Below are positions 1 to 64,000 of a stretch of 64,000 bases of DNA, piece after piece. Every line of letters begins with the position of its first letter. The stretch's first letter is position 1. The DNA lies in assembly GCF_021653975.1 (NCBI RefSeq), contig NZ_JAJKFK010000003.1, positions 248,001 to 312,000 of the forward strand, given 5' to 3'. The notes below the pieces were generated by a model. It worked only from the letters and a program-made list of their open reading frames with translations. It was not told the DNA's origin and ran no database searches. Made by a program: the position numbers and the translations under genes. The DNA comes from Amycolatopsis sp. GM8 (GTDB taxonomy: Bacteria > Actinomycetota > Actinomycetes > Mycobacteriales > Pseudonocardiaceae).

Positions 1-171
1 AGCACCCGCGACGTCATCGGCCAGGCCAAGGGCATCCTGATGAACCGGCAGGCCATCACCGCCGACGAGGCGTTCGACCTGCTGCGCCGCACCTCGCAGG
101 CGCTCAACCTGAAACTGGTCGACATCGCCCGCACGATCGCCGTCCGGCACGGCGAGCTGGATCCCCCGTGA
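1..171 (+). CDS. ANTAR-domain protein, C-terminal fragment
   Basis: The window opens inside a gene; 56 residues are visible in frame 1 before the TGA at 169-171. The segment GQAKGILMNRQAITADEAF followed by a helical LLRRTSQALNLKLVDIA stretch is the classic ANTAR fold: an invariant Ala-Lys-Gly-Ile-Leu-Met helix, the DEAF turn, and a final helix ending in a short tail. ANTAR domains bind paired RNA hairpins and act as transcription antiterminators. In actinobacteria they usually follow a GAF or PAS domain, which would lie upstream of the window. A second, complete GAF-ANTAR protein is encoded at 62704-63474. Confidence 0.85.
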   Translation, partial: STRDVIGQAKGILMNRQAITADEAFDLLRRTSQALNLKLVDIARTIAVRHGELDPP

Positions 172-172
172 G

Positions 173-808
173 CTAGCGTCGTTCGACGGTCGCGAACCAG
201 GCCGGTGCGCCGTTCTCGTCGTGGAATCGCGTCTGTACCCGCTCCGGTTCGATGGACACGACATCCCATCCCTCGCCGAACGCCGCCCTCAGCGCGGCCT
301 GCGTGACGGGATGCGGGCCGGTGTCCGGACCTTGGTCGCTGAAGCACACCACGTACACGGTTCCGCCCTGCTTGATCACCGACGCCAGGCTCGCGGTGTA
401 GACGGGTTGCTCGTCGGCGTCGAAGGTGTGGAACAGCGCGCAGTCCAGGATCGTGTCGAACGTGCGCCCCAGACAGTCCAGGTGGAGCGCGTCGGCCACC
501 GCGAACTCGGCCTCGCTCCCGCGCTCGGCCGCCTTCTCGCGGGCCATCGCCACCGCCGTCCCGGCCACGTCGACGCCCAGCACGGGCAGGCCTAGCGACG
601 CGATGTGCAGCGTGTTCTCGCCGGTCCCGCAGCCCGCGTCGAGGACCGTTCCGGTGAGCCCGCCGGTCGACGCCAGGCGCACGACGGCCGGCTGGGGGCG
701 GCCGGTGTCCCAGGGCGCGGGTTCGTGCTGGTAGGACGCGTCCCAGGGCAACCCGGTCATCCGCTCGTGACTGGTCGGCCGCCGGCCGCCGAATGGATCC
801 TCACACAT
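173..808 (-). CDS. class I SAM-dependent methyltransferase
   Basis: A 211-residue Rossmann-type methyltransferase. Motif I is VLDAGCGTGENTLHIA, followed by the acidic end of strand 2 (GVDVAG), an AVADA motif and the ILDCALFHTF post-motif. I place the start at the ATG at 808 because GGGGAGGGG lies 6 nt upstream. An in-frame ATG at 829 would overlap the amidohydrolase stop as ATGA and add seven residues. It is the last gene of a leftward coupled operon with the amidohydrolase and CoA-transferase. The family is small-molecule or thiol methyltransferase-like; the substrate cannot be read from the sequence. Confidence 0.8.
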   Translation of the reverse strand: MCEDPFGGRRPTSHERMTGLPWDASYQHEPAPWDTGRPQPAVVRLASTGGLTGTVLDAGCGTGENTLHIASLGLPVLGVDVAGTAVAMAREKAAERGSEAEFAVADALHLDCLGRTFDTILDCALFHTFDADEQPVYTASLASVIKQGGTVYVVCFSDQGPDTGPHPVTQAALRAAFGEGWDVVSIEPERVQTRFHDENGAPAWFATVERR

Positions 809-825
809 GGTCGTCCCCTCCCCGG

Positions 826-2190
826 TCATCGTGGCACGCCGCCGATGAAGGTCGCACGCACCAGTTCCGCCGATGGCTTCCGCACCGCGGTGGCCAGTGG
901 CGCCCGCAGCAGGACCAGGTCGGCGATCGTGCCGAGGGCGACCCGTCTCGGCGGGCCGCCGGGATCGGTGGGGTCACTGAGATATCCCGCCAGTGCCCGG
1001 CCGACGTCGATCCGTTCCGCCGCGCCGACGGTGCGACCGGCGGGTGTCTCGCGATGCGCGGCCGCGTGCATGACGGCCCACGGGTCGAGCGGGCCGTACG
1101 GGGCGTCGCTCGAGGCTGTGCAACGGATCCCGGCCGCGACGAGCGACCGCAGGCGGTACAGGTCGGGGTGCTCGGCGGCGGGGATGTCGCGCAGGTAGTC
1201 ATCGCCGCGATCGGCCAGGAAGCCGGGCTGGGTGACGATGCGCAGGCCCAGCTCCGCGATCCGGGACAGCAGTTCGGCGGGGACGAGGGCGGCGTGCTCG
1301 ATCCGGTCGCCGGCCCGGGTGCCGGTCTCGTCGAGGGCCGCGAGCAGCAGCGCGAGTGCCTCCCGGGTCACGCAATGCACTGCCACCGCCCGGTTTTCGC
1401 CGTGTGCGGCGCGGATCTTCGCGGTCAGCGCGTCGTACTCCGGCAGGTCCGAGTCGGCGAGGACGATCTTGTACGGGCCCGCCGCGGGGTGGCCGAGCGG
1501 TGCCCCGAGCAGCAGCACGCGCTGGGGCAGCGCATCACCGGTGAGGGCGGCGACCGCGGCCGGGTCGAGGTCGGGGGTGGCGTCGGTGACGGCGGTGATC
1601 CCGAGCCGCGCGAGCCGGGTCCCGGTCGCGGTGAGATCGGGTGGCCAGGCGGCGGGCAGATGCGCGCGCAGCCAGTCGTCCGCGCGCCACAACCGCCCGG
1701 TCGGTACGCCGTGCTCGTCACGTTCGATGCCCGGATGATCGCCCGCGGCGAGCCCGAGCGCCGTCGCGCCCGCTCCGTTGACCATCCACAACGCACCGCT
1801 GCGGTGCTGGATCCGGACCGGACGCGCGGGGTGCAGGCGATCGAGGATGCCGGCGTCGAGCGGCCCGGCCACCGACTCGTGGTAGCCGATCCCGCGGATC
1901 CAGCCGTGCTCGTCGGCGACCGCGGCCGCCAGCGCGGCACGCAGCCCCTCGGCGGTCCGGACCCGGGGCGGTCCACAAAGGACGGACCGGGCCCTGGCGG
2001 CGATCGCGTACAGGTGCAGGTGGTGGTCGCAGAGCCCGGGCAGCAGCGCCCCGCCCCCCGCGTCGAGCACCGGCTCACCGGGCCGCCGGTCGAGCGCAGG
2101 GGCGATCTCGGTGATGGTGCCGTCGCCGATCCGGACGTCGGCCCGGCGTTCGCCCTCGAGTTCGGCGTCGCGGATCAGCAGCCCGGTCAT
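826..2190 (-). CDS. amidohydrolase family protein (YtcJ-like, amidohydrolase 3)
   Basis: 454 residues in the metal-dependent amidohydrolase superfamily. The N-terminal beta-sandwich (LLIRDAELEGERRADVRIGD) leads to the metal motif GLCDHHLHLY. There are downstream His residues in VAVHCVT and RIEHAAL, a late Asp in CTASSDAPYGPLDP, and a C-terminal beta-sandwich return (ALGTIADLVLL). Members hydrolyse C-N bonds in exocyclic amides, N-acyl amino acids or cyclic ureas. The start codon overlaps the CoA-transferase stop as ATGA, so translation is coupled. The pairing with a CoA-transferase suggests hydrolysis of an amide followed by CoA activation of the released acid, but that is inference. Confidence 0.82.
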   Translation of the reverse strand: MTGLLIRDAELEGERRADVRIGDGTITEIAPALDRRPGEPVLDAGGGALLPGLCDHHLHLYAIAARARSVLCGPPRVRTAEGLRAALAAAVADEHGWIRGIGYHESVAGPLDAGILDRLHPARPVRIQHRSGALWMVNGAGATALGLAAGDHPGIERDEHGVPTGRLWRADDWLRAHLPAAWPPDLTATGTRLARLGITAVTDATPDLDPAAVAALTGDALPQRVLLLGAPLGHPAAGPYKIVLADSDLPEYDALTAKIRAAHGENRAVAVHCVTREALALLLAALDETGTRAGDRIEHAALVPAELLSRIAELGLRIVTQPGFLADRGDDYLRDIPAAEHPDLYRLRSLVAAGIRCTASSDAPYGPLDPWAVMHAAAHRETPAGRTVGAAERIDVGRALAGYLSDPTDPGGPPRRVALGTIADLVLLRAPLATAVRKPSAELVRATFIGGVPR

Positions 2191-3350
2191 GAGATTCCCA
2201 GTTCCCGCAACACTTCCGCGGTGTGCGCGCCACTGGCGGGTGCCGTTCCGGCGACGGTGCGGCGGCGCGGAGCGGCCGGTGTTCCTTCGACGAGCGGAGA
2301 GCCGGGCAGCGCCGGGTCCAAAGTGGACGCGACGACGTCGGCCATGGCCACGTCGTACAACACACCCTGGCCGTCGTCCGGGGCGGTCCGGGCCAGTTCC
2401 GTCGCGACCAGCCCGGTGAGCGGGTCCGCGATCGCGTCGCCACAGAAGTACGGTGTGCCGTCCTCGCCGCGCGCGACCAGACCGTTCGCGGCGGCGACGT
2501 CGTCGCCGAAGCCGACGCGGTCCGACTTCCGCCCGTACGCGGTGATCGACACCCAGATCGTGCCCGCCTCAGCGGCGGCCAGGGCGTCGAGGCCGAACCT
2601 CGCCAGCGCACGCGGACGAGACGCTTCGATCACGATGTCCGCCGTCTCGACGAGCCGCGCCAGTGCGCGGCGTCCGGAGGCGGTCTCCGGGTCCAGCACG
2701 ACCGACCGGTGCCCGGCGTGCAGCAGCCGATAGAACTCGGGTTCGCCGCGGCGCGCGCCGTCCGGCCGTTGCGGCGTCTCGACCTTGACGACATTCGCGC
2801 CGAGGAGACCGAGCAGGTGCGCGCACAACGGGCCCGCCCACAGCGAGCTGAAATCCACCACCAGCAACCCCGCGACCGACCGCGTCCGGTCCGGCCGGGG
2901 CGAACACGGGCGCTCGGCCGGGACACGGATCGGCCCGGCGGCGAGCCCGAGCGGGGTCGCTGCCTCGACCAGCTCGTCCCCGGTGTGTTCGGCGACCCAG
3001 TGGGCGATCGCGGGCCACGGATCAGCGGGCAACTCCGCGCCGACCAGCGCGCCGAACAGCAGCGGATCGTCCGGCCGGGCACAGGACATGGCCGCCCAGC
3101 CGTCGGCCGCCGGCAGGATCCGGCAGCTGCCGCCCACCGAAACCGCCCCGCGACGGTGGTGCCCGGTGAAGGCCGCCCGTTCGGACAGCAGCAGCGCGCC
3201 GTCGACGGGCAGCGAGCACCGCGCGGCGACCTCCCGGGCGAACGTCGCCGCCCGCCCCGGCGGGACCAACGGTGGTCCGGTCGCCGGCCCGGTCAGCGCC
3301 ACGACGCCACTGCGCACCCAGTCCGCGACCGGATCGGGTTCGGCCGACAT
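2187..3350 (-). CDS. CaiB/BaiF family (class III) CoA-transferase
   Basis: 387 residues. The core matches class III CoA-transferases: VVDFSSLWAGPLCAHLLGLLG, then VVKVETPQRPDG, the DIVIEASRPRAL motif, VSITAYG and GDAIADPLTGL. The first ~130 residues are an unusual extension carrying FTGHHRRGAVS and SVGGSCRILP, reminiscent of the small-domain half of long or duplicated members. I chose the ATG at 3350; upstream in-frame codons run into the divergent methyltransferase gene at 3433. It is the first gene of a three-gene coupled operon. The reaction would be CoA transfer between acyl-CoA and a free carboxylate; the substrate is unknown. Confidence 0.82.
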   Translation of the reverse strand: MSAEPDPVADWVRSGVVALTGPATGPPLVPPGRAATFAREVAARCSLPVDGALLLSERAAFTGHHRRGAVSVGGSCRILPAADGWAAMSCARPDDPLLFGALVGAELPADPWPAIAHWVAEHTGDELVEAATPLGLAAGPIRVPAERPCSPRPDRTRSVAGLLVVDFSSLWAGPLCAHLLGLLGANVVKVETPQRPDGARRGEPEFYRLLHAGHRSVVLDPETASGRRALARLVETADIVIEASRPRALARFGLDALAAAEAGTIWVSITAYGRKSDRVGFGDDVAAANGLVARGEDGTPYFCGDAIADPLTGLVATELARTAPDDGQGVLYDVAMADVVASTLDPALPGSPLVEGTPAAPRRRTVAGTAPASGAHTAEVLRELGIS

Positions 3351-3432
3351 GTCCTGGGATGTTACGGGGTTGCCGGCGATCGTGAACGGCGTGTGAACGC
3401 ACCCGTTCCGGTGCGCTGGTAAGACCGGCGCC

Positions 3433-4050
3433 ATGAAACTCAACGCATTCGAGCGGGCCGCGATGAACAACCCCATCCGGGCCGCGCACCAGCATCACCG
3501 CGAGGCATCCTGGTTCCGGCGGCTGGCCGGCGGCACGCTGTCCGGGCAGCACGTGCTCGAAGTCGGGTGTGGCCGCGGGGTCGGGGTCGAGGTGCTGCTG
3601 GACCGGCTCGACGCCGGCCAGGTCACGGCGTTCGACCTGGACTCGTCGATGGTCGAGCTGGCCCAGCGGCGCCTGCACAGCCGCCCGGACGGGGCGGTGT
3701 CGCTGTCGGTCGGCGACGTGTGCGAGATCGAGCAGCCGGACGCCACCTTCGACACGGTCGTCGACTTCGGGATCATCCACCACGCGCCGGACTGGCAGAC
3801 CGGGGTCGCCGAGATCGCGCGTACCCTGCGGCCGGGCGGGCTGCTGCTGTTCGAAGAGGTGCCCCGCTGGATGCTGGACACCTGGGCGATGCGCACGCTC
3901 ACCGTGCATCCGCGGGAAAACCGCTTCGAGGCGGCCGAATTCGCGGAGGAACTGGCGCGGCACGGCCTGCACGGCACCGGCCGGCTGCAGCGGCGCGTCG
4001 GCGGGTTCCTGTTCGTCGGCGCGGCGCGCAAGACCGGTGCGGCGAAATAG
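3433..4050 (+). CDS. class I SAM-dependent methyltransferase
   Basis: 205 residues. Motif I is VLEVGCGRGVGVEVLL, with an acidic strand-2 end in TAFDLDSSMVELA, motif II in FDTVVDFGIIHHAPDW and LRPGGLLLFEEVP as post-II. This resembles the Methyltransf_11/25 group acting on small molecules. It is divergent from the CoA-transferase (82-bp gap) and lies 95 bp upstream of the ACAD-like gene, so it may belong to the following biosynthetic cassette or stand alone. A palindrome at 4090-4107 lies in the gap, which suggests a separate promoter for the cassette. Confidence 0.82.
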   Translation: MKLNAFERAAMNNPIRAAHQHHREASWFRRLAGGTLSGQHVLEVGCGRGVGVEVLLDRLDAGQVTAFDLDSSMVELAQRRLHSRPDGAVSLSVGDVCEIEQPDATFDTVVDFGIIHHAPDWQTGVAEIARTLRPGGLLLFEEVPRWMLDTWAMRTLTVHPRENRFEAAEFAEELARHGLHGTGRLQRRVGGFLFVGAARKTGAAK

Positions 4051-4089
4051 CCGGAGAGTATCGCCATATTCGTTTCTCCGATCGCGACC

Positions 4090-4107
4090 GGGCACCCGCG
4101 GGTGCCC
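4090..4107. promoter_or_regulatory. 18-bp perfect palindrome upstream of the biosynthetic cassette
   Basis: GGGCACCCGCGGGTGCCC is perfectly self-complementary and sits 38 bp before the GTG of the ACAD-like gene. TAGCGT, a TANNNT-type -10 candidate, follows at 4111-4116. It may be an operator placed across the promoter, or a terminator of the methyltransferase gene, although no T-run follows. Confidence 0.35.
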
Positions 4108-4145
4108 GCCTAGCGTCAACGGCGACCGGGCGATCGGGAGGGGAT

Positions 4146-5267
4146 GTGACGCGCTTTCTGCACCGCGAACGGCAGACCCTCGACGAACTGCTGCCCGGCC
4201 TGGACGAACGACTGGCCGGCCTCCCACTGTCCACACTGGAAGGGCGGGAGAGCCCCGGGCCGGAACTGTTCCGCGAACACGGCGGGCCGGGGCTGCTCGT
4301 GCCGCGAGAGCATGCCGGGCTCGGGGTGGACCCGCTGCGGGCGGTGCGGGTGCAGCGGGCGATCGGCGCTCGGTCGCCGTCACTGGCCGTGGCCACCACG
4401 ATGCACCACTTCTCCATCGCCAGCCTCGTCGAGACGAGCGAGCACAGCGCCGGGTTCGAGTGGATGCTGCTGGAGGCCATCGCGCGCAGCGGGCTGCTGG
4501 TGGCGTCCGGGTTCGCCGAAGGCCGCACGGGGCAGGCGATCCTGGCCCCGACGATGCGCGCGCAGGAGCGCGACGGCCGGATCGTCCTCAATGGATCGAA
4601 ACGGCCGTGCAGCCTGGCCCGGTCGATGGATCTGCTCACCGCGTCGGTCGCGCTGGCCGATGGCCGGCTGGCCATCGCGCTCATCCCCAAGGACACGCCC
4701 GGACTGACGGTCAAGCCGTTCTGGGACAGTTTCGTGCTCGCCGGCGCGCAGAGCGACGAGGTGGTGCTCGACGACGTCGAGGTACCGCCGGACCTCGTGG
4801 TCCGCACCGAAGCCACCGCCGCGCGGCCGCTCGATGACCTGCAGACCACCGGGTTTCTCTGGTTCGAGCTGTTGATGTCGGCGGCCTATCTGGGGGCGGC
4901 GAGCGCGCTGGTGGAACGGGTGCTCGCCACGCCGAAGGCCGACGCGAGCGTGCGCGCCGGGGTGCTCGTCGAGGTCGAGGGCGCGATGGCCGCGGTCGAG
5001 GGCGTGGCCCGCGGGATGTCGGCCGAGCTGCGGGGTGAGGCGGCGTTCGCGCAGGCGCTGGTGTGCCGCTACGCGACCCAGGACGCGATCGGCCGCGCCG
5101 CCGGCCGCTGCGTCGAAGCGCTGGGTGGCATGGCGTACCTCGGTTCCGGCGACGTGGCCTACCTCGCGTCGGCCGCCGCGGCGCTGGCCTTCCATCCGCC
5201 GGCCCGGGCGCCGATGGCTCAGCCACTGTGCGACTACTACAGCGGAAGCCCACTGCGCGTGTCCTGA
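4146..5267 (+). CDS. acyl-CoA dehydrogenase-like flavoprotein
   Basis: 373 residues from GTG 4146, preceded by GGGAGGGG. The N-terminal helical domain, a mid beta-domain (GSKRPCSLARSMDLLTASVAL) and a C-terminal four-helix domain (AYLGAASALVERVL, then VEALGGMAYLGS) follow the ACAD plan. The C-terminus is divergent: the usual glutamate base and GTsEI-type ending are absent and the protein ends in a Pro-rich tail with PLCDYYSG. It may therefore catalyse an atypical FAD-dependent desaturation, oxidation or hydroxylation. It is the first of five closely spaced genes (25-bp gap, then ATGA overlaps) with a reductase, aminotransferase, SRPBCC protein and ligase. Confidence 0.78.
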   Translation: MTRFLHRERQTLDELLPGLDERLAGLPLSTLEGRESPGPELFREHGGPGLLVPREHAGLGVDPLRAVRVQRAIGARSPSLAVATTMHHFSIASLVETSEHSAGFEWMLLEAIARSGLLVASGFAEGRTGQAILAPTMRAQERDGRIVLNGSKRPCSLARSMDLLTASVALADGRLAIALIPKDTPGLTVKPFWDSFVLAGAQSDEVVLDDVEVPPDLVVRTEATAARPLDDLQTTGFLWFELLMSAAYLGAASALVERVLATPKADASVRAGVLVEVEGAMAAVEGVARGMSAELRGEAAFAQALVCRYATQDAIGRAAGRCVEALGGMAYLGSGDVAYLASAAAALAFHPPARAPMAQPLCDYYSGSPLRVS

Positions 5268-5292
5268 TCCCCCAGCACTTTCGAGGAGACCT

Positions 5293-6321
5293 GTGAAGCG
5301 CACGATCCTGCTGACCGGCGCCAGCGGTGTGGTCGGTGCCGCCCTGCTCCCCCGCCTGGCGCGGCACCGGGTCATCTGCCTGGTCCACCGGAACAAGCCC
5401 GAAGCGGCCGAGATCGTGCTGGGGGACCTGACGATCCCGGGCCTGGGATTGGACTCCTGCACGTACCGGAACCTGGCGCGCGAGGTCGACGTGGTCGTGC
5501 ACTGCGCGGCGACCACGGACTTCAGCGCCGGTGCCGACCCGACTCGGGAGCTCAACGTGACCGGCACGGCGCGCCTGCTCGAATTCGCCGCCGACGCGGG
5601 AGCGACGCTGCACTACGTCAGCAGCGCGTTCGTCGCCCGGAGCGAGGCGAGCCGCGCCGACATCGGGGACGGCACCGCCGATCCGCGGGACTACCTGGCG
5701 TCCAAACGCGCCGCCGAACAACTCGTCCGCGACAGCGGGATACCGGGCACGATCCTGCGGCCGTCGGTGGTGATCGGCGATTCCGCCACCGGCGCCATCG
5801 CGAAGTTCCAGGCCCTGTACCTGCTTGCCGCCGCGATCGTGCGAAAGACGTTGCCGCTGCTGCCTTTGCGGCCGGACGACCGGGTGGACCTGGTGCCGCA
5901 GGACGTGCTCGCCGACGCGGTCGCCGCGGTGGTGAAGCACGACGTGCGCGGGGCCGAACACTGGATCACCGCGGGGGAAGCAGCGCTGACCGCCGGCCGG
6001 GTGGTCGAGCTGATCGTGGCGGCGGGCGACCGCGCCGGGCTCGACGTGCGCGCGCCGCGGCTGGTGGACCCGGAGATGGTCGACCGGCTCGTCCGGCCCG
6101 CGTTCCTGGAGCATCTGCCGCCGGTGACGCGCCGCCGGTTCGAGGACATGCTCGCGATGACCGCGCTGGTCGCCGGTGCCACGGCGTTTCCGGCGACGCT
6201 GGCGGAGATCCCGGGCTGCCGGCCCATCGAGACGCCCGTGCTGGCGTGCGCGTTCGACCGGTCGATCGGCCATCTGATCGGTGCGATGGGCTGGGGCCGG
6301 TCCGGGGAGAGCGCCGCATGA
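5293..6321 (+). CDS. thioester-reductase/NAD-epimerase-type SDR
   Basis: 342 residues from GTG 5293, with GAGGAG just upstream. The N-terminal Rossmann motif is TGASGVVGAALLPRLA (residues 8-23), followed by VVHCAATTDF, YVSSAFV and the catalytic YLASK (Y134, K138). The extended-SDR layout with RPSVVIGDSATGAI resembles the NAD_binding_4/male-sterility group that reduces acyl thioesters to aldehydes or alcohols. Next to an adenylating ligase and a class III aminotransferase, reductive release to an aldehyde is plausible; a sugar- or steroid-type dehydrogenase cannot be excluded. Its stop overlaps the next start as ATGA. Confidence 0.75.
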   Translation: MKRTILLTGASGVVGAALLPRLARHRVICLVHRNKPEAAEIVLGDLTIPGLGLDSCTYRNLAREVDVVVHCAATTDFSAGADPTRELNVTGTARLLEFAADAGATLHYVSSAFVARSEASRADIGDGTADPRDYLASKRAAEQLVRDSGIPGTILRPSVVIGDSATGAIAKFQALYLLAAAIVRKTLPLLPLRPDDRVDLVPQDVLADAVAAVVKHDVRGAEHWITAGEAALTAGRVVELIVAAGDRAGLDVRAPRLVDPEMVDRLVRPAFLEHLPPVTRRRFEDMLAMTALVAGATAFPATLAEIPGCRPIETPVLACAFDRSIGHLIGAMGWGRSGESAA

Positions 6322-7562
6322 CGCTCGATCAGCGCCACGTTCCGGACGTCTACCGCCGGCACCTGAGCGTCGGCCGGGTGCGCCTGGCGACGGTGACCGG
6401 TGGCGCGATGGAGGTCCGCTCGGCCGGGAGCCGCGTGTACGACGCGGACGGCGTGGAGTACCTGGACTGCGGCGGCTACGGGGTTTTCCTTGTGGGGCAC
6501 TGCCATCCCCGCGTCGTCGACGCGGTGGTGGCGCAGATCCGCACCCACCCGCTGGCCACGCGGCTGCTGCTGGAACCGGCCGCGGCCACCGCCGCCGAGG
6601 CGCTCGTCTCGGTCGCCCCGGCGGGGCTGCCGCGGGTGCATTTCGTGAATTCCGGCGCGGAGGCGACCGAGACCGCGATCAAACTCGCCCGCGCGCACGG
6701 GAAAACCCGGTTGGTGTCGATGGTGAACGGGTTCCACGGGAAGACCGCGGGTGCGCTGAGCCTGACCGCGAACGGCCTCTACCAGGATCCGTTCCGGCCG
6801 CTGCTCCCGGACGTGTGCCACGTGCCCTACGGCGACGCGGCCGCCCTCGGCGCGGTGCTGGCCGCTGCGCCGGGCCGGGCGTGCGTTTTCGTGGAACCCG
6901 TGCAGGGCGAGGGCGGCGTCGTGTTCCCGCCGCCGGGGTACCTCCGGGAAGTCGCCGGCTTGTGCCGCGCCCACGGTGCCCTGCTGGTGCTCGACGAGAT
7001 CCAGACCGGGCTCGGCCGCCTCGGTCATTGGTGGGGAGCCGAGCGCGACGGCGTGGCGCCGGACATGCTGCTGGCCGGCAAGAACCTCAGCGGCGGCGTG
7101 ATTCCCGTTGCGGCCGTGCTGGCCACCGACGAGGTTTACGCGCCGTTCAACAAGGATCCGTTCCTGCACAGCTCGACGTTCGCGGCCGCGCCGGTGGCGA
7201 TGGCCGCGGCGGCGGCCACCGTCGCGACCATCCGGGACGAAGGTCTGGTGGAGCGCGCCGCGCGCCTGGGCCGCCGTTTGCTGCCCGCGCTGGGCCGGAT
7301 ACTCGACGAGCACTGTCCACAATTGACGGTCGAAGTCCGCGGCGCCGGGCTGCTGATCGGGATCGAACTGGCCGACGAACACGTCGCCGGGGACTTCGTG
7401 CTCGAACTGATCAACCAGCGGGTGCTGGTCAACCACTCGCTCAACGCCCACCGCGTCATCCGGCTGACGCCACCGGCCGTGCTCACGGAGTCCGATGTGG
7501 ACCGGTTGCTGACGGCTTTCGCCACCACCGCCAGTGTCGTCGGGAAGGATCACCAGAGATGA
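6318..7562 (+). CDS. class III PLP-dependent aminotransferase
   Basis: 414 residues. The class III signatures are clear: VHFVNSGAEATETAIKLAR, the FHGKT loop, LLVLDEIQTGLGR for the PLP N1 aspartate, and the Schiff-base lysine in MLLAGKNLSGG (about K255). Enzymes of this group (acetylornithine, GABA, beta-alanine, 4-aminobutyrate-type) transfer amino groups to aldehydes or ketones. Coupling (ATGA on both sides) to a putative thioester reductase suggests amination of an aldehyde product, though ornithine-type substrates are possible. Confidence 0.85.
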   Translation: MTLDQRHVPDVYRRHLSVGRVRLATVTGGAMEVRSAGSRVYDADGVEYLDCGGYGVFLVGHCHPRVVDAVVAQIRTHPLATRLLLEPAAATAAEALVSVAPAGLPRVHFVNSGAEATETAIKLARAHGKTRLVSMVNGFHGKTAGALSLTANGLYQDPFRPLLPDVCHVPYGDAAALGAVLAAAPGRACVFVEPVQGEGGVVFPPPGYLREVAGLCRAHGALLVLDEIQTGLGRLGHWWGAERDGVAPDMLLAGKNLSGGVIPVAAVLATDEVYAPFNKDPFLHSSTFAAAPVAMAAAAATVATIRDEGLVERAARLGRRLLPALGRILDEHCPQLTVEVRGAGLLIGIELADEHVAGDFVLELINQRVLVNHSLNAHRVIRLTPPAVLTESDVDRLLTAFATTASVVGKDHQR

Positions 7563-8035
7563 GAAGCGTCCGGCTGGAAGCCCTTGTCCCACAAGGGAAC
7601 GCGGCCGTCCTGTTCGAACGGATCAGTGATTTCCCCCGCTACGCCGACTACACCGACGCGGTCCGCGAGGTGAGCATCGACCGCACCGACGGGGATCTGG
7701 TGACCTCCACCTGGTCGGTGAACTTCCGCAACGGCATCCTCCGCTGGCGCGAGCGCGACCAGATCGACGCGGACGCGCTGCACATCGTGTTCGAGCAGAT
7801 CGACGGTGACTTCGAGCGGTTCGACGGGAGCTGGCGGGTCACGCAGACCGGCGAGGACGCCACGGTGGTCTTCGTCGCCGAGTTCGATCTCGGCATGCCC
7901 AGCCTCGCCGCCATCATCGACCCGATCGCCGAACGAGCGCTGCGGGAGCACACGCAAGCCGTCCTGCGCGGCCTGCTCGGCGAGCACATCATCTTCCCCG
8001 GCCCCGATCGGCAACCACAGGAGATCCCCTCATGA
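7559..8035 (+). CDS. SRPBCC (COQ10/polyketide-cyclase-like) protein
   Basis: 158 residues with the START/SRPBCC outline: an N-terminal strand, the FERISDFPRYADYTDAVREV helix-loop, a curved sheet (WSVNFRNGILRWRERDQI) and a long C-terminal helix (IAERALREHTQAVLRGLLGEHI). Such folds bind hydrophobic ligands and in secondary metabolism act as aromatase/cyclases or ligand carriers. It overlaps both neighbours by ATGA, so it is made together with the aminotransferase and the ligase. It may fold or cyclise the pathway intermediate; no catalytic residue can be assigned with confidence. Confidence 0.75.
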   Translation: MRSVRLEALVPQGNAAVLFERISDFPRYADYTDAVREVSIDRTDGDLVTSTWSVNFRNGILRWRERDQIDADALHIVFEQIDGDFERFDGSWRVTQTGEDATVVFVAEFDLGMPSLAAIIDPIAERALREHTQAVLRGLLGEHIIFPGPDRQPQEIPS

Positions 8036-9711
8036 CCACGTCCGAACCGGCCTTCCTGAGCCAGTACGCGCCGACCCGGTTCCGCCGGGCGATCACCCCG
8101 TTCTCCCGGGTGCCGGCGACCGCGCGGATGGGCGAGAGCTGGCACGTCGCCGCCGAACGCGCCGGCGGCCAGCGGGTGATCATCGACCGCCCGGCTGACA
8201 TCGACCCGGCCGGCCCCACCGACCGGGACTATGCGGGGTGGGCCACGCTGGTCGATCAGGCCGCCAGCTGGCTGTACGAGGCGGGCGTCCGGCCGTGGGA
8301 CCGGGTCGCGATCCTGAAGTCCAACCACCTCGACGTCGCCATCCTCGGCTGCGCCGCCGCGCGGCTGGGCGCGATCCCGGCCATGCTCGCCTGGACCCAC
8401 ACTCCCGAGTTCGCCCGCGCGCTGCTGACCCGGCTCGAACGGCCGTTCCTGATCACCGACCAGGCCCAGCTGGCGTCGTGCGAGCTGGACCCGGAAACCC
8501 TTGCCACGCTTACCACTCGCACCATCGCGGTCGACGGCAACGACGGCCGCCCCGACGTCACCGCGCTGGACGACCTGCGCGGCGCGGGCTCCGCCCCGGT
8601 CCACCCGCGGGAGCCCGAGGAACCCATGGTGATCACCCACACCTCCGGCACGACCGGCATCCCGAAGCTGGTCATGCATTCCGCGCAGTCGATCCACTCG
8701 CTGGCGCTCGTCGAGGCCGAGCGGTGGCCGCTGGTCGCGCTGCGCCCCAGCGACACGATGGCCTACTGCGACCCGTTCTGCCACCAGCGGATGGCGACCG
8801 CGCTGGCGGCCATGGTGACCGTGACGCCGCGGATGCTGATGCTGTCCGAGCCGCAATCACCGGGGCTGAAGCAGTTGCTCGTGGACAACGCGCCCACCGT
8901 GGTCGAGACACTGCCGAACATCTATCTGTCGTGGGAAAGTCTCGCGCGCGACGAAGCCCGCCCGTTCCGCAATGTCCGGGTGTACATCAACTCCTTCGAC
9001 GCCATCCACACCCGCACCATCCGGACCTTCCTCGACGCCACCGACCGGCGCGTGCCGCTGTGGATGCAGTCGTGGAGCCAGAGCGAGGCCGGGGCCATCG
9101 TCATCCGGCCGTACCTGCGTTCGTCGGTGCGCCGCGTCGGGCACCGGCCGCCGCCGACCCAGGTGCTCGGCTGGCCGGTGCCGTTCCTCGGCAAGATCCG
9201 CGCCGTGGACCCGGACACCGGCAAGGAGGTGCCGCGCGGGCAGGTCGGGCTGATCGAGATCGCGCAGCCCGGCCGTTCCCTCGCCTACGTCGGGGAACAG
9301 GACCGGCACGATCTCAAACGCGACGGCTGGTGGTGGAACACGGGCGATCTCGGCGTGATCAACCGGTTCGGCGCGGTCCGCCTCGTGGACCGCGAGATCG
9401 ACCGGATCCCCGGCGCCAGCGCGATCGAGCTCGAAGACGTGCTGCTGGACCGGCTCCCGCAGACGACCGAAGTGGTCATCCTCGCCGTCGAGGGCATGAA
9501 ACCGGTGCCCGTGCTCAGCACCACCGACGACCTGCCGCTCGACCCTATCGAATGGAAGGCCGCCGTCGCCGATCTCCCGGAGCTGGCCGACCCGGTCCAG
9601 GTGCGCTGGGCCGAATTCCCGCGCACGGCTACCTGGAAGATCCGCCGGGTCGCGCTGCGGGAACAGCTTTTCTCCGGCACCCGTCCGATCGGGATCGGCC
9701 GCTGGACCTGA
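8032..9711 (+). CDS. adenylate-forming ligase (AMP-binding, acyl-CoA-synthetase-like)
   Basis: 559 residues. The P-loop VITHTSGTTGIPK, the late motif WWNTGDLGVINRFG with VDREIDRI, and the C-terminal lysine in TATWKIRR (K536) identify an ANL-superfamily enzyme that activates a carboxylate as acyl-AMP. The C-terminal PRTATWK replaces the usual PRTxxGK. It ends the cassette and abuts the convergent LysR gene with no gap. No carrier protein or ketosynthase is encoded nearby, so the acyl acceptor is probably CoA or an amine/thiol supplied elsewhere. Confidence 0.83.
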   Translation: MTTSEPAFLSQYAPTRFRRAITPFSRVPATARMGESWHVAAERAGGQRVIIDRPADIDPAGPTDRDYAGWATLVDQAASWLYEAGVRPWDRVAILKSNHLDVAILGCAAARLGAIPAMLAWTHTPEFARALLTRLERPFLITDQAQLASCELDPETLATLTTRTIAVDGNDGRPDVTALDDLRGAGSAPVHPREPEEPMVITHTSGTTGIPKLVMHSAQSIHSLALVEAERWPLVALRPSDTMAYCDPFCHQRMATALAAMVTVTPRMLMLSEPQSPGLKQLLVDNAPTVVETLPNIYLSWESLARDEARPFRNVRVYINSFDAIHTRTIRTFLDATDRRVPLWMQSWSQSEAGAIVIRPYLRSSVRRVGHRPPPTQVLGWPVPFLGKIRAVDPDTGKEVPRGQVGLIEIAQPGRSLAYVGEQDRHDLKRDGWWWNTGDLGVINRFGAVRLVDREIDRIPGASAIELEDVLLDRLPQTTEVVILAVEGMKPVPVLSTTDDLPLDPIEWKAAVADLPELADPVQVRWAEFPRTATWKIRRVALREQLFSGTRPIGIGRWT

Positions 9712-10650
9712 TCAGTCCAGCGCGCCGCGATGCGGGTCGCCGGCGGGCAGCCACCAGCGGGTCGCCGGGGCGCTGGTCCACCGGCGGCCGCGGGCGTAGG
9801 CGACCAGTGCGTCCGCCACGTGCCGGACGTTCGCGCGGTCGTCACCGGTGCGGTGCAGCAGCGACCAAGTCCACAAAGGAACGGGATCGCCGACCGGGCG
9901 GTGGCCCAGGCCGGGCGGGGTCACCGCGGTATGCCGTTTGGGTGACGCCAGAACTGGCGCGTTGATCCGCCGCACATGGGCGAAGAACGCCTCGCCGGTG
10001 ACGCCGCCATCCTGGATCTTCGCGATCCGCGCGCCCGCGTCCTCGGCGAACTCGATCGCGAACCGGTTCCACGACGACCAGGCCGACTCGTCGGCGTCCA
10101 CCAGCACGGTCAGTTCCCTGGCCGCCACCGGATCCGTGGACGTCATCGCGGGCAGGACCGCGGGCAGCGGCTCCGCCCGGACCAGGTGCGCCACCAGGCC
10201 GCGGTCCGCGGCGTCGCGCGCCCCGATCCAGGCCAGCGCGAGGTCCAGGCTGCCCTCGGCGACCCGGTCGGCCTGGGCGTGGGACGGCAGGATCCAGTCG
10301 TCGACGCGCACCGCCGCCGCGGGCGCGACCAGGGCTTGCACGTTGTCGGGCAGCCAGCTGACGTAGCCCAGCCGCAGCGGGCTCGTCTCCGTGGCGGTGG
10401 CGCGGGCCCGCTGGGCGGCGTCGTCCGCGAGCGCGAGGATCTGGCGCGCGTCGGTCAGCAGGGACCGGCCGGCTTCGGTCAGCTCGACACCACGGCGGTC
10501 GCGGATGAACAGCTGTGCGTCCAGATCCCGTTCCAGTGCAAGGATCTGCTGGGAGAGCGCGGGTCCGGAGATGTGCAGCCGCCCGGCGGCGCGGCCGAAG
10601 TGGAGCTCGTGGGCGACCGCGACGAAGTACCGGAGCTGCCGTAGTTCCAT
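9712..10650 (-). CDS. LysR family transcriptional regulator
   Basis: 312 residues from the ATG at 10650. The N-terminus MELRQLRYFVAVAHELHFGRAA with LSQQILALERDL is a textbook LysR winged helix-turn-helix; the remainder is a periplasmic-binding-like effector domain. It is divergent from the MFS gene at 10787, the usual arrangement for a regulator and its target, and convergent with the ligase. The intergenic region carries a dyad at 10665-10684. The effector is not predictable. Confidence 0.88.
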   Translation of the reverse strand: MELRQLRYFVAVAHELHFGRAAGRLHISGPALSQQILALERDLDAQLFIRDRRGVELTEAGRSLLTDARQILALADDAAQRARATATETSPLRLGYVSWLPDNVQALVAPAAAVRVDDWILPSHAQADRVAEGSLDLALAWIGARDAADRGLVAHLVRAEPLPAVLPAMTSTDPVAARELTVLVDADESAWSSWNRFAIEFAEDAGARIAKIQDGGVTGEAFFAHVRRINAPVLASPKRHTAVTPPGLGHRPVGDPVPLWTWSLLHRTGDDRANVRHVADALVAYARGRRWTSAPATRWWLPAGDPHRGALD

Positions 10651-10664
10651 ATCGGTTGAGCTTA

Positions 10665-10684
10665 GGTGTTGCCTGGGCGACACC
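10665..10684. promoter_or_regulatory. possible LysR-type operator dyad
   Basis: GGTGT-N10-ACACC lies 14 bp upstream of the LysR ATG and about 100 bp upstream of the MFS gene. Spacing and position fit a LysR autoregulatory box, but the arms are short and one match could be chance. Confidence 0.3.
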
Positions 10685-10786
10685 CCCGGCTGCTCGTGTC
10701 CGCCCTACCTGCGACGCGAAGCGGCGCTTACCAGCGGTCGGCGACAGGTCGTGGACGCGGTGCGCGCGCCCGGTTTCGCTGGACAC

Positions 10787-11947
10787 ATGATCTCGTTACC
10801 GGACAAGGAACTCCGGTCCGGCCGGTGGCACGCCGTGCGGGGCGCCGCGGCACTCGCGGCCGCGATGGGCATCGGACGGTTCGTCTACACCCCGATCCTT
10901 CCGCTGATGACCGCGCAGGCCGGGCTGGCTCCCGCGGCGGGGGCGACGCTGGCCACCGCGAACTACGCCGGCAACCTCGCCGGCGCGCTGGTCGGCATGG
11001 TCGCGCCCGCGCTGGGCCGCTCGGCGCTGGTGCACCGTGGTTCGCTGGTCCTGCTGACCGCGACCCTCGCCGCGATGCCGTTCACCACCAGCGTTTCCGG
11101 CTGGTCCGCGCTGCGCCTGCTCGCCGGTTTCGCCAGCGGCGCGATCTTCGTGTTCGCCGTCGGCTCGATCCTCAGCCACCTGCGCGATCACCTGCCGGGC
11201 TGGAGTTTCAGCGGGGTCGGCGGCGGAATCGCGCTGTCCGGCGTCCTCGTGCTCCTGGTCCGGACCATCGGCGACTGGCGCCTGGCCTGGTGGGCGACGG
11301 CGGTGCTGTGCGCCGCGTTCGCCTCCCTCGCCTGGCGGCTGCGTCCCGAAGCCACCCCAGAAGCCGTTGCGGCGCAAGCGATCCGGCCGCGCACCCACCG
11401 CTGGTTCGGCACGCTGTTCGCCAGCTACACCCTCGAAGGCATCGGCTACATCATCGCCGGCACGTTCCTGGTCGCCGCCATCGGGCAGAGCTCGCCCGGC
11501 TGGCTCGGCGGCGCCGCGTGGATCCTGGTCGGCCTGGCCGCCGTGCCCTCGTCGGTGCTGTGGGCCCGGCTCGGACGGCGCTGGACCCGGCCGGACCTGC
11601 TACTGGCGGCGCTGCTGGCGCAGGCGGCGGGCATCGCGCTGCCCGCGCTGGCCGGTGGTGCCACGGCCGCCCTGATCGCGGCGTTCCTGTTCGGCGCCAC
11701 GTTCCTCGGCGTCAGCAACCTCGCGCTCGCGGCCGGCACACACCTCCGGGTGCCGCGTGCGGTCGCCCTGCTGACGGCGGGCTACTCCCTCGGCCAGATC
11801 CTCGGACCGCTGGTCGCCGCGCCGCTGCTGCGGCACGGCTACCACCAGGCGCTCGTGCTGGGCGCGCTGATCGTGCTCGCGGCCGCGGGAGCGGCGGGCC
11901 TGCTGCGGATCGGGTTCCCGCACCGGATGCCGGAGTGCGCCGGCTGA
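10787..11947 (+). CDS. YbfB/YjiJ-type MFS transporter
   Basis: 386 residues with about 12 hydrophobic helices and no long soluble domains. The opening RGAAALAAAMGIGRFVYTPILPLM is typical of the YbfB/YjiJ (MFS_4) family, and the GVSNLALAAG and GYSLGQILGPLVA segments fit its second half. It is an inner-membrane transporter of unknown substrate, probably efflux. It is divergently paired with the LysR gene. A 12-bp gap separates it from the convergent NmrA-like gene. Confidence 0.82.
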   Translation: MISLPDKELRSGRWHAVRGAAALAAAMGIGRFVYTPILPLMTAQAGLAPAAGATLATANYAGNLAGALVGMVAPALGRSALVHRGSLVLLTATLAAMPFTTSVSGWSALRLLAGFASGAIFVFAVGSILSHLRDHLPGWSFSGVGGGIALSGVLVLLVRTIGDWRLAWWATAVLCAAFASLAWRLRPEATPEAVAAQAIRPRTHRWFGTLFASYTLEGIGYIIAGTFLVAAIGQSSPGWLGGAAWILVGLAAVPSSVLWARLGRRWTRPDLLLAALLAQAAGIALPALAGGATAALIAAFLFGATFLGVSNLALAAGTHLRVPRAVALLTAGYSLGQILGPLVAAPLLRHGYHQALVLGALIVLAAAGAAGLLRIGFPHRMPECAG

Positions 11948-11959
11948 CCGCGCCGCCGG

Positions 11960-12883
11960 TCAGGCCGCGGGCCGCAGGTGTTCCTGTGCCCAGGTGTCGA
12001 AGCTGGTGAGCGGGATGCCGAGATCACTCGCGTCCTGCGGGCGGGCCAGCTGGCCGGCCTGGTTCATCCACGCGTGCGTGGCACCCATCCCCGTCATCCC
12101 GGCGGCCAGGGCCTGCTCCTCGGTCATGTCCGGCGCGGACAGGCGCGTGCCCAGGGCGCGGGCGAGGACCTCGGCGATCTCGGTCATCGACAGGTAGTCG
12201 CTCGCCAGCTCCAGCTCGACCCCGTCGAACTTCTCCGGCGCGGTGATGGCGGCGGCCGCCGCGCTGCCGATGTCGTCCACTGCGACCAGGGAAAGCCCGG
12301 TGTCGGGGTTCAGGATGGTCACGAGGCCGCCCTCGACGCCGCGCGGGAACAGGAACCGCATGGCCGGGCGGAAGTTGTCCATGAAGAAGCCGGGCTTGAG
12401 CAGCGTCCAGTGCGGGAAGCCGGCCGCGCGGAGCCGGTCCTGGATCACGCTCTTGGCGCCCAGGGTGCGCTCCGCCGCGGGCCAGTGGCCTTCCGCGAAG
12501 CCGGGAAACCCGGTGTGCTGGCCGGCGCCGGAGACCGAGGTGTGCACGAACTGCGGCACCCCGGCGGCGAGCGCGGCCTCGATGGCGTTGATGCCCTGGG
12601 TCACCTCCCCGTCGAAGTCGAAGCCGTCCGCGGTCAGGGCGGGCATCTGCACCGAGAACACGGCGCGGGCACCCTTGGCGGCCCGGATCACGGAATCGCG
12701 GTCGTCCAGATCGCCGGTGACCAGTTCGGCGCCGAGCGCCTCGACGGCTTTCGCCCGGTCGGTGCCCGGGTCGCGTACCAGGGCCCGGACGGGAACGCCC
12801 GCCGCGAGCAGGGCGCGGGCGGTGGCGCCGCCCTGCCTGCCGGTGGCCCCGATGACCAGGACGGGTGCGGACGCTGTGGACAT
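11960..12883 (-). CDS. NmrA-like NAD(P)-binding protein
   Basis: 307 residues from ATG 12883, with GAGGAG 4 nt upstream. The Rossmann motif VIGATGRQGGATARALL is N-terminal, and KSVIQDRLRAAGFPHWTLLKPGFFMDNF with YLSMTEIAEVLARALG marks the NmrA/HSCARG atypical SDR group, which senses redox state or acts as a quinone/azo reductase. It is divergent from a TetR gene; two near-identical 13-bp palindromes between them suggest direct repression. Confidence 0.83.
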   Translation of the reverse strand: MSTASAPVLVIGATGRQGGATARALLAAGVPVRALVRDPGTDRAKAVEALGAELVTGDLDDRDSVIRAAKGARAVFSVQMPALTADGFDFDGEVTQGINAIEAALAAGVPQFVHTSVSGAGQHTGFPGFAEGHWPAAERTLGAKSVIQDRLRAAGFPHWTLLKPGFFMDNFRPAMRFLFPRGVEGGLVTILNPDTGLSLVAVDDIGSAAAAAITAPEKFDGVELELASDYLSMTEIAEVLARALGTRLSAPDMTEEQALAAGMTGMGATHAWMNQAGQLARPQDASDLGIPLTSFDTWAQEHLRPAA

Positions 12884-12905
12884 GCTGCTCCTCCGGTTCG
12901 TAAAT

Positions 12906-12952
12906 GGCGGGTCCCGCCGTTTCTCTGCCGGTAGAATATGGCGGGGCCCGCC
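12906..12952. promoter_or_regulatory. tandem operator pair for the divergent TetR/NmrA promoter
   Basis: GGCGGG-T-CCCGCC (12906-12918) and GGCGGG-G-CCCGCC (12940-12952) are perfect 13-bp inverted repeats with the same arms, centred 34 bp apart. Between them TAGAAT at 12932-12937 is a good actinobacterial -10 for the TetR gene. This is a strong candidate for the TetR operator controlling both genes. Confidence 0.7.
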
Positions 12953-12977
12953 ACTTGGCAAACCTGGAGGTCATGTC

Positions 12978-13547
12978 ATGCCCGAGCACCACCGCGCGGA
13001 CGCCCGGCGCAACTACGCACTGATCCTCGCCGTGGCCGAGGAGGAGGTCGCCGTCCACGGCGCCGGCGCCTCGCTGGAACAGATCGCCCGCACGGCGGGC
13101 GTCGGCTCGGCGACCGTGCGCCGGCACTTCCCCACCCGCCGCGCCCTGCTGGAGGCCGTCTCCCGCAAACGGATCGACGCCCTGTGCGGGCGCGCCCGCG
13201 AACTGGACGGCCAGGGGGACAGCCGGAGCGCGCTCCTGGAATGGCTGGGGGAGGTCGTGACCTACTGCGTCTCCGCCCGGGGCCTGGCACCCGCGCTGGC
13301 CTACGACGGCACCGGGCCCGACCCGGCGCGCGAGAACCAGTGCTCGGCGGCACTCGAAGAGGCGGGCAGCCCCCTGCTGCGCCGCGCCGCCCAGGATGGC
13401 GCGGTGGCGAAAGGCGTCACGGTCGCGGACCTGATCGCGCTGATCGTCGGCATCGCACTGACCACCGAGCACTACCCCGACCCCGCCGCCCAGGCAGACC
13501 GGCTGTTCCGGCTGGCCATGGCGGGAGTGAGCCCGGCTGACCGATGA
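12978..13547 (+). CDS. TetR family transcriptional regulator
   Basis: 189 residues; ATG 12978 is preceded by GGAGG at 12966-12970. The N-terminal HTH reads SLEQIARTAGVGSATVRRHFPTRRALLEAV, and the C-terminal helical ligand domain contains LAPALAYDGTGPDPARENQC. The domain resembles the SACE_7040/TetR_C_33-like group often found next to NmrA-like oxidoreductases. It probably represses the divergent NmrA gene and itself through the palindrome pair at 12906-12952. Confidence 0.87.
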   Translation: MPEHHRADARRNYALILAVAEEEVAVHGAGASLEQIARTAGVGSATVRRHFPTRRALLEAVSRKRIDALCGRARELDGQGDSRSALLEWLGEVVTYCVSARGLAPALAYDGTGPDPARENQCSAALEEAGSPLLRRAAQDGAVAKGVTVADLIALIVGIALTTEHYPDPAAQADRLFRLAMAGVSPADR

Positions 13548-13577
13548 GTTCGGGGACCGCCGGTGGTCTGTCCGGTC

Positions 13578-14099
13578 ATGACTGATCCGACACCTTCCGA
13601 AACCAAGAACCTGGACCGCTACGGCTCCCCCGCACTCGAGTGGAGCCGAGCCCACGACGCGCTGGCCGGCGACCCGACGGCCGACGTCACGTGGTTCCTC
13701 GGCACCTGCCGGCCGGACGGCACACCGCACGCCGCCGGGGTCGGCGCGCAATGGCGTGACGGCTCCCTGTTCTTCACCAGCAACCCCGACGCCCGCAAGG
13801 CCCGCGATCTGGCGGTCAACCCGCGCTGCACGATCTCCGTGCGGCTGCCGGGGATCGACCTCGTGCTCGACGGGTCCGCGGAGCGGGAAACCGATCCGGC
13901 GACCCTCGAACAGGTCGCCGCCGGATACCGCGATGGCGGCTGGCCGGCCGAGGTCGGCAACGGTGGGCTGACCGCGCCGTTCAGTGCCCCGAGCGCCGGG
14001 CCGCCGCCCTGGTTCGTCTACCGCTTCACCTTCCACACCGTGGTCGGTGTCGCCACCGCCGAGCCGCACGGCGGCACCCGGTGGCGGTTCGAACGCTGA
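13578..14099 (+). CDS. pyridoxamine 5'-phosphate oxidase-family (flavin split-barrel) protein
   Basis: 173 residues from ATG 13578. The segment WFLGTCRPDGTPHAAGVGAQW, then FFTSNPDARKARDLAVNPRCTISV, is the F420/FMN-binding split barrel of the PNPOx superfamily. VYRFTFHTVVGV with the closing W-R-F strand completes the barrel. Such proteins reduce small substrates with F420H2 or FMN, or bind haem. It is 30 bp downstream of the TetR gene and may be cotranscribed with it. Confidence 0.8.
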   Translation: MTDPTPSETKNLDRYGSPALEWSRAHDALAGDPTADVTWFLGTCRPDGTPHAAGVGAQWRDGSLFFTSNPDARKARDLAVNPRCTISVRLPGIDLVLDGSAERETDPATLEQVAAGYRDGGWPAEVGNGGLTAPFSAPSAGPPPWFVYRFTFHTVVGVATAEPHGGTRWRFER

Positions 14100-14159
14100 A
14101 CCTGGTAGACAGGCCCCCTCCATTGTCCGTATGTTGAACTTCGATTTCGTCATCCGGAC

Positions 14160-15107
14160 ATGATGGAGGAGCCCGTGATCGCCGCCGATCGCGTGATCAT
14201 CAGTACCGCCGTGACCGGCTCGGTCCACGTGCCGTCGCAGAGCGACCATCTTCCGTTGAGCCCCCAGGAAATCGTCGCGGAGTCGCTGGCCGCGGCGGAG
14301 GCCGGGGCCGCCGTCATCCACCTGCACGCCCGGCATCCCGACGGCCGCCCGGCCTTCGAACCGGCCGTCTTCGAGGAGATCATCCCGCCGATCGCCGAAC
14401 AGTGCGACGCGGTCATCAACATCACGACCGGCGGGGCGTCGTCGATGACGATCGAGGAGCGGCTCGCCGCGGCGACCCGGTTCAGCCCCGAGCTGGCGTC
14501 GCTCAACATGGGGTCGATGAACTTCGTCTTCTCCGGTATCGCGGACAAGGTGACCCACTGGAAGCACGCGTGGGAGAAGCCGTATCTGGAGAACACTTAC
14601 AGCCACCCGTTCATCAACTCGTTCGACCAGATCGAGTACGCCTTGCGCGAGCTGGGCGAGCGGGGCGGCACGAGGTTCGAGTACGAGTGCTACGACATCG
14701 GGCACCTGTACACGCTCGCCCATTTCGCCGAGCGCGGGCTCGCCAAGCCGCCGTTCCTCATCCAGGGCGTTTTCGGGGTGCTCGGCGGGATCGGCGCCGA
14801 CCACGCCAACCTCACGCACATGGTGACGATCGCGGACAAGCTGTTCGGCGACGAGTACCACTTCTCCGCGTTCGCCGGCGGGCGCAACCAGATGTTGTTC
14901 TGCACGCACAGCGCCTGGCTGGGCGGACACGTGCGGGTCGGGCTGGAGGACGGCCTCTACATCGGCCGGGGCGAGCTGGCGAAGAGCAACGCGCAACAGG
15001 TGGGCAAGATCCGGGAGATCCTCGCCGACCTGGGCCGGCCGCTCGCGACCCCGGACGACGTCCGGCGGATGCTGGCCCTCAAGGGCGCCGCGAACACCCG
15101 CAACTGA
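14160..15107 (+). CDS. beta-keto acid cleavage enzyme (BKACE, former DUF849)
   Basis: 315 residues. VIISTAVTGSVHVPSQSDHLPLSPQEI, the zinc motif VIHLHARHPDGRPAF, NITTGG, and YECYDIGHLYTLAHF identify the Kce/BKACE family, which condenses acetyl-CoA with a beta-keto acid to give a CoA ester plus acetoacetate-type products. I list ATG 14160. GTG 14175 is an alternative because GGAGGAG lies within the first codons, though only 3 nt before it. An SDR starts 12 bp after the stop, so the pair probably oxidises a hydroxy acid to a beta-keto acid and then cleaves it. Confidence 0.87.
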   Translation: MMEEPVIAADRVIISTAVTGSVHVPSQSDHLPLSPQEIVAESLAAAEAGAAVIHLHARHPDGRPAFEPAVFEEIIPPIAEQCDAVINITTGGASSMTIEERLAAATRFSPELASLNMGSMNFVFSGIADKVTHWKHAWEKPYLENTYSHPFINSFDQIEYALRELGERGGTRFEYECYDIGHLYTLAHFAERGLAKPPFLIQGVFGVLGGIGADHANLTHMVTIADKLFGDEYHFSAFAGGRNQMLFCTHSAWLGGHVRVGLEDGLYIGRGELAKSNAQQVGKIREILADLGRPLATPDDVRRMLALKGAANTRN

Positions 15108-15118
15108 GAGGAAAACCC

Positions 15119-15877
15119 TTGTCCGACAACGCATCCGGGCTACTTGCCGGCAAAGTCGTGCTCGTCGTCGGTGCCAGCACCGGGATCGGGGCGGATGCCG
15201 CGCGGATCTTCGCCGAGGAAGGCGCTTCGGTCATGCTGGCCGCGCGTTCGGCGGACACGCTCGCGGCGCTCACCGAGAAGCTCGCCGGGGATGGGCACGA
15301 CGTCGCCTACACCGCCGGCGATGTCAGCGTCGCGGCCGATGTCGCGCGGTTCGTCGGCGACACGGTCGCCCGGTTCGGCCGGCTCGACGGCGCGTTCAAC
15401 AACGCGGGCATCAACCAGTACGGCCGCCTGGACGAAGTGTCCGAAGTGGACTTCGACCGGCTGATGGCGGTGAACGTCAAGGGAACCTGGCTGTGCCTGC
15501 GCGAGGAGGTCCGCGCGATGGACGGCGGTTCGATCGTCAACACGAGCAGCATCGGCGGGATCCGCGGCAGCACGGGGCTCGGCGCGTACCAGGCGTCGAA
15601 GCACGCTGTCATCGGCCTGACCCGCACCGCGGCGCACGACTTCGGACCGCTCGGCATCCGGGTCAACGTGCTCGCCCCCGGCCCCACCGAATCTCCGATG
15701 CTGAAGCAGTGGCGGCTGGACGATCCGGCAGCTGTCGAGCGCCGGATCAACGCCGTCCCGCTGCGCAAGGCCGGCACGCCGGCCGAGGTGGGCAATGCCG
15801 CCGCCTGGCTGCTGAGCGACCGCGCGAGTCACATCAGCGGTGCCGTGCTCCCGGTGGACGGTGGCTTCACCGCCTAG
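15119..15877 (+). CDS. short-chain dehydrogenase/reductase partner of BKACE
   Basis: 252 residues from TTG 15119, with GAGAGGAAAA upstream. It is a classical SDR: VVGASTGIGADAARIF cofactor motif, FNNAGIN, the Ser of NTSSIGG, YQASK catalytic pair, and LAPGPTESPM. A C-terminal glycine-rich PVDGGF ending is typical of FabG-like members. Gene order behind a BKACE is known from carnitine and related hydroxy-acid catabolic loci, where an SDR forms the 3-keto substrate. Here that role is inferred from context. Confidence 0.85.
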   Translation: MSDNASGLLAGKVVLVVGASTGIGADAARIFAEEGASVMLAARSADTLAALTEKLAGDGHDVAYTAGDVSVAADVARFVGDTVARFGRLDGAFNNAGINQYGRLDEVSEVDFDRLMAVNVKGTWLCLREEVRAMDGGSIVNTSSIGGIRGSTGLGAYQASKHAVIGLTRTAAHDFGPLGIRVNVLAPGPTESPMLKQWRLDDPAAVERRINAVPLRKAGTPAEVGNAAAWLLSDRASHISGAVLPVDGGFTA

Positions 15878-15889
15878 CCGCGCAGCCGC

Positions 15890-16339
15890 CTAGCTCCGGC
15901 GGCGGCCCTCGCGCAGCATCCCGGCCGCCTGGGTGATCCGCCGCTGCCGCGTTTCGGGCTTCTTCGCGTCTTCGATCCACAACGTGTAGGCGCGCTTGTG
16001 GCTGTAGGACAGGGATTCGAAGAACTTCCCGGCCGTCTCGTCCGCGGCGAGCGCTTCGGCGAGATCGGGCGGCACGGTCACCTCACGCGGTTCGGTGTCG
16101 AGTTCCAGTTCGACGTCCACCTGGTCGCCGGCGGCGATCCCGGCGCCTTTGCGGTGTTCGGCACTGACGGGCAGCATGAACTGCCCGCCCATCGATCCGA
16201 CGCTGCTGCGGTAGCCGTACCCGTTGATCGTGACGCGTACCGCCGGGCGCTTGCCGCCGAGCGCGGCGACGACGTCGTCGGGCACCGGGATCCCGGTCGC
16301 GGTCTTGCCGTTCTGTTGCAGTTCGGCGGTGAATCTCAC
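15890..16339 (-). CDS. DUF1905/YdeI-like protein
   Basis: 149 residues starting at GTG 16339, which overlaps the upstream hydrolase stop as GTGA. The N-terminal half (VRFTAELQQ..., IPVPDDVVAALGGKRPAVRVTINGY) is the DUF1905 beta-barrel. The C-terminal half (VPPDLAEALAADETAGKFFESLSYSHKRAYTLWIEDAK) is the YdeI/OmpD-associated helical domain. The combination is common in actinobacteria, with no established activity. It is translationally coupled to the alpha/beta hydrolase. Confidence 0.82.
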   Translation of the reverse strand: MRFTAELQQNGKTATGIPVPDDVVAALGGKRPAVRVTINGYGYRSSVGSMGGQFMLPVSAEHRKGAGIAAGDQVDVELELDTEPREVTVPPDLAEALAADETAGKFFESLSYSHKRAYTLWIEDAKKPETRQRRITQAAGMLREGRRRS

Positions 16340-17136
16340 GGCTCCTCCCGCAGGAACCGGGTCAGCACGGGCGCGATCGCCTGCGGTTTCACCATGTGGT
16401 TCTGGCCAGGCAGCACCTGGTGCCGGGAATCGGGCAGCGCGGCCGCCACCGCCCGCACGGAGTTGAGCATCCACTGTGGACTCTTGCCGCCCGCGGCGGC
16501 CAGCGCCGGGATCTTGACCGACTCGTACTTCCCGGCGGGCAGCGGGTGGCCGTGCTGCCCCTCGTCCATGATCGTGAGGTCGTACGGGATCGTGTGCGCG
16601 ACGCCTTTCAGCTTGGCCCACACGGGAAACACCGGCATCACGGCGAGCATGAAGCCCGGCACCCCGACCTGCCGCATGAACATCTTGACCGCCTCGGTGC
16701 GCCGTCCCGCGGCCACCGCCGCCTCGACCCGGGCGGGATTGCCCTCCGGCAGCGGCTCACGGCTGTCGTCGACGATGAACGGCGGTTCGTACACGGCCAG
16801 TTTGGTGATGCCGGGGATCCGCGACGCCGCCTCGAGCGCGAGCCCCGCGCCCGAGGAAATCCCGTACACGTAAGCGGTGCCACCGGCCTCTTCGATGACG
16901 GCTTCGAGGTCTTCGACTTCGCGCTCGACGGCGTACGGCAAGGTGTTGCCGCTCTCGCCGCGGCCCCGGCGGTCGTAGGTGTAGACGGTGAAGTCGCTCT
17001 TCAGCTGTTCCGCGAGTGGCCGGCTCGGGCCGGACGCCCGGTAGCACAACGCGCCGTCCACCAGGACGACGGCCGGTCCCGCGCCGGATCTTTCGTACGC
17101 GATGGCCGTGCCATCGCGGGAAGTCACAGTTGTCAT
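16336..17136 (-). CDS. alpha/beta hydrolase
   Basis: 266 residues. The oxyanion strand is VVLVDGALCYR, the nucleophile elbow is GISSG (S94), and QVLPGQNHMVKP supplies the late histidine. YTYDRRGRGESGN is the usual strand-4 region. It resembles uncharacterised esterase/peroxidase-like hydrolases. It is divergent from a TetR gene with a 21-bp palindrome between them, so it is probably the repressed target, with the DUF1905 gene as second cistron. Confidence 0.83.
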   Translation of the reverse strand: MTTVTSRDGTAIAYERSGAGPAVVLVDGALCYRASGPSRPLAEQLKSDFTVYTYDRRGRGESGNTLPYAVEREVEDLEAVIEEAGGTAYVYGISSGAGLALEAASRIPGITKLAVYEPPFIVDDSREPLPEGNPARVEAAVAAGRRTEAVKMFMRQVGVPGFMLAVMPVFPVWAKLKGVAHTIPYDLTIMDEGQHGHPLPAGKYESVKIPALAAAGGKSPQWMLNSVRAVAAALPDSRHQVLPGQNHMVKPQAIAPVLTRFLREEP

Positions 17137-17177
17137 GGTCCCCTCCCAACGAGTGTTGCCAGCACGGTACTATTTCG

Positions 17178-17198
17178 AGTACTAGACCGTCCAGTACT
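17178..17198. promoter_or_regulatory. TetR operator candidate
   Basis: AGTACT (17178-17183), GACCGTC (17185-17191) and AGTACT (17193-17198) form a 21-bp near-perfect dyad of the TAGAC-n-GTC type used by many actinobacterial TetR proteins. It lies 19 bp upstream of the TetR ATG and 42 bp upstream of the hydrolase ATG. Confidence 0.7.
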
Positions 17199-17216
17199 AT
17201 TCGTTGGGAGGCCTCG

Positions 17217-17843
17217 ATGCCCGAGGACACGAGCCGGTCGGGCCGCAAGCGCCAGGCGATCGTCGGGGCCGCCACCGCGCTCTTCCTGAGCAAGGGCTAC
17301 ACGGACACGAGCATGGACGAGGTCGCCGCGGCGGCCGCGGTGTCCAAGCAGACGGTCTACAAGCACTTCGTGGACAAGGAAAAGCTGTTCAGCGACATCG
17401 TGCTCGGCACGCTCGCCGACGTCGCCGAGCCGTTCGCGACGGAGATCCAAGCGCTCACCGAGACCGAAGACGTCGAGAAGGAACTCGGCGAGCTGGCCCG
17501 CGGCTATGTCGCGGCGGTCCTGCAGCCGCGGGTGGTGCAGCTTCGGCGGCTGGTCATCAGCGAGGCCCGGCGGCTGCCCGCGCTCAGCCGCGCCTACTAC
17601 GAACGGGCCCCCGAACGCACGCTCAACCGGCTGGCGGACTGCTTCGCGCAGCTGGCCGGGCGCGGCGTGCTGAAGGTCGACGACGCCTCCGTCGCCGCCG
17701 AGCACTTCGCGTTCCTGGTCCTGGGCCGGCTGCTGGACAAGGCGTTGTTCTACGGGCAGCCGGAACCGGTGGCGAAGGCCGATCTCGAGCGCTCGGCCGA
17801 CGCCGGGGTCCGCGTCTTCCTCGCCGCGTACCGGCCTCGCTGA
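17217..17843 (+). CDS. TetR/AcrR family transcriptional regulator
   Basis: 208 residues; ATG 17217 follows TTGGGAGG. The HTH reads TSMDEVAAAAAVSKQTVYKHFVDKEKLF. The C-terminal part (VVQLRRLVISEARRLPALSRAYYERAPERTL) matches the TetR_C_7/AefR-like group. It probably controls the divergent hydrolase operon via the 17178-17198 palindrome. It ends 5 bp from the convergent SDR gene. Confidence 0.88.
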   Translation: MPEDTSRSGRKRQAIVGAATALFLSKGYTDTSMDEVAAAAAVSKQTVYKHFVDKEKLFSDIVLGTLADVAEPFATEIQALTETEDVEKELGELARGYVAAVLQPRVVQLRRLVISEARRLPALSRAYYERAPERTLNRLADCFAQLAGRGVLKVDDASVAAEHFAFLVLGRLLDKALFYGQPEPVAKADLERSADAGVRVFLAAYRPR

Positions 17844-17847
17844 CCCC

Positions 17848-18597
17848 TCAGACCGCCGCGCCGCCGGTGACCGGCAGTACCACGCCCGTCACGAACGACG
17901 CGCGGTCGCTGAGCAGCCACGCGGCCGCCTCGCCGATCTCCTCCGGTGCGCCGGGCCGGCCGAGCGGGATGCCCCCGGTGATGCGGTCGATCACGCCCGG
18001 GTCGTGGTCGTTCCACTCCTCGACCATCTCGGTGAGCACCAGGCCCGGGGCGATCGCGTTGACCCGGATCCCGGCCGGCGCGTATGTCACGGCCGCCGAT
18101 TCGGTGAGGCTGTTGACGCCGCGTTTGGCCGCCCCGTACGCCGGCAGGGCCGGGTTGGCGTGCAGGCTGCCCACGCTGCTGGTGTTGACGATCGCGCCGC
18201 CTTCGGTCATGGCCTTCACCTCGGCCGACACGGCGTAGAAGACGCCCTTGAGGTTGACCCGCATGATGCGGTCGAAGTCGTCCTCGGGGAAATCCGCGAT
18301 GGGGTGCGGCGGACCGTTGACCCCGGCGTTGTTGAACGCGACGTCGAGCCGCCCGTGCCGCTCGACGACCGTCTGCACGGCGTGCTCGATACTGGTCAGG
18401 TCCGCGAGATCGGTGACCACGTAGGACGCGCCGGGGATGTCCTCGGCGACGGCTTTCAGGGCGTTTTCGGTGCGGGCGGCCAGGACAACCGTCGCACCTT
18501 CGCGGGCGAACACGCGAGCCGCGGCGGCCCCGATCCCACGGCTGGCCCCGGTGACCAGCGCGATCTTGCCGGACAGGATTCCGTTGTTCTGTGTCAT
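17848..18597 (-). CDS. SDR family oxidoreductase
   Basis: 249 residues from ATG 18597. Classical SDR motifs are present: TGASRGIGAAAARVF, FNNAGVNG, the NTSSVGS serine, and YGAAK (Tyr/Lys pair). The C-terminus LPVTGGAAV varies the usual PVDGG. It is probably an NAD(P)-dependent alcohol or ketone dehydrogenase. It is divergent from the XRE/MmyB regulator at 18684, the standard layout for this regulator family and its SDR target. Confidence 0.86.
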   Translation of the reverse strand: MTQNNGILSGKIALVTGASRGIGAAAARVFAREGATVVLAARTENALKAVAEDIPGASYVVTDLADLTSIEHAVQTVVERHGRLDVAFNNAGVNGPPHPIADFPEDDFDRIMRVNLKGVFYAVSAEVKAMTEGGAIVNTSSVGSLHANPALPAYGAAKRGVNSLTESAAVTYAPAGIRVNAIAPGLVLTEMVEEWNDHDPGVIDRITGGIPLGRPGAPEEIGEAAAWLLSDRASFVTGVVLPVTGGAAV

Positions 18598-18683
18598 GAC
18601 CCCAGCGTGCGGCGGAGCGGGTGTCCGGTGGCAGGCCCTGGCGATACCTGGCTGAACCGCCGGGCCTGGGTCATCCTGGATGA

Positions 18684-19514
18684 GTGGACAAACACGAGCT
18701 CGGCCGGTTCCTGCGGCTGCACCGCGAGCGGCTGACCCCGGCGACGGTGGGGCTGCCGGCGGCGGGGCCCCGCCGCACACCGGGCCTGCGCCGTGAGGAA
18801 GTGGCTCAGCTGGCGCACATCTCGACGCAGTACTACACCCGGCTGGAGCAGGCCCGCGGGCCGCAACCGTCGCGGCATGTGCTGGCCGCGCTCGGCCGGG
18901 CGCTGCGCCTGAACGACGCCGAACGGGACCTCCTGTACACGCTCGGCGGCCAGCAGGCCGAACCGCCGGGGCCCTCCCCCGACGTGCCGGACCGGATCCT
19001 GGATCTCATCGAGCGGCTGCCGCACACCGCGGCGCTCGTGCTCGACGCGAAGTACGACATCCTGGCGTGGAACCCGCTCGCGGCCGCGCTGCTGGAGGAC
19101 TTCTCGGCGCAGCCACGCCGGGAGCGCAACATGATCCGACGGTATTTCCTGGACCCCGTCCGCGGGCACTACGGCATGACGGGCGACGGTGACTTCGGCC
19201 AGTTCGCCGCCGGACACCTGCGGGCCGCCGCCGCGCGCTACCCCGACGACCCCGCGACCCAGGGGCTCATCCGTGACCTCCTGCGCCACAGCCCCGAGTT
19301 CGCGGCGCTGTGGCCCAGCGGCGAGGTCTCCGACCGGCGGCACCTGCTCAAGACCATCGACCACCCGCAGCTCGGCCGGATCGAGCTGACCTGCGACATC
19401 CTCGTCATCCCCGAACGCGACCAGCATGTGGTGCTGCTGACCGCCGAACCCGGCACGCCGGCGCACGACGCCCTGCAACTGCTGTCGGTGATCGGCCTGC
19501 AACAGTTCACCTGA
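18684..19514 (+). CDS. XRE family regulator with MmyB-like ligand domain
   Basis: 276 residues from GTG 18684. The N-terminal helix-turn-helix contains RRTPGLRREEVAQLAHISTQYYTRLEQARGPQPSRHVLAALGRAL, here read as successive motifs. The C-terminal domain (LDAKYDILAWNPLAAALLEDF, IRRYFLDPVRG, LVIPERDQHVVLLTAEPGT) is MmyB-like, a fold reported to bind fatty acids or quinone-like ligands. Such genes usually sit divergent to an SDR they control, as here. Confidence 0.88.
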   Translation: MDKHELGRFLRLHRERLTPATVGLPAAGPRRTPGLRREEVAQLAHISTQYYTRLEQARGPQPSRHVLAALGRALRLNDAERDLLYTLGGQQAEPPGPSPDVPDRILDLIERLPHTAALVLDAKYDILAWNPLAAALLEDFSAQPRRERNMIRRYFLDPVRGHYGMTGDGDFGQFAAGHLRAAAARYPDDPATQGLIRDLLRHSPEFAALWPSGEVSDRRHLLKTIDHPQLGRIELTCDILVIPERDQHVVLLTAEPGTPAHDALQLLSVIGLQQFT

Positions 19515-19919
19515 CCGGCGTCTCGGCGGCCGCCTGCTCGGGTACCCGCACACCGGTGAAGGCCGGCCGCCGGCGCACGGCAGCCGTCCAGCCCGGCGGG
19601 TGCGACCGCTCCCGGCCATCGCGTCGCCGCCATATGCACGCCGGGGACCTTGTTCTGTTCCCGCCCGGGCGTGAAGACCGGCCGTCCACGGAGTAGCGCA
19701 CGGCCTGGCCATGACGCTCGGTGCGGGCAACCAGCGGACTGTCCAGCGGCGCGGCCGCGCGCGAAGCCGGATCGGCATCGCGGCTGGTCGACGCCTCGCG
19801 GCCGTGCCCGGGCTCGGCCGGTCCATTATGGACATGCGGCGGAAAAGCGCCCCCGGGCTCGACAGCACCGGGCCCGGCCCGGGAGAATCGGGGATCCGCA
19901 CCGGGCTGAGAGGACCAGC
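19515..19919. other. 405-bp stretch without a recognisable gene
   Basis: Reading frames on both strands are open for short distances only and show biased, Pro/Arg-rich translations with no family resemblance. The stretch contains one GTCC-N5-GGAC palindrome (19821-19833) and the Shine-Dalgarno GAGAGGA (19907-19913) of the next gene. It may contain the eroded remains of a gene, but nothing specific can be recognised. Confidence 0.4.
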
Positions 19920-20336
19920 ATGACAGCCGACCCGACGACGGCACGTGACCTCGACCGAGGTGGGCTGCCCGCGACGGCGGCGCTGGTCGCGACACTCGCC
20001 CTGTCGATCGCGGCGGGCTGGCTGGATCTGCGGCTCTACGGTGGCATCGGGCTGCTCGTGTCGACGGTGTTCGTGCTCGGCTGCGTGACCACGGTGCTCA
20101 CGGTGCGCCGCCGGGGCGTGCTGCTGGTGATGCTGTCCACACCGCTGGTGCCGATCATCGCGATCCTGGTCGTGGTGCTGGCCTTCACCCCGCGCGACCC
20201 CGACACGACGGTGCAGCTGCTCGCCACCGCGCGGCCGGTGATTGCGCATTTCCCGGCGATCGTGGGGACCACCGCGCTCGTCGTGGTGCTGGGCGTGACC
20301 CGGCTCGTGCTGAACCGGCGCGCCGCGGCGGCCTGA
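19920..20336 (+). CDS. small membrane protein, DUF6542-like
   Basis: 138 residues from ATG 19920, preceded by GAGAGGA. Four hydrophobic segments are visible: TAALVATLALSIAAGWL, GIGLLVSTVFVLGCVTTVL, PLVPIIAILVVVLAF and IVGTTALVVVLGVTRLVL, with Arg-rich short loops. The LP-start and the VFVLGCVTTVLTVRRRGVL core match the actinobacterial DUF6542 group. Function unknown. Confidence 0.65.
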   Translation: MTADPTTARDLDRGGLPATAALVATLALSIAAGWLDLRLYGGIGLLVSTVFVLGCVTTVLTVRRRGVLLVMLSTPLVPIIAILVVVLAFTPRDPDTTVQLLATARPVIAHFPAIVGTTALVVVLGVTRLVLNRRAAAA

Positions 20337-20339
20337 CCC

Positions 20340-20966
20340 ATGACAGAGCTGACCCGGCAACAGACATCCGACGCTGTCGGTGACCTCGGCTGGCGCCTGG
20401 TCCTGGGCGCCCTGTGCAGCACGGTGCGCGTGCCGTCGCTCGCCGAGGGTGCGCGGCTGGTGGCCCGGCTCGAGGACGACGGAATGCTCTGGGCGGATCT
20501 CCGGCCGGACCGCGTGGTCCTGACCCTGCCCGAAGCCAGGACCGCCGGCGGTGTCGGGCTGGCCGCCCGGATCTCGGCGGCCGTGCGCGAGTCCGGCCTG
20601 GTCACCGAGCCCGGCCCGGTGCAGCTGCTGGAGATCGCGATCGACGCGCTCGACATCCCGGCGATCCGGCCGTTCTGGAAGTCGGCACTCGGTTACGTGG
20701 ACGAGACGCCGGGTGGTGCGCTGCTCGATCCGCACGGCCGGGGCCCGGCTGTATGGTTCCAGCAGATGGACGCGCCGCGCCCGCAGCGCAACCGCATCCA
20801 CCTCGACATCTCGGTGCCGCACGACGAAGCAACGGAGCGCATCCGGGCAGCGCTCGACGCCGGCGGCACCCTGCGCTCGGACGCCGAGGCGCCCGCGTTC
20901 TGGGTGCTGGCCGACGCCGAGGGCAACGAAGCCTGCGTCACCACCTGGCAGGGCCGCGACCCTTAG
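20340..20966 (+). CDS. VOC-family protein with degenerate pterin-dehydratase-like N-terminus
   Basis: 208 residues. The first ~95 residues (LTRQQTSDAVGDLGWRLV, then LARLEDDGMLWADLRPDRVVLTLPEARTAGGVGLAARI as separate elements) follow the pterin-4a-carbinolamine dehydratase fold, but the catalytic HHP-type histidines are missing. The C-terminal ~110 residues (LEIAIDALDIPAIRPFWKSALGY, NRIHLDISVPHDEA, WVLADAEGNEACVT) are a glyoxalase/VOC domain. The gene begins 4 bp after the DUF6542 stop and is probably cotranscribed. Such fusions are common in actinobacteria and lack a known reaction. Confidence 0.75.
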   Translation: MTELTRQQTSDAVGDLGWRLVLGALCSTVRVPSLAEGARLVARLEDDGMLWADLRPDRVVLTLPEARTAGGVGLAARISAAVRESGLVTEPGPVQLLEIAIDALDIPAIRPFWKSALGYVDETPGGALLDPHGRGPAVWFQQMDAPRPQRNRIHLDISVPHDEATERIRAALDAGGTLRSDAEAPAFWVLADAEGNEACVTTWQGRDP

Positions 20967-21087
20967 AGAGTGTTGTGAATTGGCTTGCGTAGCGGTGCGG
21001 GCAGCGGAACCTGAGGCGGTGCGAGGTGACGGCCCACGGCGAGCGGCTCCGCCGCTCAGGAAACCGGATCCAGTCCACAAAGGACGG
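20967..21087. other. intergenic segment with a 6-bp-stem hairpin
   Basis: It follows the VOC gene. GAGCGG-N5-CCGCTC at 21041-21057 can form a hairpin between two converging genes, so it may terminate transcription, although no T-run follows. A GTCCACAAAGGAC palindrome (21073-21085) lies next to the GerW stop. Confidence 0.35.
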
Positions 21088-21441
21088 TTAGTCGGCGGAC
21101 CGCAGGACCTTCGCGCGCGCCCGGACGATCTGGGCGCGCGTGACCAGGTAGGCGATCGCCACCACGCCGACCGTCATCACGAGGCGGTTCACGTCCACCG
21201 CGGGCAGCCAGCCCACCCGGTCGCCGTTGATCAGGTACGCGCCGACCGGGCGGGCACCGACTCCGAAACCGCCGCCTTCGCCTTCCTGGCCCTTCTCGTC
21301 CTGCCCGTTGCCGCCACCGGCGCCGCCGGACACGACGGCCGCGGGAACCAGCACCACCCCGTCGCGCTCGATGGGATCGGCGAACACGCGGCGAACGGAG
21401 ATCGCGTCTCGTACGGTTGTCGCAAGTTCAGTGAACTTCAT
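21088..21441 (-). CDS. GerW (YtfJ)-family sporulation-type protein
   Basis: 117 residues from ATG 21441. VRDAISVRRVFADPIERDGVVLVPAAVVSGGAG (read in parts), a Gly-rich linker, then GFGVGARPVGAYLINGDRVGWLPAVDVNRLV and a C-terminal hydrophobic helix match the GerW/YtfJ family. In Bacillus it is a spore protein needed for germination lysis; actinomycete members are widespread and uncharacterised. Confidence 0.82.
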   Translation of the reverse strand: MKFTELATTVRDAISVRRVFADPIERDGVVLVPAAVVSGGAGGGNGQDEKGQEGEGGGFGVGARPVGAYLINGDRVGWLPAVDVNRLVMTVGVVAIAYLVTRAQIVRARAKVLRSAD

Positions 21442-21553
21442 GCAGACCACCGTGGCGAATGGCGCGCCGCGCGGCCAGAGCCGAAGGTCACCGCCGCGCG
21501 AATCAGGGGATCTCCCTGATGCCCGCACCGGGGCTGTCCGGCACGCTGACGGT

Positions 21554-22162
21554 GTGGGGTTCGCGGAAGCCTACATACGGCTGAGCGAGGTGTCCGACCG
21601 GCGCGGCGGCGCCGAGCACCGGGCACGGATGCTCGCGGGCCTGTCCGGCCGGGTGATCGAAGTCGGCGCGGGCAACGGCCGGAACTTCGCGCACTATCCG
21701 GTGTCGGTCGCCGAAGTGCTGGCCGTCGAACCCGATCCCTTGCTGCGCCGCCATGCCGAGCACGCCGCACGCCAGGCGCGGGTGCCGGTCCACGTGGTCG
21801 GCGGCGAAGCCGATCACCTGCCCGGCGCGGACGGCGAGTTCGACGCCGCCGTGTACTCGCTCGTGCTGTGTTCGGTTCCTGACCCGGCCACCGCGCTGGC
21901 CGAGGCGCGGCGGGTGCTGCGCCCGGGCGGGGAACTGCGCTTCTACGAGCACATCCGCAGCGGCAACCCGGTGTTCGGCGCGCTGGAGGACCTCGTCACC
22001 CCGCTGTGGACCCGAGTCGCCGGTGGCTGCCATCCCAACCGGGACACCGGGAACGCGCTGCGCCGCGCGGGTTTCACCGTCGACGCCGACCGGTTCGGGT
22101 TCCGGCCACAGGCCCTGCACCCGCCGGTCGCGCACATCATCGGCACCGCACGCAGCACCTGA
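21554..22162 (+). CDS. class I SAM-dependent methyltransferase
   Basis: 202 residues from GTG 21554. Motif I is VIEVGAGNGRNFAHY, with strand 2 VLAVEPDPLLRRHA, motif II FDAAVYSLVLCSVPDP and post-II RRVLRPGGELRFYEHI. The C-terminus (CHPNRDTGNALRRAGFTV) matches the UbiE-like/METTL7-like group. The upstream spacer is GC-rich and no strong Shine-Dalgarno sequence is seen, so the start is uncertain. A small SHOCT gene follows after 16 bp. Confidence 0.78.
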   Translation: MGFAEAYIRLSEVSDRRGGAEHRARMLAGLSGRVIEVGAGNGRNFAHYPVSVAEVLAVEPDPLLRRHAEHAARQARVPVHVVGGEADHLPGADGEFDAAVYSLVLCSVPDPATALAEARRVLRPGGELRFYEHIRSGNPVFGALEDLVTPLWTRVAGGCHPNRDTGNALRRAGFTVDADRFGFRPQALHPPVAHIIGTARST

Positions 22163-22178
22163 CGAGAGGAACGCGGAC

Positions 22179-22427
22179 ATGTTCTGGCACGGGCACGGTT
22201 TCGGCGGCTGGGGATTCGGGCTGACGCCCCTGCTGTTCTGGCTGGTGGTGATCATCGGAATCGTGGTACTGACCCGGTATCTGCGCCGCGGGCCGCGGCA
22301 CTTCGGTCCGCGCCCGACGCCGGAGCAGCTGCTCGCGGAGCGGTTCGCGCGCGGCGAGATCAGCGAGGACGCGTACCGCCGCGCGCTGGACACCCTGCAC
22401 CGGCCGGACGCCACCGACCGGCTGTAA
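22179..22427 (+). CDS. SHOCT-domain small membrane protein
   Basis: 82 residues. A His/Gly/Trp-rich start (MFWHGHGFGGWGFG) leads to one transmembrane helix (LLFWLVVIIGIVVLTRYL). After a Pro/Arg-rich linker comes the SHOCT motif (PEQLLAERFARGEISEDAY). SHOCT domains are short oligomerisation tails of bacterial membrane proteins. GACGAGAGGA supplies the ribosome site. Probably cotranscribed with the methyltransferase. Confidence 0.82.
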   Translation: MFWHGHGFGGWGFGLTPLLFWLVVIIGIVVLTRYLRRGPRHFGPRPTPEQLLAERFARGEISEDAYRRALDTLHRPDATDRL

Positions 22428-22439
22428 GGCCCCGCGCCG

Positions 22440-23828
22440 TCAGACCTTCGCGCTGCGCAGCAAGGTGCGGGCGCGCAGGTCCAGCTCGATCTGTTCGAGG
22501 CTGCGCCCCTTCGTCTCCGGCACGAGCCACTTGGTGAGCACGAACAGCACGACGTTGATCGCGGCGAAGACGAACATCGAGCCGCCGATGCCGAGGTTCT
22601 TCGGGTCGGACATGATCGGGAACACCGCGGTCACCACACCGGTCGCCGCCCACAGCACGACGCTCGCGACACCCATCCCGGCCGCGCGCTCGCGCAGCGG
22701 GAACACCTCGGCCATCATCACCCACACCACGGCGCCCCAGCCGAGTTCGTAACCGACCAGGTAGAGCACCATCGTGATCAGCATCAGCACGCCGAGCGTG
22801 CCGGTGTCGTGCACCGTCAGCACGGTGAGCCCGGCGGCGACGAGGGTCAGCACCATGATCACGTTGCCGATCAGCAGCAACGGTTTGCGGCCCCACCGGT
22901 CGACGACGAACACCACCCACGCGGTGAACAGGAACTTCGTCACGCCCAGCAGCACGCCGGACAGCAGCGCGGCCTGGGTGGCGAAGCCGAGGCTGATCAG
23001 CATCGTCGGGAAGTAGGCGTTCACCGCGTTGACGCCGCTGAACTGCTGGCCGATCGCGAGCAGCAGCGCGACGATCAGCATCGGCCGCACCCACGGCGCC
23101 CACAGGTCGCGGATCCGCCCCTTCCGCATGGTGTCGAGCCGGACGACCTCGCGGATGTTGCCGAGTTCCCCGTCGACGTCGGCGGTGCCGTGCGAGGCGA
23201 TCAGCACCGACCGCGCTTCGTCCTCGCGGCCGTTCTTGAGCAGCCACCGCGGGGTTTCCGGCAGCGCGATCAGCCCGAAGAACAGGATCACCGCCGGCAC
23301 GATCGCGCCGGCGAACATCGCCCGCCAGTTCGACGAGGACCCGAGCCCGTAGCTGACCAGGAACGCGATCAGGATGCCGAGCACGATGAAGATCTGGTTG
23401 AGCGCGCCCATCGCGCCGCGCAGCCTCGCCGGCGCCAGCTCCGAAAGGTAGGTCGGCACGGTGGACGAGGAGAACCCGATGCCGACGCCAATCACCAGCC
23501 GCGCGAGCACGAGGAGCTCGAAGGTCGGCGCGAACGTGGCGCCGAGGGTGCCGATCACCACGATCACCGCGGCGATCATGATCGTGCGGCGGCGGCCGAG
23601 CCACTCGTTGACCCGGGGCGAGAAGATCGCCCCGATCACCGCGCCGACCGAGATGCTGGCGGTGATGATTCCCTTGTCCCAGGCCGACAACGACCAGACC
23701 TTGCCGATGAACGGCAGGACCCCGGAGATCACCCCGAGGTCGTAGCCGAACAGGATGCCGCCTAGCGCTCCGAAGAAGTACAGCGTGGTTCTGCCGATGG
23801 TCCGCCGTGGGGGCGCTGTCCGCGTCAT
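22440..23828 (-). CDS. MFS sugar-type transporter
   Basis: 462 residues from ATG 23828, about 12 membrane helices. Sugar-porter hallmarks are present: GYDLGVISGVLPF in helix 1, RLVIGVGIGFSSSTVPTYLSE, ALPETPRWLL at the end of the first half, QQFSGVNAVNAYFP in helix 7, DRWGRKPLL and a C-terminal VPETKGRSLEQIE. It is downstream of the KdgD gene (32-bp gap) and faces the same promoter region as the dehydratase, so the likely cargo is a hexarate such as galactarate, talarate or glucarate. Confidence 0.85.
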   Translation of the reverse strand: MTRTAPPRRTIGRTTLYFFGALGGILFGYDLGVISGVLPFIGKVWSLSAWDKGIITASISVGAVIGAIFSPRVNEWLGRRRTIMIAAVIVVIGTLGATFAPTFELLVLARLVIGVGIGFSSSTVPTYLSELAPARLRGAMGALNQIFIVLGILIAFLVSYGLGSSSNWRAMFAGAIVPAVILFFGLIALPETPRWLLKNGREDEARSVLIASHGTADVDGELGNIREVVRLDTMRKGRIRDLWAPWVRPMLIVALLLAIGQQFSGVNAVNAYFPTMLISLGFATQAALLSGVLLGVTKFLFTAWVVFVVDRWGRKPLLLIGNVIMVLTLVAAGLTVLTVHDTGTLGVLMLITMVLYLVGYELGWGAVVWVMMAEVFPLRERAAGMGVASVVLWAATGVVTAVFPIMSDPKNLGIGGSMFVFAAINVVLFVLTKWLVPETKGRSLEQIELDLRARTLLRSAKV

Positions 23829-23860
23829 TGCCGAGTCGCCTTTCTCTGTCGTGCGGGGAG

Positions 23861-24787
23861 CTACCGATGGGGATCGAGGCCGCCGAGCACCGTGAGGCCG
23901 TGGTCGACGATGTTCGCCAGCCGGTCGAGTTGCGCGGGTGAGGGCTCCGCGAGCGGTGGCCGGACCGGACCGGCCTTGGTGCCACGCAACCGGGCCGCGG
24001 CCTTCACCAGCGACACCGCGAAGCCGGGTGTCTCGTCGCGCAGTGCCACGAGCGGCAGGTAGAAGCCTTCGAGCAGGGCGTCCATCACGGCGTGGTCGTT
24101 CTCGCCGAGCGCGCGGTGGAAGCGGTGGGCGATCTCCGGCGCGAAGCAGTGCACGGCCGAGGAGTACCGCGCGACGCCGATCGCCGAGTACGCCCGCGCC
24201 GACACCTCCGCGGTCGGCAAGCCGTTGAAGAACAGGAAATCCGGTGAGGCCGCGCGAATCGTGGTGACGATCCGGGTCATCAGGTCCACGTCCCCGAAGC
24301 CGTCCTTGAGCCCGGCCACCGACGGGATGTCTACCAAGGACAGTGCGGTCGCGGCGGTGAACACGCCCGGCGAGCGGTGGTAGACGATCACCGGGATCGA
24401 CGTGTCGCCGATCGCGAAGCGCACGTAGTCCAGCAATCCGCCCGGCGGGCCGGAAACCAGGTACGGCGGCATGAGCAGCACCCCGTCGGCGCCGCCGGCC
24501 TCGGCGGCGGCCACCCCCAGCCGGGCCGCCGCCGCTCCCCCACCGGCACCCACCCAGACCGGGACCCGGCCGGCGACGACTTCGCGTGCCGTGCGCAGGA
24601 CCGCGGCGTGCTCGTCCGGTGCGAGCGAGCTGAACTCCCCGGTGCCGCACGCGACGAACAGCGCGCCGGCGCCGGCGGCGACGTGGCCGTCCACGTTCTC
24701 CCGGAAGCCGTCGAGGTTCAGGGCGAGGTCCTCGGTGAACGGGGTGAGGGGAAACGCGAGCAGGCCATCCAGCCCGGGCAGCGCCAT
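23861..24787 (-). CDS. kdgD: 5-dehydro-4-deoxyglucarate dehydratase
   Basis: 308 residues in the DHDPS/N-acetylneuraminate lyase superfamily. LLAFPLTPF at the start, the FVACGTGEFSSL loop, the conserved tyrosine in VIVYHRSPGV (Y136) and the Schiff-base lysine in VAGLKDGFGD (K161) match KdgD, which converts 5-keto-4-deoxy-D-glucarate to 2-oxoglutarate semialdehyde with loss of water and CO2. The neighbouring enolase-superfamily dehydratase would make its substrate. The semialdehyde dehydrogenase is not in the window. Confidence 0.87.
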   Translation of the reverse strand: MALPGLDGLLAFPLTPFTEDLALNLDGFRENVDGHVAAGAGALFVACGTGEFSSLAPDEHAAVLRTAREVVAGRVPVWVGAGGGAAAARLGVAAAEAGGADGVLLMPPYLVSGPPGGLLDYVRFAIGDTSIPVIVYHRSPGVFTAATALSLVDIPSVAGLKDGFGDVDLMTRIVTTIRAASPDFLFFNGLPTAEVSARAYSAIGVARYSSAVHCFAPEIAHRFHRALGENDHAVMDALLEGFYLPLVALRDETPGFAVSLVKAAARLRGTKAGPVRPPLAEPSPAQLDRLANIVDHGLTVLGGLDPHR

Positions 24788-24872
24788 CGGCTTCAGTCCG
24801 TTTTCTCGCCAGTGAGCTCGCTATTCACATATACGAACTCATACCTCTTGCATGGACCGGTTCATGGATGCG

Positions 24873-24887
24873 AACCTGTTTCAGGTT
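24873..24887. promoter_or_regulatory. operator-like palindrome in the hexarate divergent promoter
   Basis: AACCTG-TTT-CAGGTT is a perfect 15-bp inverted repeat, 39 bp before the ATG of the talarate/galactarate dehydratase and 86 bp before the KdgD start. The surrounding 138 bp is unusually A/T-rich. No GntR or IclR gene is in view, so the cognate regulator would be elsewhere. Confidence 0.6.
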
Positions 24888-24925
24888 AGTATGACGGCGG
24901 TCACAAGTCAACGCCGAGGAGCACG

Positions 24926-26041
24926 ATGCCCGACCGGATCAGCGGACTGTCCCTCTCCCTCGTCCGCCTACCGCTGGCCACCCCGGTCAGCGACGCGAAA
25001 GTCCTTACCGGGCGCCAGAAACCGCTGACCGAGGTCGCCATCCTGTTCGCCCGCGTGCACAGCGAGGGCGGTCGCGAGGGACTCGGCTTCAGCTATGCGA
25101 AACGCGCCGGCGGGCCCGGGCTTTTCGCGCACGCCAAGGAGATCGCGCCGAACCTGCTCGGCGAGGACCCGAGCGACATCGCGCGCCTGTGGGACAAGCT
25201 GGCGTGGGCGGGCGCGTCGGTCGGCCGCAGCGGGCTCGCCACCCAGGCGATCGCGGCGTTCGACGTCGCGCTGTGGGATCTCAAGGCCCGCCGCGCGGAC
25301 CTGCCGCTGGCCAAGCTCCTCGGCGCGCACCGCGACGCGGTCAGCTGCTACAACACCTCCGGCGGGTTCCTCTCGGCACCGCTGGAAGAGATCCTGAAGA
25401 ACGCCGACGCCGCACTGGAAAGCGGCATCGGCGGTATCAAGATCAAGGTGGGCCAGCCCGATGCCAAGGCCGACCTGGAGCGGGTCGCGGTCGTGCGCGC
25501 GCATCTCGGCGACGAGGTCCCGCTGATGGTCGACGCGAACCAGCAGTGGGACCGGCCGACCGCGCTGCGGCTGGGCCGCAAGCTCGAACAGTTCGAGCTG
25601 ACCTGGATCGAGGAGCCGCTCGACGCCTACGATGCAGCAGGCCATGCCGCGCTCGCCGCAGCGCTCGACACCCCGATCGCGACCGGCGAGATGCTCACCA
25701 GCGCCGCCGAGCACTGGAACCTGATCCGCCAGGGCGCTTCGGATTTCGTGCAGCCCGACGCTCCCCGCGTCGGCGGGATCACGCCGTTCCTGCGGATCAT
25801 GGCGCTGGCCGACCACAATGGACTGTCACTCGCCCCGCATTTCGCGATGGAACTGCATCTGCACCTCGCCGCGGCCTACCCGGGCACGACCTGGGTCGAG
25901 CATTTCGACTGGCTCGAACCATTGTTCGAGGAACGGCTCGAAGTGCGGGACGGGCGGATGCTGGTGCCCGGCCGGCCCGGGCTCGGCCTGTCGCTGAGCG
26001 AGCAAGCCGCCGCGTGGACGACCGAGCAGGTCAGCTTCTGA
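24926..26041 (+). CDS. enolase-superfamily acid-sugar dehydratase, L-talarate/galactarate dehydratase-like
   Basis: 371 residues. Mandelate-racemase-subgroup residues are all in place: K172/K174 (GGIKIKVGQ), D203 (VDANQQWD), E229 (IEEPLDAYD), E255 (ATGEML), D278 and H305 (LAPHFAMELH). Their spacing (29, 26, 26, 50) equals what I recall for Salmonella TalrD/GalrD. The expected reaction is dehydration of L-talarate or galactarate to 5-keto-4-deoxy-D-glucarate, the substrate of the adjacent KdgD. GAGGAG precedes the ATG. Its 3' end overlaps the convergent protease by 11 bp. Confidence 0.83.
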   Translation: MPDRISGLSLSLVRLPLATPVSDAKVLTGRQKPLTEVAILFARVHSEGGREGLGFSYAKRAGGPGLFAHAKEIAPNLLGEDPSDIARLWDKLAWAGASVGRSGLATQAIAAFDVALWDLKARRADLPLAKLLGAHRDAVSCYNTSGGFLSAPLEEILKNADAALESGIGGIKIKVGQPDAKADLERVAVVRAHLGDEVPLMVDANQQWDRPTALRLGRKLEQFELTWIEEPLDAYDAAGHAALAAALDTPIATGEMLTSAAEHWNLIRQGASDFVQPDAPRVGGITPFLRIMALADHNGLSLAPHFAMELHLHLAAAYPGTTWVEHFDWLEPLFEERLEVRDGRMLVPGRPGLGLSLSEQAAAWTTEQVSF

Positions 26042-26900
26042 GCTGCTGGTGGATCCAGTCCGCCACGGCATCGACCCGCGCCAGCGTCTCGGTTCCCGGC
26101 TGCGGGCATTCCGGCCCGGAGTCCTCGATCGCGATCAGCCGGCCGGTCACGTTGTCGTCCGTGGTGAAGAACGGCGCGCCCGAATCGTCGTGACACGGGC
26201 TGTTCTCTACGGTGCGGGCCACGACCGGCACCGCGTCGAGCGTGTACTGGTCGACCTTCGAGATGGTGAACGTGCCCCGCTTCATGTGGTCGGACGGGGC
26301 GACGACGGTGGCCGACACCGAGCCCCAGCCGGCGAAGTCGACGCGCTGGCCCTTCGGCGGCCTGGTCTCCACGATCGTCAGCGGGACGATCCCGGTGACC
26401 GGCGCGCTGAGCTTCACCACCGCGAGATCGTTGACCGGCGATTGGCGCACGTCGACGACGTGCACCGTGGTGCCACCCGGATCGCTGTCCTTGTTCTTGC
26501 CGATCACCACGGTCATGTCGTACGGCGGCGAGCCGCCGACGCGGACCCCGTTGACGTCGTGGAAGCAGTGCCCGGCCGTGATGACCCAGAGGGGATCGAT
26601 CAGCGAGCCGCTGCAGCCGCCGCTGCGGACCCCGCCGCCCGGGACCGGGATGCTCTGCGAGGTGAGCTTGGCGTTGAAGGGCAGGATGACGTTCGGCCGG
26701 GGTGGCGTCGTGGTGGTCGACGGCGCGAAAGTGCTCGGCTGGTCCTTGACAACGACCGGTTCGGCTGGATGCGTTCCGGGTTGCGCCCGCTCGGCGGCGG
26801 CTTCGCCCTGGTGCGTCACGGCATACGCCGCTCCGGCGCCCACCGTGATGGCGAGCGCGAGCATGCAATGCCAGGCGAAGCGGCGCGTCCTCTTCCTCAC
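26031..26900 (-). CDS. secreted trypsin-like serine protease
   Basis: 289 residues. The basic start and hydrophobic CMLALAITVGAGAAYAV form a signal peptide or anchor, followed by a Thr/Pro-rich linker. The S1 triad is visible: H111 in ITAGHC, D158 in NDLAVVKL, S240 in CHDDSGAPFF, which varies the usual GDSGGP. Paired cysteines around these sites fit disulfides. It is an exported endopeptidase. Its upstream 100 bp is A/T-rich (GATAATAACTA at 26943-26953), a probable promoter region. Confidence 0.85.
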   Translation of the reverse strand: MRKRTRRFAWHCMLALAITVGAGAAYAVTHQGEAAAERAQPGTHPAEPVVVKDQPSTFAPSTTTTPPRPNVILPFNAKLTSQSIPVPGGGVRSGGCSGSLIDPLWVITAGHCFHDVNGVRVGGSPPYDMTVVIGKNKDSDPGGTTVHVVDVRQSPVNDLAVVKLSAPVTGIVPLTIVETRPPKGQRVDFAGWGSVSATVVAPSDHMKRGTFTISKVDQYTLDAVPVVARTVENSPCHDDSGAPFFTTDDNVTGRLIAIEDSGPECPQPGTETLARVDAVADWIHQQLRS

Positions 26901-27002
26901 GTCTAGTAGGACGGCCGAGAGCCCCCTGTTGGTTCGTCCGAGTGATAATAACTACTCTCGGTAGCGCATTCGGACTAGTCGGCCGCCCTCTGGGACGCCA
27001 CT

Positions 27003-28013
27003 TCAGCCGGTACTCTGTCCGATAACCAACTCTGCGTGGTGACAAGCACTCTGCCGTCCCTCGTGCCCGATTTCTCGCAACCGCGGGATTTCGGTGCGGC
27101 AGTCCTCCCGCGCGAGCCAGCACCGGGTGTGGAACCGGCAGCCCGCCGGTGGGTCCAAAGGGGACGGTGGTTCGCCGGCGAGGGTTCGCCGCCGGGCGAG
27201 CCGTCCCCGGTCCGCGCGGTCCGGTGACGGCACCGCGGACAGCAGGGCTTGGGTGTACGGGTGCGCGGGGTTGTCGTAGATCTCCGCGGTGACACCGAGT
27301 TCGGCGATCCGGCCGAGGTACATCACGGCCACCCGGTCCGCCAGATGCCGCACCACGGACAGATCGTGCGCGATGAACACCACCGCCACGCCGAGCCGCG
27401 CGCGCAGCCCGGCCAGCAGGTTGATCACCTGTGCCTGCACCGAGACGTCCAGCGCGGACACCGGCTCGTCGCAGATCAGCACGTCGGGATCCAGTGCGAG
27501 GGCGCGGGCGATACCGATCCGCTGGCGCTGGCCGCCGGAGAACTGGTGCGGGTAGCGCGCCATCATCTCGGTCGACAGGCCGACCAGCGAAAGCAGCTCC
27601 GCGACCCGGTCTCGCCGGGTCGCACGGGTGCCGGTTCCCGTGGCGGCAAGGGGTTCGGCGATGACGTCCAGCACTGTCATCCGCGGATCCAGTGAGGCGT
27701 AAGGATCCTGGAAGATCATCTGCACCCCGTCGCGCAGCCGGCGGCGATCCCGGGCACGGCCCGCGGTGACGTCCTGGCCGCGGTAGACCAGCCGCCCCGC
27801 GTCCGGTTTCTCCAGTCCCACCAGCATTCTGGCCAGCGTGGACTTTCCACAGCCGGACTCGCCGACGACGCCGAGCACCTCCCCCCGCCGCAAGGAAAGG
27901 CTCACCCCGTCGACCGCCGAGACGTGCCGGCGGCGCAGCATCGAGCCCGCCGGGTAGTTCCGCACGAGTTCCGACGCTTCGAGCACGACGCCCGTTTCAA
28001 CCACTGTGGACAC
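27003..28013 (-). CDS. oligopeptide ABC transporter ATP-binding protein (OppF-like)
   Basis: 336 residues. Walker A is GESGCGKST, the signature SGGQRQRIGIARAL, Walker B VLICDEPVSALD, and the switch histidine is in FIAHDLSVVRH. The C-terminal oligopeptide-transporter extension has PYTQALLSAVP and Cys residues (GCRFHTRC, REDC, ACHH) that in some Dpp/Opp ATPases bind an Fe-S cluster. It overlaps the OppD-like gene by 17 bp. With that partner it energises the permeases encoded at 31951-33812 on the other strand. Confidence 0.9.
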   Translation of the reverse strand: MSTVVETGVVLEASELVRNYPAGSMLRRRHVSAVDGVSLSLRRGEVLGVVGESGCGKSTLARMLVGLEKPDAGRLVYRGQDVTAGRARDRRRLRDGVQMIFQDPYASLDPRMTVLDVIAEPLAATGTGTRATRRDRVAELLSLVGLSTEMMARYPHQFSGGQRQRIGIARALALDPDVLICDEPVSALDVSVQAQVINLLAGLRARLGVAVVFIAHDLSVVRHLADRVAVMYLGRIAELGVTAEIYDNPAHPYTQALLSAVPSPDRADRGRLARRRTLAGEPPSPLDPPAGCRFHTRCWLAREDCRTEIPRLREIGHEGRQSACHHAELVIGQSTG

Positions 28014-28980
28014 CGAGCATCACCTCCGACTGGTGGCAGGCGACGGTCCGGCCGCCGCTCGCGAGGGGTTCCGGCCGCACGGTCGCGCACACTTCGACGG
28101 CCCGATGGCAGCGGGGATGGAACGGGCAGCCATCGGGCACGACGCTCGGATTCGGTGGTGAGCCGGGGATCGTGAACAGGTCGCCGCCGCGCTGCGCCAG
28201 CCGCGGCACCGATCGCAGCAGCGCTTCGGTGTAGGGATGCGCCGGATGCGCGAGCACGGTGCCGGCGTCCCCGGCTTCGACGATCCGGCCCGCGTACATC
28301 ACGGCGAGCCGGTCCGCGACCTCGCTCACCACCGCCAGGTCGTGGGTGATCAGCAGGACGCCCATGTCGAGCTGTTCCCGCAGCGACGCCAGCAGTTCCA
28401 GGATCTGCGCCTGCACGGTGACGTCGAGCGCGGTGGTCGGCTCGTCCGCGATCAGCAGCTCCGGTTCCAGCGCGATCGCCATCGCGATCAGGATCCGCTG
28501 CCGCATCCCGCCGGAGAACTGGTGCGGGTAGTCGCCGATCCGGCTGCGCGGCGCGGGAATGCCGACCAGCCCGAGCAGTTCGGCCGCCCGTTCGCGGGCG
28601 ACCCGCCGTGACGCTCCATTGTGGACACGGAACAGCTCGCCGAGCTGGTCGCCGATCGTCAGCACCGGATTGAGCGCCGACAAGGCGTCCTGCAGCACCA
28701 GGCTCATGCGCGCGCCGCGCAACGTCTCGAATTCCCGCGGGCTCGCCGCCCGCAGATCCGTGTCGCCGAGCAGGATCTCGTCGGCCGAGACCCGCGCGCC
28801 GGCACCGGCCAGCCCGACGACGGCGCGTGCCGTCACCGACTTGCCGGAACCGGACTCGCCGAGCAGGGCCACCAGCTCGCCCCGCGGTACCTCCAGGTCG
28901 ACGTGCCGCACGGCGGGGATCTCGCCGAACGACACCGAAAGCCCGCGGACTCGCAGCGCGGGCCGGGTCAAGGTTTCCAC
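27997..28980 (-). CDS. oligopeptide ABC transporter ATP-binding protein (OppD-like)
   Basis: 327 residues. Walker [11 protein letters not shown]-loop [11 protein letters not shown], signature [13 protein letters not shown], Walker [13 protein letters not shown] and [11 protein letters not shown] are intact. The C-terminal [12 protein letters not shown] with CPFHPRC, CATV and CHQS gives the Opp/Dpp extension with cysteines. It is the first gene of the leftward arm, divergent from the dipeptidase-permease arm; the 141-bp spacer holds promoters for both. Confidence 0.9.
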
Positions 28981-29055
28981 GACATCATCCTGACCTCTGC
29001 GTGTTGCCGGTATGTTTCACGTTTCGATCATTCTCGCCTGGATTGAACGAAACAG

Positions 29056-29085
29056 TTGACATCATTGCCGGATATTGATGAGACT
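29056..29085 (+). promoter_or_regulatory. promoter of the peptide-uptake operon
   Basis: TTGACA at 29056-29061 is a perfect -35; GAGACT at 29080-29085, 18 bp further, is an acceptable -10. The inferred transcript begins near 29092 and carries AGGAGA before GTG 29122, which supports that start over the TTG at 29056. GTTTCG-N21-CGAAAC (about 29021-29053) just upstream could be a regulator site. Confidence 0.5.
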
Positions 29086-29121
29086 CTGCGACATTCGCTG
29101 GAGAGAGTCAAGGAGACGTCC

Positions 29122-30330
29122 GTGTTGGATCCCGCTCCCCGCTACACCGGCTACACCGCCTACGACTACCTCGAAGCCGGCAAGGACTACCGGGAAATCG
29201 CCTACGCCAAGCAGATCGGCCGCGTCCCGGCGTATCAGGGCCTCGAGCTGTCCGCCGAGCAGACCGAGCGCACCCGGCGGCTGCTCGCCGAAGAAACGGT
29301 GATCTCGCTGCACGAGCACGTGCAGGTCTTCCCCGACGACATGGGTAACCTGCGCGAGCACATCAAGCAGGGCCGCGAGCCCACCGGCTACGAAGGGCTC
29401 TCGCGCTCGGGCCTGACCGCCGTGTTCGACAACGGCATGGACGGCACCTGCTGCATCAGCTCCGACGCCGGCTGGAAGTACCAGGACGTGCTGTTCGATC
29501 TCGGCGTGCGGATGGCCGACCTCGCGCACCAGGATTTCGTGCTCAAGGCCGAGAGCCTCGCCGATATCGAGCTGGCCCAGGAAACCGGGCGCGTCGCGCA
29601 CATCTTCGCGCTGGAAGCGGCGACGCCGATCGAGAACGAGATCGACCGGCTCGACGTGCTGTACGGGTTCGGCGTGCGGCAGATGGGCATCGCCTATTCC
29701 GAGGCGAACCTGCTGGGCAGCGGGCTCAAGGAGCGCGGCGACGGCGGGCTGACGTTCCTCGGCGACCGCGCGGTCGAGCGGATGAACAAGCTCGGCATCG
29801 CGATCGACATCTCGCACAGCGGCGACCGCACCGGGCTCGACGTGATCCGCAAGTCCACGACGCCGGTGTTCATCACGCACGCGGGCTCCCGCACGGTGTG
29901 GCCCACGAACCGGATGAAGGACGACGAGACGATCAAGGCCTGCGCCGAGCGCGGCGGTGTGATCGGGATCGAGGCCGCGCCGCACACCACGTTGTCGAAG
30001 GCACACCCGCTGCACTCGATCGAATCCGTGATGGACCACTTCACCTTCTGCGTGGACCTGGTCGGTATCGAGCACGTCAGCTTCGGGCCCGACACGCTGT
30101 TCGGCGACCATGTGGGGCTGCACAACGCGTTCGCGGCGAACCTGTCGCTCGGGCAGGCACACGGCGGGGTCGAGTTCGAAAAGGTCGAGTACGTCGACGG
30201 CCTGGAGAACCCCGCGGAAGGCTTCTACAACATCATCGGCTGGCTCGTCGCCCACGGCTACAGCGACGACGAGATCCGCATGGTCGTCGGGGGGAACACG
30301 TTACGGGTCCTCAAGGAGGTCTGGGTCTGA
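29122..30330 (+). CDS. M19 (renal dipeptidase-like) family hydrolase
   Basis: 402 residues from GTG 29122, with AGGAGA upstream. M19 features are ALEAATPIENEIDRL (bridging Glu), MGIAYSEANLLGSGL, IAIDISHSG and VFITHAGSRTV (metal His residues), and a C-terminal GFYNIIGWLVAHGYSDDEI. The N-terminal metal motif is SLHEHV instead of the usual HxD, so one ligand position is changed. It may hydrolyse D-containing or modified dipeptides. A rare TTA leucine codon occurs at 30301-30303. Its stop overlaps the binding-protein start as TGATG. Confidence 0.8.
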   Translation: MLDPAPRYTGYTAYDYLEAGKDYREIAYAKQIGRVPAYQGLELSAEQTERTRRLLAEETVISLHEHVQVFPDDMGNLREHIKQGREPTGYEGLSRSGLTAVFDNGMDGTCCISSDAGWKYQDVLFDLGVRMADLAHQDFVLKAESLADIELAQETGRVAHIFALEAATPIENEIDRLDVLYGFGVRQMGIAYSEANLLGSGLKERGDGGLTFLGDRAVERMNKLGIAIDISHSGDRTGLDVIRKSTTPVFITHAGSRTVWPTNRMKDDETIKACAERGGVIGIEAAPHTTLSKAHPLHSIESVMDHFTFCVDLVGIEHVSFGPDTLFGDHVGLHNAFAANLSLGQAHGGVEFEKVEYVDGLENPAEGFYNIIGWLVAHGYSDDEIRMVVGGNTLRVLKEVWV

Positions 30331-31937
30331 TGTTCCGTCCCCGAACCGCGCTCGCGGGCGCGGCGGCCGTCGCGGTGCTGTTCACCGCGGCGTGCGCGCC
30401 CAGCGGGCCACCAGCCGGTGAAAGCGCTGTCAGCGACGCGACGCTGACCATCGCGACCACCACCGACGTGGTCAACTACAACCCGCTGATCGGCAACAGC
30501 CGCAGCGACTACTGGATCACGAACCTGATGTACCCGCACCTGCTCTCGATCCAGCCCGACGGGTCGAAGGGCCCGGAGCTGGCCGAAAAGTGGGGCTATG
30601 TCAACGACACCACCGGGTTCTACGAGATCAAGCCGGGCCTGACCTGGTCCGACGGGCAGCCGCTGACGGCGAAGGACGTGGCCTACACGCTCAACGCGGT
30701 CAAGAAGGACAAGCCCGCGGGCACGCTGTACGGGCAGCTGGCGAACTTCGACTCGGCGACCGCGGTGTCGGACACCCGGGTCGAGGTGAAGCTGTCGCAC
30801 CCGGACGCCTCGCTGATCCCCGAAGTGGGTTTCTGGGGCAACGTGGTGCCGCAGCACGTGTTCGAGCCCGCCGGGTCGGTGGCGAAGTTCGCCAACGACG
30901 GCAGCAAGGGCGGCTGGGTCAGCGCCGGCCCGTACGTGCTCACGAGTGTCCAACGTGGACAGAGCTACACCATGAAGCGGGTGGACAACTACCCGCTGGT
31001 GCCCGGCGGCAAGGGCAAGGCGGCCGAGGTGGTGTACCGCGTCTACCCGGACGTGAACACCGAGATCCTGGCGCTGAAGAACGGCGACGTCGACGTGATC
31101 GCGAACTCGCTGCCGCCCGCGCAGGTCAAGCAGTTGCAGAGCACGCCGGACATCAAGGTCGCCGAAGTCCCCGGGCTCGGGTACTCGCACATGACCTACA
31201 ACATGACGAAACCGGATCTGGCCAAAAAGGACGTTCGCCTCGCGCTCGCGCACGCGGTGGACTACGACGCGATCCGCCGGGTGGTGCTGCAGGGCCAGGC
31301 GGTGTCGACCGGGTCGAGCCAGCTGATGCCGGTGCTGTCGGCCTACTACGACAAGTCCGTCACCGAGTACGAGTACAACCCGGACCTGTCGCGGCAGCTG
31401 CTGACCCAGGCCGGGTACAAGCCCGACGGGAACGGGAACTTCCCGTTGTCGTTCCGGCTGATCTACTCGCTGCAGGACCCGGTGACGACGCAGTGGGCGA
31501 CGATCGTCAAGGACGGCGCCGCGAAGGCGGGCGTCACGATCCAGTTGCAGGGCATCGAGCGCAACACCTATCTCGCGATGACCGACAAGGGCGACTTCGA
31601 CATCTACGCCGGCAACTTCGCCATCATGGACGACCCGGCGACCAACATGTCGCTGGCGTACCTGCCCGGCGGCGCGATCAACTACTCCTATGTGGACGAT
31701 CCCGCGCTGAACGCGCTGATCGACAAGGCCCGGGTGACCTTCCAGCAGCCCGACCAGATCCCGATCATGCGGGACGCGGCGAAGCTGGTGCGGGACAACG
31801 TGTACGACAACATCATGTACACCCAGAACCTGTACGTGGCCTACCGGTCGGCGTGGAGCGGGTTCGCGGTCAAGCCGAGTGAGCTGCTGTCCATCGTCAA
31901 CCCGGTCTCGGTCGCGTCGGCGACCAAGGCGGGCTGA
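30330..31937 (+). CDS. oligopeptide/dipeptide ABC transporter substrate-binding lipoprotein
   Basis: 535 residues. The lipobox FTAAC places the lipidated cysteine at residue 22. The body is a family 5 (SBP_bac_5) protein: LTIATTTDVVNYNPLIGN, PGLTWSDGQPLTAKDVAYTL in pieces, DVDVIANSLPPAQV, VRLALAHAVDYDAIRRVVLQG. It captures a peptide or related solute outside the membrane and delivers it to the permeases encoded next. Overlap with the upstream hydrolase shows that they are cotranslated. Confidence 0.9.
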   Translation: MFRPRTALAGAAAVAVLFTAACAPSGPPAGESAVSDATLTIATTTDVVNYNPLIGNSRSDYWITNLMYPHLLSIQPDGSKGPELAEKWGYVNDTTGFYEIKPGLTWSDGQPLTAKDVAYTLNAVKKDKPAGTLYGQLANFDSATAVSDTRVEVKLSHPDASLIPEVGFWGNVVPQHVFEPAGSVAKFANDGSKGGWVSAGPYVLTSVQRGQSYTMKRVDNYPLVPGGKGKAAEVVYRVYPDVNTEILALKNGDVDVIANSLPPAQVKQLQSTPDIKVAEVPGLGYSHMTYNMTKPDLAKKDVRLALAHAVDYDAIRRVVLQGQAVSTGSSQLMPVLSAYYDKSVTEYEYNPDLSRQLLTQAGYKPDGNGNFPLSFRLIYSLQDPVTTQWATIVKDGAAKAGVTIQLQGIERNTYLAMTDKGDFDIYAGNFAIMDDPATNMSLAYLPGGAINYSYVDDPALNALIDKARVTFQQPDQIPIMRDAAKLVRDNVYDNIMYTQNLYVAYRSAWSGFAVKPSELLSIVNPVSVASATKAG

Positions 31938-31950
31938 GGGGAGCGCCCGG

Positions 31951-32919
31951 ATGTCACTGGCATTGTTCGTGCTCAAACGGCTCGGCCGGGGCGTGCTCAC
32001 GATCTGGTTCGCGGTCACGGTCACGTTCCTGCTGCTGCGCCTGCTGCCGGGTGACCCGGCGCTGGCGATCGCGAGCCCGAACATGACCGCCGGCACCCGG
32101 GCGGCCATCCTCGCCGAGTACGGTCTGGACCAGTCGCTGCCGGTGCAGTACGTCAAGTATCTCGGCCAGCTGGTGCAGGGAAACCTCGGCGTCTCGTTCA
32201 GCCAGGGCATCAGCGTGTCCGACGCGCTGCTGGAACGGCTGCCGTGGACGCTGCTGCTGGTGGCGTCCTCGCTCGTGGTCACCGTGCTCGTCGGCATCCC
32301 GCTGGGGGTGCTGGCGGCGGCGAAGTCCGGTGGCCTGGCGGACCGGTTCGTCCAGCTCGTCGCGGTCACCGGCCAGTCGCTGTTCGTGCCGAGCGTGGGC
32401 ATCCTGCTGCTGTACGTGTTCGGGCTGCGGCTCGGGTTGTTCCCGATCGGCGGCGCGTACGGCGAGGGTGTCTACGGTGGACAGTGGTACCTCAGCGTGA
32501 TCTCGCACGCGGTGCTGCCGTGCCTGTCACTCGTGCTGGTGCAGCTCGGCCAGTACGTGCTGACGATGCGGTCGACGCTGATCGACGCGCTGGGCGAGGA
32601 TTACGTGACGCTGGCTCGGGCGAATGGAGTGCCGGGGCGGCGGGTGCTGTGGAAACACGCGCTGCGCAACGCTTTGCTGCCCACCACCACGCTCGTCGGC
32701 CTGCAGGTGTGCCTGTACCTGGTCGGCGGGGTGATCCTGATCGAGACCGTGTACGCCTACCCGGGCATCGGGCGCGGCATCTACGAGGCGGTCGTGCGGC
32801 TCGACTTCCCTGTCCTGCAAGGAGCTTTCCTGCTACTCGCCGCGGTGGTCGTGGTGGTCAACATGATCACCGACATCATCTACGGCGTGCTCGATCCCCG
32901 GGTGAAGGCGGCCGCATGA
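31951..32919 (+). CDS. oligopeptide ABC transporter permease (OppB-like)
   Basis: 322 residues with six predicted helices. The N-terminal FVLKRLGRGVLTIWFAVTVTFLLLRLLPGDP segment and the cytoplasmic EAA-type loop DYVTLARANGVPGRRVLWKHALRNALLP (each part as read) are diagnostic of DppB/OppB. GVSFSQGISVSDALLERLPWTLLL follows the large external loop. It starts 13 bp after the binding-protein gene and overlaps the next permease as ATGA. Confidence 0.91.
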   Translation: MSLALFVLKRLGRGVLTIWFAVTVTFLLLRLLPGDPALAIASPNMTAGTRAAILAEYGLDQSLPVQYVKYLGQLVQGNLGVSFSQGISVSDALLERLPWTLLLVASSLVVTVLVGIPLGVLAAAKSGGLADRFVQLVAVTGQSLFVPSVGILLLYVFGLRLGLFPIGGAYGEGVYGGQWYLSVISHAVLPCLSLVLVQLGQYVLTMRSTLIDALGEDYVTLARANGVPGRRVLWKHALRNALLPTTTLVGLQVCLYLVGGVILIETVYAYPGIGRGIYEAVVRLDFPVLQGAFLLLAAVVVVVNMITDIIYGVLDPRVKAAA

Positions 32920-33812
32920 CCATGTCCGAAGTCGTCCCCGAGACGACCACGGCCGAGTCCACTGTGGACGAAACACCGCGGCCGGCGCGCACCACGTGGC
33001 GGACGTTCCGCCGGGAACCGCTGGGCATCAGCGCGCTCGTGGTGCTGGTGCTGCTCGTCGTCATGGCGATCGCCGCGCCGCTGCTGGCCCACTACCCCAC
33101 CGGGTACGGCGACGTGGTGCTCGCTCCCCCGTCGGGCGCGCACTGGTTCGGCACCGACAGCCTCGGGCTCGACGTGTACGCCGAGGTGGTGTGGGGTGCC
33201 CAGCAGAGCTTGCTGGTCGCCGCCGCGTCGTCGCTGATCGCGATCGTGTTCGGCACGCTGCTCGCCGTCGTCGGCGCGTATTTCCGCCGGATCGACGCGG
33301 TGATCAGCGTGGTCGTCGACCTGTTCCTGTCCCTGCCGATCCTGCCGCTGATGATCATGGTGGCCGCGCTGGTCGGGCCGAGCACGATGACGATCATCCT
33401 GGTGATCGCCGCTTTCTCGTGGCCGGAGGTGACGCGAGTCGTGCGCTCGCAGGCACTTTCGGTGGTACGACTGCCCTATGTGGACGCCGCCCGGCTGATG
33501 ACGAGCTCGCCGGTGTGGATCATCACGCGGCATGTGATCCCCGCGGTGTCGCCGCTGATCCTGGTGTCGGTGGTGATCACGTCCTCGCGCGCGGTGCTGA
33601 CCGCAGCAAGCCTCGCGTTCCTCGGGCTCGGCGATCCGAACGCGTGGTCGTGGGGCCGCATCCTGTACGAGGCACAACAGGCGGGCGCGATGTCCACCGC
33701 CTGGTGGCTGCCACTGTTCCCGTCACTGGCGATCTTCCTGCTCGTCCTCGCCTCGACCCTGCTGTCCACCACCTACAACGACGCCCGCAACCGCAAACGG
33801 AGCAGGGTATGA
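32916..33812 (+). CDS. oligopeptide ABC transporter permease (OppC-like)
   Basis: 298 residues. A soluble N-terminus rich in Thr/Glu precedes WRTFRREPLGISALVVLVLLVVM. HWFGTDSLGLDVYAEVVWGAQQSLLVA is the DppC/OppC signature, and RLPYVDAARLMTSSPVWIITRHVIPAVSPLI is the ATPase-coupling loop. About six helices. The start overlaps OppB and the stop overlaps the M24 gene, both by ATGA. Confidence 0.91.
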   Translation: MTMSEVVPETTTAESTVDETPRPARTTWRTFRREPLGISALVVLVLLVVMAIAAPLLAHYPTGYGDVVLAPPSGAHWFGTDSLGLDVYAEVVWGAQQSLLVAAASSLIAIVFGTLLAVVGAYFRRIDAVISVVVDLFLSLPILPLMIMVAALVGPSTMTIILVIAAFSWPEVTRVVRSQALSVVRLPYVDAARLMTSSPVWIITRHVIPAVSPLILVSVVITSSRAVLTAASLAFLGLGDPNAWSWGRILYEAQQAGAMSTAWWLPLFPSLAIFLLVLASTLLSTTYNDARNRKRSRV

Positions 33813-34972
33813 GTTTTTCACAACGACTGGACGCGTCGTTCTTCGCGGCCGTCCAGGATCGTGTCCGGGCGAAGGCGGCCGAGGCCGGGCTCGACGCGGT
33901 GCTCACCGACGATCCCGAGGACGTCGCCTATCTCACCGGGTTCTTCCATCATCCGTGCGAGCGGCCGGTGGCGGTCTGGCTCGACGCCGATAGTTGCGTG
34001 CTGCTCGTGCCGGAACTGGAGCGCGAGCACGCGGAGGCCCAGCACGCCGCGGCCGAACTCGTCTCGTATCCGGAGTATCCCGGGGTGGTGCCGCCGTTTT
34101 CCGCGCTCGCCGACGCCGTCGGCGCGAAGCGGAAGCGGGCCGGACATGGGCTGACGATGTCCCATCAGCGCCTGGCCGCTGCGGCCGCCGCACTGTCCAC
34201 TGTGGACCTCACGCCGACCGATGTGGTGACCGTGGCCCGGTATGTCAAGACACCCGAGGAGATCGCGCTGCACCAGGAGGCGGCGCGGATCACCGACGTG
34301 ATGCTGACCGCGGGTGTGGAGCTGGTCGCGTCCGGCGGGGAGCTGCCGAGCGAAGCGGAGCTGGCGGCGCACGTCACCCGGACCGGCACCGGCACCATGT
34401 ACGCCGAGCACACCGACGTCGTCGTGGTGTCACCGCTCGCCGGCGGGCTCGTCTACGCGGGGGCGAATTCCGCCTATCCGCACGGGCTGCCGTCGGGCTA
34501 CCGGCTGCGGCCCGGGGACACGTTCATGCTGTCGCTCGGCTGCGCGGTCGGCGGCCGGTTCGTCGAGGGCGAGCGGACGTTCGTGCTCGGCGAACCGACC
34601 GTTGAGCAGCGACGATTCCACGAAGCCATCCGGCTCGCGCAGGAGATCGGTGGTGACGCGATCCGGCCCGGCGCGGAATGCCGTGCCGTGAACGCGACGT
34701 GTCTCGAAGTCATCCGCCAGGCCGGGTTCGGCGAGTACCTGCGCCACCGGCAGGGTCACGGCATCGGGCTCGGCATGCACGAACCGCCGTGGCTGGAGGA
34801 CGGCGACCCGACCGTGCTCGAGCCCGGCATGATCGTGTCCAACGAGCCGGGGATCTACGTCCGCGGGCACGCCGGGTACCGCATTTCGGACAGCATGCTC
34901 GTCACCGAGACCGGCGCCCGGCCGCTCACCTCGTTCCCGCGCGGTCTCGCCGACTGCACGATTTCCGCCTGA
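33809..34972 (+). CDS. M24-fold (aminopeptidase P/creatinase-like) protein with altered metal site
   Basis: 387 residues. The creatinase-type N-domain is followed by the pita-bread C-domain (VKTPEEIALHQEAARITD, HGIGLGMHEPP, SNEPGIYVRGHAGYRISDSMLVTETG). Compared with E. coli PepP as I recall it, the first metal Asp is Ser (MLSLGCAVGG), the second is Glu (VEGERTF) and the last Glu is Ser (YRISDS); only the His and NEPG glutamate remain. It is thus unlikely to be an ordinary Xaa-Pro dipeptidase and may act like the metal-free creatinase. It is coupled to OppC. Confidence 0.82.
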   Translation: MSFSQRLDASFFAAVQDRVRAKAAEAGLDAVLTDDPEDVAYLTGFFHHPCERPVAVWLDADSCVLLVPELEREHAEAQHAAAELVSYPEYPGVVPPFSALADAVGAKRKRAGHGLTMSHQRLAAAAAALSTVDLTPTDVVTVARYVKTPEEIALHQEAARITDVMLTAGVELVASGGELPSEAELAAHVTRTGTGTMYAEHTDVVVVSPLAGGLVYAGANSAYPHGLPSGYRLRPGDTFMLSLGCAVGGRFVEGERTFVLGEPTVEQRRFHEAIRLAQEIGGDAIRPGAECRAVNATCLEVIRQAGFGEYLRHRQGHGIGLGMHEPPWLEDGDPTVLEPGMIVSNEPGIYVRGHAGYRISDSMLVTETGARPLTSFPRGLADCTISA

Positions 34973-34986
34973 GCAAAGGAGAACCA

Positions 34987-35838
34987 GTGTTCGTCGAGAT
35001 CAACGGCAACCGGCTGGCCGTCGAGGTACTCGGCCCGGAGGGCGCGCCCGTGCTCATCACGCACCACGGCGCGCCCGGCCTGGGCTCGCGAGCGGAGCCG
35101 AAAGCGAGCTTCGGCCGGCTCGCGGACGCCTACCGGGTCGTGGTGTTCGACGCGCGTGGTTCCGGCGAGAGCGAGGGCAACGGCACGTTCAGCCACGAGC
35201 AGTGGGCCGCGGACATCGACGGGCTGCGCGAGTGGATCGGCGCGGACCAGGTGATCATGGCCGGCGGCTCCTACGGTGGATTCATGGCCATGGAGTACAC
35301 GACCCGGTATCCGGACCGGGTGCGCGCACTCGTCCTGCGCGACACGTCGCCGGACAACTCGCACGAGGAGAAGGCGCTGGCGAACGCGCTCGCGTCGGCG
35401 CGCGTGAAGATCGACCGGGAGAAGCTCGACCGCATCTTCGCGGGCGCCGTGCGGGACGACGACGACCTGCGTGACTGCTGGCGCGAGATCCTGCCGCTGT
35501 ACGACTATCACTACGATCCGGCCGCGGTTGAGCGGAAGGTCGCGGAAACCCCGTACCGGTATCAGGCGCACAACTACGCGTTCTCGCACAACCTCCCGGC
35601 CTACGACCTCAAGGCGAAACTGCCGTCGGTCACCTGCCCGGCGCTGATCACCGTCGGGCGCACCGACTGGATCACACCGGTCGAATGCAGCGAGAAGATC
35701 GCCGCGCTGATCCCCGGCTCGCGGCTGGTGGTGTTCGAGAAGTCCGGGCACTCCCCCCAGATCGAGGAAGCCGACGCCTGGACCAGTACCGTTCGTGGGT
35801 TCCTGGCCGAGCTTCCGGAGGCGTCACCGCACGTATGA
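34987..35838 (+). CDS. alpha/beta hydrolase, proline-iminopeptidase-like
   Basis: 283 residues from GTG 34987, with AAAGGAGAA upstream. HHGAPGLGSRAEPK is the oxyanion region, GGSYGG (S95) the nucleophile, GRTDWITP the acid and FEKSGHSPQIEE the histidine. FDARGSGESEGNGTF resembles prolyl iminopeptidases and serine hydrolases that trim small peptides or amides. It sits between the M24 gene and the AsnC-type regulator and overlaps the latter as ATGA. Confidence 0.83.
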   Translation: MFVEINGNRLAVEVLGPEGAPVLITHHGAPGLGSRAEPKASFGRLADAYRVVVFDARGSGESEGNGTFSHEQWAADIDGLREWIGADQVIMAGGSYGGFMAMEYTTRYPDRVRALVLRDTSPDNSHEEKALANALASARVKIDREKLDRIFAGAVRDDDDLRDCWREILPLYDYHYDPAAVERKVAETPYRYQAHNYAFSHNLPAYDLKAKLPSVTCPALITVGRTDWITPVECSEKIAALIPGSRLVVFEKSGHSPQIEEADAWTSTVRGFLAELPEASPHV

Positions 35839-36857
35839 AACCGCTCGACGAGCTCAGCCGCCGCATCGTGGTCGCCCTGCAACAGGACGGCCGCGCGAGC
35901 TGGACCGCCATCGCCGCCCGCTGCGACACGTCGGTGCCGACCGTGTCCCGGCGGGTGCAGCAGCTGATCGCCGACCGCGTGCTGCGGGTCGCGGTGATGC
36001 CCGCGTACGGCAGCACCGGCGCGGTGGAGACATTCGTCGTACGGATCGGCTGCAAGCCCGGCACCCAGCTCGATGTGGTCGAAAAATTGGTGGCCCGCGA
36101 CGAGGTACGGTGGGCGGCGCTGGTCACCGGCCCGTACGACATCGTGCTGGAGGTCGCGGTCCACGCTGGCCCGACCCGGTACCCGAGGACGATGCTGGAG
36201 CTGCAACAGGTCGACGGCATCGAGCGGTGGTACAGCGATCTCGTGCTGCACGTGTACAAGATGTCGCACCAGTGGAGCCGGCAGTTGCTCGACGACGCGC
36301 CGTTCACCGAGCCGGAGCCGCGGATGTGCGCGCCGGAGCATCTGGACGAAGTCGACTGGGCGATCCTCGACCAGCTGCGCGACGACGGCAGGGCGAGCTT
36401 CAAGACGGTCGCGGAGGCGTTGGGGCTCAACGAAAGCACGGTGCGGCGCCGGTTCGAGCGGATGCTCGCCGACGGCTGCGCGACGGTGTCGACGATCGTG
36501 CCGGCGGCGGCGCTGGGCCTGGAGGCCGAGACGCTGCTGATGGTGAGCGTCGCCCCGGCGAAGCTCGACACGGTGGCCGCGGCGCTCACCCGGCACCGGT
36601 CGGTGCGGTACCTCGGCGCCACGCTCGACGGGAACTCGCTGCTGTGCGAGGTGATCGCCGACTCGACGCGGGGGCTGTTCGAGTTCACCACGTCGACGCT
36701 CGCGAAGCTCGAAGGTGTCGTCGGCTGGAGCGCCTCGGTCGAGCTGCTGACACTCAAACGCGGCTTCGCCGAGACCCCGTGGTGGCGCGCCCAGCTGGCC
36801 GAATACCGCGCCACCACGGACGAGCTCACCACCCTGAGCCACCTCATCTCCGACTGA
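35835..36857 (+). CDS. Lrp/AsnC family regulator with two AsnC modules
   Basis: 340 residues. Two winged helix-turn-helix units are present: LDELSRRIVVALQQDGRASW with TSVPTVSRRVQQLI, and VDWAILDQLRDDGRASF with GLNESTVRRRFERML. Each is followed by a RAM-type ligand domain (VTGPYDIVLEVAV; ATLDGNSLLCEVIA). Tandem AsnC proteins are frequent in actinomycetes and sense amino acids. As last gene of the peptide operon it probably regulates that operon in response to imported amino acids. Confidence 0.88.
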   Translation: MKPLDELSRRIVVALQQDGRASWTAIAARCDTSVPTVSRRVQQLIADRVLRVAVMPAYGSTGAVETFVVRIGCKPGTQLDVVEKLVARDEVRWAALVTGPYDIVLEVAVHAGPTRYPRTMLELQQVDGIERWYSDLVLHVYKMSHQWSRQLLDDAPFTEPEPRMCAPEHLDEVDWAILDQLRDDGRASFKTVAEALGLNESTVRRRFERMLADGCATVSTIVPAAALGLEAETLLMVSVAPAKLDTVAAALTRHRSVRYLGATLDGNSLLCEVIADSTRGLFEFTTSTLAKLEGVVGWSASVELLTLKRGFAETPWWRAQLAEYRATTDELTTLSHLISD

Positions 36858-36863
36858 CGTCTG

Positions 36864-36974
36864 CGTCGAACTCGGTGTCTCGAACGTCGGACTCGCGGGC
36901 GGCGCCGGCGAGTCCGACGCTCCAGACGGCGAGTCCGACCTTCACACGCGCGAGTCCGACGTCCGACGTGGCTG
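36864..36974. repeat. 21-bp repeat array with central inversion (array 1)
   Basis: Units of 21 bp repeat exactly: CTCG at 36871 and 36892 on the left, CGAGTCCGAC at 36909, 36930 and 36951 on the right, in opposite orientation. The centre forms a hairpin with 11-bp perfect arms GTCGGACTCGC (36886-36896) and GCGAGTCCGAC (36908-36918). The array separates the AsnC-type gene from the convergent TetR gene and may terminate both. The same unit recurs at 59689-59809. Confidence 0.85.
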
Positions 36975-36981
36975 TGTCGTG

Positions 36982-37578
36982 TCAGCCGTGGGTGGTCAGG
37001 AAGTCGTCGACCAGCCGGGTGCAGAACGCGGTGTCGTTGGGGCGCCGGGTGATGAGCGCGTTGAACAGCAGCGGGCCGATCAGCTGGGCCGCGGCCAGGT
37101 CGATGTCGGCCTGCCGCGGCCGGCCCGCGAGACAGTCCGCGAGCACGGGGTGGAATGGCTCGCGGTAGCGGTCGACGATGTGCCGCCGCAGCGCGTCCAG
37201 CCGGGTGCGTTCCCCCGCGTCGGCGGGCCGCTCGCCGGACAGGCCGCTCGCGGTCATCCAGATCACCGCCGCCATCGTGGGCGCCTGCGCGATCTGCCCG
37301 GCCTGATCCCGCACCAGCCGCAGCAGCCGCTCGCGCGGGCTCCCGCCCGGGTCGGGCGCCTCCAGTGGCGGGAGCAGTTCCTGGAACGCCGCTGCCAGCA
37401 GTTCCGTGCTGTTCGCGAAATGGCGGTACAGCGTGGATCGCGCGACCCCGCTGCGCGCCGTGACCGCCTCGATGGTGACCCGGTTGATACCGCCGTCGGA
37501 CAGCAGCTCGACGGCCGCGGTCAGGATCGCCGCCCGTGAGCGGTCCAGCCGCGGGTCTCGTCGCTCGACACCGGTCAT
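36982..37578 (-). CDS. TetR family regulator of the DHA2 efflux pump
   Basis: 198 residues from ATG 37578. The HTH reads VTIEAVTARSGVARSTLYRHFANSTELLAAAF; the C-domain (LVRDQAGQIAQAPTMAAVIWM, RLVDDFLTTHG) is of the TetR_C_11-like kind. It is divergent from the DHA2 transporter gene with a 31-bp inverted repeat between them, the classic arrangement of a drug-responsive repressor. Confidence 0.88.
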   Translation of the reverse strand: MTGVERRDPRLDRSRAAILTAAVELLSDGGINRVTIEAVTARSGVARSTLYRHFANSTELLAAAFQELLPPLEAPDPGGSPRERLLRLVRDQAGQIAQAPTMAAVIWMTASGLSGERPADAGERTRLDALRRHIVDRYREPFHPVLADCLAGRPRQADIDLAAAQLIGPLLFNALITRRPNDTAFCTRLVDDFLTTHG

Positions 37579-37608
37579 CGGCGGGATTGTGCCATGACAC
37601 CGCTCCAG

Positions 37609-37639
37609 AACCGGCAGTACTGCTACGATACTGCCGGTT
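37609..37639. promoter_or_regulatory. operator between TetR and DHA2 transporter
   Basis: Arms AACCGGCAGTA (37609-37619) and TACTGCCGGTT (37629-37639) are perfectly complementary across a 9-bp spacer. The site ends 26 bp before the transporter ATG and 30 bp before the TetR ATG, so it can repress both promoters. Confidence 0.75.
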
Positions 37640-37665
37640 TCGTTTCCCGCTTGAAGCGAGGTGCC

Positions 37666-39183
37666 ATGCGGACCCTGCCCCTGGACGAGCAGCTGTCGGC
37701 GGGCCGCCGGGCCTGGGCGGTCGCGGTCATGTGCGCCGCGGTGGGCCTGGTCATCGGCATGGTCACGATCGTCAACACGGCGCTGCCCGCGCTCGCCGCG
37801 GACACCGGGGTCAGCCAGGCGCAGCAGACCTGGATCGTCGACGTGTACACCCTCGTGCTGGCCGCGCTGGTGCTGCCGGCCGGTGCGCTGGGCGACCGCT
37901 ACGGCCGCCGGGGCGTGCTGATCATCGGGCTGGTGGTGTTCGCGCTCAGTTGCGCCGCACCGCTGGTCACCGGTTCGGCGGGATGGCTCGTCGCGTCGCG
38001 GGCGGTGACCGGGCTCGGCGCGGCGCTGATCATGCCGGCCACCCTGTCGATCATCAACGCGAGCTTTCCGCCGGGCCGCCGCGGCAGCGCGATCGGCCTG
38101 TGGGCGGCGGTGGCCGGGGTCGGCGGGCTGCTGGGCCTGATCGTCGCCGGGTTGCTGCTGCGGCATTTCTCGTGGCATTCGGTGTTCCTCGCCCCGGCGG
38201 TGCTGGCCGCGGTCCTCGCCGTCGCCGCGTGCACCGTGCCGACCTCGCGCGAAGCGCGCCCGCGCCCGTTCGACATCGCCGGTGCGCTGCTGAGCGCGCT
38301 GGCGGTGGGCGCGCTGGTGTTCGGGATCCTGCGCGCGGCCGATCTCGGCTGGGGCAACGCCGTCGTGCTCTGCTCCCTCGCCGCCGGGATCGTGCTCGGC
38401 GCGGTGTTCGCCTGGTTCGAGTCGCGGCATCCCGAGCCGCTGCTGGACATCCGGCTGTTCGCCAACCGCGCGTTCGGTGTCGGCGCGCTGTCGGTCACGC
38501 TGCAGTTCACCGCGGCGTTCGGCGCGCTGTTCTCGCTGGCGCAGTACCTGCAGCTGGTGCGCGGCTACGACCCGCTGACCTCCGGTCTGGTGCTGTGGCC
38601 GATCGGGGTTTCGCTGCTGCCGCTGTCGATGGCGTCCGCTCCCCTGGCCCGCAGGCTCGGGCTCCGCACGCTGACCTGCGCCGGACTCGTCATCGTCGCC
38701 GCCGGGATCGTGCTGCTCGGCCGGCTCGGCCCGCACAGCGGCTATCCGGCGCTCGCGGTCGCGGTGTTCGTGCTCGGCGGTGGGCTCGGGCTGACCGCGC
38801 CGGCCGCCACCAGCGCGATCATCGACAACGTGCCGCCGGACAAGTACGGCGTCGCGTCCGCGGTCAACGACGCGACCCGCGAAGTCGGTGCGGCACTGGG
38901 CATCGCGCTCGCCGGCAGCATCCTTTCCGCCACCTACACCGATTCCGTCCGCCCGGCGGTCGCGGCACTGCCGGGTCCGCTGCGTGACGCCGCGGAGGGC
39001 TCACTCGCGGGTGCGCTCGCCGTCGCGCAGCGGTACGACCCGGGCCTCGTGGCAACCGCCCGCGCCGCCTTCGCGCAGGGCATGTGGTTCAGCTTGCTCG
39101 CGCTCGCCGTCATCGTCGCGGCCGGCACCGTCGTCATCGCGTGCATCCGGCGGCGCCGGCCGGACGAGGACCGGCTCAGCTGA
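37666..39183 (+). CDS. DHA2 family MFS drug transporter
   Basis: 505 residues, about 14 membrane helices, typical of EmrB/QacA-type drug:H+ antiporters. VNTALPALAADTGVSQAQQTWIVDVYTLVLAAL marks helices 1-2 in parts, GALGDRYGRRGVLIIGL motif A, RAVTGLGAALIMPATLSIINASFP motif C-like. NDATREVGAALGIALAGSIL lies in the last helices. It probably exports toxic hydrophobic compounds under control of the divergent TetR. Its last 8 bp overlap the convergent ABM/SnoaL gene. Confidence 0.9.
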   Translation: MRTLPLDEQLSAGRRAWAVAVMCAAVGLVIGMVTIVNTALPALAADTGVSQAQQTWIVDVYTLVLAALVLPAGALGDRYGRRGVLIIGLVVFALSCAAPLVTGSAGWLVASRAVTGLGAALIMPATLSIINASFPPGRRGSAIGLWAAVAGVGGLLGLIVAGLLLRHFSWHSVFLAPAVLAAVLAVAACTVPTSREARPRPFDIAGALLSALAVGALVFGILRAADLGWGNAVVLCSLAAGIVLGAVFAWFESRHPEPLLDIRLFANRAFGVGALSVTLQFTAAFGALFSLAQYLQLVRGYDPLTSGLVLWPIGVSLLPLSMASAPLARRLGLRTLTCAGLVIVAAGIVLLGRLGPHSGYPALAVAVFVLGGGLGLTAPAATSAIIDNVPPDKYGVASAVNDATREVGAALGIALAGSILSATYTDSVRPAVAALPGPLRDAAEGSLAGALAVAQRYDPGLVATARAAFAQGMWFSLLALAVIVAAGTVVIACIRRRRPDEDRLS

Positions 39184-40195
39184 GGCCGAGCTGGGTCATC
39201 AGGTCCACCTGGTCGAAGTACAGGTGGATATCCATGATCCTGCCGTCGGACATCCGGTTGATGTTGCAGAACCGGGCGTCGAGCGTCCGGCCCGTGGGCG
39301 GGATCTCGCCGGCGGGACCGCGCAGGACGCCGGTGTGCGTGCCGGTGAACCGCGCCTCGAGCACACCCCAGGTGGCGTCCTCGTGGATCGCGGTCACGAT
39401 GATCTGGCTGTCGGGGAAGGCTTCGTTCCAGGTGTCCCAGAACGCGTCCAGGCCTTCCGCCCCGCTCAGCCGCACCCCGCCGGGCGCCACCACCTCGAAC
39501 TGCCGCGGGTCGTACAGGCTTTGCCAGCCCGCACGGTCGTGCGCGTTCCAGCGTTCGACCTCACGCCGCGTGAGACCGGCCGCGTCGTCCGCGCGCACCG
39601 TGCTCGACACCAGCGTGAACTCCTGCACCGACCGGACGACGCCCTGGGTGGTCGCGAGTGCGTCGGCGCGCATCCGCGCGACATCGGCGCGGCTCGCCCG
39701 CAGCGTGTTCTTGTCGTCGTAAGCGGTGATGATGAGGCAGCGGCCGCTGTCGCGGTCGGTGAGCACCTGGGCGCTGCACAGGCCGCGCATGGTGCGCAGC
39801 ACGGGCAGGCCGCGCTCGCGGAACACCCGCACGGTCTCGTCGAGCTGCCCGGGCGTGCCCTCGATCATGGCGATCCGGATGCCCGCGCCGCGCCGCGGAT
39901 GGCTCAGGCGCAGGAACACCGGCACCTCGTACTCGTCGACCGTGACCGCGCCGGCGGTCATCTCCACCGCTTCCTTGCGCGAGGTCTGCACAGCCTGCTC
40001 GCTGGTCGCCAGCGCTTCCGCGGTGTCCCAGTAGGAACCGACCAGTGTCTGGCCCAGCTCGGCGTCGGTGAGGATCGCCATGCCGCGGCAGCCCGGCTGG
40101 GCCTCGACATGGGGGCGCACCGTCTCCTCGAGGTACCTCGTGAGGTCGTCGATCCGCGCCGGATCGCCGATCAGCAGGTTCATCCGTGCGTACAT
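39176..40195 (-). CDS. ABM-type repeat plus SnoaL-like (NTF2-fold) protein
   Basis: 339 residues from ATG 40195, with GGAGGAGAG upstream. The first ~200 residues contain two dimeric alpha/beta-barrel (ABM) units: ARMNLLIGDPARIDDLTRYLEETVRPHVEAQPGC and a second around MIEGTPGQLDETVRVFRERGLP. The last ~130 residues (NAHDRAGWQSLYDPRQFEVVAPG, GRTLDARFCNINRMSDGRI) form a SnoaL-like NTF2 domain. Such domains bind or cyclise small aromatic substrates; the biological role is unknown. Confidence 0.72.
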   Translation of the reverse strand: MYARMNLLIGDPARIDDLTRYLEETVRPHVEAQPGCRGMAILTDAELGQTLVGSYWDTAEALATSEQAVQTSRKEAVEMTAGAVTVDEYEVPVFLRLSHPRRGAGIRIAMIEGTPGQLDETVRVFRERGLPVLRTMRGLCSAQVLTDRDSGRCLIITAYDDKNTLRASRADVARMRADALATTQGVVRSVQEFTLVSSTVRADDAAGLTRREVERWNAHDRAGWQSLYDPRQFEVVAPGGVRLSGAEGLDAFWDTWNEAFPDSQIIVTAIHEDATWGVLEARFTGTHTGVLRGPAGEIPPTGRTLDARFCNINRMSDGRIMDIHLYFDQVDLMTQLGLS

Positions 40196-40316
40196 TGGCT
40201 CTCCTCCTCCGTTGGGCCGAACAGACCAACCCGACCGTGCGCGCCCGCGAACCCGGAGCGGTAGAGCCCAAAGGACTTTTCGTGTCCTTGAACTTTCCTG
40301 GCGTACAAAGAGACTT

Positions 40317-41438
40317 ATGTCAGTTGTGCGGCAGGCGAAGCGGCGCCGGTGGGCGGTGGTGGCCGTGGTCGCGGTACTGCTCGTCGCCGTGCCCGCAATC
40401 GTCGCCGCGGTGCGCCCGGCCGGGCAGTCCATCGCCGCCGCGCAGCTGCGCGCGCTGGTGCTGGGCTCGGAAACCCGGCCGTACCAGGGGTATGCGCACA
40501 GCACCGGCTCACTCGCGCTGCCCGAGCTGCCGAATCTCGCCGACGTGTCGGCGCTGTTCACCACCACGACGAGCACGCACACCTGGTACGCGGGCCCCGA
40601 CCGCTACCGCGTCGCCGTGCTCTCCGCCGCCGGCGAGCACGACATCTACCGTCTCCCCGAAGGCGAATACACCTGGGACTACGGCACGAACACGCTCACC
40701 GAGCTGACCGGGCAGTCCACGGTGCGGCTCCCCCGGGCGAGTGATCTGGTCCCGCCGGAACTGGCGCGGTGGATCCTCCGGTCCGCGCCCGCCGATCCCG
40801 TGACGACGCTGCCCGCGCGACGGGTCGCCGGGATCGCGGCGTCCGGACTGCGGCTCGTGCCCGCCGACCCGGACACCACGATCGGGCAGGCCGACATCTG
40901 GGCGGATCCCGGCACGGGCCTGCCGGTGCGCGTCGAGGTGACCGCGCGCGGACAGAACGCGCCGGGCCTGGTCGCGGAGTTCGAGGACGTCGACCAGACC
41001 GCACCCGTGGTCACCGCGCCGAAACCGGCGCCGGGCAGCGGTTTCACCGTGACCAACGCCCCGGACATCTCGGACGCGCTCGGCGCGCTCGGCCGCGTCC
41101 GGCTGCCCGCGACGCTCGGCGGCCGCCCGGTGCGCACCACCAACTTCGGGGGCGTGCAGGGTGCGGCGCTGTACGGCTCCGGTCTCGCGACGTTCGTCGT
41201 CGTCGCGGTCCCGCCCAACCTCGCCCGCGATGCCGCGGACGCGGCCGGGCAGGCGGGTGGCGCGACGGAAACCCTGGCCAACGGCGAGGGAGTGTTCCTG
41301 TCGATCACGCCGCTGTCGCTCGCCGTCGTGCGCCCGCCCGGGATGCGGCGCGGCTTCCTGCTCGCCGGGCTGGTCGGGCACCAGGTGCTGCGCGCGGCCG
41401 CCGACCAGCTCTCCCAGCTGCGCCGGGGCGGCCCATGA
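40317..41438 (+). CDS. RseB/LolA-like exported protein of an ABC operon
   Basis: 373 residues with an N-terminal anchor (RRWAVVAVVAVLLVAVPAIVAAV). The body (LVLGSETRPYQGYAHSTGSLALPEL, TTTSTHTWYAGPDRYRVAVLS, GEYTWDYGTNTLTEL) resembles the MucB/RseB-LolA fold that binds lipid-like ligands outside the membrane. It overlaps the ABC ATPase gene by ATGA. In actinobacteria this trio is recurrent and may sense or deliver an envelope ligand to the exporter. Confidence 0.68.
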   Translation: MSVVRQAKRRRWAVVAVVAVLLVAVPAIVAAVRPAGQSIAAAQLRALVLGSETRPYQGYAHSTGSLALPELPNLADVSALFTTTTSTHTWYAGPDRYRVAVLSAAGEHDIYRLPEGEYTWDYGTNTLTELTGQSTVRLPRASDLVPPELARWILRSAPADPVTTLPARRVAGIAASGLRLVPADPDTTIGQADIWADPGTGLPVRVEVTARGQNAPGLVAEFEDVDQTAPVVTAPKPAPGSGFTVTNAPDISDALGALGRVRLPATLGGRPVRTTNFGGVQGAALYGSGLATFVVVAVPPNLARDAADAAGQAGGATETLANGEGVFLSITPLSLAVVRPPGMRRGFLLAGLVGHQVLRAAADQLSQLRRGGP

Positions 41439-42346
41439 TCACCACACACGCGCTGACCAAGCGGTTCGGCCGCATCGTGGCGGTCGACGCCGTCGATCTG
41501 AGCGTCCGCGAGGGCGACCGCTACGGCTTCCTCGGCCCGAACGGCTCCGGCAAGACGACGCTCGTGCGGATGCTGCTCGGGCTCGTGTACGCGACGAGCG
41601 GCGAGATCGAGGTGCTGGGCCGGCCGATTCCCAAACGGGTCGCCGAAGTGCTGCCGGACGTCGGCGCGCTGGTCGAGGGGCCGGGCGCGTACGGGCATCT
41701 GTCCGGGCGGCGCAACCTCACGCTGCTCGACGCCGCCGGACCCGGTGGCGGGCGGCGGACGCGGCGCAAACGGGTCGGCGAGGCACTGGAGCGGGTCGGG
41801 CTGGCGCATGTCGACCAGCGGCCGGTGAAGGCGTACTCGCTGGGCATGCGGCAGCGGCTCGGGCTCGCCGCGGCCCTGCTGCGGCGACCGCGGCTGCTGA
41901 TCCTCGACGAGCCGACGAACGGGCTGGATCCGCAGGGCATCAAGGAAATCCGGGAGCTGCTCATCGAGCTGAACCAGGACGGGACGACCGTGTTCCTGTC
42001 GAGTCACCTGCTGGCCGAGGTCGAGCAGCTGGGCACGAGGGTCGGTGTCGTCGACCGCGGCCGCCTGGTGCTCGAGGACGATCTCGAGGCGTTGCGCGCG
42101 GCGACCGGGCGGGTGCTCGTCGGCACGCCCGACCCGGCGGTGGCCGCCTCCGTCCTCGACGGCCAGATCGAGGCCCGCGACGGCGACCGGCTGGTGATCC
42201 GGCACGACGACCCCGCCGCGCTGAACGCGCTGCTCGTCGGGGCCGGGGTGCGGGTGCGGTCCATCGACGCCGAACGGCGGACGCTGGAACAGGTCGTGCT
42301 GGCGGCCACCGGCCCCGGCTCGGACCGGTTCGGAGGCCCCGAATGA
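41435..42346 (+). CDS. ABC-2 type transporter ATP-binding protein
   Basis: 303 residues. Walker A GPNGSGKTT, signature YSLGMRQRLGLAAALL, Walker B LLILDEPTNGLD and SSHLLAEVEQL are intact. The C-terminal 80 residues form the extension of drug- or lantibiotic-type ABC-2 ATPases. It is coupled on both sides by ATGA and works with the permease encoded next. Confidence 0.9.
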   Translation: MITTHALTKRFGRIVAVDAVDLSVREGDRYGFLGPNGSGKTTLVRMLLGLVYATSGEIEVLGRPIPKRVAEVLPDVGALVEGPGAYGHLSGRRNLTLLDAAGPGGGRRTRRKRVGEALERVGLAHVDQRPVKAYSLGMRQRLGLAAALLRRPRLLILDEPTNGLDPQGIKEIRELLIELNQDGTTVFLSSHLLAEVEQLGTRVGVVDRGRLVLEDDLEALRAATGRVLVGTPDPAVAASVLDGQIEARDGDRLVIRHDDPAALNALLVGAGVRVRSIDAERRTLEQVVLAATGPGSDRFGGPE

Positions 42347-43182
42347 TCGCGGTGGAACTACGGAAACTGGTGCTGCGCCCGCGAATGTGGGTGAGCGTCG
42401 GGCTGCTGTGCCTGCTGCCCGCGATCGTCGCGGTGTTCCTGGCGACCGCGGACTTCGCGCCGCCGCCGGGACAGGGCGGCGCGTTCCTGTCCGCGGTGGT
42501 GAACGACGGCAAGCTCTACCCCGCCGCCGCGCTGGCCCTGGTGCTGCCGCTGTTCCTGCCGATCGCCGTCGCGGTCGTCGCCGGGGACTCGATCGCGGGC
42601 GAGGCGTCCGGCGGAACCCTGCGGTACCTGCTGGTCCGGCCGGTCGGGCGGACGCGGCTGCTGGTGGCGAAGCTGATCGCGGTCGCCGTGTACGTCACCG
42701 CGGCGATCGTGATCGTGGTGCTGACGTCGCTGGTGATCGGCGTGCTGCTGTTCGGCACCGGCGGCAGCGAGGTCATCCCCGGCATCCCCGCCCAGGGTGG
42801 CGTGGTGTCGCTGTCCGGCGCGCCGCTCAGCTCGTCCTCGCTCGGGCTGCGGCTGCTCGGCGCGGTCGGCTACATCGTGCTGTCGATGCTGGGGTTCGCG
42901 GCGATCACGGTGTTCCTGTCCACGCTCACCGACTCGGCGCTCGGTGCGGCGCTCGGCGGGCTCGCCGTGCTGATCACCAGTTCGGTGCTGGAAACCCTGG
43001 ACGCGGCCGCCGCGGTCAAGCCGTACCTGCCGACGCACTACTGGCTTTCCTGGATCGACTTCTTCCGGGATCCCGTGCTGTGGCGCAACATCGACCACGG
43101 GCTGCTGCTGCAGGCCGGGTACATCGTGGTGTTCTTCGGCGCGGCGTGGGCGAACTTCGCGACACGCGACATCACGAGCTGA
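42343..43182 (+). CDS. ABC-2 type transporter permease
   Basis: 279 residues with about six helices (VGLLCLLPAIVAVFLA, AALALVLPLFLPIAVAVVAG, LIAVAVYVTAAIVIVVLTSL, LGAVGYIVLSMLGFAAITVF). GDSIAGEASGGTLRYLLVRPVGR is the hallmark of the ABC-2 (CcmB/NatB-like) membrane subunits. It completes a three-gene export operon; its 3' end overlaps the convergent lipase by 11 bp. Confidence 0.88.
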   Translation: MIAVELRKLVLRPRMWVSVGLLCLLPAIVAVFLATADFAPPPGQGGAFLSAVVNDGKLYPAAALALVLPLFLPIAVAVVAGDSIAGEASGGTLRYLLVRPVGRTRLLVAKLIAVAVYVTAAIVIVVLTSLVIGVLLFGTGGSEVIPGIPAQGGVVSLSGAPLSSSSLGLRLLGAVGYIVLSMLGFAAITVFLSTLTDSALGAALGGLAVLITSSVLETLDAAAAVKPYLPTHYWLSWIDFFRDPVLWRNIDHGLLLQAGYIVVFFGAAWANFATRDITS

Positions 43183-43999
43183 CGCACTCCGCCGGCGCGG
43201 CCAGCGGCGCCGTGCCCAGCGCCCGCACGACGAGCGCCTGCGCCTCGGGGTCGGTGGGCAGATCTCCGTGCGCCGCCTGGTTTCCCGGGCACGCCTGCTG
43301 CAGCGGCACGTTGACCGCGCCGTCGAGCCGGGCGGAGTCCGGCGGGGTCACCACCTCGTCGCGGTCGGTCCAGATCGACAGCCACGGCAGGCCCGGCGGG
43401 ATCGGCGGCAGCTGCCGCAGCAACGCGCTGCCGGGCGCCAGCTGCTGACACGCCAGCGGGCACGCGCCGGAAACGAGCAACCCACCCGCGGCGGCGAGCT
43501 GGGTGCCGTGCATGGGCGCGCCGAGCGTCACGACCCGGCGCGGCTGTCCGCCCTGTGCGACCCACAACCGCGCCACGACGCCGCCGGCCGAGTAACCGAT
43601 CACGTCGACCGAGGGCGCGCCACGCTGGTACGCCTGCTCGGCCGCGCCGGCCAGCACCTCGGCCTGGGCCTCGAGATCGCCGGTCCCGTCGCCCACCAAG
43701 GTCAGCACTTCGGCGTCGCGCCCGGTGTCCTGCCGGATCCTCGTCGCGAGCTGGTCGAGCGCGCCTTTCGCACCGCCGTAGCCGGGCACGAGCAGCACCG
43801 CGCCCGGTTCGTCCCGCGTCCTGGTCGCGGTGCCCCGGCTCGCGGTGGCCACGAACACCGCGGCGACCACGACCACGACGAGCACGACCGAAGTCAGCAG
43901 CAGGCGCCGGCGCGGGCTGATCCCGCGCCACCAGTCAGGAGCACGCACTCGTCCATGATGGCCCGGCCGGCTTGACTTCAAGCGCTTGAAGTTCCGCAT
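43172..43999 (-). CDS. membrane-anchored lipase/esterase-like alpha/beta hydrolase
   Basis: 275 residues from ATG 43999. One transmembrane helix (LLLTSVVLVVVVVAAVFVAT) puts the catalytic domain outside. VLLVPGYGGAKGALDQLA, GYSAGG (S137), VTLGAPMHGTQLA and CPLACQQLAPGS are lipase class 2/triacylglycerol-lipase-like, with cysteines likely forming disulfides. The start lies within the MerR promoter region; a GTG start further in (near 43943) would still keep the membrane helix. Confidence 0.78.
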   Translation of the reverse strand: MRNFKRLKSSRPGHHGRVRAPDWWRGISPRRRLLLTSVVLVVVVVAAVFVATASRGTATRTRDEPGAVLLVPGYGGAKGALDQLATRIRQDTGRDAEVLTLVGDGTGDLEAQAEVLAGAAEQAYQRGAPSVDVIGYSAGGVVARLWVAQGGQPRRVVTLGAPMHGTQLAAAGGLLVSGACPLACQQLAPGSALLRQLPPIPPGLPWLSIWTDRDEVVTPPDSARLDGAVNVPLQQACPGNQAAHGDLPTDPEAQALVVRALGTAPLAAPAECVSS

Positions 44000-44002
44000 G
44001 CT
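43972..44002 (+). promoter_or_regulatory. MerR-type promoter with operator dyad
   Basis: ACTTCAAGCGCTTGAAGT at 43975-43992 is a perfect 18-bp palindrome. It lies between a -35 TTGACT (43972-43977) and a -10-like CATGCT (43997-44002) separated by 19 bp, the stretched spacing that MerR proteins correct. The predicted transcript start, about 7 nt after the -10, coincides with the MerR ATG at 44009, so the mRNA may be leaderless. Confidence 0.7.
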
Positions 44003-44008
44003 GGTGTC

Positions 44009-44443
44009 ATGGCGACGACGACGGGGTTCACGATCCAGGAGGTCTCGCGGCGCAGCGGGCTGAGCGAGCCGACGCTGCGCTACTACGAACAGATCGGGCT
44101 GATCGGGCCCGTACCGCGCGATCCGGGCAGCGGGCACCGGCGGTACGACGCGGCGGCCGTGGACACGATCTCGTCGCTCGCCTGCCTGCGCTCGGCCGGC
44201 ATGCGGGTCGACGGCCTGCGCCGCTACCTCGACGTGCTGACCCGCGGCAACGACGCCGCCGCCGAGCAGCGGGAGCTGTTCACCGAGCAGGCCGACCGGC
44301 TCTCCGCACAGCTCGACCTGATGCGGCTGCGGCTGGATTACCTGCGGCTCAAGGCACAGCTGTGGGACGCCCGCGAACGCGGCGACGCCGAGACGGAGCA
44401 GGACGTGATTCCCCGCCTGGTCGGGCTCATCGACCGGATCTGA
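44009..44443 (+). CDS. MerR family transcriptional regulator
   Basis: 144 residues. FTIQEVSRRSGLSEPTLRYYEQIGLIGP and HRRYDAAAVDTISSLACLRSAGM are the MerR winged HTH; a coiled-coil helix (RELFTEQADRLSAQLDLMRLRLDYL) follows, with no cysteine effector site. It resembles regulators that control an adjacent NAD(P)-dependent reductase. It forms an operon with the reductase gene 19 bp downstream and probably activates its own promoter. Confidence 0.87.
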   Translation: MATTTGFTIQEVSRRSGLSEPTLRYYEQIGLIGPVPRDPGSGHRRYDAAAVDTISSLACLRSAGMRVDGLRRYLDVLTRGNDAAAEQRELFTEQADRLSAQLDLMRLRLDYLRLKAQLWDARERGDAETEQDVIPRLVGLIDRI

Positions 44444-44462
44444 CTATCCACAAAGGACTGAA

Positions 44463-45449
44463 ATGACCGAGAACACACTGGTCGTCGTCACCGGCGGCAC
44501 CGGGTACCTGGCCGGGCACACCATCCTGCGGCTGCTGCGCGACGGCTACCGCGTCCGCACCACCGTCCGTTCGCTCGACCGCGCCGCACAGGTGCGGGCC
44601 GCAGTGGGTTCAGATGAGCTCGAAGTGGTCGCGGCCGACCTGTCCGCCGACGACGGCTGGGCCGCGGCCCTGAAGGGCGCGGACTACGTGCTGCACCTCG
44701 CTTCGCCATTCCCCGCCGAGGCGCCCGCGAACGACGACGAGGTCATCCGCCCCGCCCGCGAAGGAACGCTGCGGGTGCTGGCCGCCGCACGCGAAGCCGG
44801 CGTCCGGCGGGTCGTGCTGACCTCGTCGTTCGCCGCGGTCGGCTACAGCGCCACCCCGCGCGAGTCCTACACCGAGGACGACTGGACCGACCCGGCCGAC
44901 CCCAACACCGCCTACATCCGCTCGAAGCCGATCGCCGAACGAGCGGCCTGGGACCACGTCCGCGAAAACGGCGGGCCCGAGCTGACGGTGATCAACCCGA
45001 CCGGCATCTTCGGTCCCGTCCTCGACGGGCACCTGTCGTCCTCGGTGCGACTGGTCAAGGCCATGCTCACCGGGGCGATGCCGACCGTGACCCCGACCTA
45101 CTTCGGCGTGGTGGACGTCCGCGACACCGCCGATCTGCACGTGCTGGCGATGACCCATCCCGCGGCCGCCGGGCAGCGTTTCCTGGCCACCAGCGGGAAA
45201 TCGGTCAGCTTCCTGCAGATCGCCCGGATGCTCGGCGACCGGATCACCCAACTGCCCGCCGAGTTGACGGCGGAGCAGGTGCGTGAAGGCGCCAGGACCA
45301 ACCCGGCGTTGCGGGAGGCGGCGCGCCGGCTGGGGTGGATCCCGGTCATCGACACCACGAAGGCGCGGACCGTGCTCGGCTGGTCACCCCGCACGGTCGA
45401 GGAGACCATTGTGGACACCGCCGACAGCCTGCTCGCGCTGGCGGACTGA
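44463..45449 (+). CDS. NAD(P)-dependent aldehyde/ketone reductase (DFR-like extended SDR)
   Basis: 328 residues. VTGGTGYLAGHTILRLLRDGYRVRTTVRS carries the cofactor motif, LHLASPFP and LTSSFAAVGY the serine region, and YIRSK the Tyr/Lys pair, as in dihydroflavonol-reductase-like aldehyde reductases. It is the effector gene of the MerR operon and probably detoxifies reactive carbonyls; methylglyoxal or chloro-acetaldehyde-type substrates are typical but unproved here. It is immediately adjacent to the convergent HD-domain gene. Confidence 0.86.
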   Translation: MTENTLVVVTGGTGYLAGHTILRLLRDGYRVRTTVRSLDRAAQVRAAVGSDELEVVAADLSADDGWAAALKGADYVLHLASPFPAEAPANDDEVIRPAREGTLRVLAAAREAGVRRVVLTSSFAAVGYSATPRESYTEDDWTDPADPNTAYIRSKPIAERAAWDHVRENGGPELTVINPTGIFGPVLDGHLSSSVRLVKAMLTGAMPTVTPTYFGVVDVRDTADLHVLAMTHPAAAGQRFLATSGKSVSFLQIARMLGDRITQLPAELTAEQVREGARTNPALREAARRLGWIPVIDTTKARTVLGWSPRTVEETIVDTADSLLALAD

Positions 45450-46229
45450 TCAGCTCGCGGCCAGCAGTTCCTCGGTGCGGCGCACGGCGGCGGCGCGCTC
45501 TTGCTCGTTGACGGCGAGGGCCCGCACCGCCGGGTCGTCGGGCCCGCGGCGGGCCTTGATGTCGGCGATCCGGTCGCCGAAGGACACCGGTTCGCCGTCG
45601 GGGCTCGTGGTCATGTCGCAGTACCAGAGCGCGTCCCGCACCGGGGTCCGCTCGTCCTCGTAGGCGGCCAGCTGCTCGGCGAACCCGTTGAGCCGGGCGA
45701 CCGCGTCGGCGCCGGCGTGGTGCGCGACCAGGGCGCAGATCCGGTCCGGCCAGCCCCGCCGGGTCAGGTAGCGCGCGCCGTCCAGCTGGTGGAAGCCGGT
45801 GTCCGCCACCTCGGTGCCGTAGCCGATATCGTGCAGCCACGCGGACGCGACCAGGAACTTTCCCTCGCCGGGCACGAGCCGCGGGGCGATCGTCCCGGCG
45901 CGGTGCGCGACGGCCTGGGTGTGCACCCAGCGGCGCGGCATGTCGTCGGCCAGCAACCGCTTCGCGAGGTTCTCCGCGCTGCTCTCCATCTGCAGCTGCG
46001 CACGCACGAGCCGCTCGACGAAGATCGGCACGAACGACACGATCCGGGCCTGGGCGAACCGGGCACGGGCATGCTCGATCCAGTCGTGCAGGACCGTCGG
46101 CGAGACCTGGTCCTGTTCCGCCCGGAGGCGGGCCTCGAGCCGCTCGATCATCTCGTCGACGTGCTTGCCGTGCGCGGCCTCCGCGGTGTCCATGGCCATC
46201 ACCCGTCCATCCTCGGTCGCGGGTTTCAC
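45450..46229 (-). CDS. HD-domain protein with N-terminal helical dimerisation domain
   Basis: 259 residues if started at GTG 46229; ATG 46199 is an alternative. Residues ~15-85 (VDEMIERLEARLRAEQDQVSPTVLHDWIEHARARF in parts) resemble the three-helix dimerisation domain that precedes actinobacterial phosphatase-like proteins. An HD phosphohydrolase core follows (HTQAVAHRAGTIAPRL, WLHDIGYG, LVAHHAGADAV, DALWYCDMTT). It probably hydrolyses a nucleotide or phosphoester; the substrate is unknown. Confidence 0.78.
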   Translation of the reverse strand: MKPATEDGRVMAMDTAEAAHGKHVDEMIERLEARLRAEQDQVSPTVLHDWIEHARARFAQARIVSFVPIFVERLVRAQLQMESSAENLAKRLLADDMPRRWVHTQAVAHRAGTIAPRLVPGEGKFLVASAWLHDIGYGTEVADTGFHQLDGARYLTRRGWPDRICALVAHHAGADAVARLNGFAEQLAAYEDERTPVRDALWYCDMTTSPDGEPVSFGDRIADIKARRGPDDPAVRALAVNEQERAAAVRRTEELLAAS

Positions 46230-46268
46230 TCTCCCCCGCCCGCGGACGTATCCACAGAGCCTAAAGTC

Positions 46269-46631
46269 CTAGGGCCGGCCGCGAAACCTGTCGAGCACAC
46301 GGCGTTCCCGCTTCGTCGGGCGGCCGGCCCCGCGCTCGCGGCGGGCGACCGGCACCACGGCTTCCGGCGGCGGGGCCGGGGTGCGGTCGATGAAGCAGGT
46401 GGCGGCGTCGGCCGCGCCGACCCGTTTCTGGATCACCCGCACCACCTCCACCACCCGTGTCTTGTCGCCGACACGGGCGCGCACCTCGTCACCGGGCGAC
46501 ACCGTGGTCGCGGGCTTGGCGGGGCGGTCGTTGACGCGCACGTGACCGCCCCGGCACGCCGCGGCGGCGTCGGGGCGGGTCTTGGTCAGCCGGACCGCCC
46601 ACAACCAGCGATCCACCCGTGTCGACTCCAT
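46269..46631 (-). CDS. S4-domain RNA-binding protein (Hsp15-like)
   Basis: 120 residues from ATG 46631. The S4 fold is at the N-terminus: RVDRWLWAVRLTKTRPDAAAACRGGHVRVND, PATTVSPGDEVRAR. The C-terminal basic tail (VPVARRERGAGRPTKRERRVLDRFRGRP) matches Hsp15, which in E. coli binds stalled 50S subunits carrying nascent chains after heat shock. Confidence 0.87.
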   Translation of the reverse strand: MESTRVDRWLWAVRLTKTRPDAAAACRGGHVRVNDRPAKPATTVSPGDEVRARVGDKTRVVEVVRVIQKRVGAADAATCFIDRTPAPPPEAVVPVARRERGAGRPTKRERRVLDRFRGRP

Positions 46632-46682
46632 ATCGCCCCATCCTTGCACGCGAGGGAAACGCTTTGCCGGCGTCGCGGCGCG

Positions 46683-47549
46683 TCAGGTTCGTTCGGCGCG
46701 GACGAAGCGTTCGATCTCGCTCGCGGGCAGGTCGCGCCCGGCGGGTTTCAGGTAGCGCTCGGCGTACTCGGCCGGTCCGGCCTGTTCCCGTTCGGCCCAG
46801 CCGTACTCCCGCAGCAGCCCGTCCACTTCGGACGGTTCCAGGCCGACGTGCCAGACCCGGCGGGGCGCCACGAAGTCCCGGTACAGCGACTTGGCGCCGT
46901 AGAACTCCTTGCCCTCCAGGAACTCCCGCCGCACGAAGGTGAAGACCAGCCGGCTGCCGGGCGCCGCCTTCGCCAGGCAGGAGAGCGTGCCACGAAAACC
47001 GCCGGCGGTCAGGTATTGGGTGACGGCCTCCCAGACGAACATCGTCGGCAGATCGGCGCGAAACCCTTGGGCGGTAAGGGATTCCTCCAGCGTGAAATGG
47101 TCGAAATTCACCGGCACCAGGCGCACGCCGTCGGGTACGTCACCGAAGATGGCGCGCAGGCGGTCGCGCTTGTAGTCGATGTTCTCCGGCAGGTCCACCT
47201 CGAACACGGGCACCTCCCACCCGTAGGCGATGGTGTCCAGTCCCGCGCCGAGGATCACCAGCTGGCCGATGCCGCCGGCGAGCGCCTGTCCGACCCGGTC
47301 CCGGGCGTACCGCTTGCGGCAGAGCACGCCACCCCAGACACCGAGCGCCTTGCGGTCGGACGCGGCCTCGAGCCACTCCCGCAGCGGGCGCCATCGCCCG
47401 GCGCGGGCCAGGAATCGCATGGTCGCGGGGAGCATGCGCGCGGCCAGCGGGTCGTCGACGATCCGGTGCTCAGGCGGCGTGTACTGCTCGATCGCCGTCA
47501 CGAACATCGGGCCGAACGCCGTCCGCGCCTTCGGTGGCCGTCGGGTCAT
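46683..47549 (-). CDS. class I SAM-dependent methyltransferase, LCMT/TIGR00027-like
   Basis: 288 residues from ATG 47549. The family features are TAFGPMFVTAIEQYTPPEHRIVDDPLAARMLP, then LVILGAGLDTIAY as motif I, VFEVDLPENIDYKRDRL, and MFVWEAVTQYLTAGGFRGTL. It belongs to the leucine-carboxyl-methyltransferase-like O-methyltransferases that are numerous in mycolata. Its upstream region overlaps the copper-operon regulatory sites, so the two promoters are back to back. Confidence 0.83.
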   Translation of the reverse strand: MTRRPPKARTAFGPMFVTAIEQYTPPEHRIVDDPLAARMLPATMRFLARAGRWRPLREWLEAASDRKALGVWGGVLCRKRYARDRVGQALAGGIGQLVILGAGLDTIAYGWEVPVFEVDLPENIDYKRDRLRAIFGDVPDGVRLVPVNFDHFTLEESLTAQGFRADLPTMFVWEAVTQYLTAGGFRGTLSCLAKAAPGSRLVFTFVRREFLEGKEFYGAKSLYRDFVAPRRVWHVGLEPSEVDGLLREYGWAEREQAGPAEYAERYLKPAGRDLPASEIERFVRAERT

Positions 47550-47578
47550 CCGATCACGGTAGCCCACCCCGGCTCCGA

Positions 47579-47623
47579 TATACCCCCCAGTGGTACTTGT
47601 CATGGGATACCCCCCTAGTGTAT
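47579..47623. promoter_or_regulatory. two CsoR-type copper operators
   Basis: TATACCCCCCAGTGGTA (47579-47595) and ATACCCCCCTAGTGTAT (47607-47623) share the AT-ACCCCCC-AGTG core of CsoR-family sites (pseudo-palindromes with a C-run). They lie 36-80 bp before the start of the copper protein gene. A CsoR repressor that lets go on Cu(I) is expected, but no csoR gene is in the window. Confidence 0.65.
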
Positions 47624-47658
47624 TAAGAGAGATATCCGGTCCGAGGAGGAGATCTCGA

Positions 47659-48597
47659 ATGCGAACAGCCACCACGATCGGCATCTACGGGCTCGCGCTG
47701 TGCGCGGTCGTCGGCGGGGCGTGGACGGCGGGCGCCGCGATCGGTCCCGTGGACACCGCCACCCCGCCGGCCGCCGAGCACGACGTGGGCGCGCCGCCCG
47801 GCGGGCACGACATGGGCGCCATGGCGGCCCCGGCGTCCGACGACGTCCCGGCCGGCCTGGCCTCGTCGCGGAGCGGGTACCGCCTGGTGGTGCAGGACAG
47901 CCAGCTCCCGGTCGGCACGGCCGTACCGCTGCGATTCCAGGTCCTCGGCGCGGACGAGCGCGCCGTCACCACTTTCGACGTGTCGCACGAGAAGCAGCTG
48001 CACCTGATCCTCGTCCGCCGCGACGGCGTGCACTACCAGCACCTGCACCCCGCGCTGGCGCCGGACGGGACCTGGTCGCTCGACGTCGCCCTGCCGGCCG
48101 CGGGCACCTACCGCCTGCTCGCCGACTTCGTCCCGCACGGCGGTCCGGCCACCACCTTGGGCACGGACCTCCAGGCGGCCGGTGAGTTCAGCCCGGAAAG
48201 CCCGGCGCCCAGCAGGAAGTCCGTTGTGGACGGTTATGAGGTTACTTTGGACGGTGCGCTCGCTCCGGGTGCGGACTCCCCGGTGACAGCCACCGTCACC
48301 CGCGACGGCAAGCCGGTGACCGACCTGCAGCCCTACCTCGGCGCGTACGGGCACCTGGTTTCCTTGCGCGAAGCCGATCTGGCGTACCTGCACGTGCACC
48401 CGATGGGCGGCCCGGGCGACGGCGTGACCCCGTCCGGGCCGCAGGTGGAGTTCTCGACGCACGTACCCAGCGCCGGCCGCTACCGGTTGTTCTTCGACTT
48501 CCAGGTGAACGGAAAGGTGCGCACCGCCGAGTTCACTGTGGACACCACAGGCGCGGCGATCCCGCATGACGCCGAGCCGCACGGGCATGGTGGCTGA
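47659..48597 (+). CDS. exported His/Met-rich copper-associated protein
   Basis: 312 residues with a signal or anchor segment (TIGIYGLALCAVVGGAWTAGAAIG) and a metal-binding linker (GGHDMGAMAAP). Two related beta-sandwich modules follow, each with a HxHP motif (YQHLHP, then YLHVHPMG), and the C-terminus ends in HDAEPHGHGG. GAGGAGGAG precedes the ATG. It is followed by CopA after 3 bp. It probably buffers or hands over copper outside the membrane; not a canonical CopC or cupredoxin. Confidence 0.72.
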   Translation: MRTATTIGIYGLALCAVVGGAWTAGAAIGPVDTATPPAAEHDVGAPPGGHDMGAMAAPASDDVPAGLASSRSGYRLVVQDSQLPVGTAVPLRFQVLGADERAVTTFDVSHEKQLHLILVRRDGVHYQHLHPALAPDGTWSLDVALPAAGTYRLLADFVPHGGPATTLGTDLQAAGEFSPESPAPSRKSVVDGYEVTLDGALAPGADSPVTATVTRDGKPVTDLQPYLGAYGHLVSLREADLAYLHVHPMGGPGDGVTPSGPQVEFSTHVPSAGRYRLFFDFQVNGKVRTAEFTVDTTGAAIPHDAEPHGHGG

Positions 48598-48600
48598 CTC

Positions 48601-50814
48601 ATGACCACGATCGAAAAGCCCCAGCGGATCGAGCTCGCGATCGGCGGGATGACCTGCGCGTCGTGCGCGTCGCGGATCGAGCGGAAACTGAACAAAGTGG
48701 ACGGTGTCACCGCGACCGTCAACTACGCCACCGAAAAGGCGAGCGTCGACTACACCGGTGACGTCACCGCCGAGGATCTGGTCGGGGTCGTCGAGGCCGC
48801 TGGTTACCAGGCGTCCCTGCCCGCCGCCGCGGCACCGTCCGCGGAGCCCGAGGACCCGACCAGGCCGCTGCGGCAGCGCCTGATCGCCGCCGCGGTGCTC
48901 GCGGTCCCGGTGATCGTGCTGGCGATGGTGCCGGCACTGCAGTTCACGAACTGGCAGTGGGCGTCGCTCACCCTCGCCACACCGGTCGTGACGTGGGCGG
49001 CGTGGCCGTTCCACCGGGCCGCGTGGACGAACCTGCGCCACGGCGCGGCCACCATGGACACGTTGATCTCGCTCGGGGTCGGCGCCGCGTTCCTGTGGTC
49101 GCTGTACGCGCTTTTCCTTGGTACGGCGGGTGTTCCGGGGATGCGGCACGGGTTCGAACTGACCATCGAACGGTCCTCGGGCAGCGACAACCTGTACCTG
49201 GAGGTCGCCGCCGGGGTCACCACGTTCATCCTCGCCGGCCGCTATTTCGAGGCCCGCGCCAAGCGCCGGTCCGGCGCGGCGCTGCGGGCGCTGCTGGAGC
49301 TGGGCGCGAAGGACGTGTCCGTGCTGCGGGACGGGCGGGAGGAGCGCGTCGGCATCGAGCAGCTGCGCGCCGGAGACCTCTTCGTAGTGCGGCCCGGGGA
49401 GAAGATCGCCACCGACGGTGTCGTCACCGAGGGCGGTTCGGCGGTCGACGCGAGCATGCTGACCGGCGAGTCCGTTCCGGTCGAGGTCACCGCCGGGGAC
49501 AGTGTCACCGGCGCGACCGTCAACGTCGGCGGGCGCCTCGTCGTGCGGGCGAGTCGGGTCGGCGCAGACACCCAGCTCGCGCAGATGGCGAAGCTGGTCG
49601 AGGAGGCGCAGAACGGGAAGGCCTCCGCGCAGCGGCTCGCCGACCGGATCGCCGGGGTGTTCGTGCCCGTCGTGATCGCGCTGGCGGCCGGGACGCTCTC
49701 GTTCTGGCTCGGCGCGGGGGCCGGTGCCACGGCGGCCTTCACCGCCGCGGTCGCCGTGCTGATCATCGCCTGCCCCTGTGCCCTCGGGCTCGCGACGCCG
49801 ACCGCGCTGCTGGTCGGCACCGGGCGCGGCGCGCAGCTGGGCATCCTGATCAAGGGCCCGGAGGTGCTGGAGTCGACGCGACGCGTGGACACCGTGGTGC
49901 TGGACAAGACCGGTACCGTCACGACCGGCCGGATGAGCCTGCTCGACGTGCACGTGAGCGGGATCGAGCGGGCCGAGGCGCTGCGGCTGGCCGGGGCGGT
50001 CGAGGAGGCGTCCGGACATCCGATCGCGCAAGCGATCGCCGGTGCCGCGCGGGCGGCCGGGGACCTTCCCGCGGTGACGGAGTTCCGCGGCACCGAGGGG
50101 CTGGGCGTCGCGGGAATCGTTGAGGGCAAAGCAGTTCTGGTCGGCCGGGTCGCGTTCCTGGAAGACTGGGGCGTGCACCTCGACGCGGCGTTGCGGGCGG
50201 CGCAGACCACGGCCGAGAGCCGGGGCCGCACGCCGGTCGTCGTCGCCTGGGACGGGGTCGCGCGTGCGGTGCTGGTCGTCGCCGACACGGTCAAACCGAC
50301 GTCGGCGGAGGCGATCCGCCGGCTGCGCGGGCTCGGCCTGACGCCCGTGCTGTTGACCGGCGACAACGAGGCCGCGGCGCGCGCGGTGGCCGCCGAGGTG
50401 GGCATCGAGGACGTGATCGCGGAGGTCATGCCGCGGGACAAGGTCGATGTCGTGGCGCGGCTGCAGAAGGAGGGCCGGGTGGTGGCGATGGTCGGCGATG
50501 GGGTCAACGACGCGGCCGCGCTCGCGCGGGCGGACCTCGGGGTGGCCATGGGCACCGGCACGGACGCCGCGATCGAGGCCGCCGACCTGACCCTGGTGGG
50601 CGGCGACCTGCGCACCTCGGCCGACGCGATCCGCTTGTCGCGGCGCACCCTGGCCACCATCAAGGGCAACCTGTTCTGGGCTTTCGCCTACAACCTGGCC
50701 GCCCTGCCGCTCGCCGCCCTGGGCCTGCTCAACCCCATGATCGCCGGCGCCGCGATGGCCTTCTCATCGGTCTTCGTGGTCGGCAACAGCCTCCGCCTCC
50801 GCCGCTTCCACTAA
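48601..50814 (+). CDS. copA: Cu(I)-exporting P1B-type ATPase
   Basis: 737 residues. One N-terminal HMA domain with GMTCASC (C19, C22), the transmembrane metal site CPC (C391-P-C393) in [17 protein letters not shown], the phosphorylation loop DKTGT (D435), SGHPIAQAI (HP locus), and [14 protein letters not shown] are all intact. It pumps Cu(I) out of the cytoplasm. It is cotranscribed with the His/Met-rich protein from the CsoR-type promoter. The 21-bp repeat array begins right after its stop. Confidence 0.95.
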
Positions 50815-50823
50815 CCCACCCCC

Positions 50824-51150
50824 GCGTGGCGCGCGTTCGCCCCTCCGCGGGCTTAGTCGTCCCCCGCGGCGCGTGTTGGTCCTCACGCGCGCGTGTTTGC
50901 CGATCACGCGGGCGTATTGGCCCCTCCTGCGGGCGTGTTTGCCCACCACGTCGGTGAGTTGGCCGGTGGCGTCGGTGAGTTTGCCCGCCACGGCGGTGAA
51001 TTGGCCCGCCGCGCGGGCTTCACCGCGCCGGAAGCAAACCCACCGACGCCGGGAGCAAACTCACCGACGCGAGAAGCAAACTCACCGACGTGGGGCGCAA
51101 ACTCACCGACGTGGGGCGCAAACACGCGCGCGGGGAGCGAACACCGGGGC
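50824..51150. repeat. 21-bp repeat array with central inversion (array 2)
   Basis: The left half has units like GTCGGTGAGTTTGCCCGCCAC; the GCC anchor recurs at exact 21-bp steps (50899, 50920, 50941, 50962, 50983, 51004) with looser copies before. The right half has the complementary unit (GCAAACTCACCGACG) at 51034, 51055, 51076, 51097 and 51118, again 21 bp apart. The two halves can pair over more than 100 bp. It lies between CopA and the luciferase-like operon. The repetitive frames inside it are not convincing genes. Confidence 0.88.
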
Positions 51151-51295
51151 GCGAGGCGACCGGTTTCGACATCTGGGGCCTCCGTGGTGAACGGGACCTC
51201 CACGGCAGTGGCACCGCCGCCTGCGGGCGGCGAGCCTCGCGGGACCTCCGCCCTGCAGGCGGCGAGGCTCGCGGTGACGAGGCTTACCCGCTAAA

Positions 51296-51326
51296 GTCTC
51301 GCGGGAAATATTCTTCCGCGCGAGAC
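51296..51326. terminator. strong hairpin before the LLM operon
   Basis: GTCTCGCG-GGAA-N6-TTCC-G-CGCGAGAC folds into a 12-bp stem with one bulged base and an A/T-rich loop. It sits between array 2 and the leader of the luciferase-like gene. It could terminate read-through or act as an operator; copies of TTACCCG flank it on both sides (51284, 51330). Confidence 0.45.
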
Positions 51327-51339
51327 GTTTACCCGAGAG

Positions 51340-51500
51340 GAACCGGGGACCACCAACAGACCGGCCACCGGCCAGGCACAGAGCAGGAATCAGACCAGGT
51401 ACCGACCCCAGGTCGGAGCAGCTACCGACCAGGATCAGCGGGCAGCGACCGGCCACGGACCACCGACCAGGTACAGCGGGCACAGAGCAGGAAGGCCACC
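51340..51500 (+). other. repetitive leader of the LLM/FMN-reductase operon
   Basis: This 160-bp untranslated stretch has lower GC and consists of repeated short words: CACAGAGCAGGAA at 51391 and 51481, and ACCGACCAGG at 51427 and 51463 with variants between. There is no good reading frame. It looks like a purine-rich unstructured 5' leader; GCAGGAAGG near 51488-51496 may serve as the ribosome site for ATG 51501. Confidence 0.4.
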
Positions 51501-52580
51501 ATGCAGTTCGGAGTGTTCAGCGTCAGCGACGTGACGACCGACCCCACCACCGGCGAGACCCCGGACGACACCGAGCGCGTCCGGTCCATGATCACCATCG
51601 CCCAGCACGCCGACGAGGCCGGGCTGGACGTGTTCGCGACCGGCGAGCATCACAACCCGCCGTTTGTCGCGTCCTCGCCCACCACGCTGCTGGGCTACCT
51701 CGCGGCGTCGACCAGGAACATCATCCTGTCCACCTCGACCACGCTGATCACGACCAACGACCCGGTCAAGATCGCCGAGGACTACGCCATGCTGCAGATC
51801 CTCTCGAACGGCCGGATGGACCTGATGATGGGCCGCGGCAACACCGGCCCGGTCTACCCGTGGTTCGGCAAGGACATCCGCCAGGGTATCCCGCTCGCCA
51901 TCGAGAACTACGCACTGCTGCGCCGTCTCTGGGATGAAGACGTGGTCGACTGGGAGGGCAAGCTCCGCACCCCGCTGCACGGGTTCACCTCGGTCCCGCG
52001 CCCGCTCGACGGGGTGCCGCCGTTCGTGTGGCACGGCTCGATCCGCAGCCCCGAGATCGCCGAGCAGGCCGCCTACTACGGCGACGGTTTCTTCCACAAC
52101 AACATCTTCTGGCCGATGTCGCACACCAGGCAGATGGTCGAGTTCTACCGGCAGCGCTTCGAGCACTACGAGCACGGCCGCGCCGACCAGGCCATCGTCG
52201 GCCTCGGCGGGCAGGCGTTCATCCGTAAGAACTCCCAGGACGCGTGGAACGAGTTCCGCCCCTACTTCGACAACGCGCCCGTTTACGGCCACGGCCCGTC
52301 GATGGAGGATTTCACCGCGAGCACGCCGCTGACCGTCGGCAGCCCGCAGCAGGTCATCGACCGCTACGCGAGCATGCGCGAGGACGTCGGCGACTACCAG
52401 CGCCAGCTGTTCCTGATCGACCACGCCGGCTTGCCGCTCAAGACGGTGCTGGAGCAGATCGACATCCTGGCCGAGGAGGTCGTTCCGGTGCTGCGCAAGG
52501 AAATGGAGGCCAAGCGCCCCGAGGGCGTGCCGGCCGACCCGCCGAGCCACGCCGACCGCGTCGCCGCGCTCGCCTCGTAA
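51501..52580 (+). CDS. LLM-class FMN-dependent monooxygenase (CE1758 type)
   Basis: 359 residues from ATG 51501. A bacterial-luciferase-like TIM barrel: AQHADEAGLDVFATGEHHNPPFV, TSTTLITTNDPVKIAEDYAML, RMDLMMGRGNTGPVYPWFG, VWHGSIRSPEIAEQAAYYGDGFFHNNIFWP. Together with the reductase 12 bp downstream it matches the CE1758/CE1759 two-component family known from Corynebacterium and relatives, in which reduced FMN from the reductase feeds the monooxygenase. The natural substrate is unknown. Confidence 0.9.
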   Translation: MQFGVFSVSDVTTDPTTGETPDDTERVRSMITIAQHADEAGLDVFATGEHHNPPFVASSPTTLLGYLAASTRNIILSTSTTLITTNDPVKIAEDYAMLQILSNGRMDLMMGRGNTGPVYPWFGKDIRQGIPLAIENYALLRRLWDEDVVDWEGKLRTPLHGFTSVPRPLDGVPPFVWHGSIRSPEIAEQAAYYGDGFFHNNIFWPMSHTRQMVEFYRQRFEHYEHGRADQAIVGLGGQAFIRKNSQDAWNEFRPYFDNAPVYGHGPSMEDFTASTPLTVGSPQQVIDRYASMREDVGDYQRQLFLIDHAGLPLKTVLEQIDILAEEVVPVLRKEMEAKRPEGVPADPPSHADRVAALAS

Positions 52581-52592
52581 CGAGAGGAAACC

Positions 52593-53240
52593 ATGAAGAT
52601 CGTGAGCGTGTCCGCCGGGCTGAACCAGCCGTCGTCCACCCGCCTGCTCGCCGACCGGCTGAGCCAGGCGACCGTGGCCGCGCTGGAAACCGAAGGCACG
52701 ACGGCCACCGTCGAGACGATCGAGCTGCGCGACCTCGCGCACGACATCACCAACGCGCTGGTGACCGGCTTCCCGGCCGGCCAGCTGCCTGGCGCGCTGG
52801 GCGAAATCACCAATGCCAACGGGATCATCGCGGTGACACCGATCTTCACCGCATCCTACTCGGGTCTGTTCAAGTCCTTTGTGGACATTCTGGACAGGGG
52901 CTCGCTCACCGGGATGCCGGTGCTGCTCGGCGCGACGGGCGGCACCGCGCGGCATTCCCTCGCGCTGGACTACGCCGTGCGCCCGCTCTTCACGTACCTG
53001 CACGCCGACGTCGTCACCACTGCGGTCTTCGCCGCGACGGACGACTGGGCAGGCGAAGGCGACAGCGTGAACCCGTTGCCCCAGCGCATCGAACGCGCCG
53101 GACGTGAGCTGGCCGCGAAGATCCTCGCGGCCGGGCGCGAGCGTCCGGCGGACCCGTTCACCGCCGTCCCGGACTTCGCGGACCTGCTCGGCGTCAGCGC
53201 GGCGACACCAAACGGCGGAAACGCCGCTGGTTCCCGGTGA
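52593..53240 (+). CDS. NAD(P)H-dependent FMN reductase (CE1759 type)
   Basis: 215 residues, flavodoxin-like. VSVSAGLNQPSSTRLLADRL is the phosphate-binding start, VTPIFTASYSGLFKSFVD the flavin loop, and LLGATGGTARHSLALDYAVRPLF the CE1759-specific region. It supplies FMNH2 to the LLM partner. GAGAGGAAA precedes the ATG. Its 3' end overlaps the convergent HxlR gene by 47 bp. Confidence 0.9.
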   Translation: MKIVSVSAGLNQPSSTRLLADRLSQATVAALETEGTTATVETIELRDLAHDITNALVTGFPAGQLPGALGEITNANGIIAVTPIFTASYSGLFKSFVDILDRGSLTGMPVLLGATGGTARHSLALDYAVRPLFTYLHADVVTTAVFAATDDWAGEGDSVNPLPQRIERAGRELAAKILAAGRERPADPFTAVPDFADLLGVSAATPNGGNAAGSR

Positions 53241-53799
53241 CGGCCAGCCGCCCGTCCGCGACGGCGGCATCGAATGCGGCCGGGTCGGTCAGGATCTCGT
53301 TCAACGTCAAAGGATCCGTGCGGACCGAGGCGTCCGCGGCGGCGGGTTCGCCGGACTCGACGTGGACCTGGCCGGCTTCCGTGCGAATGGTCCAGACCCG
53401 GTCGCCGAGCTCCATCCGGTAGGTCGCGGCCGACTCGGCGTGCGCCATGCCCCGCAGGAAGATCAGCACCGACGTCGCGGTGATCGCCGGCTCGGGCGGC
53501 AGCGGAACGCGCAGGCCCCACTCGCCCAGCGCGAGCATGATCGGCTCCAGCCGCCGCCCCCATTCGGTCAGCTCGTAGTCGCCCGCGGACCGGCGCCGCA
53601 GCACGCCGCGTGCCTCCAGTTCGCGCAGCCGGTCGGTCAGCAGGTTCGAGCTGACGCCCGCAAGTGCCTTGCGCAGCACGGAAAACCGCTGCGGCCCGAA
53701 CAGCAGCTCGCGCACGACCAGCAGCGCCCACCGCTCCCCCACGACGTCGAGCGCGCGCGCGATCCCACAGGCGTCCTGATAGCTCCGGCTCGTCGGCAT
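53194..53799 (-). CDS. HxlR family regulator with SCP2-like C-terminus
   Basis: 201 residues. CGIARALDVVGERWALLVVRELLFGPQRFSVLRKALAGVSSNLLTDRL (in parts) is the HxlR winged helix with a Cys near the N-terminus that may be redox-active. The added ~90 residues (VWTIRTEAGQVHVESGE, TDPLTLNEILTDPAAF) resemble an SCP2 sterol-carrier-like domain. It is divergent from a VOC gene with a palindrome between, and convergent with the FMN reductase. Confidence 0.88.
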   Translation of the reverse strand: MPTSRSYQDACGIARALDVVGERWALLVVRELLFGPQRFSVLRKALAGVSSNLLTDRLRELEARGVLRRRSAGDYELTEWGRRLEPIMLALGEWGLRVPLPPEPAITATSVLIFLRGMAHAESAATYRMELGDRVWTIRTEAGQVHVESGEPAAADASVRTDPLTLNEILTDPAAFDAAVADGRLAVTGNQRRFRRLVSPR

Positions 53800-53821
53800 G
53801 CCCCGAGCCTAGCGCTGAACA

Positions 53822-53836
53822 GTTGTTTTTAACAAC
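53822..53836. promoter_or_regulatory. HxlR operator candidate
   Basis: GTTGTT-TTT-AACAAC is a perfect 15-bp inverted repeat, 23 bp upstream of both the HxlR ATG and the VOC ATG. It is strikingly A/T-rich for this genome, as expected of an HxlR site overlapping divergent promoters. Confidence 0.65.
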
Positions 53837-53858
53837 CACGAGCGGTAACGTGCGCGCC

Positions 53859-54230
53859 ATGACACAGGCAGTCGTGCATTTCGAGATCATCGGCACCGAT
53901 CCCGCGGCCCTGCGCGAGTACTACGGCGCCCTGTTCGGCTGGGAGTTCGACACTTCCGGCCCCGTCGCACCGGAAGTCTCCGAAGCCGGGAACTACGGTT
54001 TCATCGGCAACACCGGAGGCATCCCGGGCGGAGTCGGCGGCGGTGCGGACTATCCCGGCCGCGTCCTGTTCTACGTCGGCGTCCCCGACGTGGCAGCAGC
54101 CTTACGCAAGGCCGAAAACCTCGGCGGGACTTCGACAATGGGGCCGTCGCGGGTTCCGGGTGGAGCCCTCGTCGTCGCGCATTTCACGGACCCCGAAGGA
54201 CATCTGGTCGGCCTGGCTGGCCCCGCCTGA
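53859..54230 (+). CDS. VOC-family (glyoxalase-like) protein
   Basis: 123 residues. VVHFEIIGTDPAALREYYGALFGWEFD begins the first beta-alpha-beta-beta-beta unit; VLFYVGVPDVAAALRKAENLGGTS and VVAHFTDPEGHLVGL form the second. It probably acts on an electrophilic small molecule or antibiotic. A rare TTA leucine codon lies at 54102-54104. It is the likely target of the divergent HxlR regulator. Confidence 0.86.
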   Translation: MTQAVVHFEIIGTDPAALREYYGALFGWEFDTSGPVAPEVSEAGNYGFIGNTGGIPGGVGGGADYPGRVLFYVGVPDVAAALRKAENLGGTSTMGPSRVPGGALVVAHFTDPEGHLVGLAGPA

Positions 54231-54237
54231 GACCCGC

Positions 54238-54259
54238 GCCGTATAGGTCGTTATACGGC
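54238..54259. promoter_or_regulatory. inverted repeat upstream of the kinase module
   Basis: GCCGTATA-N6-TATACGGC, perfect 8-bp arms, lies 8 bp after the VOC stop and 64 bp before the kinase GTG. TACCAT at 54282-54287 is a possible -10. The element may terminate the VOC gene or act as the operator of the kinase module. Confidence 0.45.
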
Positions 54260-54322
54260 CTTACGGACTGTGATCGCGTGCTACCATCCGGGCCTAGCTG
54301 ATTTGTCGGAGGCTGGGGGCAC

Positions 54323-56066
54323 GTGAACTCTGACACGCCGGGAAATCTCTTTGCCGCGCCGGAAACGAGTGGCCCGGCACGGCCGATTGCCATGCTGGGC
54401 AACGGGTTGCCGGTGCACGGGGTGGTCCGCGGTGGCATGGGCGAGGTTTTCCTGTGCGGTGACGGCGATTCACCGGAACCGCGGATGGCCCTCAAGACCT
54501 TCCAGCAGCGCTTCTTCTTCGACCGCGAGGTGCGTCGAGCGTTTGTCCGGGAAGCGGTGGTGTGGACCCGCCTATCGGGCGAGGCGCATATCCTGCCGGC
54601 GGTCGGCATCGACGACATCGACGGCCGGCCCTTTGTGTGGATGCCGTTCATTCCCGCGGGCGAAACCGGTCCGTCTGTCCGCGATCGGCTCCTAAACGGT
54701 CCACTCGGGGCCGAGGACGCGCTGTCGGTGGCACTGCAGACCGCGACGGGCATGATGCTCGCGAACCGCGAGGATCCCTGGTCTGGTCCACGGCGACCTG
54801 AAACCCGAGAACCTGCTGGTGTTCAAGGACTGGGTGTACATCACCGACTTCGGCCTCGCCAAAGGGATCGCCGACAGGACAGCCGTCGAGTTGGACAGCA
54901 CCTGGGCCTACCGCGCGCCGGAATGCTGGGACCACCCCTCGACGCCAGCGGCGGACGTCTACGCCTTCGGCACGATCCTGTACGAACTGCTGACCGGCAG
55001 GACGCCGCATCTCGCCGACACCAGGCAGGAGTGGCGGTCCGCCCAGCGGTCGGGGGCGATCGCGGTGCCACAGACCGAGGACGGCCTGGAACGCGACCTG
55101 CTGGCGTTGGCACCGCGTTGCCTCCAGGTCGACCCGGCTGAGCGACCCGCGGATTTTGAGGCTGTAGAACGACTCGTGCGGGCGGTGGGCGCCTCGCACC
55201 GGCCGGAACTCACCGATCGGATCACGCGGTGGAGCGCCGGCGTCGGACAGCTGCTGGACGCCGGACGGTCCGCGGTGCTCAGCAATCTGCTCGTGCGGAG
55301 CCTCGCCAGGATGGGCGAGTTCGAACTCGCGCTGGCGGAGATCGACCGAGTGCCGCCGGCGGACCGCACCCCGGTTTTGCTGATGTCGCGCGGCAGTGTG
55401 CTGTCGTCGCTCGGGAGGGACACCGAGGCGCTGGCCGAGTTCGACGCGGCACTGGCCGCGGGACTATCCGCCGAGGACAGCGTCAAGTGCCGGAGCGAGT
55501 ACGCCCTTTCCCTCAACCGGCTCGGCCGCCACCAGGAGGCGGCCGAGCTGTTCATCCGGCTGATGGTGCGGGCGACGCCGCGGCAGCACGCGGAACTCGC
55601 GGTCAACCTGGCCACCGTCTACCTCGATGACGACCGGCCACGAGAGGCGTTGCCTCATCTGGTCCGCGCGGCGGCGGAGCAGCCGGACCTCTGGCAGCTG
55701 TGGGCGGGCATCGGGCAGGCCCGCGAGGCGCTCGGCGATTTCGGCGCCGCATTCACGGCGTACCACCGCGCGCTCGGCGTGGCGCCGCAGGAACCCCGGC
55801 TCCAGATCATGCTCGCCGCGGTGTGCATGGACCACCTCGGTGACTGGGACACCGCGTTCGCGGCGTTGACGGCCGCACACGATCAGGGTTCGTCCTCGGC
55901 GGAATGGTTTGTCCGCTATCAGGCCTGCAATCTCCGGCTCGGCCGGACCGAGGAGTTCGCCGCGCTGAACGACGTGATCCGCCGGCAGGTCGGCGACGAG
56001 GAGCTGGACCGGCGACTCCGCATGGCGAGCCGCCTCGCACGGCACGACCCGAGAGGAGGCGTATGA
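54323..56066 (+). pseudogene. Ser/Thr protein kinase with C-terminal TPRs, interrupted by a +1 frameshift
   Basis: Translation from GTG 54323 gives a kinase N-lobe: glycine loop GVVRGGMGEVFL (residues 33-44), lysine in MALKTF (K58), helix-C Glu in REAVVW. After W153 (codon 54779-54781) one extra base, for example T54782, shifts the frame. From 54783 the other frame continues exactly: VHGDLKPENLL catalytic loop, TDFGLAKG, YRAPECW, SADVYAFG-like AADVYAFG, then about six TPRs to 56066. A repaired protein has 580 residues. All catalytic residues survive, so this is a recent lesion or a sequencing error. The next gene overlaps by ATGA. Confidence 0.85.
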
Positions 56067-57184
56067 GGTTCCCGAAACTGCCGAGGCCCGGGAAACAGGC
56101 GGACGCGGGCCGGCTGCTGCCGACGATGCCGTTCATGAACACCCGGTTCTACGTCGAGGCGCAGGCCTTCTCGCTGGACTTCTTCTACGGCCTCGACCTG
56201 CCCGACTACGCCGACAAGTTCGAGTGGGGTTTCGCGGAGGCCACCGGTCAGATCCGGGCCCGCCTGCCCATGGCGACGATGCGGTCGACGCCGTTCTACT
56301 TCACCCGCTGCCCCGGCTGCGGCGGACATGTGCTGACCAACCGGGACGTCGGCAAGGACCTGAGCTGCCGGTGGTGCGGGGTGTCCGCACCGACCGCGGT
56401 GCGCCACGACAAGCGGCTCGACCGCCTCGAAGCGCTGGCGCTCGACAAGCTCGGGAAGCGGGTGACGGACCTTTCCGGCCAGATGTGTGTCGTGATCGTC
56501 GATGCGGCGGACGCGAAGCAGGCGAGGCGGGTCCGCTCGATGGGAGCGGAGCTCGGGTTCAGCGAACTCGAGCCGGACAACATGGCCGTGCGGCATCTCC
56601 GCGTCGAGGGGTACCGGCGCGGATTGGTCTCGCCGGACGGAGCTTTCCTCGTGGCGTTGCGACAGGTCGCCGCCCCCGGAAGTCGCGGATACGCGGACGA
56701 GACTCCCCCGGTGGTCGATCGTCTGATCATCAGACTGCGGCAGGAACTGGGGGCGGTGAACTCCCTTTCGCTGACGTACTCCCCCGACGATGACGACTAC
56801 CTGGTGCTGCTCTACGAGGGTCGCCACGACGAGGTGCTCGCCGGCCTGCGGGCACGGGTCGCCGAGAACCCGGTCAAGGAAGAGACGATGGCGCTCCTGG
56901 GCAGAATGCTTCTCCAGCACGGCTCCGACGCCGAGGCGGAGGAGGTGATCAGCCGGGGAGTCCGGCTGTGGCCGGCCGGCGCGGACTGGTGGCGGCTGCT
57001 GGGTGAGCTCCGGCTGAGGTCCGGCCGGTTCGGCGATGCGGCGGAGTCGTTCGAGCGCTCGCTGGGTATCGATCCCCACCAGGCCGACGCCATGGCGCTG
57101 CTCGCCCAGTGCCACCGCGAACTCGGCGACGTCGACCGGGCCGAGGCTCTCGAAGCGCGAGCCAGGACCATCGGCTGGGGGTAG
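56063..57184 (+). CDS. zinc-ribbon and TPR protein of the kinase module
   Basis: 373 residues. After a conserved-looking N-terminus (MPFMNTRFYVEAQAFSLDF) comes a zinc ribbon with CPGC (C83, C86) and CRWC (C102, C105). A central alpha/beta segment follows (MCVVIVDAADAKQARRVRSMGAELGF, FLVALRQVAAPG), and the C-terminal ~110 residues are TPRs (VISRGVRLWPAGADWWRLLGELRLRSG, SFERSLGIDPHQADAMALLAQC). The start overlaps the kinase stop. The ribbon-plus-TPR content recalls the accessory parts of PknG. I do not recognise a named family. Confidence 0.72.
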   Translation: MRFPKLPRPGKQADAGRLLPTMPFMNTRFYVEAQAFSLDFFYGLDLPDYADKFEWGFAEATGQIRARLPMATMRSTPFYFTRCPGCGGHVLTNRDVGKDLSCRWCGVSAPTAVRHDKRLDRLEALALDKLGKRVTDLSGQMCVVIVDAADAKQARRVRSMGAELGFSELEPDNMAVRHLRVEGYRRGLVSPDGAFLVALRQVAAPGSRGYADETPPVVDRLIIRLRQELGAVNSLSLTYSPDDDDYLVLLYEGRHDEVLAGLRARVAENPVKEETMALLGRMLLQHGSDAEAEEVISRGVRLWPAGADWWRLLGELRLRSGRFGDAAESFERSLGIDPHQADAMALLAQCHRELGDVDRAEALEARARTIGWG

Positions 57185-57197
57185 GTGCGGAAACGTG

Positions 57198-58184
57198 ATG
57201 GAACTCGTGGTGACCAAGCTCGCCGGCTCGCTCGCCAAAGAGCTCGCCGGCCCGGCCCGGCGCAAGCTGACCGACCTGGCGCTGGGCGAGCGTGACAGCC
57301 GGGCGCTGGAAGACGTGTGCCGTGGCGCGTTGTGGCGTGCCGTGTACGAGATGGAAGACGACGGCGTCGGTCGTGCGGAGCTGGAGCACACGCTGGGCCT
57401 GCTGGAACGCCTGGTCGCGGACGTGGCTCCGGCCGACATCCCGTCGTTGATCACGACGGAGTCGCCCGACGCGCCAACCCTGGCGCGGTGGCGGCGTCAC
57501 GCCCGGGAGCTCGGGCTGGATCCCGAAACCTTCCCGGTGCCGTTCGACACCGTCGTCGCGCGCACGCTCCGGCTCATTCCCGAGGAACTCACCCGCGTCG
57601 CGGGCAGGCCGGACAATCCGCTGTTCGGGCAGGTCGTCCTGGCCAGGCTGGAACAGCTGGGCGCCAACCTCGCCGCGGTGAGCATGCACGACGGCCTGTC
57701 GAGGCTGGTACCGCTGTCGGCCGGGCTGCGGGAGGTGCTCAGCCACCCCTACGAAGCGTGCCGGGCGTCCGGGCGGGCGTTCGTGACCCCGGATCTGTTG
57801 CTGGCACTGGCTTCGACCGAGCCGGTGGGCTCGTGTCTGGCGGCGGCGAGCCCGGGCCTGGACGCCCGGCTGGTCGCCCAGCTCCGCGAGTACCTCACGA
57901 CCACCGACACCGGACCGTTCCAGCCCTTCGACTGGGACGAACGCGCGGACGTGCTTCGCGCGCGGCAACTCGCGTGGGCTGCCCAGGTACCCGCCGTCAC
58001 CGGGTTGTTCATGCTGCGGGGTGTGCTCGACACCCCGTCGAACACCCGCCGGCAGCTCGCCGCGTGGCTCGGCCCCGTGTTCGACCGGCTGTGCGACCTC
58101 GCCCGGACCCGCAGTCGCGCCACGGCCACCCCGTCCGGCACACCCGGTTTGATCTTCCCGGGGCCGGGGGGAGCCCTCGACTGA
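57198..58184 (+). CDS. all-helical protein with Clp-N-like segment, kinase module
   Basis: 328 residues; ATG 57198 is chosen, GTG 57195 is equally possible. The N-terminal helix set (LVVTKLAGSLAKELAGPARRKLTDLALG, ALEDVCRGALWRAVYEM) resembles helical N-domains of NACHT/STAND-type signalling proteins. Around residue 178, SAGLREVLSHPYEACRASGRAFVTPDLLLALAST is similar to the Clp-N repeat. No enzymatic motif is visible. It follows the zinc-ribbon gene after 13 bp and is probably an adaptor or effector of the module. Confidence 0.65.
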   Translation: MELVVTKLAGSLAKELAGPARRKLTDLALGERDSRALEDVCRGALWRAVYEMEDDGVGRAELEHTLGLLERLVADVAPADIPSLITTESPDAPTLARWRRHARELGLDPETFPVPFDTVVARTLRLIPEELTRVAGRPDNPLFGQVVLARLEQLGANLAAVSMHDGLSRLVPLSAGLREVLSHPYEACRASGRAFVTPDLLLALASTEPVGSCLAAASPGLDARLVAQLREYLTTTDTGPFQPFDWDERADVLRARQLAWAAQVPAVTGLFMLRGVLDTPSNTRRQLAAWLGPVFDRLCDLARTRSRATATPSGTPGLIFPGPGGALD

Positions 58185-58333
58185 GGTTCCCCCGCCCGCG
58201 CCGGGATGGCGGTGATTACCCCACCGAGGTAGCGGGCCGCGGAGTGAGGGACTAAGTTTCTCGCGAACCTGGTGAAGGACCTGCCCGGTCCCGATCCTGA
58301 CCGTCCTTTGTGGACTCGTTATCGAGGAGCGGC

Positions 58334-58714
58334 GTGCCGACGAGGACCCTGTCGCACGGCGAATGCGTCCGGCTGATCCGCGCCCCCGCGCGCTACCGGC
58401 CCGTCCTCGCGTCGATCGACGGGCAAGATCCGGTACCGCTGACGTGTTTCGTGCTCGACGAGGGTGACCTGCTGGTCCCGGCCGGCCGGGACCGGGAGCT
58501 GGTCCGCCGCGCGATCGGCCGCACCGTCGCGATCACCGTCACCCAGCGGAACCTGCACGCACCCGGCGGCTGGACGGTGACCGGGATCGGGCTCGCCCGC
58601 CCGCTCGTCGCGGCCGACCGCCCGGACCCGCTGCCCCGCACCACGGTGCCCGAAGACTTCGACGCGGGCCTGCGCGTCGTGATCGCCCGGCTGACCGGCG
58701 CGGAAGAGGTCTGA
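58334..58714 (+). CDS. PNPOx-like split-barrel protein
   Basis: 126 residues from GTG 58334, with GAGGAG 4 nt upstream. LSHGECVRLIRAPARYRPVLASIDGQDPVPLTCFVLDEGDLLVPAG follows the pyridoxamine-phosphate-oxidase-like flavin barrel of small actinobacterial proteins, then RAIGRTVAITVTQRNLHAPGGWTVTGIGLA. The function is unknown. A GTCC-N5-GGAC palindrome (58303-58315) lies just upstream and another (58743-58755) just downstream. Confidence 0.68.
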   Translation: MPTRTLSHGECVRLIRAPARYRPVLASIDGQDPVPLTCFVLDEGDLLVPAGRDRELVRRAIGRTVAITVTQRNLHAPGGWTVTGIGLARPLVAADRPDPLPRTTVPEDFDAGLRVVIARLTGAEEV

Positions 58715-58759
58715 ACGGCGGCTTGCGGGGCTCTACCCCACGGTCCACAATGGACAATT

Positions 58760-59689
58760 GTGCGCCGTAAGCAGGTGATCTGGGTGGTCGCGGTCGTCGT
58801 CGTGCTGGTCGCCGCGGCGGTCGTGGCGGTCCTCGCGCTGCGGGGCGGGCCGGCGGCGGCCCCGCCCGAGCAGGCCGGGTCCACCGGCCCGGTGCTGGTG
58901 GTGAAGATCGACAACGTGGACGAGGCGCGGCCCGCGACCGGGCTCGGCTCGGCCGACGTGCTCTACGTGGAGCCCGTCGAGGGCGGGCTGACCCGCGCGG
59001 CGGCCGTGTTCACGGCTAACCGGCCGGACGTGGTCGGTCCCGTGCGCAGTGCCCGGGAGACGGACTTCGACCTGCTCGCCCAGTACCGGCATCCGGTGTT
59101 CGCGTACTCCGGCGCGGCACCGGAGGTCGTGCAGGCGCTGCACACGCCGCCGCTGTCCGCGCGCGTCGTCAATGCCTCGCCGGACGACGTTCCGGCCGCC
59201 TACTTCCGCCAGCCCGGCAAGGCGGCGCCGCACAACTTGTACGCGCACGCGGCCGCGCTGCCGACGAGCGACGGCGCCCTGCCCGACGCGGTGCTGCCGC
59301 GCGGCGCGGCGCCCGCCGGCGGGACCCCGGCGACCGATCAGACGGCGGCTGTCGGCGCGGCCTCCTTCGCGTTCCACTGGGCTGACGGGCGCTGGCGGAT
59401 CTCGATGGACGGCACCCCGTTCACCTCCACCGAGTCCGGGCAGCTGACCGCGTCGACGGTGATCCTGCAGCGGGTGACCACGACGACCAGCGCACTCGGC
59501 GGCAACGGCGCTTCACCGCTCGTGCATACGACCGGCACCGGCGAGGCGACGATGTTGCGCGACGGGCAGTCGTTCCACGGCACCTGGTCCCGCCCCTCGG
59601 CGGACGCGGGCACCACCTTCACGACCGACAGCGGCGCGCCGCTCCCCGCGTCCCCCGGCCAGGTCTGGGTCCTGCTCATCCCGGCGTAG
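58760..59689 (+). CDS. DUF3048 exported protein
   Basis: 309 residues from GTG 58760. An N-terminal membrane helix (VIWVVAVVVVLVAAAVVAVLAL) and an Ala/Pro linker precede the two DUF3048 halves: VLVVKIDNVDEARPATGLGSADVLYVEPVEGGLTR, VVGPVRSARETDFDLLAQY, then GTPFTSTESGQLTASTVILQRV and TWSRPSADAGTTF. The family (B. subtilis YerB) is surface-located and of unknown function. Its stop codon abuts the first unit of repeat array 3. Confidence 0.87.
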   Translation: MRRKQVIWVVAVVVVLVAAAVVAVLALRGGPAAAPPEQAGSTGPVLVVKIDNVDEARPATGLGSADVLYVEPVEGGLTRAAAVFTANRPDVVGPVRSARETDFDLLAQYRHPVFAYSGAAPEVVQALHTPPLSARVVNASPDDVPAAYFRQPGKAAPHNLYAHAAALPTSDGALPDAVLPRGAAPAGGTPATDQTAAVGAASFAFHWADGRWRISMDGTPFTSTESGQLTASTVILQRVTTTTSALGGNGASPLVHTTGTGEATMLRDGQSFHGTWSRPSADAGTTFTTDSGAPLPASPGQVWVLLIPA

Positions 59690-59809
59690 CACTCGGCGTC
59701 CCGAACGTAGAACTCGCCGTCCCGAACGTACGACTCGGCGTCTCGAGTGTCGGACTCGCGGGGAGCCCGGCGAGTCCGACACTCAGGACAGCGAGTTCGG
59801 CACTCAGGT
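59689..59809. repeat. 21-bp repeat array with central inversion (array 3)
   Basis: ACTCG recurs at 59691, 59712, 59733 and 59754 (exact 21-bp steps), and the inverted unit CGAGTCCGACACTCAGG at 59771 and, with changes, 59792. The centre forms a hairpin with 15-bp perfect arms (59745-59759 and 59770-59784) and a 10-nt loop. It lies between two converging genes; its last unit contains the stop codon of the TylF-type gene. Unit sequence matches array 1. Confidence 0.87.
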
Positions 59810-60595
59810 GATGCGGAGGGCGAGCTGCTCGTTGTTGGACGTGTAGCAGAGGTACTCGAACGTGATGCCCGTGCGGGCGACGAACTCCTGCCACGCCTGG
59901 TGCTCGTGCTCCTCCCAGCCCGGGTAGTTGAAGTACTCGTCGAACAGCACCACGCTGCCCGGGCGCAGCCGGTCCCCGAGGTGGTCGAGCACGGTCACGG
60001 TCGACGAATACAGGTCGGCGTCCAGGTGCAGGAACGCCACCGGACCCGGATGGGTGGCGGCGAACTCCGGCACGGTGTCGGCGAACCAGCCGACCACCAG
60101 CTCCGCCCCGTCGACCTCGGGCAGCTCACCGCGCCGGTGGAACGCGCCCGCCGGGATGTTGGTCCGCCACGCCTCGGGCAGCCCCTGGAACGAGTCGAAC
60201 CCGTAGATCTCGCGCCCCGGCAGCGCCGCCGCGATCGCCTTGAGCGAGGTGCCGCTGAACACGCCGAACTCGCACACCATGCCCTCGTCCGGGGTGAAGG
60301 AAAGGCTGTGCTGCAACGTTTCCATCGGGTGCGGGAAGCTCGCCACCCTGGGCAGGTGCTGCCGGACGAACCGGTCGGCACTCGCGACCGCGGCGCGCTC
60401 CCCCGCCGCGTAGATGTCGCGCCGCGAGCGGAACTCGACCTCCCGCACCAGGTCGGCGAGCCGCGCCGATTCGTCACGCAGGTCCCGCCGCAGCTCGTCG
60501 ACCAGGGCTTCGAGCCGGGCGTAGTGCCGGTCGGCGCTCTCGTCGACGACCCGGGCGAGCCTGGTCCGCAGGCCCTCGCGCAGCCGCTCCAACAT
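59804..60595 (-). CDS. TylF/MycF-type SAM-dependent O-methyltransferase
   Basis: 263 residues from ATG 60595. An N-terminal coiled-coil-like stretch (LERLREGLRTRLARVVDESADRHYARLEALVDELRRDL in parts) precedes the catalytic domain: VCEFGVFSGTSLKAIA (motif I), IYGFDSFQGLPEAW, FLHLDADLYSSTVTVL and LFDEYFNYPGWEEHE, the acidic metal residues of macrocin O-methyltransferase-like enzymes that methylate sugar hydroxyls. It lies 11 bp downstream of GlfT2, so a cell-envelope glycan is the probable acceptor. Confidence 0.85.
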   Translation of the reverse strand: MLERLREGLRTRLARVVDESADRHYARLEALVDELRRDLRDESARLADLVREVEFRSRRDIYAAGERAAVASADRFVRQHLPRVASFPHPMETLQHSLSFTPDEGMVCEFGVFSGTSLKAIAAALPGREIYGFDSFQGLPEAWRTNIPAGAFHRRGELPEVDGAELVVGWFADTVPEFAATHPGPVAFLHLDADLYSSTVTVLDHLGDRLRPGSVVLFDEYFNYPGWEEHEHQAWQEFVARTGITFEYLCYTSNNEQLALRIT

Positions 60596-60606
60596 AAGAA
60601 GTCCCC

Positions 60607-62430
60607 TCAATCCGTTTCGAACAGCCGTGACCAGTTGGACCGGCTGGTGAGCTCGGGCATCGCGTCCCGGTACCGGCGGCCGGCGTGCCGCCCCTCCCGC
60701 AGGAACCGCGCGATCACCCCGGTGCCGTGCGTGGCCAGCGCGCGCAGCACCGCCGGGTCCCGCTCGCGCAGCCGCACCCCGTTCTGCGCCGGGTCGGTCA
60801 CGACCGCCTTGTCGTACAAGGAAACGTGCCACCACCGGTTGTGCCGGGCGGCGATCGTGGCGGCTCCCCGGGTGCGGCCCAGCAGCTGGTACACCGCCCG
60901 CTTGGTGAGCACCAGGCTCGGCTTCGACGGGGTCGGCTCGGGCACCGCGACCGGCAGCACGGGCGCCCCGCACAGCGGATGCACCACGGTTTCCGGGTAC
61001 TCGGCGCGCAGCTTGCGGATCGTCGCGACCGCCTGCACCCCGCCGTCCCCGAGCACCTCCGGGCCGCGCAGGAAGTCCTCGACCGCGGCGATCAGCGTGC
61101 GCGCCAGGCCGTACCGCATCGAGGTCAGGTACCGCCACAGCTCACCGAACAGGAACCACGCGGTGCCCTTGATGTCGAACTCGCCGTGCAGCGCGCTGAC
61201 CACGAGCGCGTTGCGGAGGCTGAAGTAGCGCGACCAGTCGTCCCAGTCCTTCCACGAGAAGTCCGCGTGCCACACGCCGGCCCCCGCGAGGGTGACGGTC
61301 GGGAAGCCGGCGGCGCGGGCCCGCAGCCCGTACTCGATGTCGTCCCACTGGAAGAACATCGGCAGCGGGTAGCCGACGCCGCCGAGCACCTCGGGCGGGA
61401 TCACGCACGACCACCACGCGTTGTACTCGGCGTCGACCCGGATCTCCTGCCGGGACTTGGTCATGTCCGCGTCGTGGACCGCTTCGGTCACGGCCCGCCC
61501 GGCCCGAAGGTGGGCGAGATCGGTGCGCTCCGCGCCGACGTGCAGCCGGTCGGGATGCAGCAGCTGCAGCATCTGCCCGCCGACGATCGTGGGCCGCGCG
61601 GCGTGCGCGGCGAAGGCCAGCATCCGCAGCACCGTGTCCGGCTCGGGCACGATGTCGTCGTCCATCAGCAGCACGTACGGCCAGCTCTCCGGCTCGCCCG
61701 CGGTCGCCTCGCACAGCCCACGGGTGAACCCGCCGGCACCACCGAGGTTGGGCTGGCGGATGTAGTGCAGCGCCTCGCCCAGCTCCTCCCGCGCCGCGGC
61801 GAACCCCGGGCGCGACGAGACCGCGTCACTGCCCTGGTCCACGACGTACACCGCGTCCAGCGCGGCCACGCATTCCCGGTCGGCGGCCAGGATCCCCAGG
61901 GTCGCCACGCAGTCGTCGGCGCGGTTGTAGGTGCAGATCGCGATCGCCGCGCCGCGTTCCGCGGCCGGGGCCGTGACCTCCCAGCGCACATCGCCGGCGG
62001 TCAGCGGCCCGGCGTCGGTGGTGCTGAACTCGAGCCAGAGCGCCCCGCCGTCGGCGAACTGGTTCAGCCGGGCGTGCAACTCGCACGTCTGCGCGCCGGG
62101 CGCGTCCACCCGGACACTGTCCACCGCCCTGGTCAGCCCGGCACTGTCCGAGGCCAGCAGCCGGATCCGGCCCGTGCCCTCGGCCCTGACCCGCACGCCG
62201 ACCTGCTCGGCGGTGGTCCAGCGCTGCCAGTAGCTCGCCGGGAACCGGCCGAAGTAGGTGTTCGTGCCGACCCGGGCGTTCGGCTCGACGCGAACGCGCG
62301 GCCGCTCGGCGACCGCCGACCCCAGTTCGGTCTCGTAGTAAAGCTCTTCGGGCTCGAGATCCCGTGGTGGCGCGAAGAACGTCCGCTGCACCAACCGGGC
62401 GGACCGGGCTCTTCCAGTCATGGCTTTCAC
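60607..62430 (-). CDS. glfT2: galactofuranosyltransferase GlfT2-like
   Basis: 607 residues from GTG 62430 (GGGGAG 7 nt upstream); ATG 62421 is an alternative. The N-terminal beta-barrel (LVQRTFFAPPRDLEPEELYYE, RVGTNTYFGRFPASYWQRWT) is the GlfT2 module. The GT-A domain has AIAICTYNRADDC, the metal triad LLMDDDIVPE, FFQWDDIEYGLRARAAGFP and VWHADFSWKDWDDWSRY. The C-terminal helices follow. GlfT2 polymerises the galactan of arabinogalactan from UDP-Galf at the cytoplasmic membrane face. UDP-galactopyranose mutase is not in the window. Confidence 0.9.
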   Translation of the reverse strand: MKAMTGRARSARLVQRTFFAPPRDLEPEELYYETELGSAVAERPRVRVEPNARVGTNTYFGRFPASYWQRWTTAEQVGVRVRAEGTGRIRLLASDSAGLTRAVDSVRVDAPGAQTCELHARLNQFADGGALWLEFSTTDAGPLTAGDVRWEVTAPAAERGAAIAICTYNRADDCVATLGILAADRECVAALDAVYVVDQGSDAVSSRPGFAAAREELGEALHYIRQPNLGGAGGFTRGLCEATAGEPESWPYVLLMDDDIVPEPDTVLRMLAFAAHAARPTIVGGQMLQLLHPDRLHVGAERTDLAHLRAGRAVTEAVHDADMTKSRQEIRVDAEYNAWWSCVIPPEVLGGVGYPLPMFFQWDDIEYGLRARAAGFPTVTLAGAGVWHADFSWKDWDDWSRYFSLRNALVVSALHGEFDIKGTAWFLFGELWRYLTSMRYGLARTLIAAVEDFLRGPEVLGDGGVQAVATIRKLRAEYPETVVHPLCGAPVLPVAVPEPTPSKPSLVLTKRAVYQLLGRTRGAATIAARHNRWWHVSLYDKAVVTDPAQNGVRLRERDPAVLRALATHGTGVIARFLREGRHAGRRYRDAMPELTSRSNWSRLFETD

Positions 62431-62641
62431 ACTCACACTCCCCTGCGGGCCCGGCGTCCGGCAGTCCGCAGGTTGGGGACCGCGACCGGGCCATGCTCGT
62501 CGGCACCGGAGTCGTGCGATGCCCCCTCGCGTCCGGTGCCCAATAGCGTGCCAGCATCCGCGCCGCCCGGCATGTCGAACTGGTGGGTTACACCTGGTCC
62601 GGTGGTGTGGTGCCGGGAAGATGCCGAGGTCAGCCCGCTGG

Positions 62642-62658
62642 TTGCCCGAATCGGGCAA
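62642..62658. promoter_or_regulatory. 17-bp palindrome between GlfT2 and GAF-ANTAR genes
   Basis: TTGCCCGA-A-TCGGGCAA is a perfect inverted repeat, 46 bp downstream of the GAF-ANTAR stop and 212 bp upstream of GlfT2. It may be a regulator site or part of a terminator. The rest of the 273-bp gap (62431-62703) shows no gene. Confidence 0.4.
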
Positions 62659-62703
62659 ATCAGCTGAGATCGGATGGCGCGGCGAGCGCTCCCCCGTCCG
62701 CGG

Positions 62704-63474
62704 TCAGGGCGCACTCCCTCGCCCCTGCCGGCGGAAACCGTTGGTGCTGTGGTCGAACCGCAGCCGCCGCTCGACGACCGCGCGCGCCACCGCGGTCAGC
62801 GGCTCCTCGTTACGGAAGGCGTGCGCGCGCAGGCGGACCAGCGCGTCCAGCACCGGCACGCCGAGCTGCACCGAGAGGATCCCGGCCGCCTGGTGCACCT
62901 CGGAGTGCCACAGCGCGGGCCGGTCGGCGCCCTGCTCCCCGGCCTCGGTCGCGGTCGGGATGCCGCCGAGCTCGTCGAGTACCAGCAGCAGCGCGGCGTC
63001 CGCGTACACGACCGCATCCATGAGCTCCTCGATGTCGGGCTCGCCGGGGGTGTCGCGGTACAGGTCGAGCACGCCGACCTTCAGCGCGCCCAGCGCGAGC
63101 GGCACGCTGTACATGCTCCGTGTCCCCCGCCGCGCCGCTTCGGGCGCGAACATGGGCCACCGGCGCGCGCTGGCGTCCGACGTGAGATCCGCCGCCAGCA
63201 CCGGCGCGCCCGAGTCCAGCGCGTCGCGGCCCGGCCCGTCGCCGAGGGTCAGCTGCAGCTCGGTCAGTACCCTGGCGCGGTCACCGGTCACGTACACCGG
63301 CTCCATCGTGTCGACTTCACTCGCCAGCACCAGCGCCACACCGCTGAGGGAAAACGCTGTCACACAAGCAAGACACGCGTGCCGGGGGGCCAGCCGCTCG
63401 CGCCGCGTCCGCGCGCACAGCGACACCGTGGCCCAGACCCGCATCGCGCGGTCACGATCCACTCGATCGTCCAT
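62704..63474 (-). CDS. GAF-ANTAR domain transcription antiterminator
   Basis: 256 residues from ATG 63474. A GAF-like sensor spans residues ~35-180 (FSLSGVALVLASEVDTMEPVYVTG, ELQLTLGDGPGRDALDSGAPVLAADL, SMYSVPLALGALKVGVLDLYR), with three cysteines near residues 21-37. The C-terminal ANTAR helix set is SEVHQAAGILSVQLGVPVLDALVRLRAHAFRNEEPL. It probably binds paired hairpins in nascent RNA in response to a ligand or redox signal. It is divergent from the DosS-like kinase gene. Confidence 0.86.
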   Translation of the reverse strand: MDDRVDRDRAMRVWATVSLCARTRRERLAPRHACLACVTAFSLSGVALVLASEVDTMEPVYVTGDRARVLTELQLTLGDGPGRDALDSGAPVLAADLTSDASARRWPMFAPEAARRGTRSMYSVPLALGALKVGVLDLYRDTPGEPDIEELMDAVVYADAALLLVLDELGGIPTATEAGEQGADRPALWHSEVHQAAGILSVQLGVPVLDALVRLRAHAFRNEEPLTAVARAVVERRLRFDHSTNGFRRQGRGSAP

Positions 63475-63583
63475 TCCCGGTGGCGCGCCGGGCGGGTGCA
63501 GGACAGGCCTTCGCCCGACATCCGGTTCATGCTCGCGACCATGGGCATGGGGCCGATAGAGCAAAAAGGCCCTTAGGCCGTGA

Positions 63584-64000
<417 letters not shown>

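Follow-up and report, generated by a model that had tools for sequence, protein, structure and literature searches.

Three adjacent genes in the window, the 64,000-nucleotide stretch of Amycolatopsis sp. GM8 analysed here, raise the question of whether they constitute a conserved module and which purpose it may serve. According to the initial annotation, a Ser/Thr kinase with TPRs, a second protein with a CxxC-CxxC ribbon and TPRs, and a helical protein with a Clp-N-like segment are joined by an ATGA overlap and a 13-bp gap, and may form a distinct regulatory or defence module. The arrangement was borne out (Table 1): genes 1 and 2 overlap by ATGA at 56063-56066, genes 2 and 3 are separated by 13 bases (57185-57197), and all three genes have coding-type third-position GC in the GC frame plot. 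No tRNA or Rfam match was found in the window. With moderate confidence, we read the locus as a two-part regulatory system in which a kinase core would control an exchangeable effector by way of a Clp-N-like adaptor, immunity being its most likely purpose.

Table 1. Features of the three-gene locus, in window positions
Feature	Position	Strand	Basis or remark
Gene 1, upstream part: kinase N-lobe	54323..54778 (end approximate)	+	GGMGEV loop, ALK lysine, FVREA helix
Gene 1, downstream part, other frame	54780..56066 (start approximate)	+	HGDLKPEN, DFG, APE, then TPRs
Gene 2: zinc ribbon, middle region, C-terminal TPRs	56063..57184	+	Motifs, Pfam, relatives
Gene 3, N-terminal domain (residues ~1-162), helical	57198..57683	+	Candidate effector or signalling domain
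Gene 3, C-terminal half (residues ~163-317), putative common adaptor	57684..58184	+	Tandem Clp-N-like

Gene 1 starts with GTG, with GGAGG upstream at 54308-54312, and carries the expected kinase and TPR signatures, but it is not one open frame and its kinase is broken. The N-lobe stays in register in the first frame, and the catalytic loop, the DFG and APE motifs and the TPRs are read in another. The frame change falls just ahead of the catalytic loop, where the GC frame plot also shifts phase, with a single later 150-base window (55050) deviating. The downstream part matches Pkinase (4.4e-20) and several TPR models in Pfam, and the upstream part has weak kinase matches, e.g., the PD-T4-6 model at 1.1e-11. 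Active-kinase motifs are present in the window pieces of gene 1, as they are in the Rhizobium protein described below. The window copy, an example of how such modules break, has probably lost its activity or been reduced to its second and third genes. Because genes 2 and 3 and the remainder of gene 1 keep open frames and normal codon bias, the break is either recent or a sequencing error.

The second protein was described correctly: its CxxC pairs are C83/C86 and C102/C105, and its C-terminal TPRs match TPR_16 (Pfam, 7.8e-17). The middle region between ribbon and TPRs received no fold assignment. CxxC pairs and a kinase with C-terminal TPRs are also the parts of PknG, and the locus had been proposed to split the PknG parts list over separate genes. 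In PknG, the rubredoxin-like CxxC part is N-terminal to the kinase. Here the ribbon (gene 2 residues 83-105) lies downstream of the kinase and its TPRs, in the fused Rhizobium protein as well, and gene 2 adds the middle region and TPRs of its own; the adaptor partner is a further difference. Thus, membership in PknG is not supported, and a split PknG system is a highly doubtful reading in spite of the same parts list.

Relatives of the locus were found in two other genomes. A Rhizobium phaseoli plasmid encodes, in a single open frame, a 997-residue kinase-TPR-zinc-ribbon-TPR protein (kinase at 42-294, CPEC at about 706) that is a fusion of gene 1 followed by gene 2. The window genes align along this chain in that order, with 31.7% identity over 429 columns for gene 1 and 27.1% over 351 for gene 2. 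Kibdelosporangium aridum has the only further copy found in actinobacteria, which keeps the gene order of the window; gene 3 is intact (59% identity over 323 residues), gene 1 is decayed by stops and deletions, and gene 2 has lost its first half. Between the two actinobacterial copies, dN/dS is 0.26-0.65 (five segments, two of them overlapping). The total basis is three independent loci, with the kinase open in one. The kept order in Kibdelosporangium and the fusion in Rhizobium uphold the proposal that the three genes are a conserved module. Both other gene 2 loci (there are only these two) carry the kinase or its remains, and the single full-length gene 3 relative adjoins the remains of the kinase and gene 2; a predominance of genes 2 and 3 without the kinase was not found.

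These copies bear on how the broken kinase should be read. The module may be a relic that no longer works in the window genome, with gene 3 persisting by accident or because it serves something unrelated, and both the frame change in the window and the decay around an open gene 3 in Kibdelosporangium would agree with this. Against it stand the otherwise open frames and normal codon bias of the window copy, which indicate a recent break or a sequencing error, and the module's original role would be left unexplained; we regard a relic as rather improbable. Even less credible is a programmed frame change through which the full kinase would be made only under certain conditions. The change separates N-lobe from catalytic loop precisely, and codon bias is kept on both sides of it, but the Rhizobium relative has an uninterrupted frame at that point, and Kibdelosporangium shows ordinary decay.

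The gene overlapping the Rhizobium fusion upstream encodes an alpha/beta hydrolase (Abhydrolase_6, 6.2e-9, 37.3 bits vs. a cut-off of 26.3; DUF676, 23.0 vs. 20.3), with the HSMG motif present as AHSMGG, and its N-terminal domain is predicted to be of lipase type. The C-terminal half of this hydrolase matches the C-terminal half of gene 3. The gene 3 profile scores 13.8 bits against it over residues 163-317, a score reached by none of 500 shuffles (best 7.4), whereas 38 other ORFs reached at most 7.3 and four other hydrolases, compared by their C-terminal parts, fell below 0 or went unscored. Across the 1.07-Mb plasmid, the hydrolase is the sole match to the profile (E 0.036, two candidates scored); by hhalign, the profile against the whole hydrolase gave a probability of only 3.5 (E 0.012). 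The N-terminal domain of gene 3 occupies the position that the hydrolase holds in the Rhizobium partner.

The Clp-N-like nature of the adaptor half is less clear. No curated match to Pfam Clp_N (PF02861) was found in gene 3 or the Rhizobium hydrolase, and the whole window genome has 11 Clp_N matches at E <= 1, none of them gene 3. However, the Clp_N profile score was reached by none of 200 shuffles for the C half of gene 3, by none of 200 for Rhizobium and by 1 of 200 for Kibdelosporangium, in contrast to 40 and 50 of 200 for two N halves. By hhalign, the gene 3 C half scored 26.4 against Clp_N, vs. 17.6 for the best of 60, a weak signal (probability 17, P 0.0015). The Clp-N-like segment of the initial annotation therefore survives as a probable, remote and weak resemblance of the C-terminal half, and the proposal that the third protein is an adaptor gains from the match of this half to the hydrolase. 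Structure models were poor (mean pLDDT 48 and 52). The profile likeness is to the Clp_N repeats of ClpC and ClpB, from which the module differs in having no AAA+ ATPase, no curated Clp_N match and no conserved TEH glutamate. In gene 3, a leucine aligns with this glutamate of ClpC, which we take to be the residue numbered E32/E106. Binding of phosphoarginine by the ClpC N-domain, as stated in PMC12583610, prompted the idea of a phosphoarginine-reading adaptor; with leucine at the TEH glutamate position of gene 3, such a reading is unsupported and not favoured.

The module occurs very rarely. In a search of 72,556 plasmid records, both records matching gene 2 are the near-identical R. phaseoli locus, as are two of the five matching gene 1; the other three are Streptomyces with the kinase domain only (34% coverage), so that long matches to genes 1 and 2 are confined to R. 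phaseoli. Whole gene 2 protein matched 24 of 394 genomes, besides the window genome mostly by TPR-only or weak stretches; the one match examined among these genomes (L009/L037) had no matching ORF, and a gene 2 search of genome contigs gave no loci. The gene 3 profile matched 18 of 397 genomes, at E 7.5e-5 to 0.0099 apart from the window genome. Of three such matches examined, one looks real, a 29% relative of the N-terminal domain only, in another genome of the family (L062). Another 29% match (G168) was rejected, being antisense to a longer ORF, and three further weak matches (E 0.004-0.009) were set aside, the one examined (L065) being a 48-column local match, as were three more weak matches from two other searches. 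Gene 3 matched no plasmid or phage, the relative of its N-terminal domain no plasmid, the gene 1 downstream part and the Rhizobium ribbon part no phage, and the Rhizobium adaptor half only itself among plasmids. Three scans of viral contigs revealed no module member, and phage, viral and defence-library searches returned nothing beyond generic kinase models. Searches of open-licence PMC papers turned up no description of a kinase-TPR/ribbon/Clp-N-like module.

The suggested regulatory or defence role is favoured at two of the three loci, which have STAND or Lamassu genes nearby: LmuA, LmuB and LmuC in Rhizobium (LmuB also gives a weak match to a mad3 model, 2.2e-12, vs. 1131 bits for LmuB) and NACHT and nSTAND1-WD40 in Kibdelosporangium. 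Against it, the window copy has unremarkable neighbours (FMN reductase, HxlR, glyoxalase, DUF3048, glycosyltransferase). Of three genus relatives, one has the DUF3048 neighbour, and because the other 12 window genes queried were unmatched in the 19.9 kb around it, an empty site was not seen. TPR-bearing kinases are common regulators, and together with the metabolic neighbours in the window and the failure of phage and viral searches to find a phage-linked relative, this would suit an ordinary Ser/Thr-kinase unit for stress or metabolism, its kinase phosphorylating the gene 2 or gene 3 protein and tuning a cellular process. Against such a unit stand the patchy and very sparse spread (1 of 61 relatives has gene 3, and 1 of 396 phylum genomes matches the gene 2 profile), the decay seen in both actinobacterial copies, and a hydrolase and neighbours of conflict type; we consider it unlikely, though a serious competitor.

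The module looks like an undescribed bacterial defence switch. Gene order, fusion, common adaptor, domain swap, rarity and kinase decay in both actinobacterial copies are features read from the sequences, and the following mechanism is built on them. One part would be the kinase-TPR-zinc-ribbon-TPR core, which Rhizobium encodes as a single chain and the window as two genes. The other would be a partner protein whose C-terminal half is the common Clp-N-like adaptor and whose N-terminal domain can be exchanged: in Rhizobium it is a predicted alpha/beta hydrolase of lipase type, in actinobacteria an unclassified helical domain of ~160 residues. The TPR-ribbon scaffold may sense an insult, upon which the kinase would phosphorylate itself or the partner docked on the core by its adaptor; the N-terminal domain would thereby be released or activated, leading to cell arrest or killing, in Rhizobium possibly by lipid attack. 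Phages or other invaders would most likely be the target. More tentatively, the module could be a kinase-switched counterpart of STAND/NLR immunity, in which the core replaces the STAND NTPase as sensor and fires interchangeable effectors, either the lipase-type hydrolase or a helical effector domain of a new kind, via an unfoldase-free Clp-N-like adaptor. If true, bacteria would have a kinase core beside STAND NTPases, GTPases and MoxR-vWA, the switches known to fire effectors coupled through adaptors, and Clp-N-like folds would also serve as docking adaptors in proteins other than unfoldases. The idea can be tested directly on the intact Rhizobium pair.

Partial parallels exist. The PADLOC models PD-T4-6 (1.2e-41) and mad6 of MADS (2.3e-37) match the Rhizobium kinase, but only its kinase domain; the TPRs, ribbon and adaptor partner are outside these models. 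PD-T4-6 is a stand-alone defence kinase, and in MADS the Mad6 kinase goes with the other mad genes. Effector-associated/Death-like adaptor systems, as portrayed in PMC8195603 (eLife 2021), place swappable effectors, including alpha/beta hydrolases and S/T kinases, on common adaptors and centre on STAND, MoxR-vWA or caspase partners. The module resembles those accounts in its swappable effector on a common adaptor and differs in that the kinase itself would be the core; none of the scanned proteins from the three loci was a MoxR ATPase or vWA protein. For the GTPase-centric GAP1 systems, PMC7159879 (eLife 2020) reports an effector coupled to the core via a small helical GAAD adaptor in one chain. 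The module's putative effector is likewise joined to a helical adaptor in the same chain, but kinase-TPR-ribbon stands in place of GTPase/GAP1 and the adaptor is Clp-N-like, not GAAD; the scanned proteins from the three loci included neither DO-GTPase nor GAP1. Relatives of the Rhizobium hydrolase occur in 13 other plasmid records, of which four were examined. Two had no conflict-system partner by Pfam or annotation, a third adjoins an NB-ARC-TPR (STAND) gene, and the fourth, in Acetobacter, is fused to the GTPase-associated adaptor domain (GAAD) within a GAP1/DO-GTPase system.

Three adjacent genes of the window were found to encode a kinase with TPRs (gene 1), a zinc ribbon with TPRs (gene 2), and a protein joining an N-terminal domain to a Clp-N-like C-terminal adaptor half (gene 3), the last with no credible family in Pfam, NCBIfam or PADLOC. 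The ATGA overlap of genes 1 and 2 and the 13-bp gap before gene 3, both reported in the initial annotation, are borne out by the coordinates. A kinase fused to TPRs had also been noted there; gene 1 does encode both parts, though split between two frames, one for the N-lobe and another for the catalytic loop and TPRs. A phase shift in third-position GC coincides with this switch, with one later GC window deviating. With its broken kinase and ordinary neighbors, the window copy is probably not active, except if the change of frame reflects an error in sequencing or a programmed event. A degenerate tandem array of ~21-base units was also observed in the window (50865-51142), between the gene for a copper-type ATPase and the one after it.

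Positions of the module in the window and of the genes flanking its Kibdelosporangium aridum counterpart (locus L039)
Feature	Position	Strand	Remark
Three-gene module	window 54323-58184	+	
Gene 1 upstream piece, kinase N-lobe	window 54323 to ~54778	+	one frame
Gene 1 downstream piece: catalytic loop HGDLKPEN, DFG, APE, TPRs	window ~54780-56066	+	other frame
Gene 2: CxxC pairs C83/C86 and C102/C105, C-terminal TPRs	window 56063-57184	+	
Gene 3	window 57198-58184	+	
NACHT gene	L039 4949-8284	-	flanks decayed module
nSTAND1-WD40 gene	L039 13330-17088	+	other flank of decayed module, about 2.4 kb on

Gene 3 was detected in one of 61 relatives, its own genome, and the front part of gene 2 in three of 249 family genomes (its own, Kibdelosporangium, and one spurious). 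The ribbon profile matched 1/396 phylum genomes and 4/394 class genomes, three of these four weakly, and 17 of the 18 matches of the gene 3 profile among 397 order genomes were likewise weak. Across genome_contigs (84,980 species), scanned by two peptide patterns only, so that distant copies can escape, the gene 3 alignment yielded one locus, in Kibdelosporangium aridum DSM 43828. The gene order there is that of the window. Gene 1 is fragmented with stops and no longer has the catalytic loop, the first half of gene 2 is missing, and gene 3 is open, with 59% identity to the window gene over 323 residues. Between the two copies, dN/dS ranges from 0.26 to 0.65 (five segments, two overlapping), as would be expected if selection acted over most of the history of both.

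Among 72,556 plasmid records, the front part of gene 2 found two matches, both in Rhizobium phaseoli, where a single 997-residue protein runs from kinase through TPRs and ribbon to further TPRs (6012-9005 of L038, the pRphaN261d locus). Its first part aligns with the gene 1 pieces and its last part with gene 2. The gene 1 downstream piece alone recovered both R. phaseoli records at 98% coverage, and three further matches, in Streptomyces, to the kinase domain alone. The fusion and the conserved gene order argue that genes 1 and 2 belong to one functional unit. The initial annotation had inferred that the PknG parts list is split over separate genes here, a reading that the order of parts does not support. 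Upstream of the fused gene, and overlapping it, lies a gene for an alpha/beta hydrolase, which contains an AHSMGG motif and some 170 extra residues; a transposase (DDE_3) and LmuA, LmuB and LmuC of Lamassu lie within 7.5 kb downstream. The Lmu genes (L038 9072-16489) are unannotated and adjoin transposase genes.

On the whole 1.07 Mb R. phaseoli plasmid, the single match of the gene 3 profile was the C-terminal half of this hydrolase (E 0.036; two candidates scored). In a controlled test, gene 3 residues 163-317 scored 13.8 bits against that half, a score reached by 0/500 shuffles (maximum 7.4); among 38 other ORFs the highest score was 7.3, and four other hydrolases, tested by their C-terminal parts, fell below zero or gave no score. 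Alignment of gene 3 to the whole hydrolase by hhalign was weaker (probability 3.5, E 0.012). With Clp-N repeats of the window genome as reference, the scores of the C-terminal halves were reached by 0/200 (gene 3), 0/200 (Rhizobium) and 1/200 (Kibdelosporangium) shuffles, and those of N-terminal halves by 40/200 and 50/200. A three-row adaptor alignment scored 26.4 against Clp-N in hhalign, 60 column shuffles at most 17.6, and N-terminal halves 14.4. By these scores the adaptor probably bears a remote resemblance to Clp-N repeats; this does not amount to Clp_N membership. The window genome also encodes, on contig C12 (1079055-1079429; L044, L046), a protein of 239 residues in which two Clp_N repeats occur without an AAA+ domain; the region before it looks helix-turn-helix-like by eye.

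The adaptor is joined to a hydrolase in Rhizobium, versus a helical domain of ~160 residues in actinobacteria. Relatives of the hydrolase part by itself occur in 13 further plasmid records, of which four were inspected: one, in Acetobacter, is fused to GAAD within a GAP1-N1/DO-GTPase1/DO-GTPase2/GASH system, another, in Acaryochloris, precedes an NB-ARC-TPR gene, and two showed no recognizable partner. Given this fusion and this neighbor, the hydrolase is, by its contexts, a movable part found in known conflict systems. The Acetobacter orientalis genes (pAOF1, L068 6001-12226) form a GTPase-centric conflict system, its effector being the hydrolase-GAAD fusion, and most of them are annotated as hypothetical. 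One more relative of the gene 3 N-domain, at 29% over 170 residues, lies on a 3.6 kb contig from a genome in the same family. This relative lacks the adaptor (L062 1497-2309), and the residues that follow (GREGRVRTLTALY) resemble by eye the beginning of a STAND NTPase, which may be decayed.

Sequence comparison establishes the parts of the module, their order and fusion, the shared adaptor and the swap, as well as its rarity and decay. A working can be proposed in which the TPR-ribbon scaffold would be the sensor, the kinase would act on itself or on a partner, the partner would dock via the adaptor, and the effector domain would then be released. The neighbors in two of the three loci and the company of the hydrolase suggest a role in immunity. 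Nearest in logic are the adaptor-coupled effector systems of PMC7159879 and PMC8195603, where a vWA protein with ClpN repeats fused to it is mentioned, and also GAP1-N2 systems having kinases with zinc ribbons beside PP2C and vWA genes. None of the GTPase, GAP1, PP2C and vWA families occurs among the module proteins or the neighbors scanned, and no description of a kinase-TPR/ribbon-TPR/adaptor module was seen in the literature searched. The PD-T4-6 and mad6 models match the kinase domains of the module and nowhere else in it.
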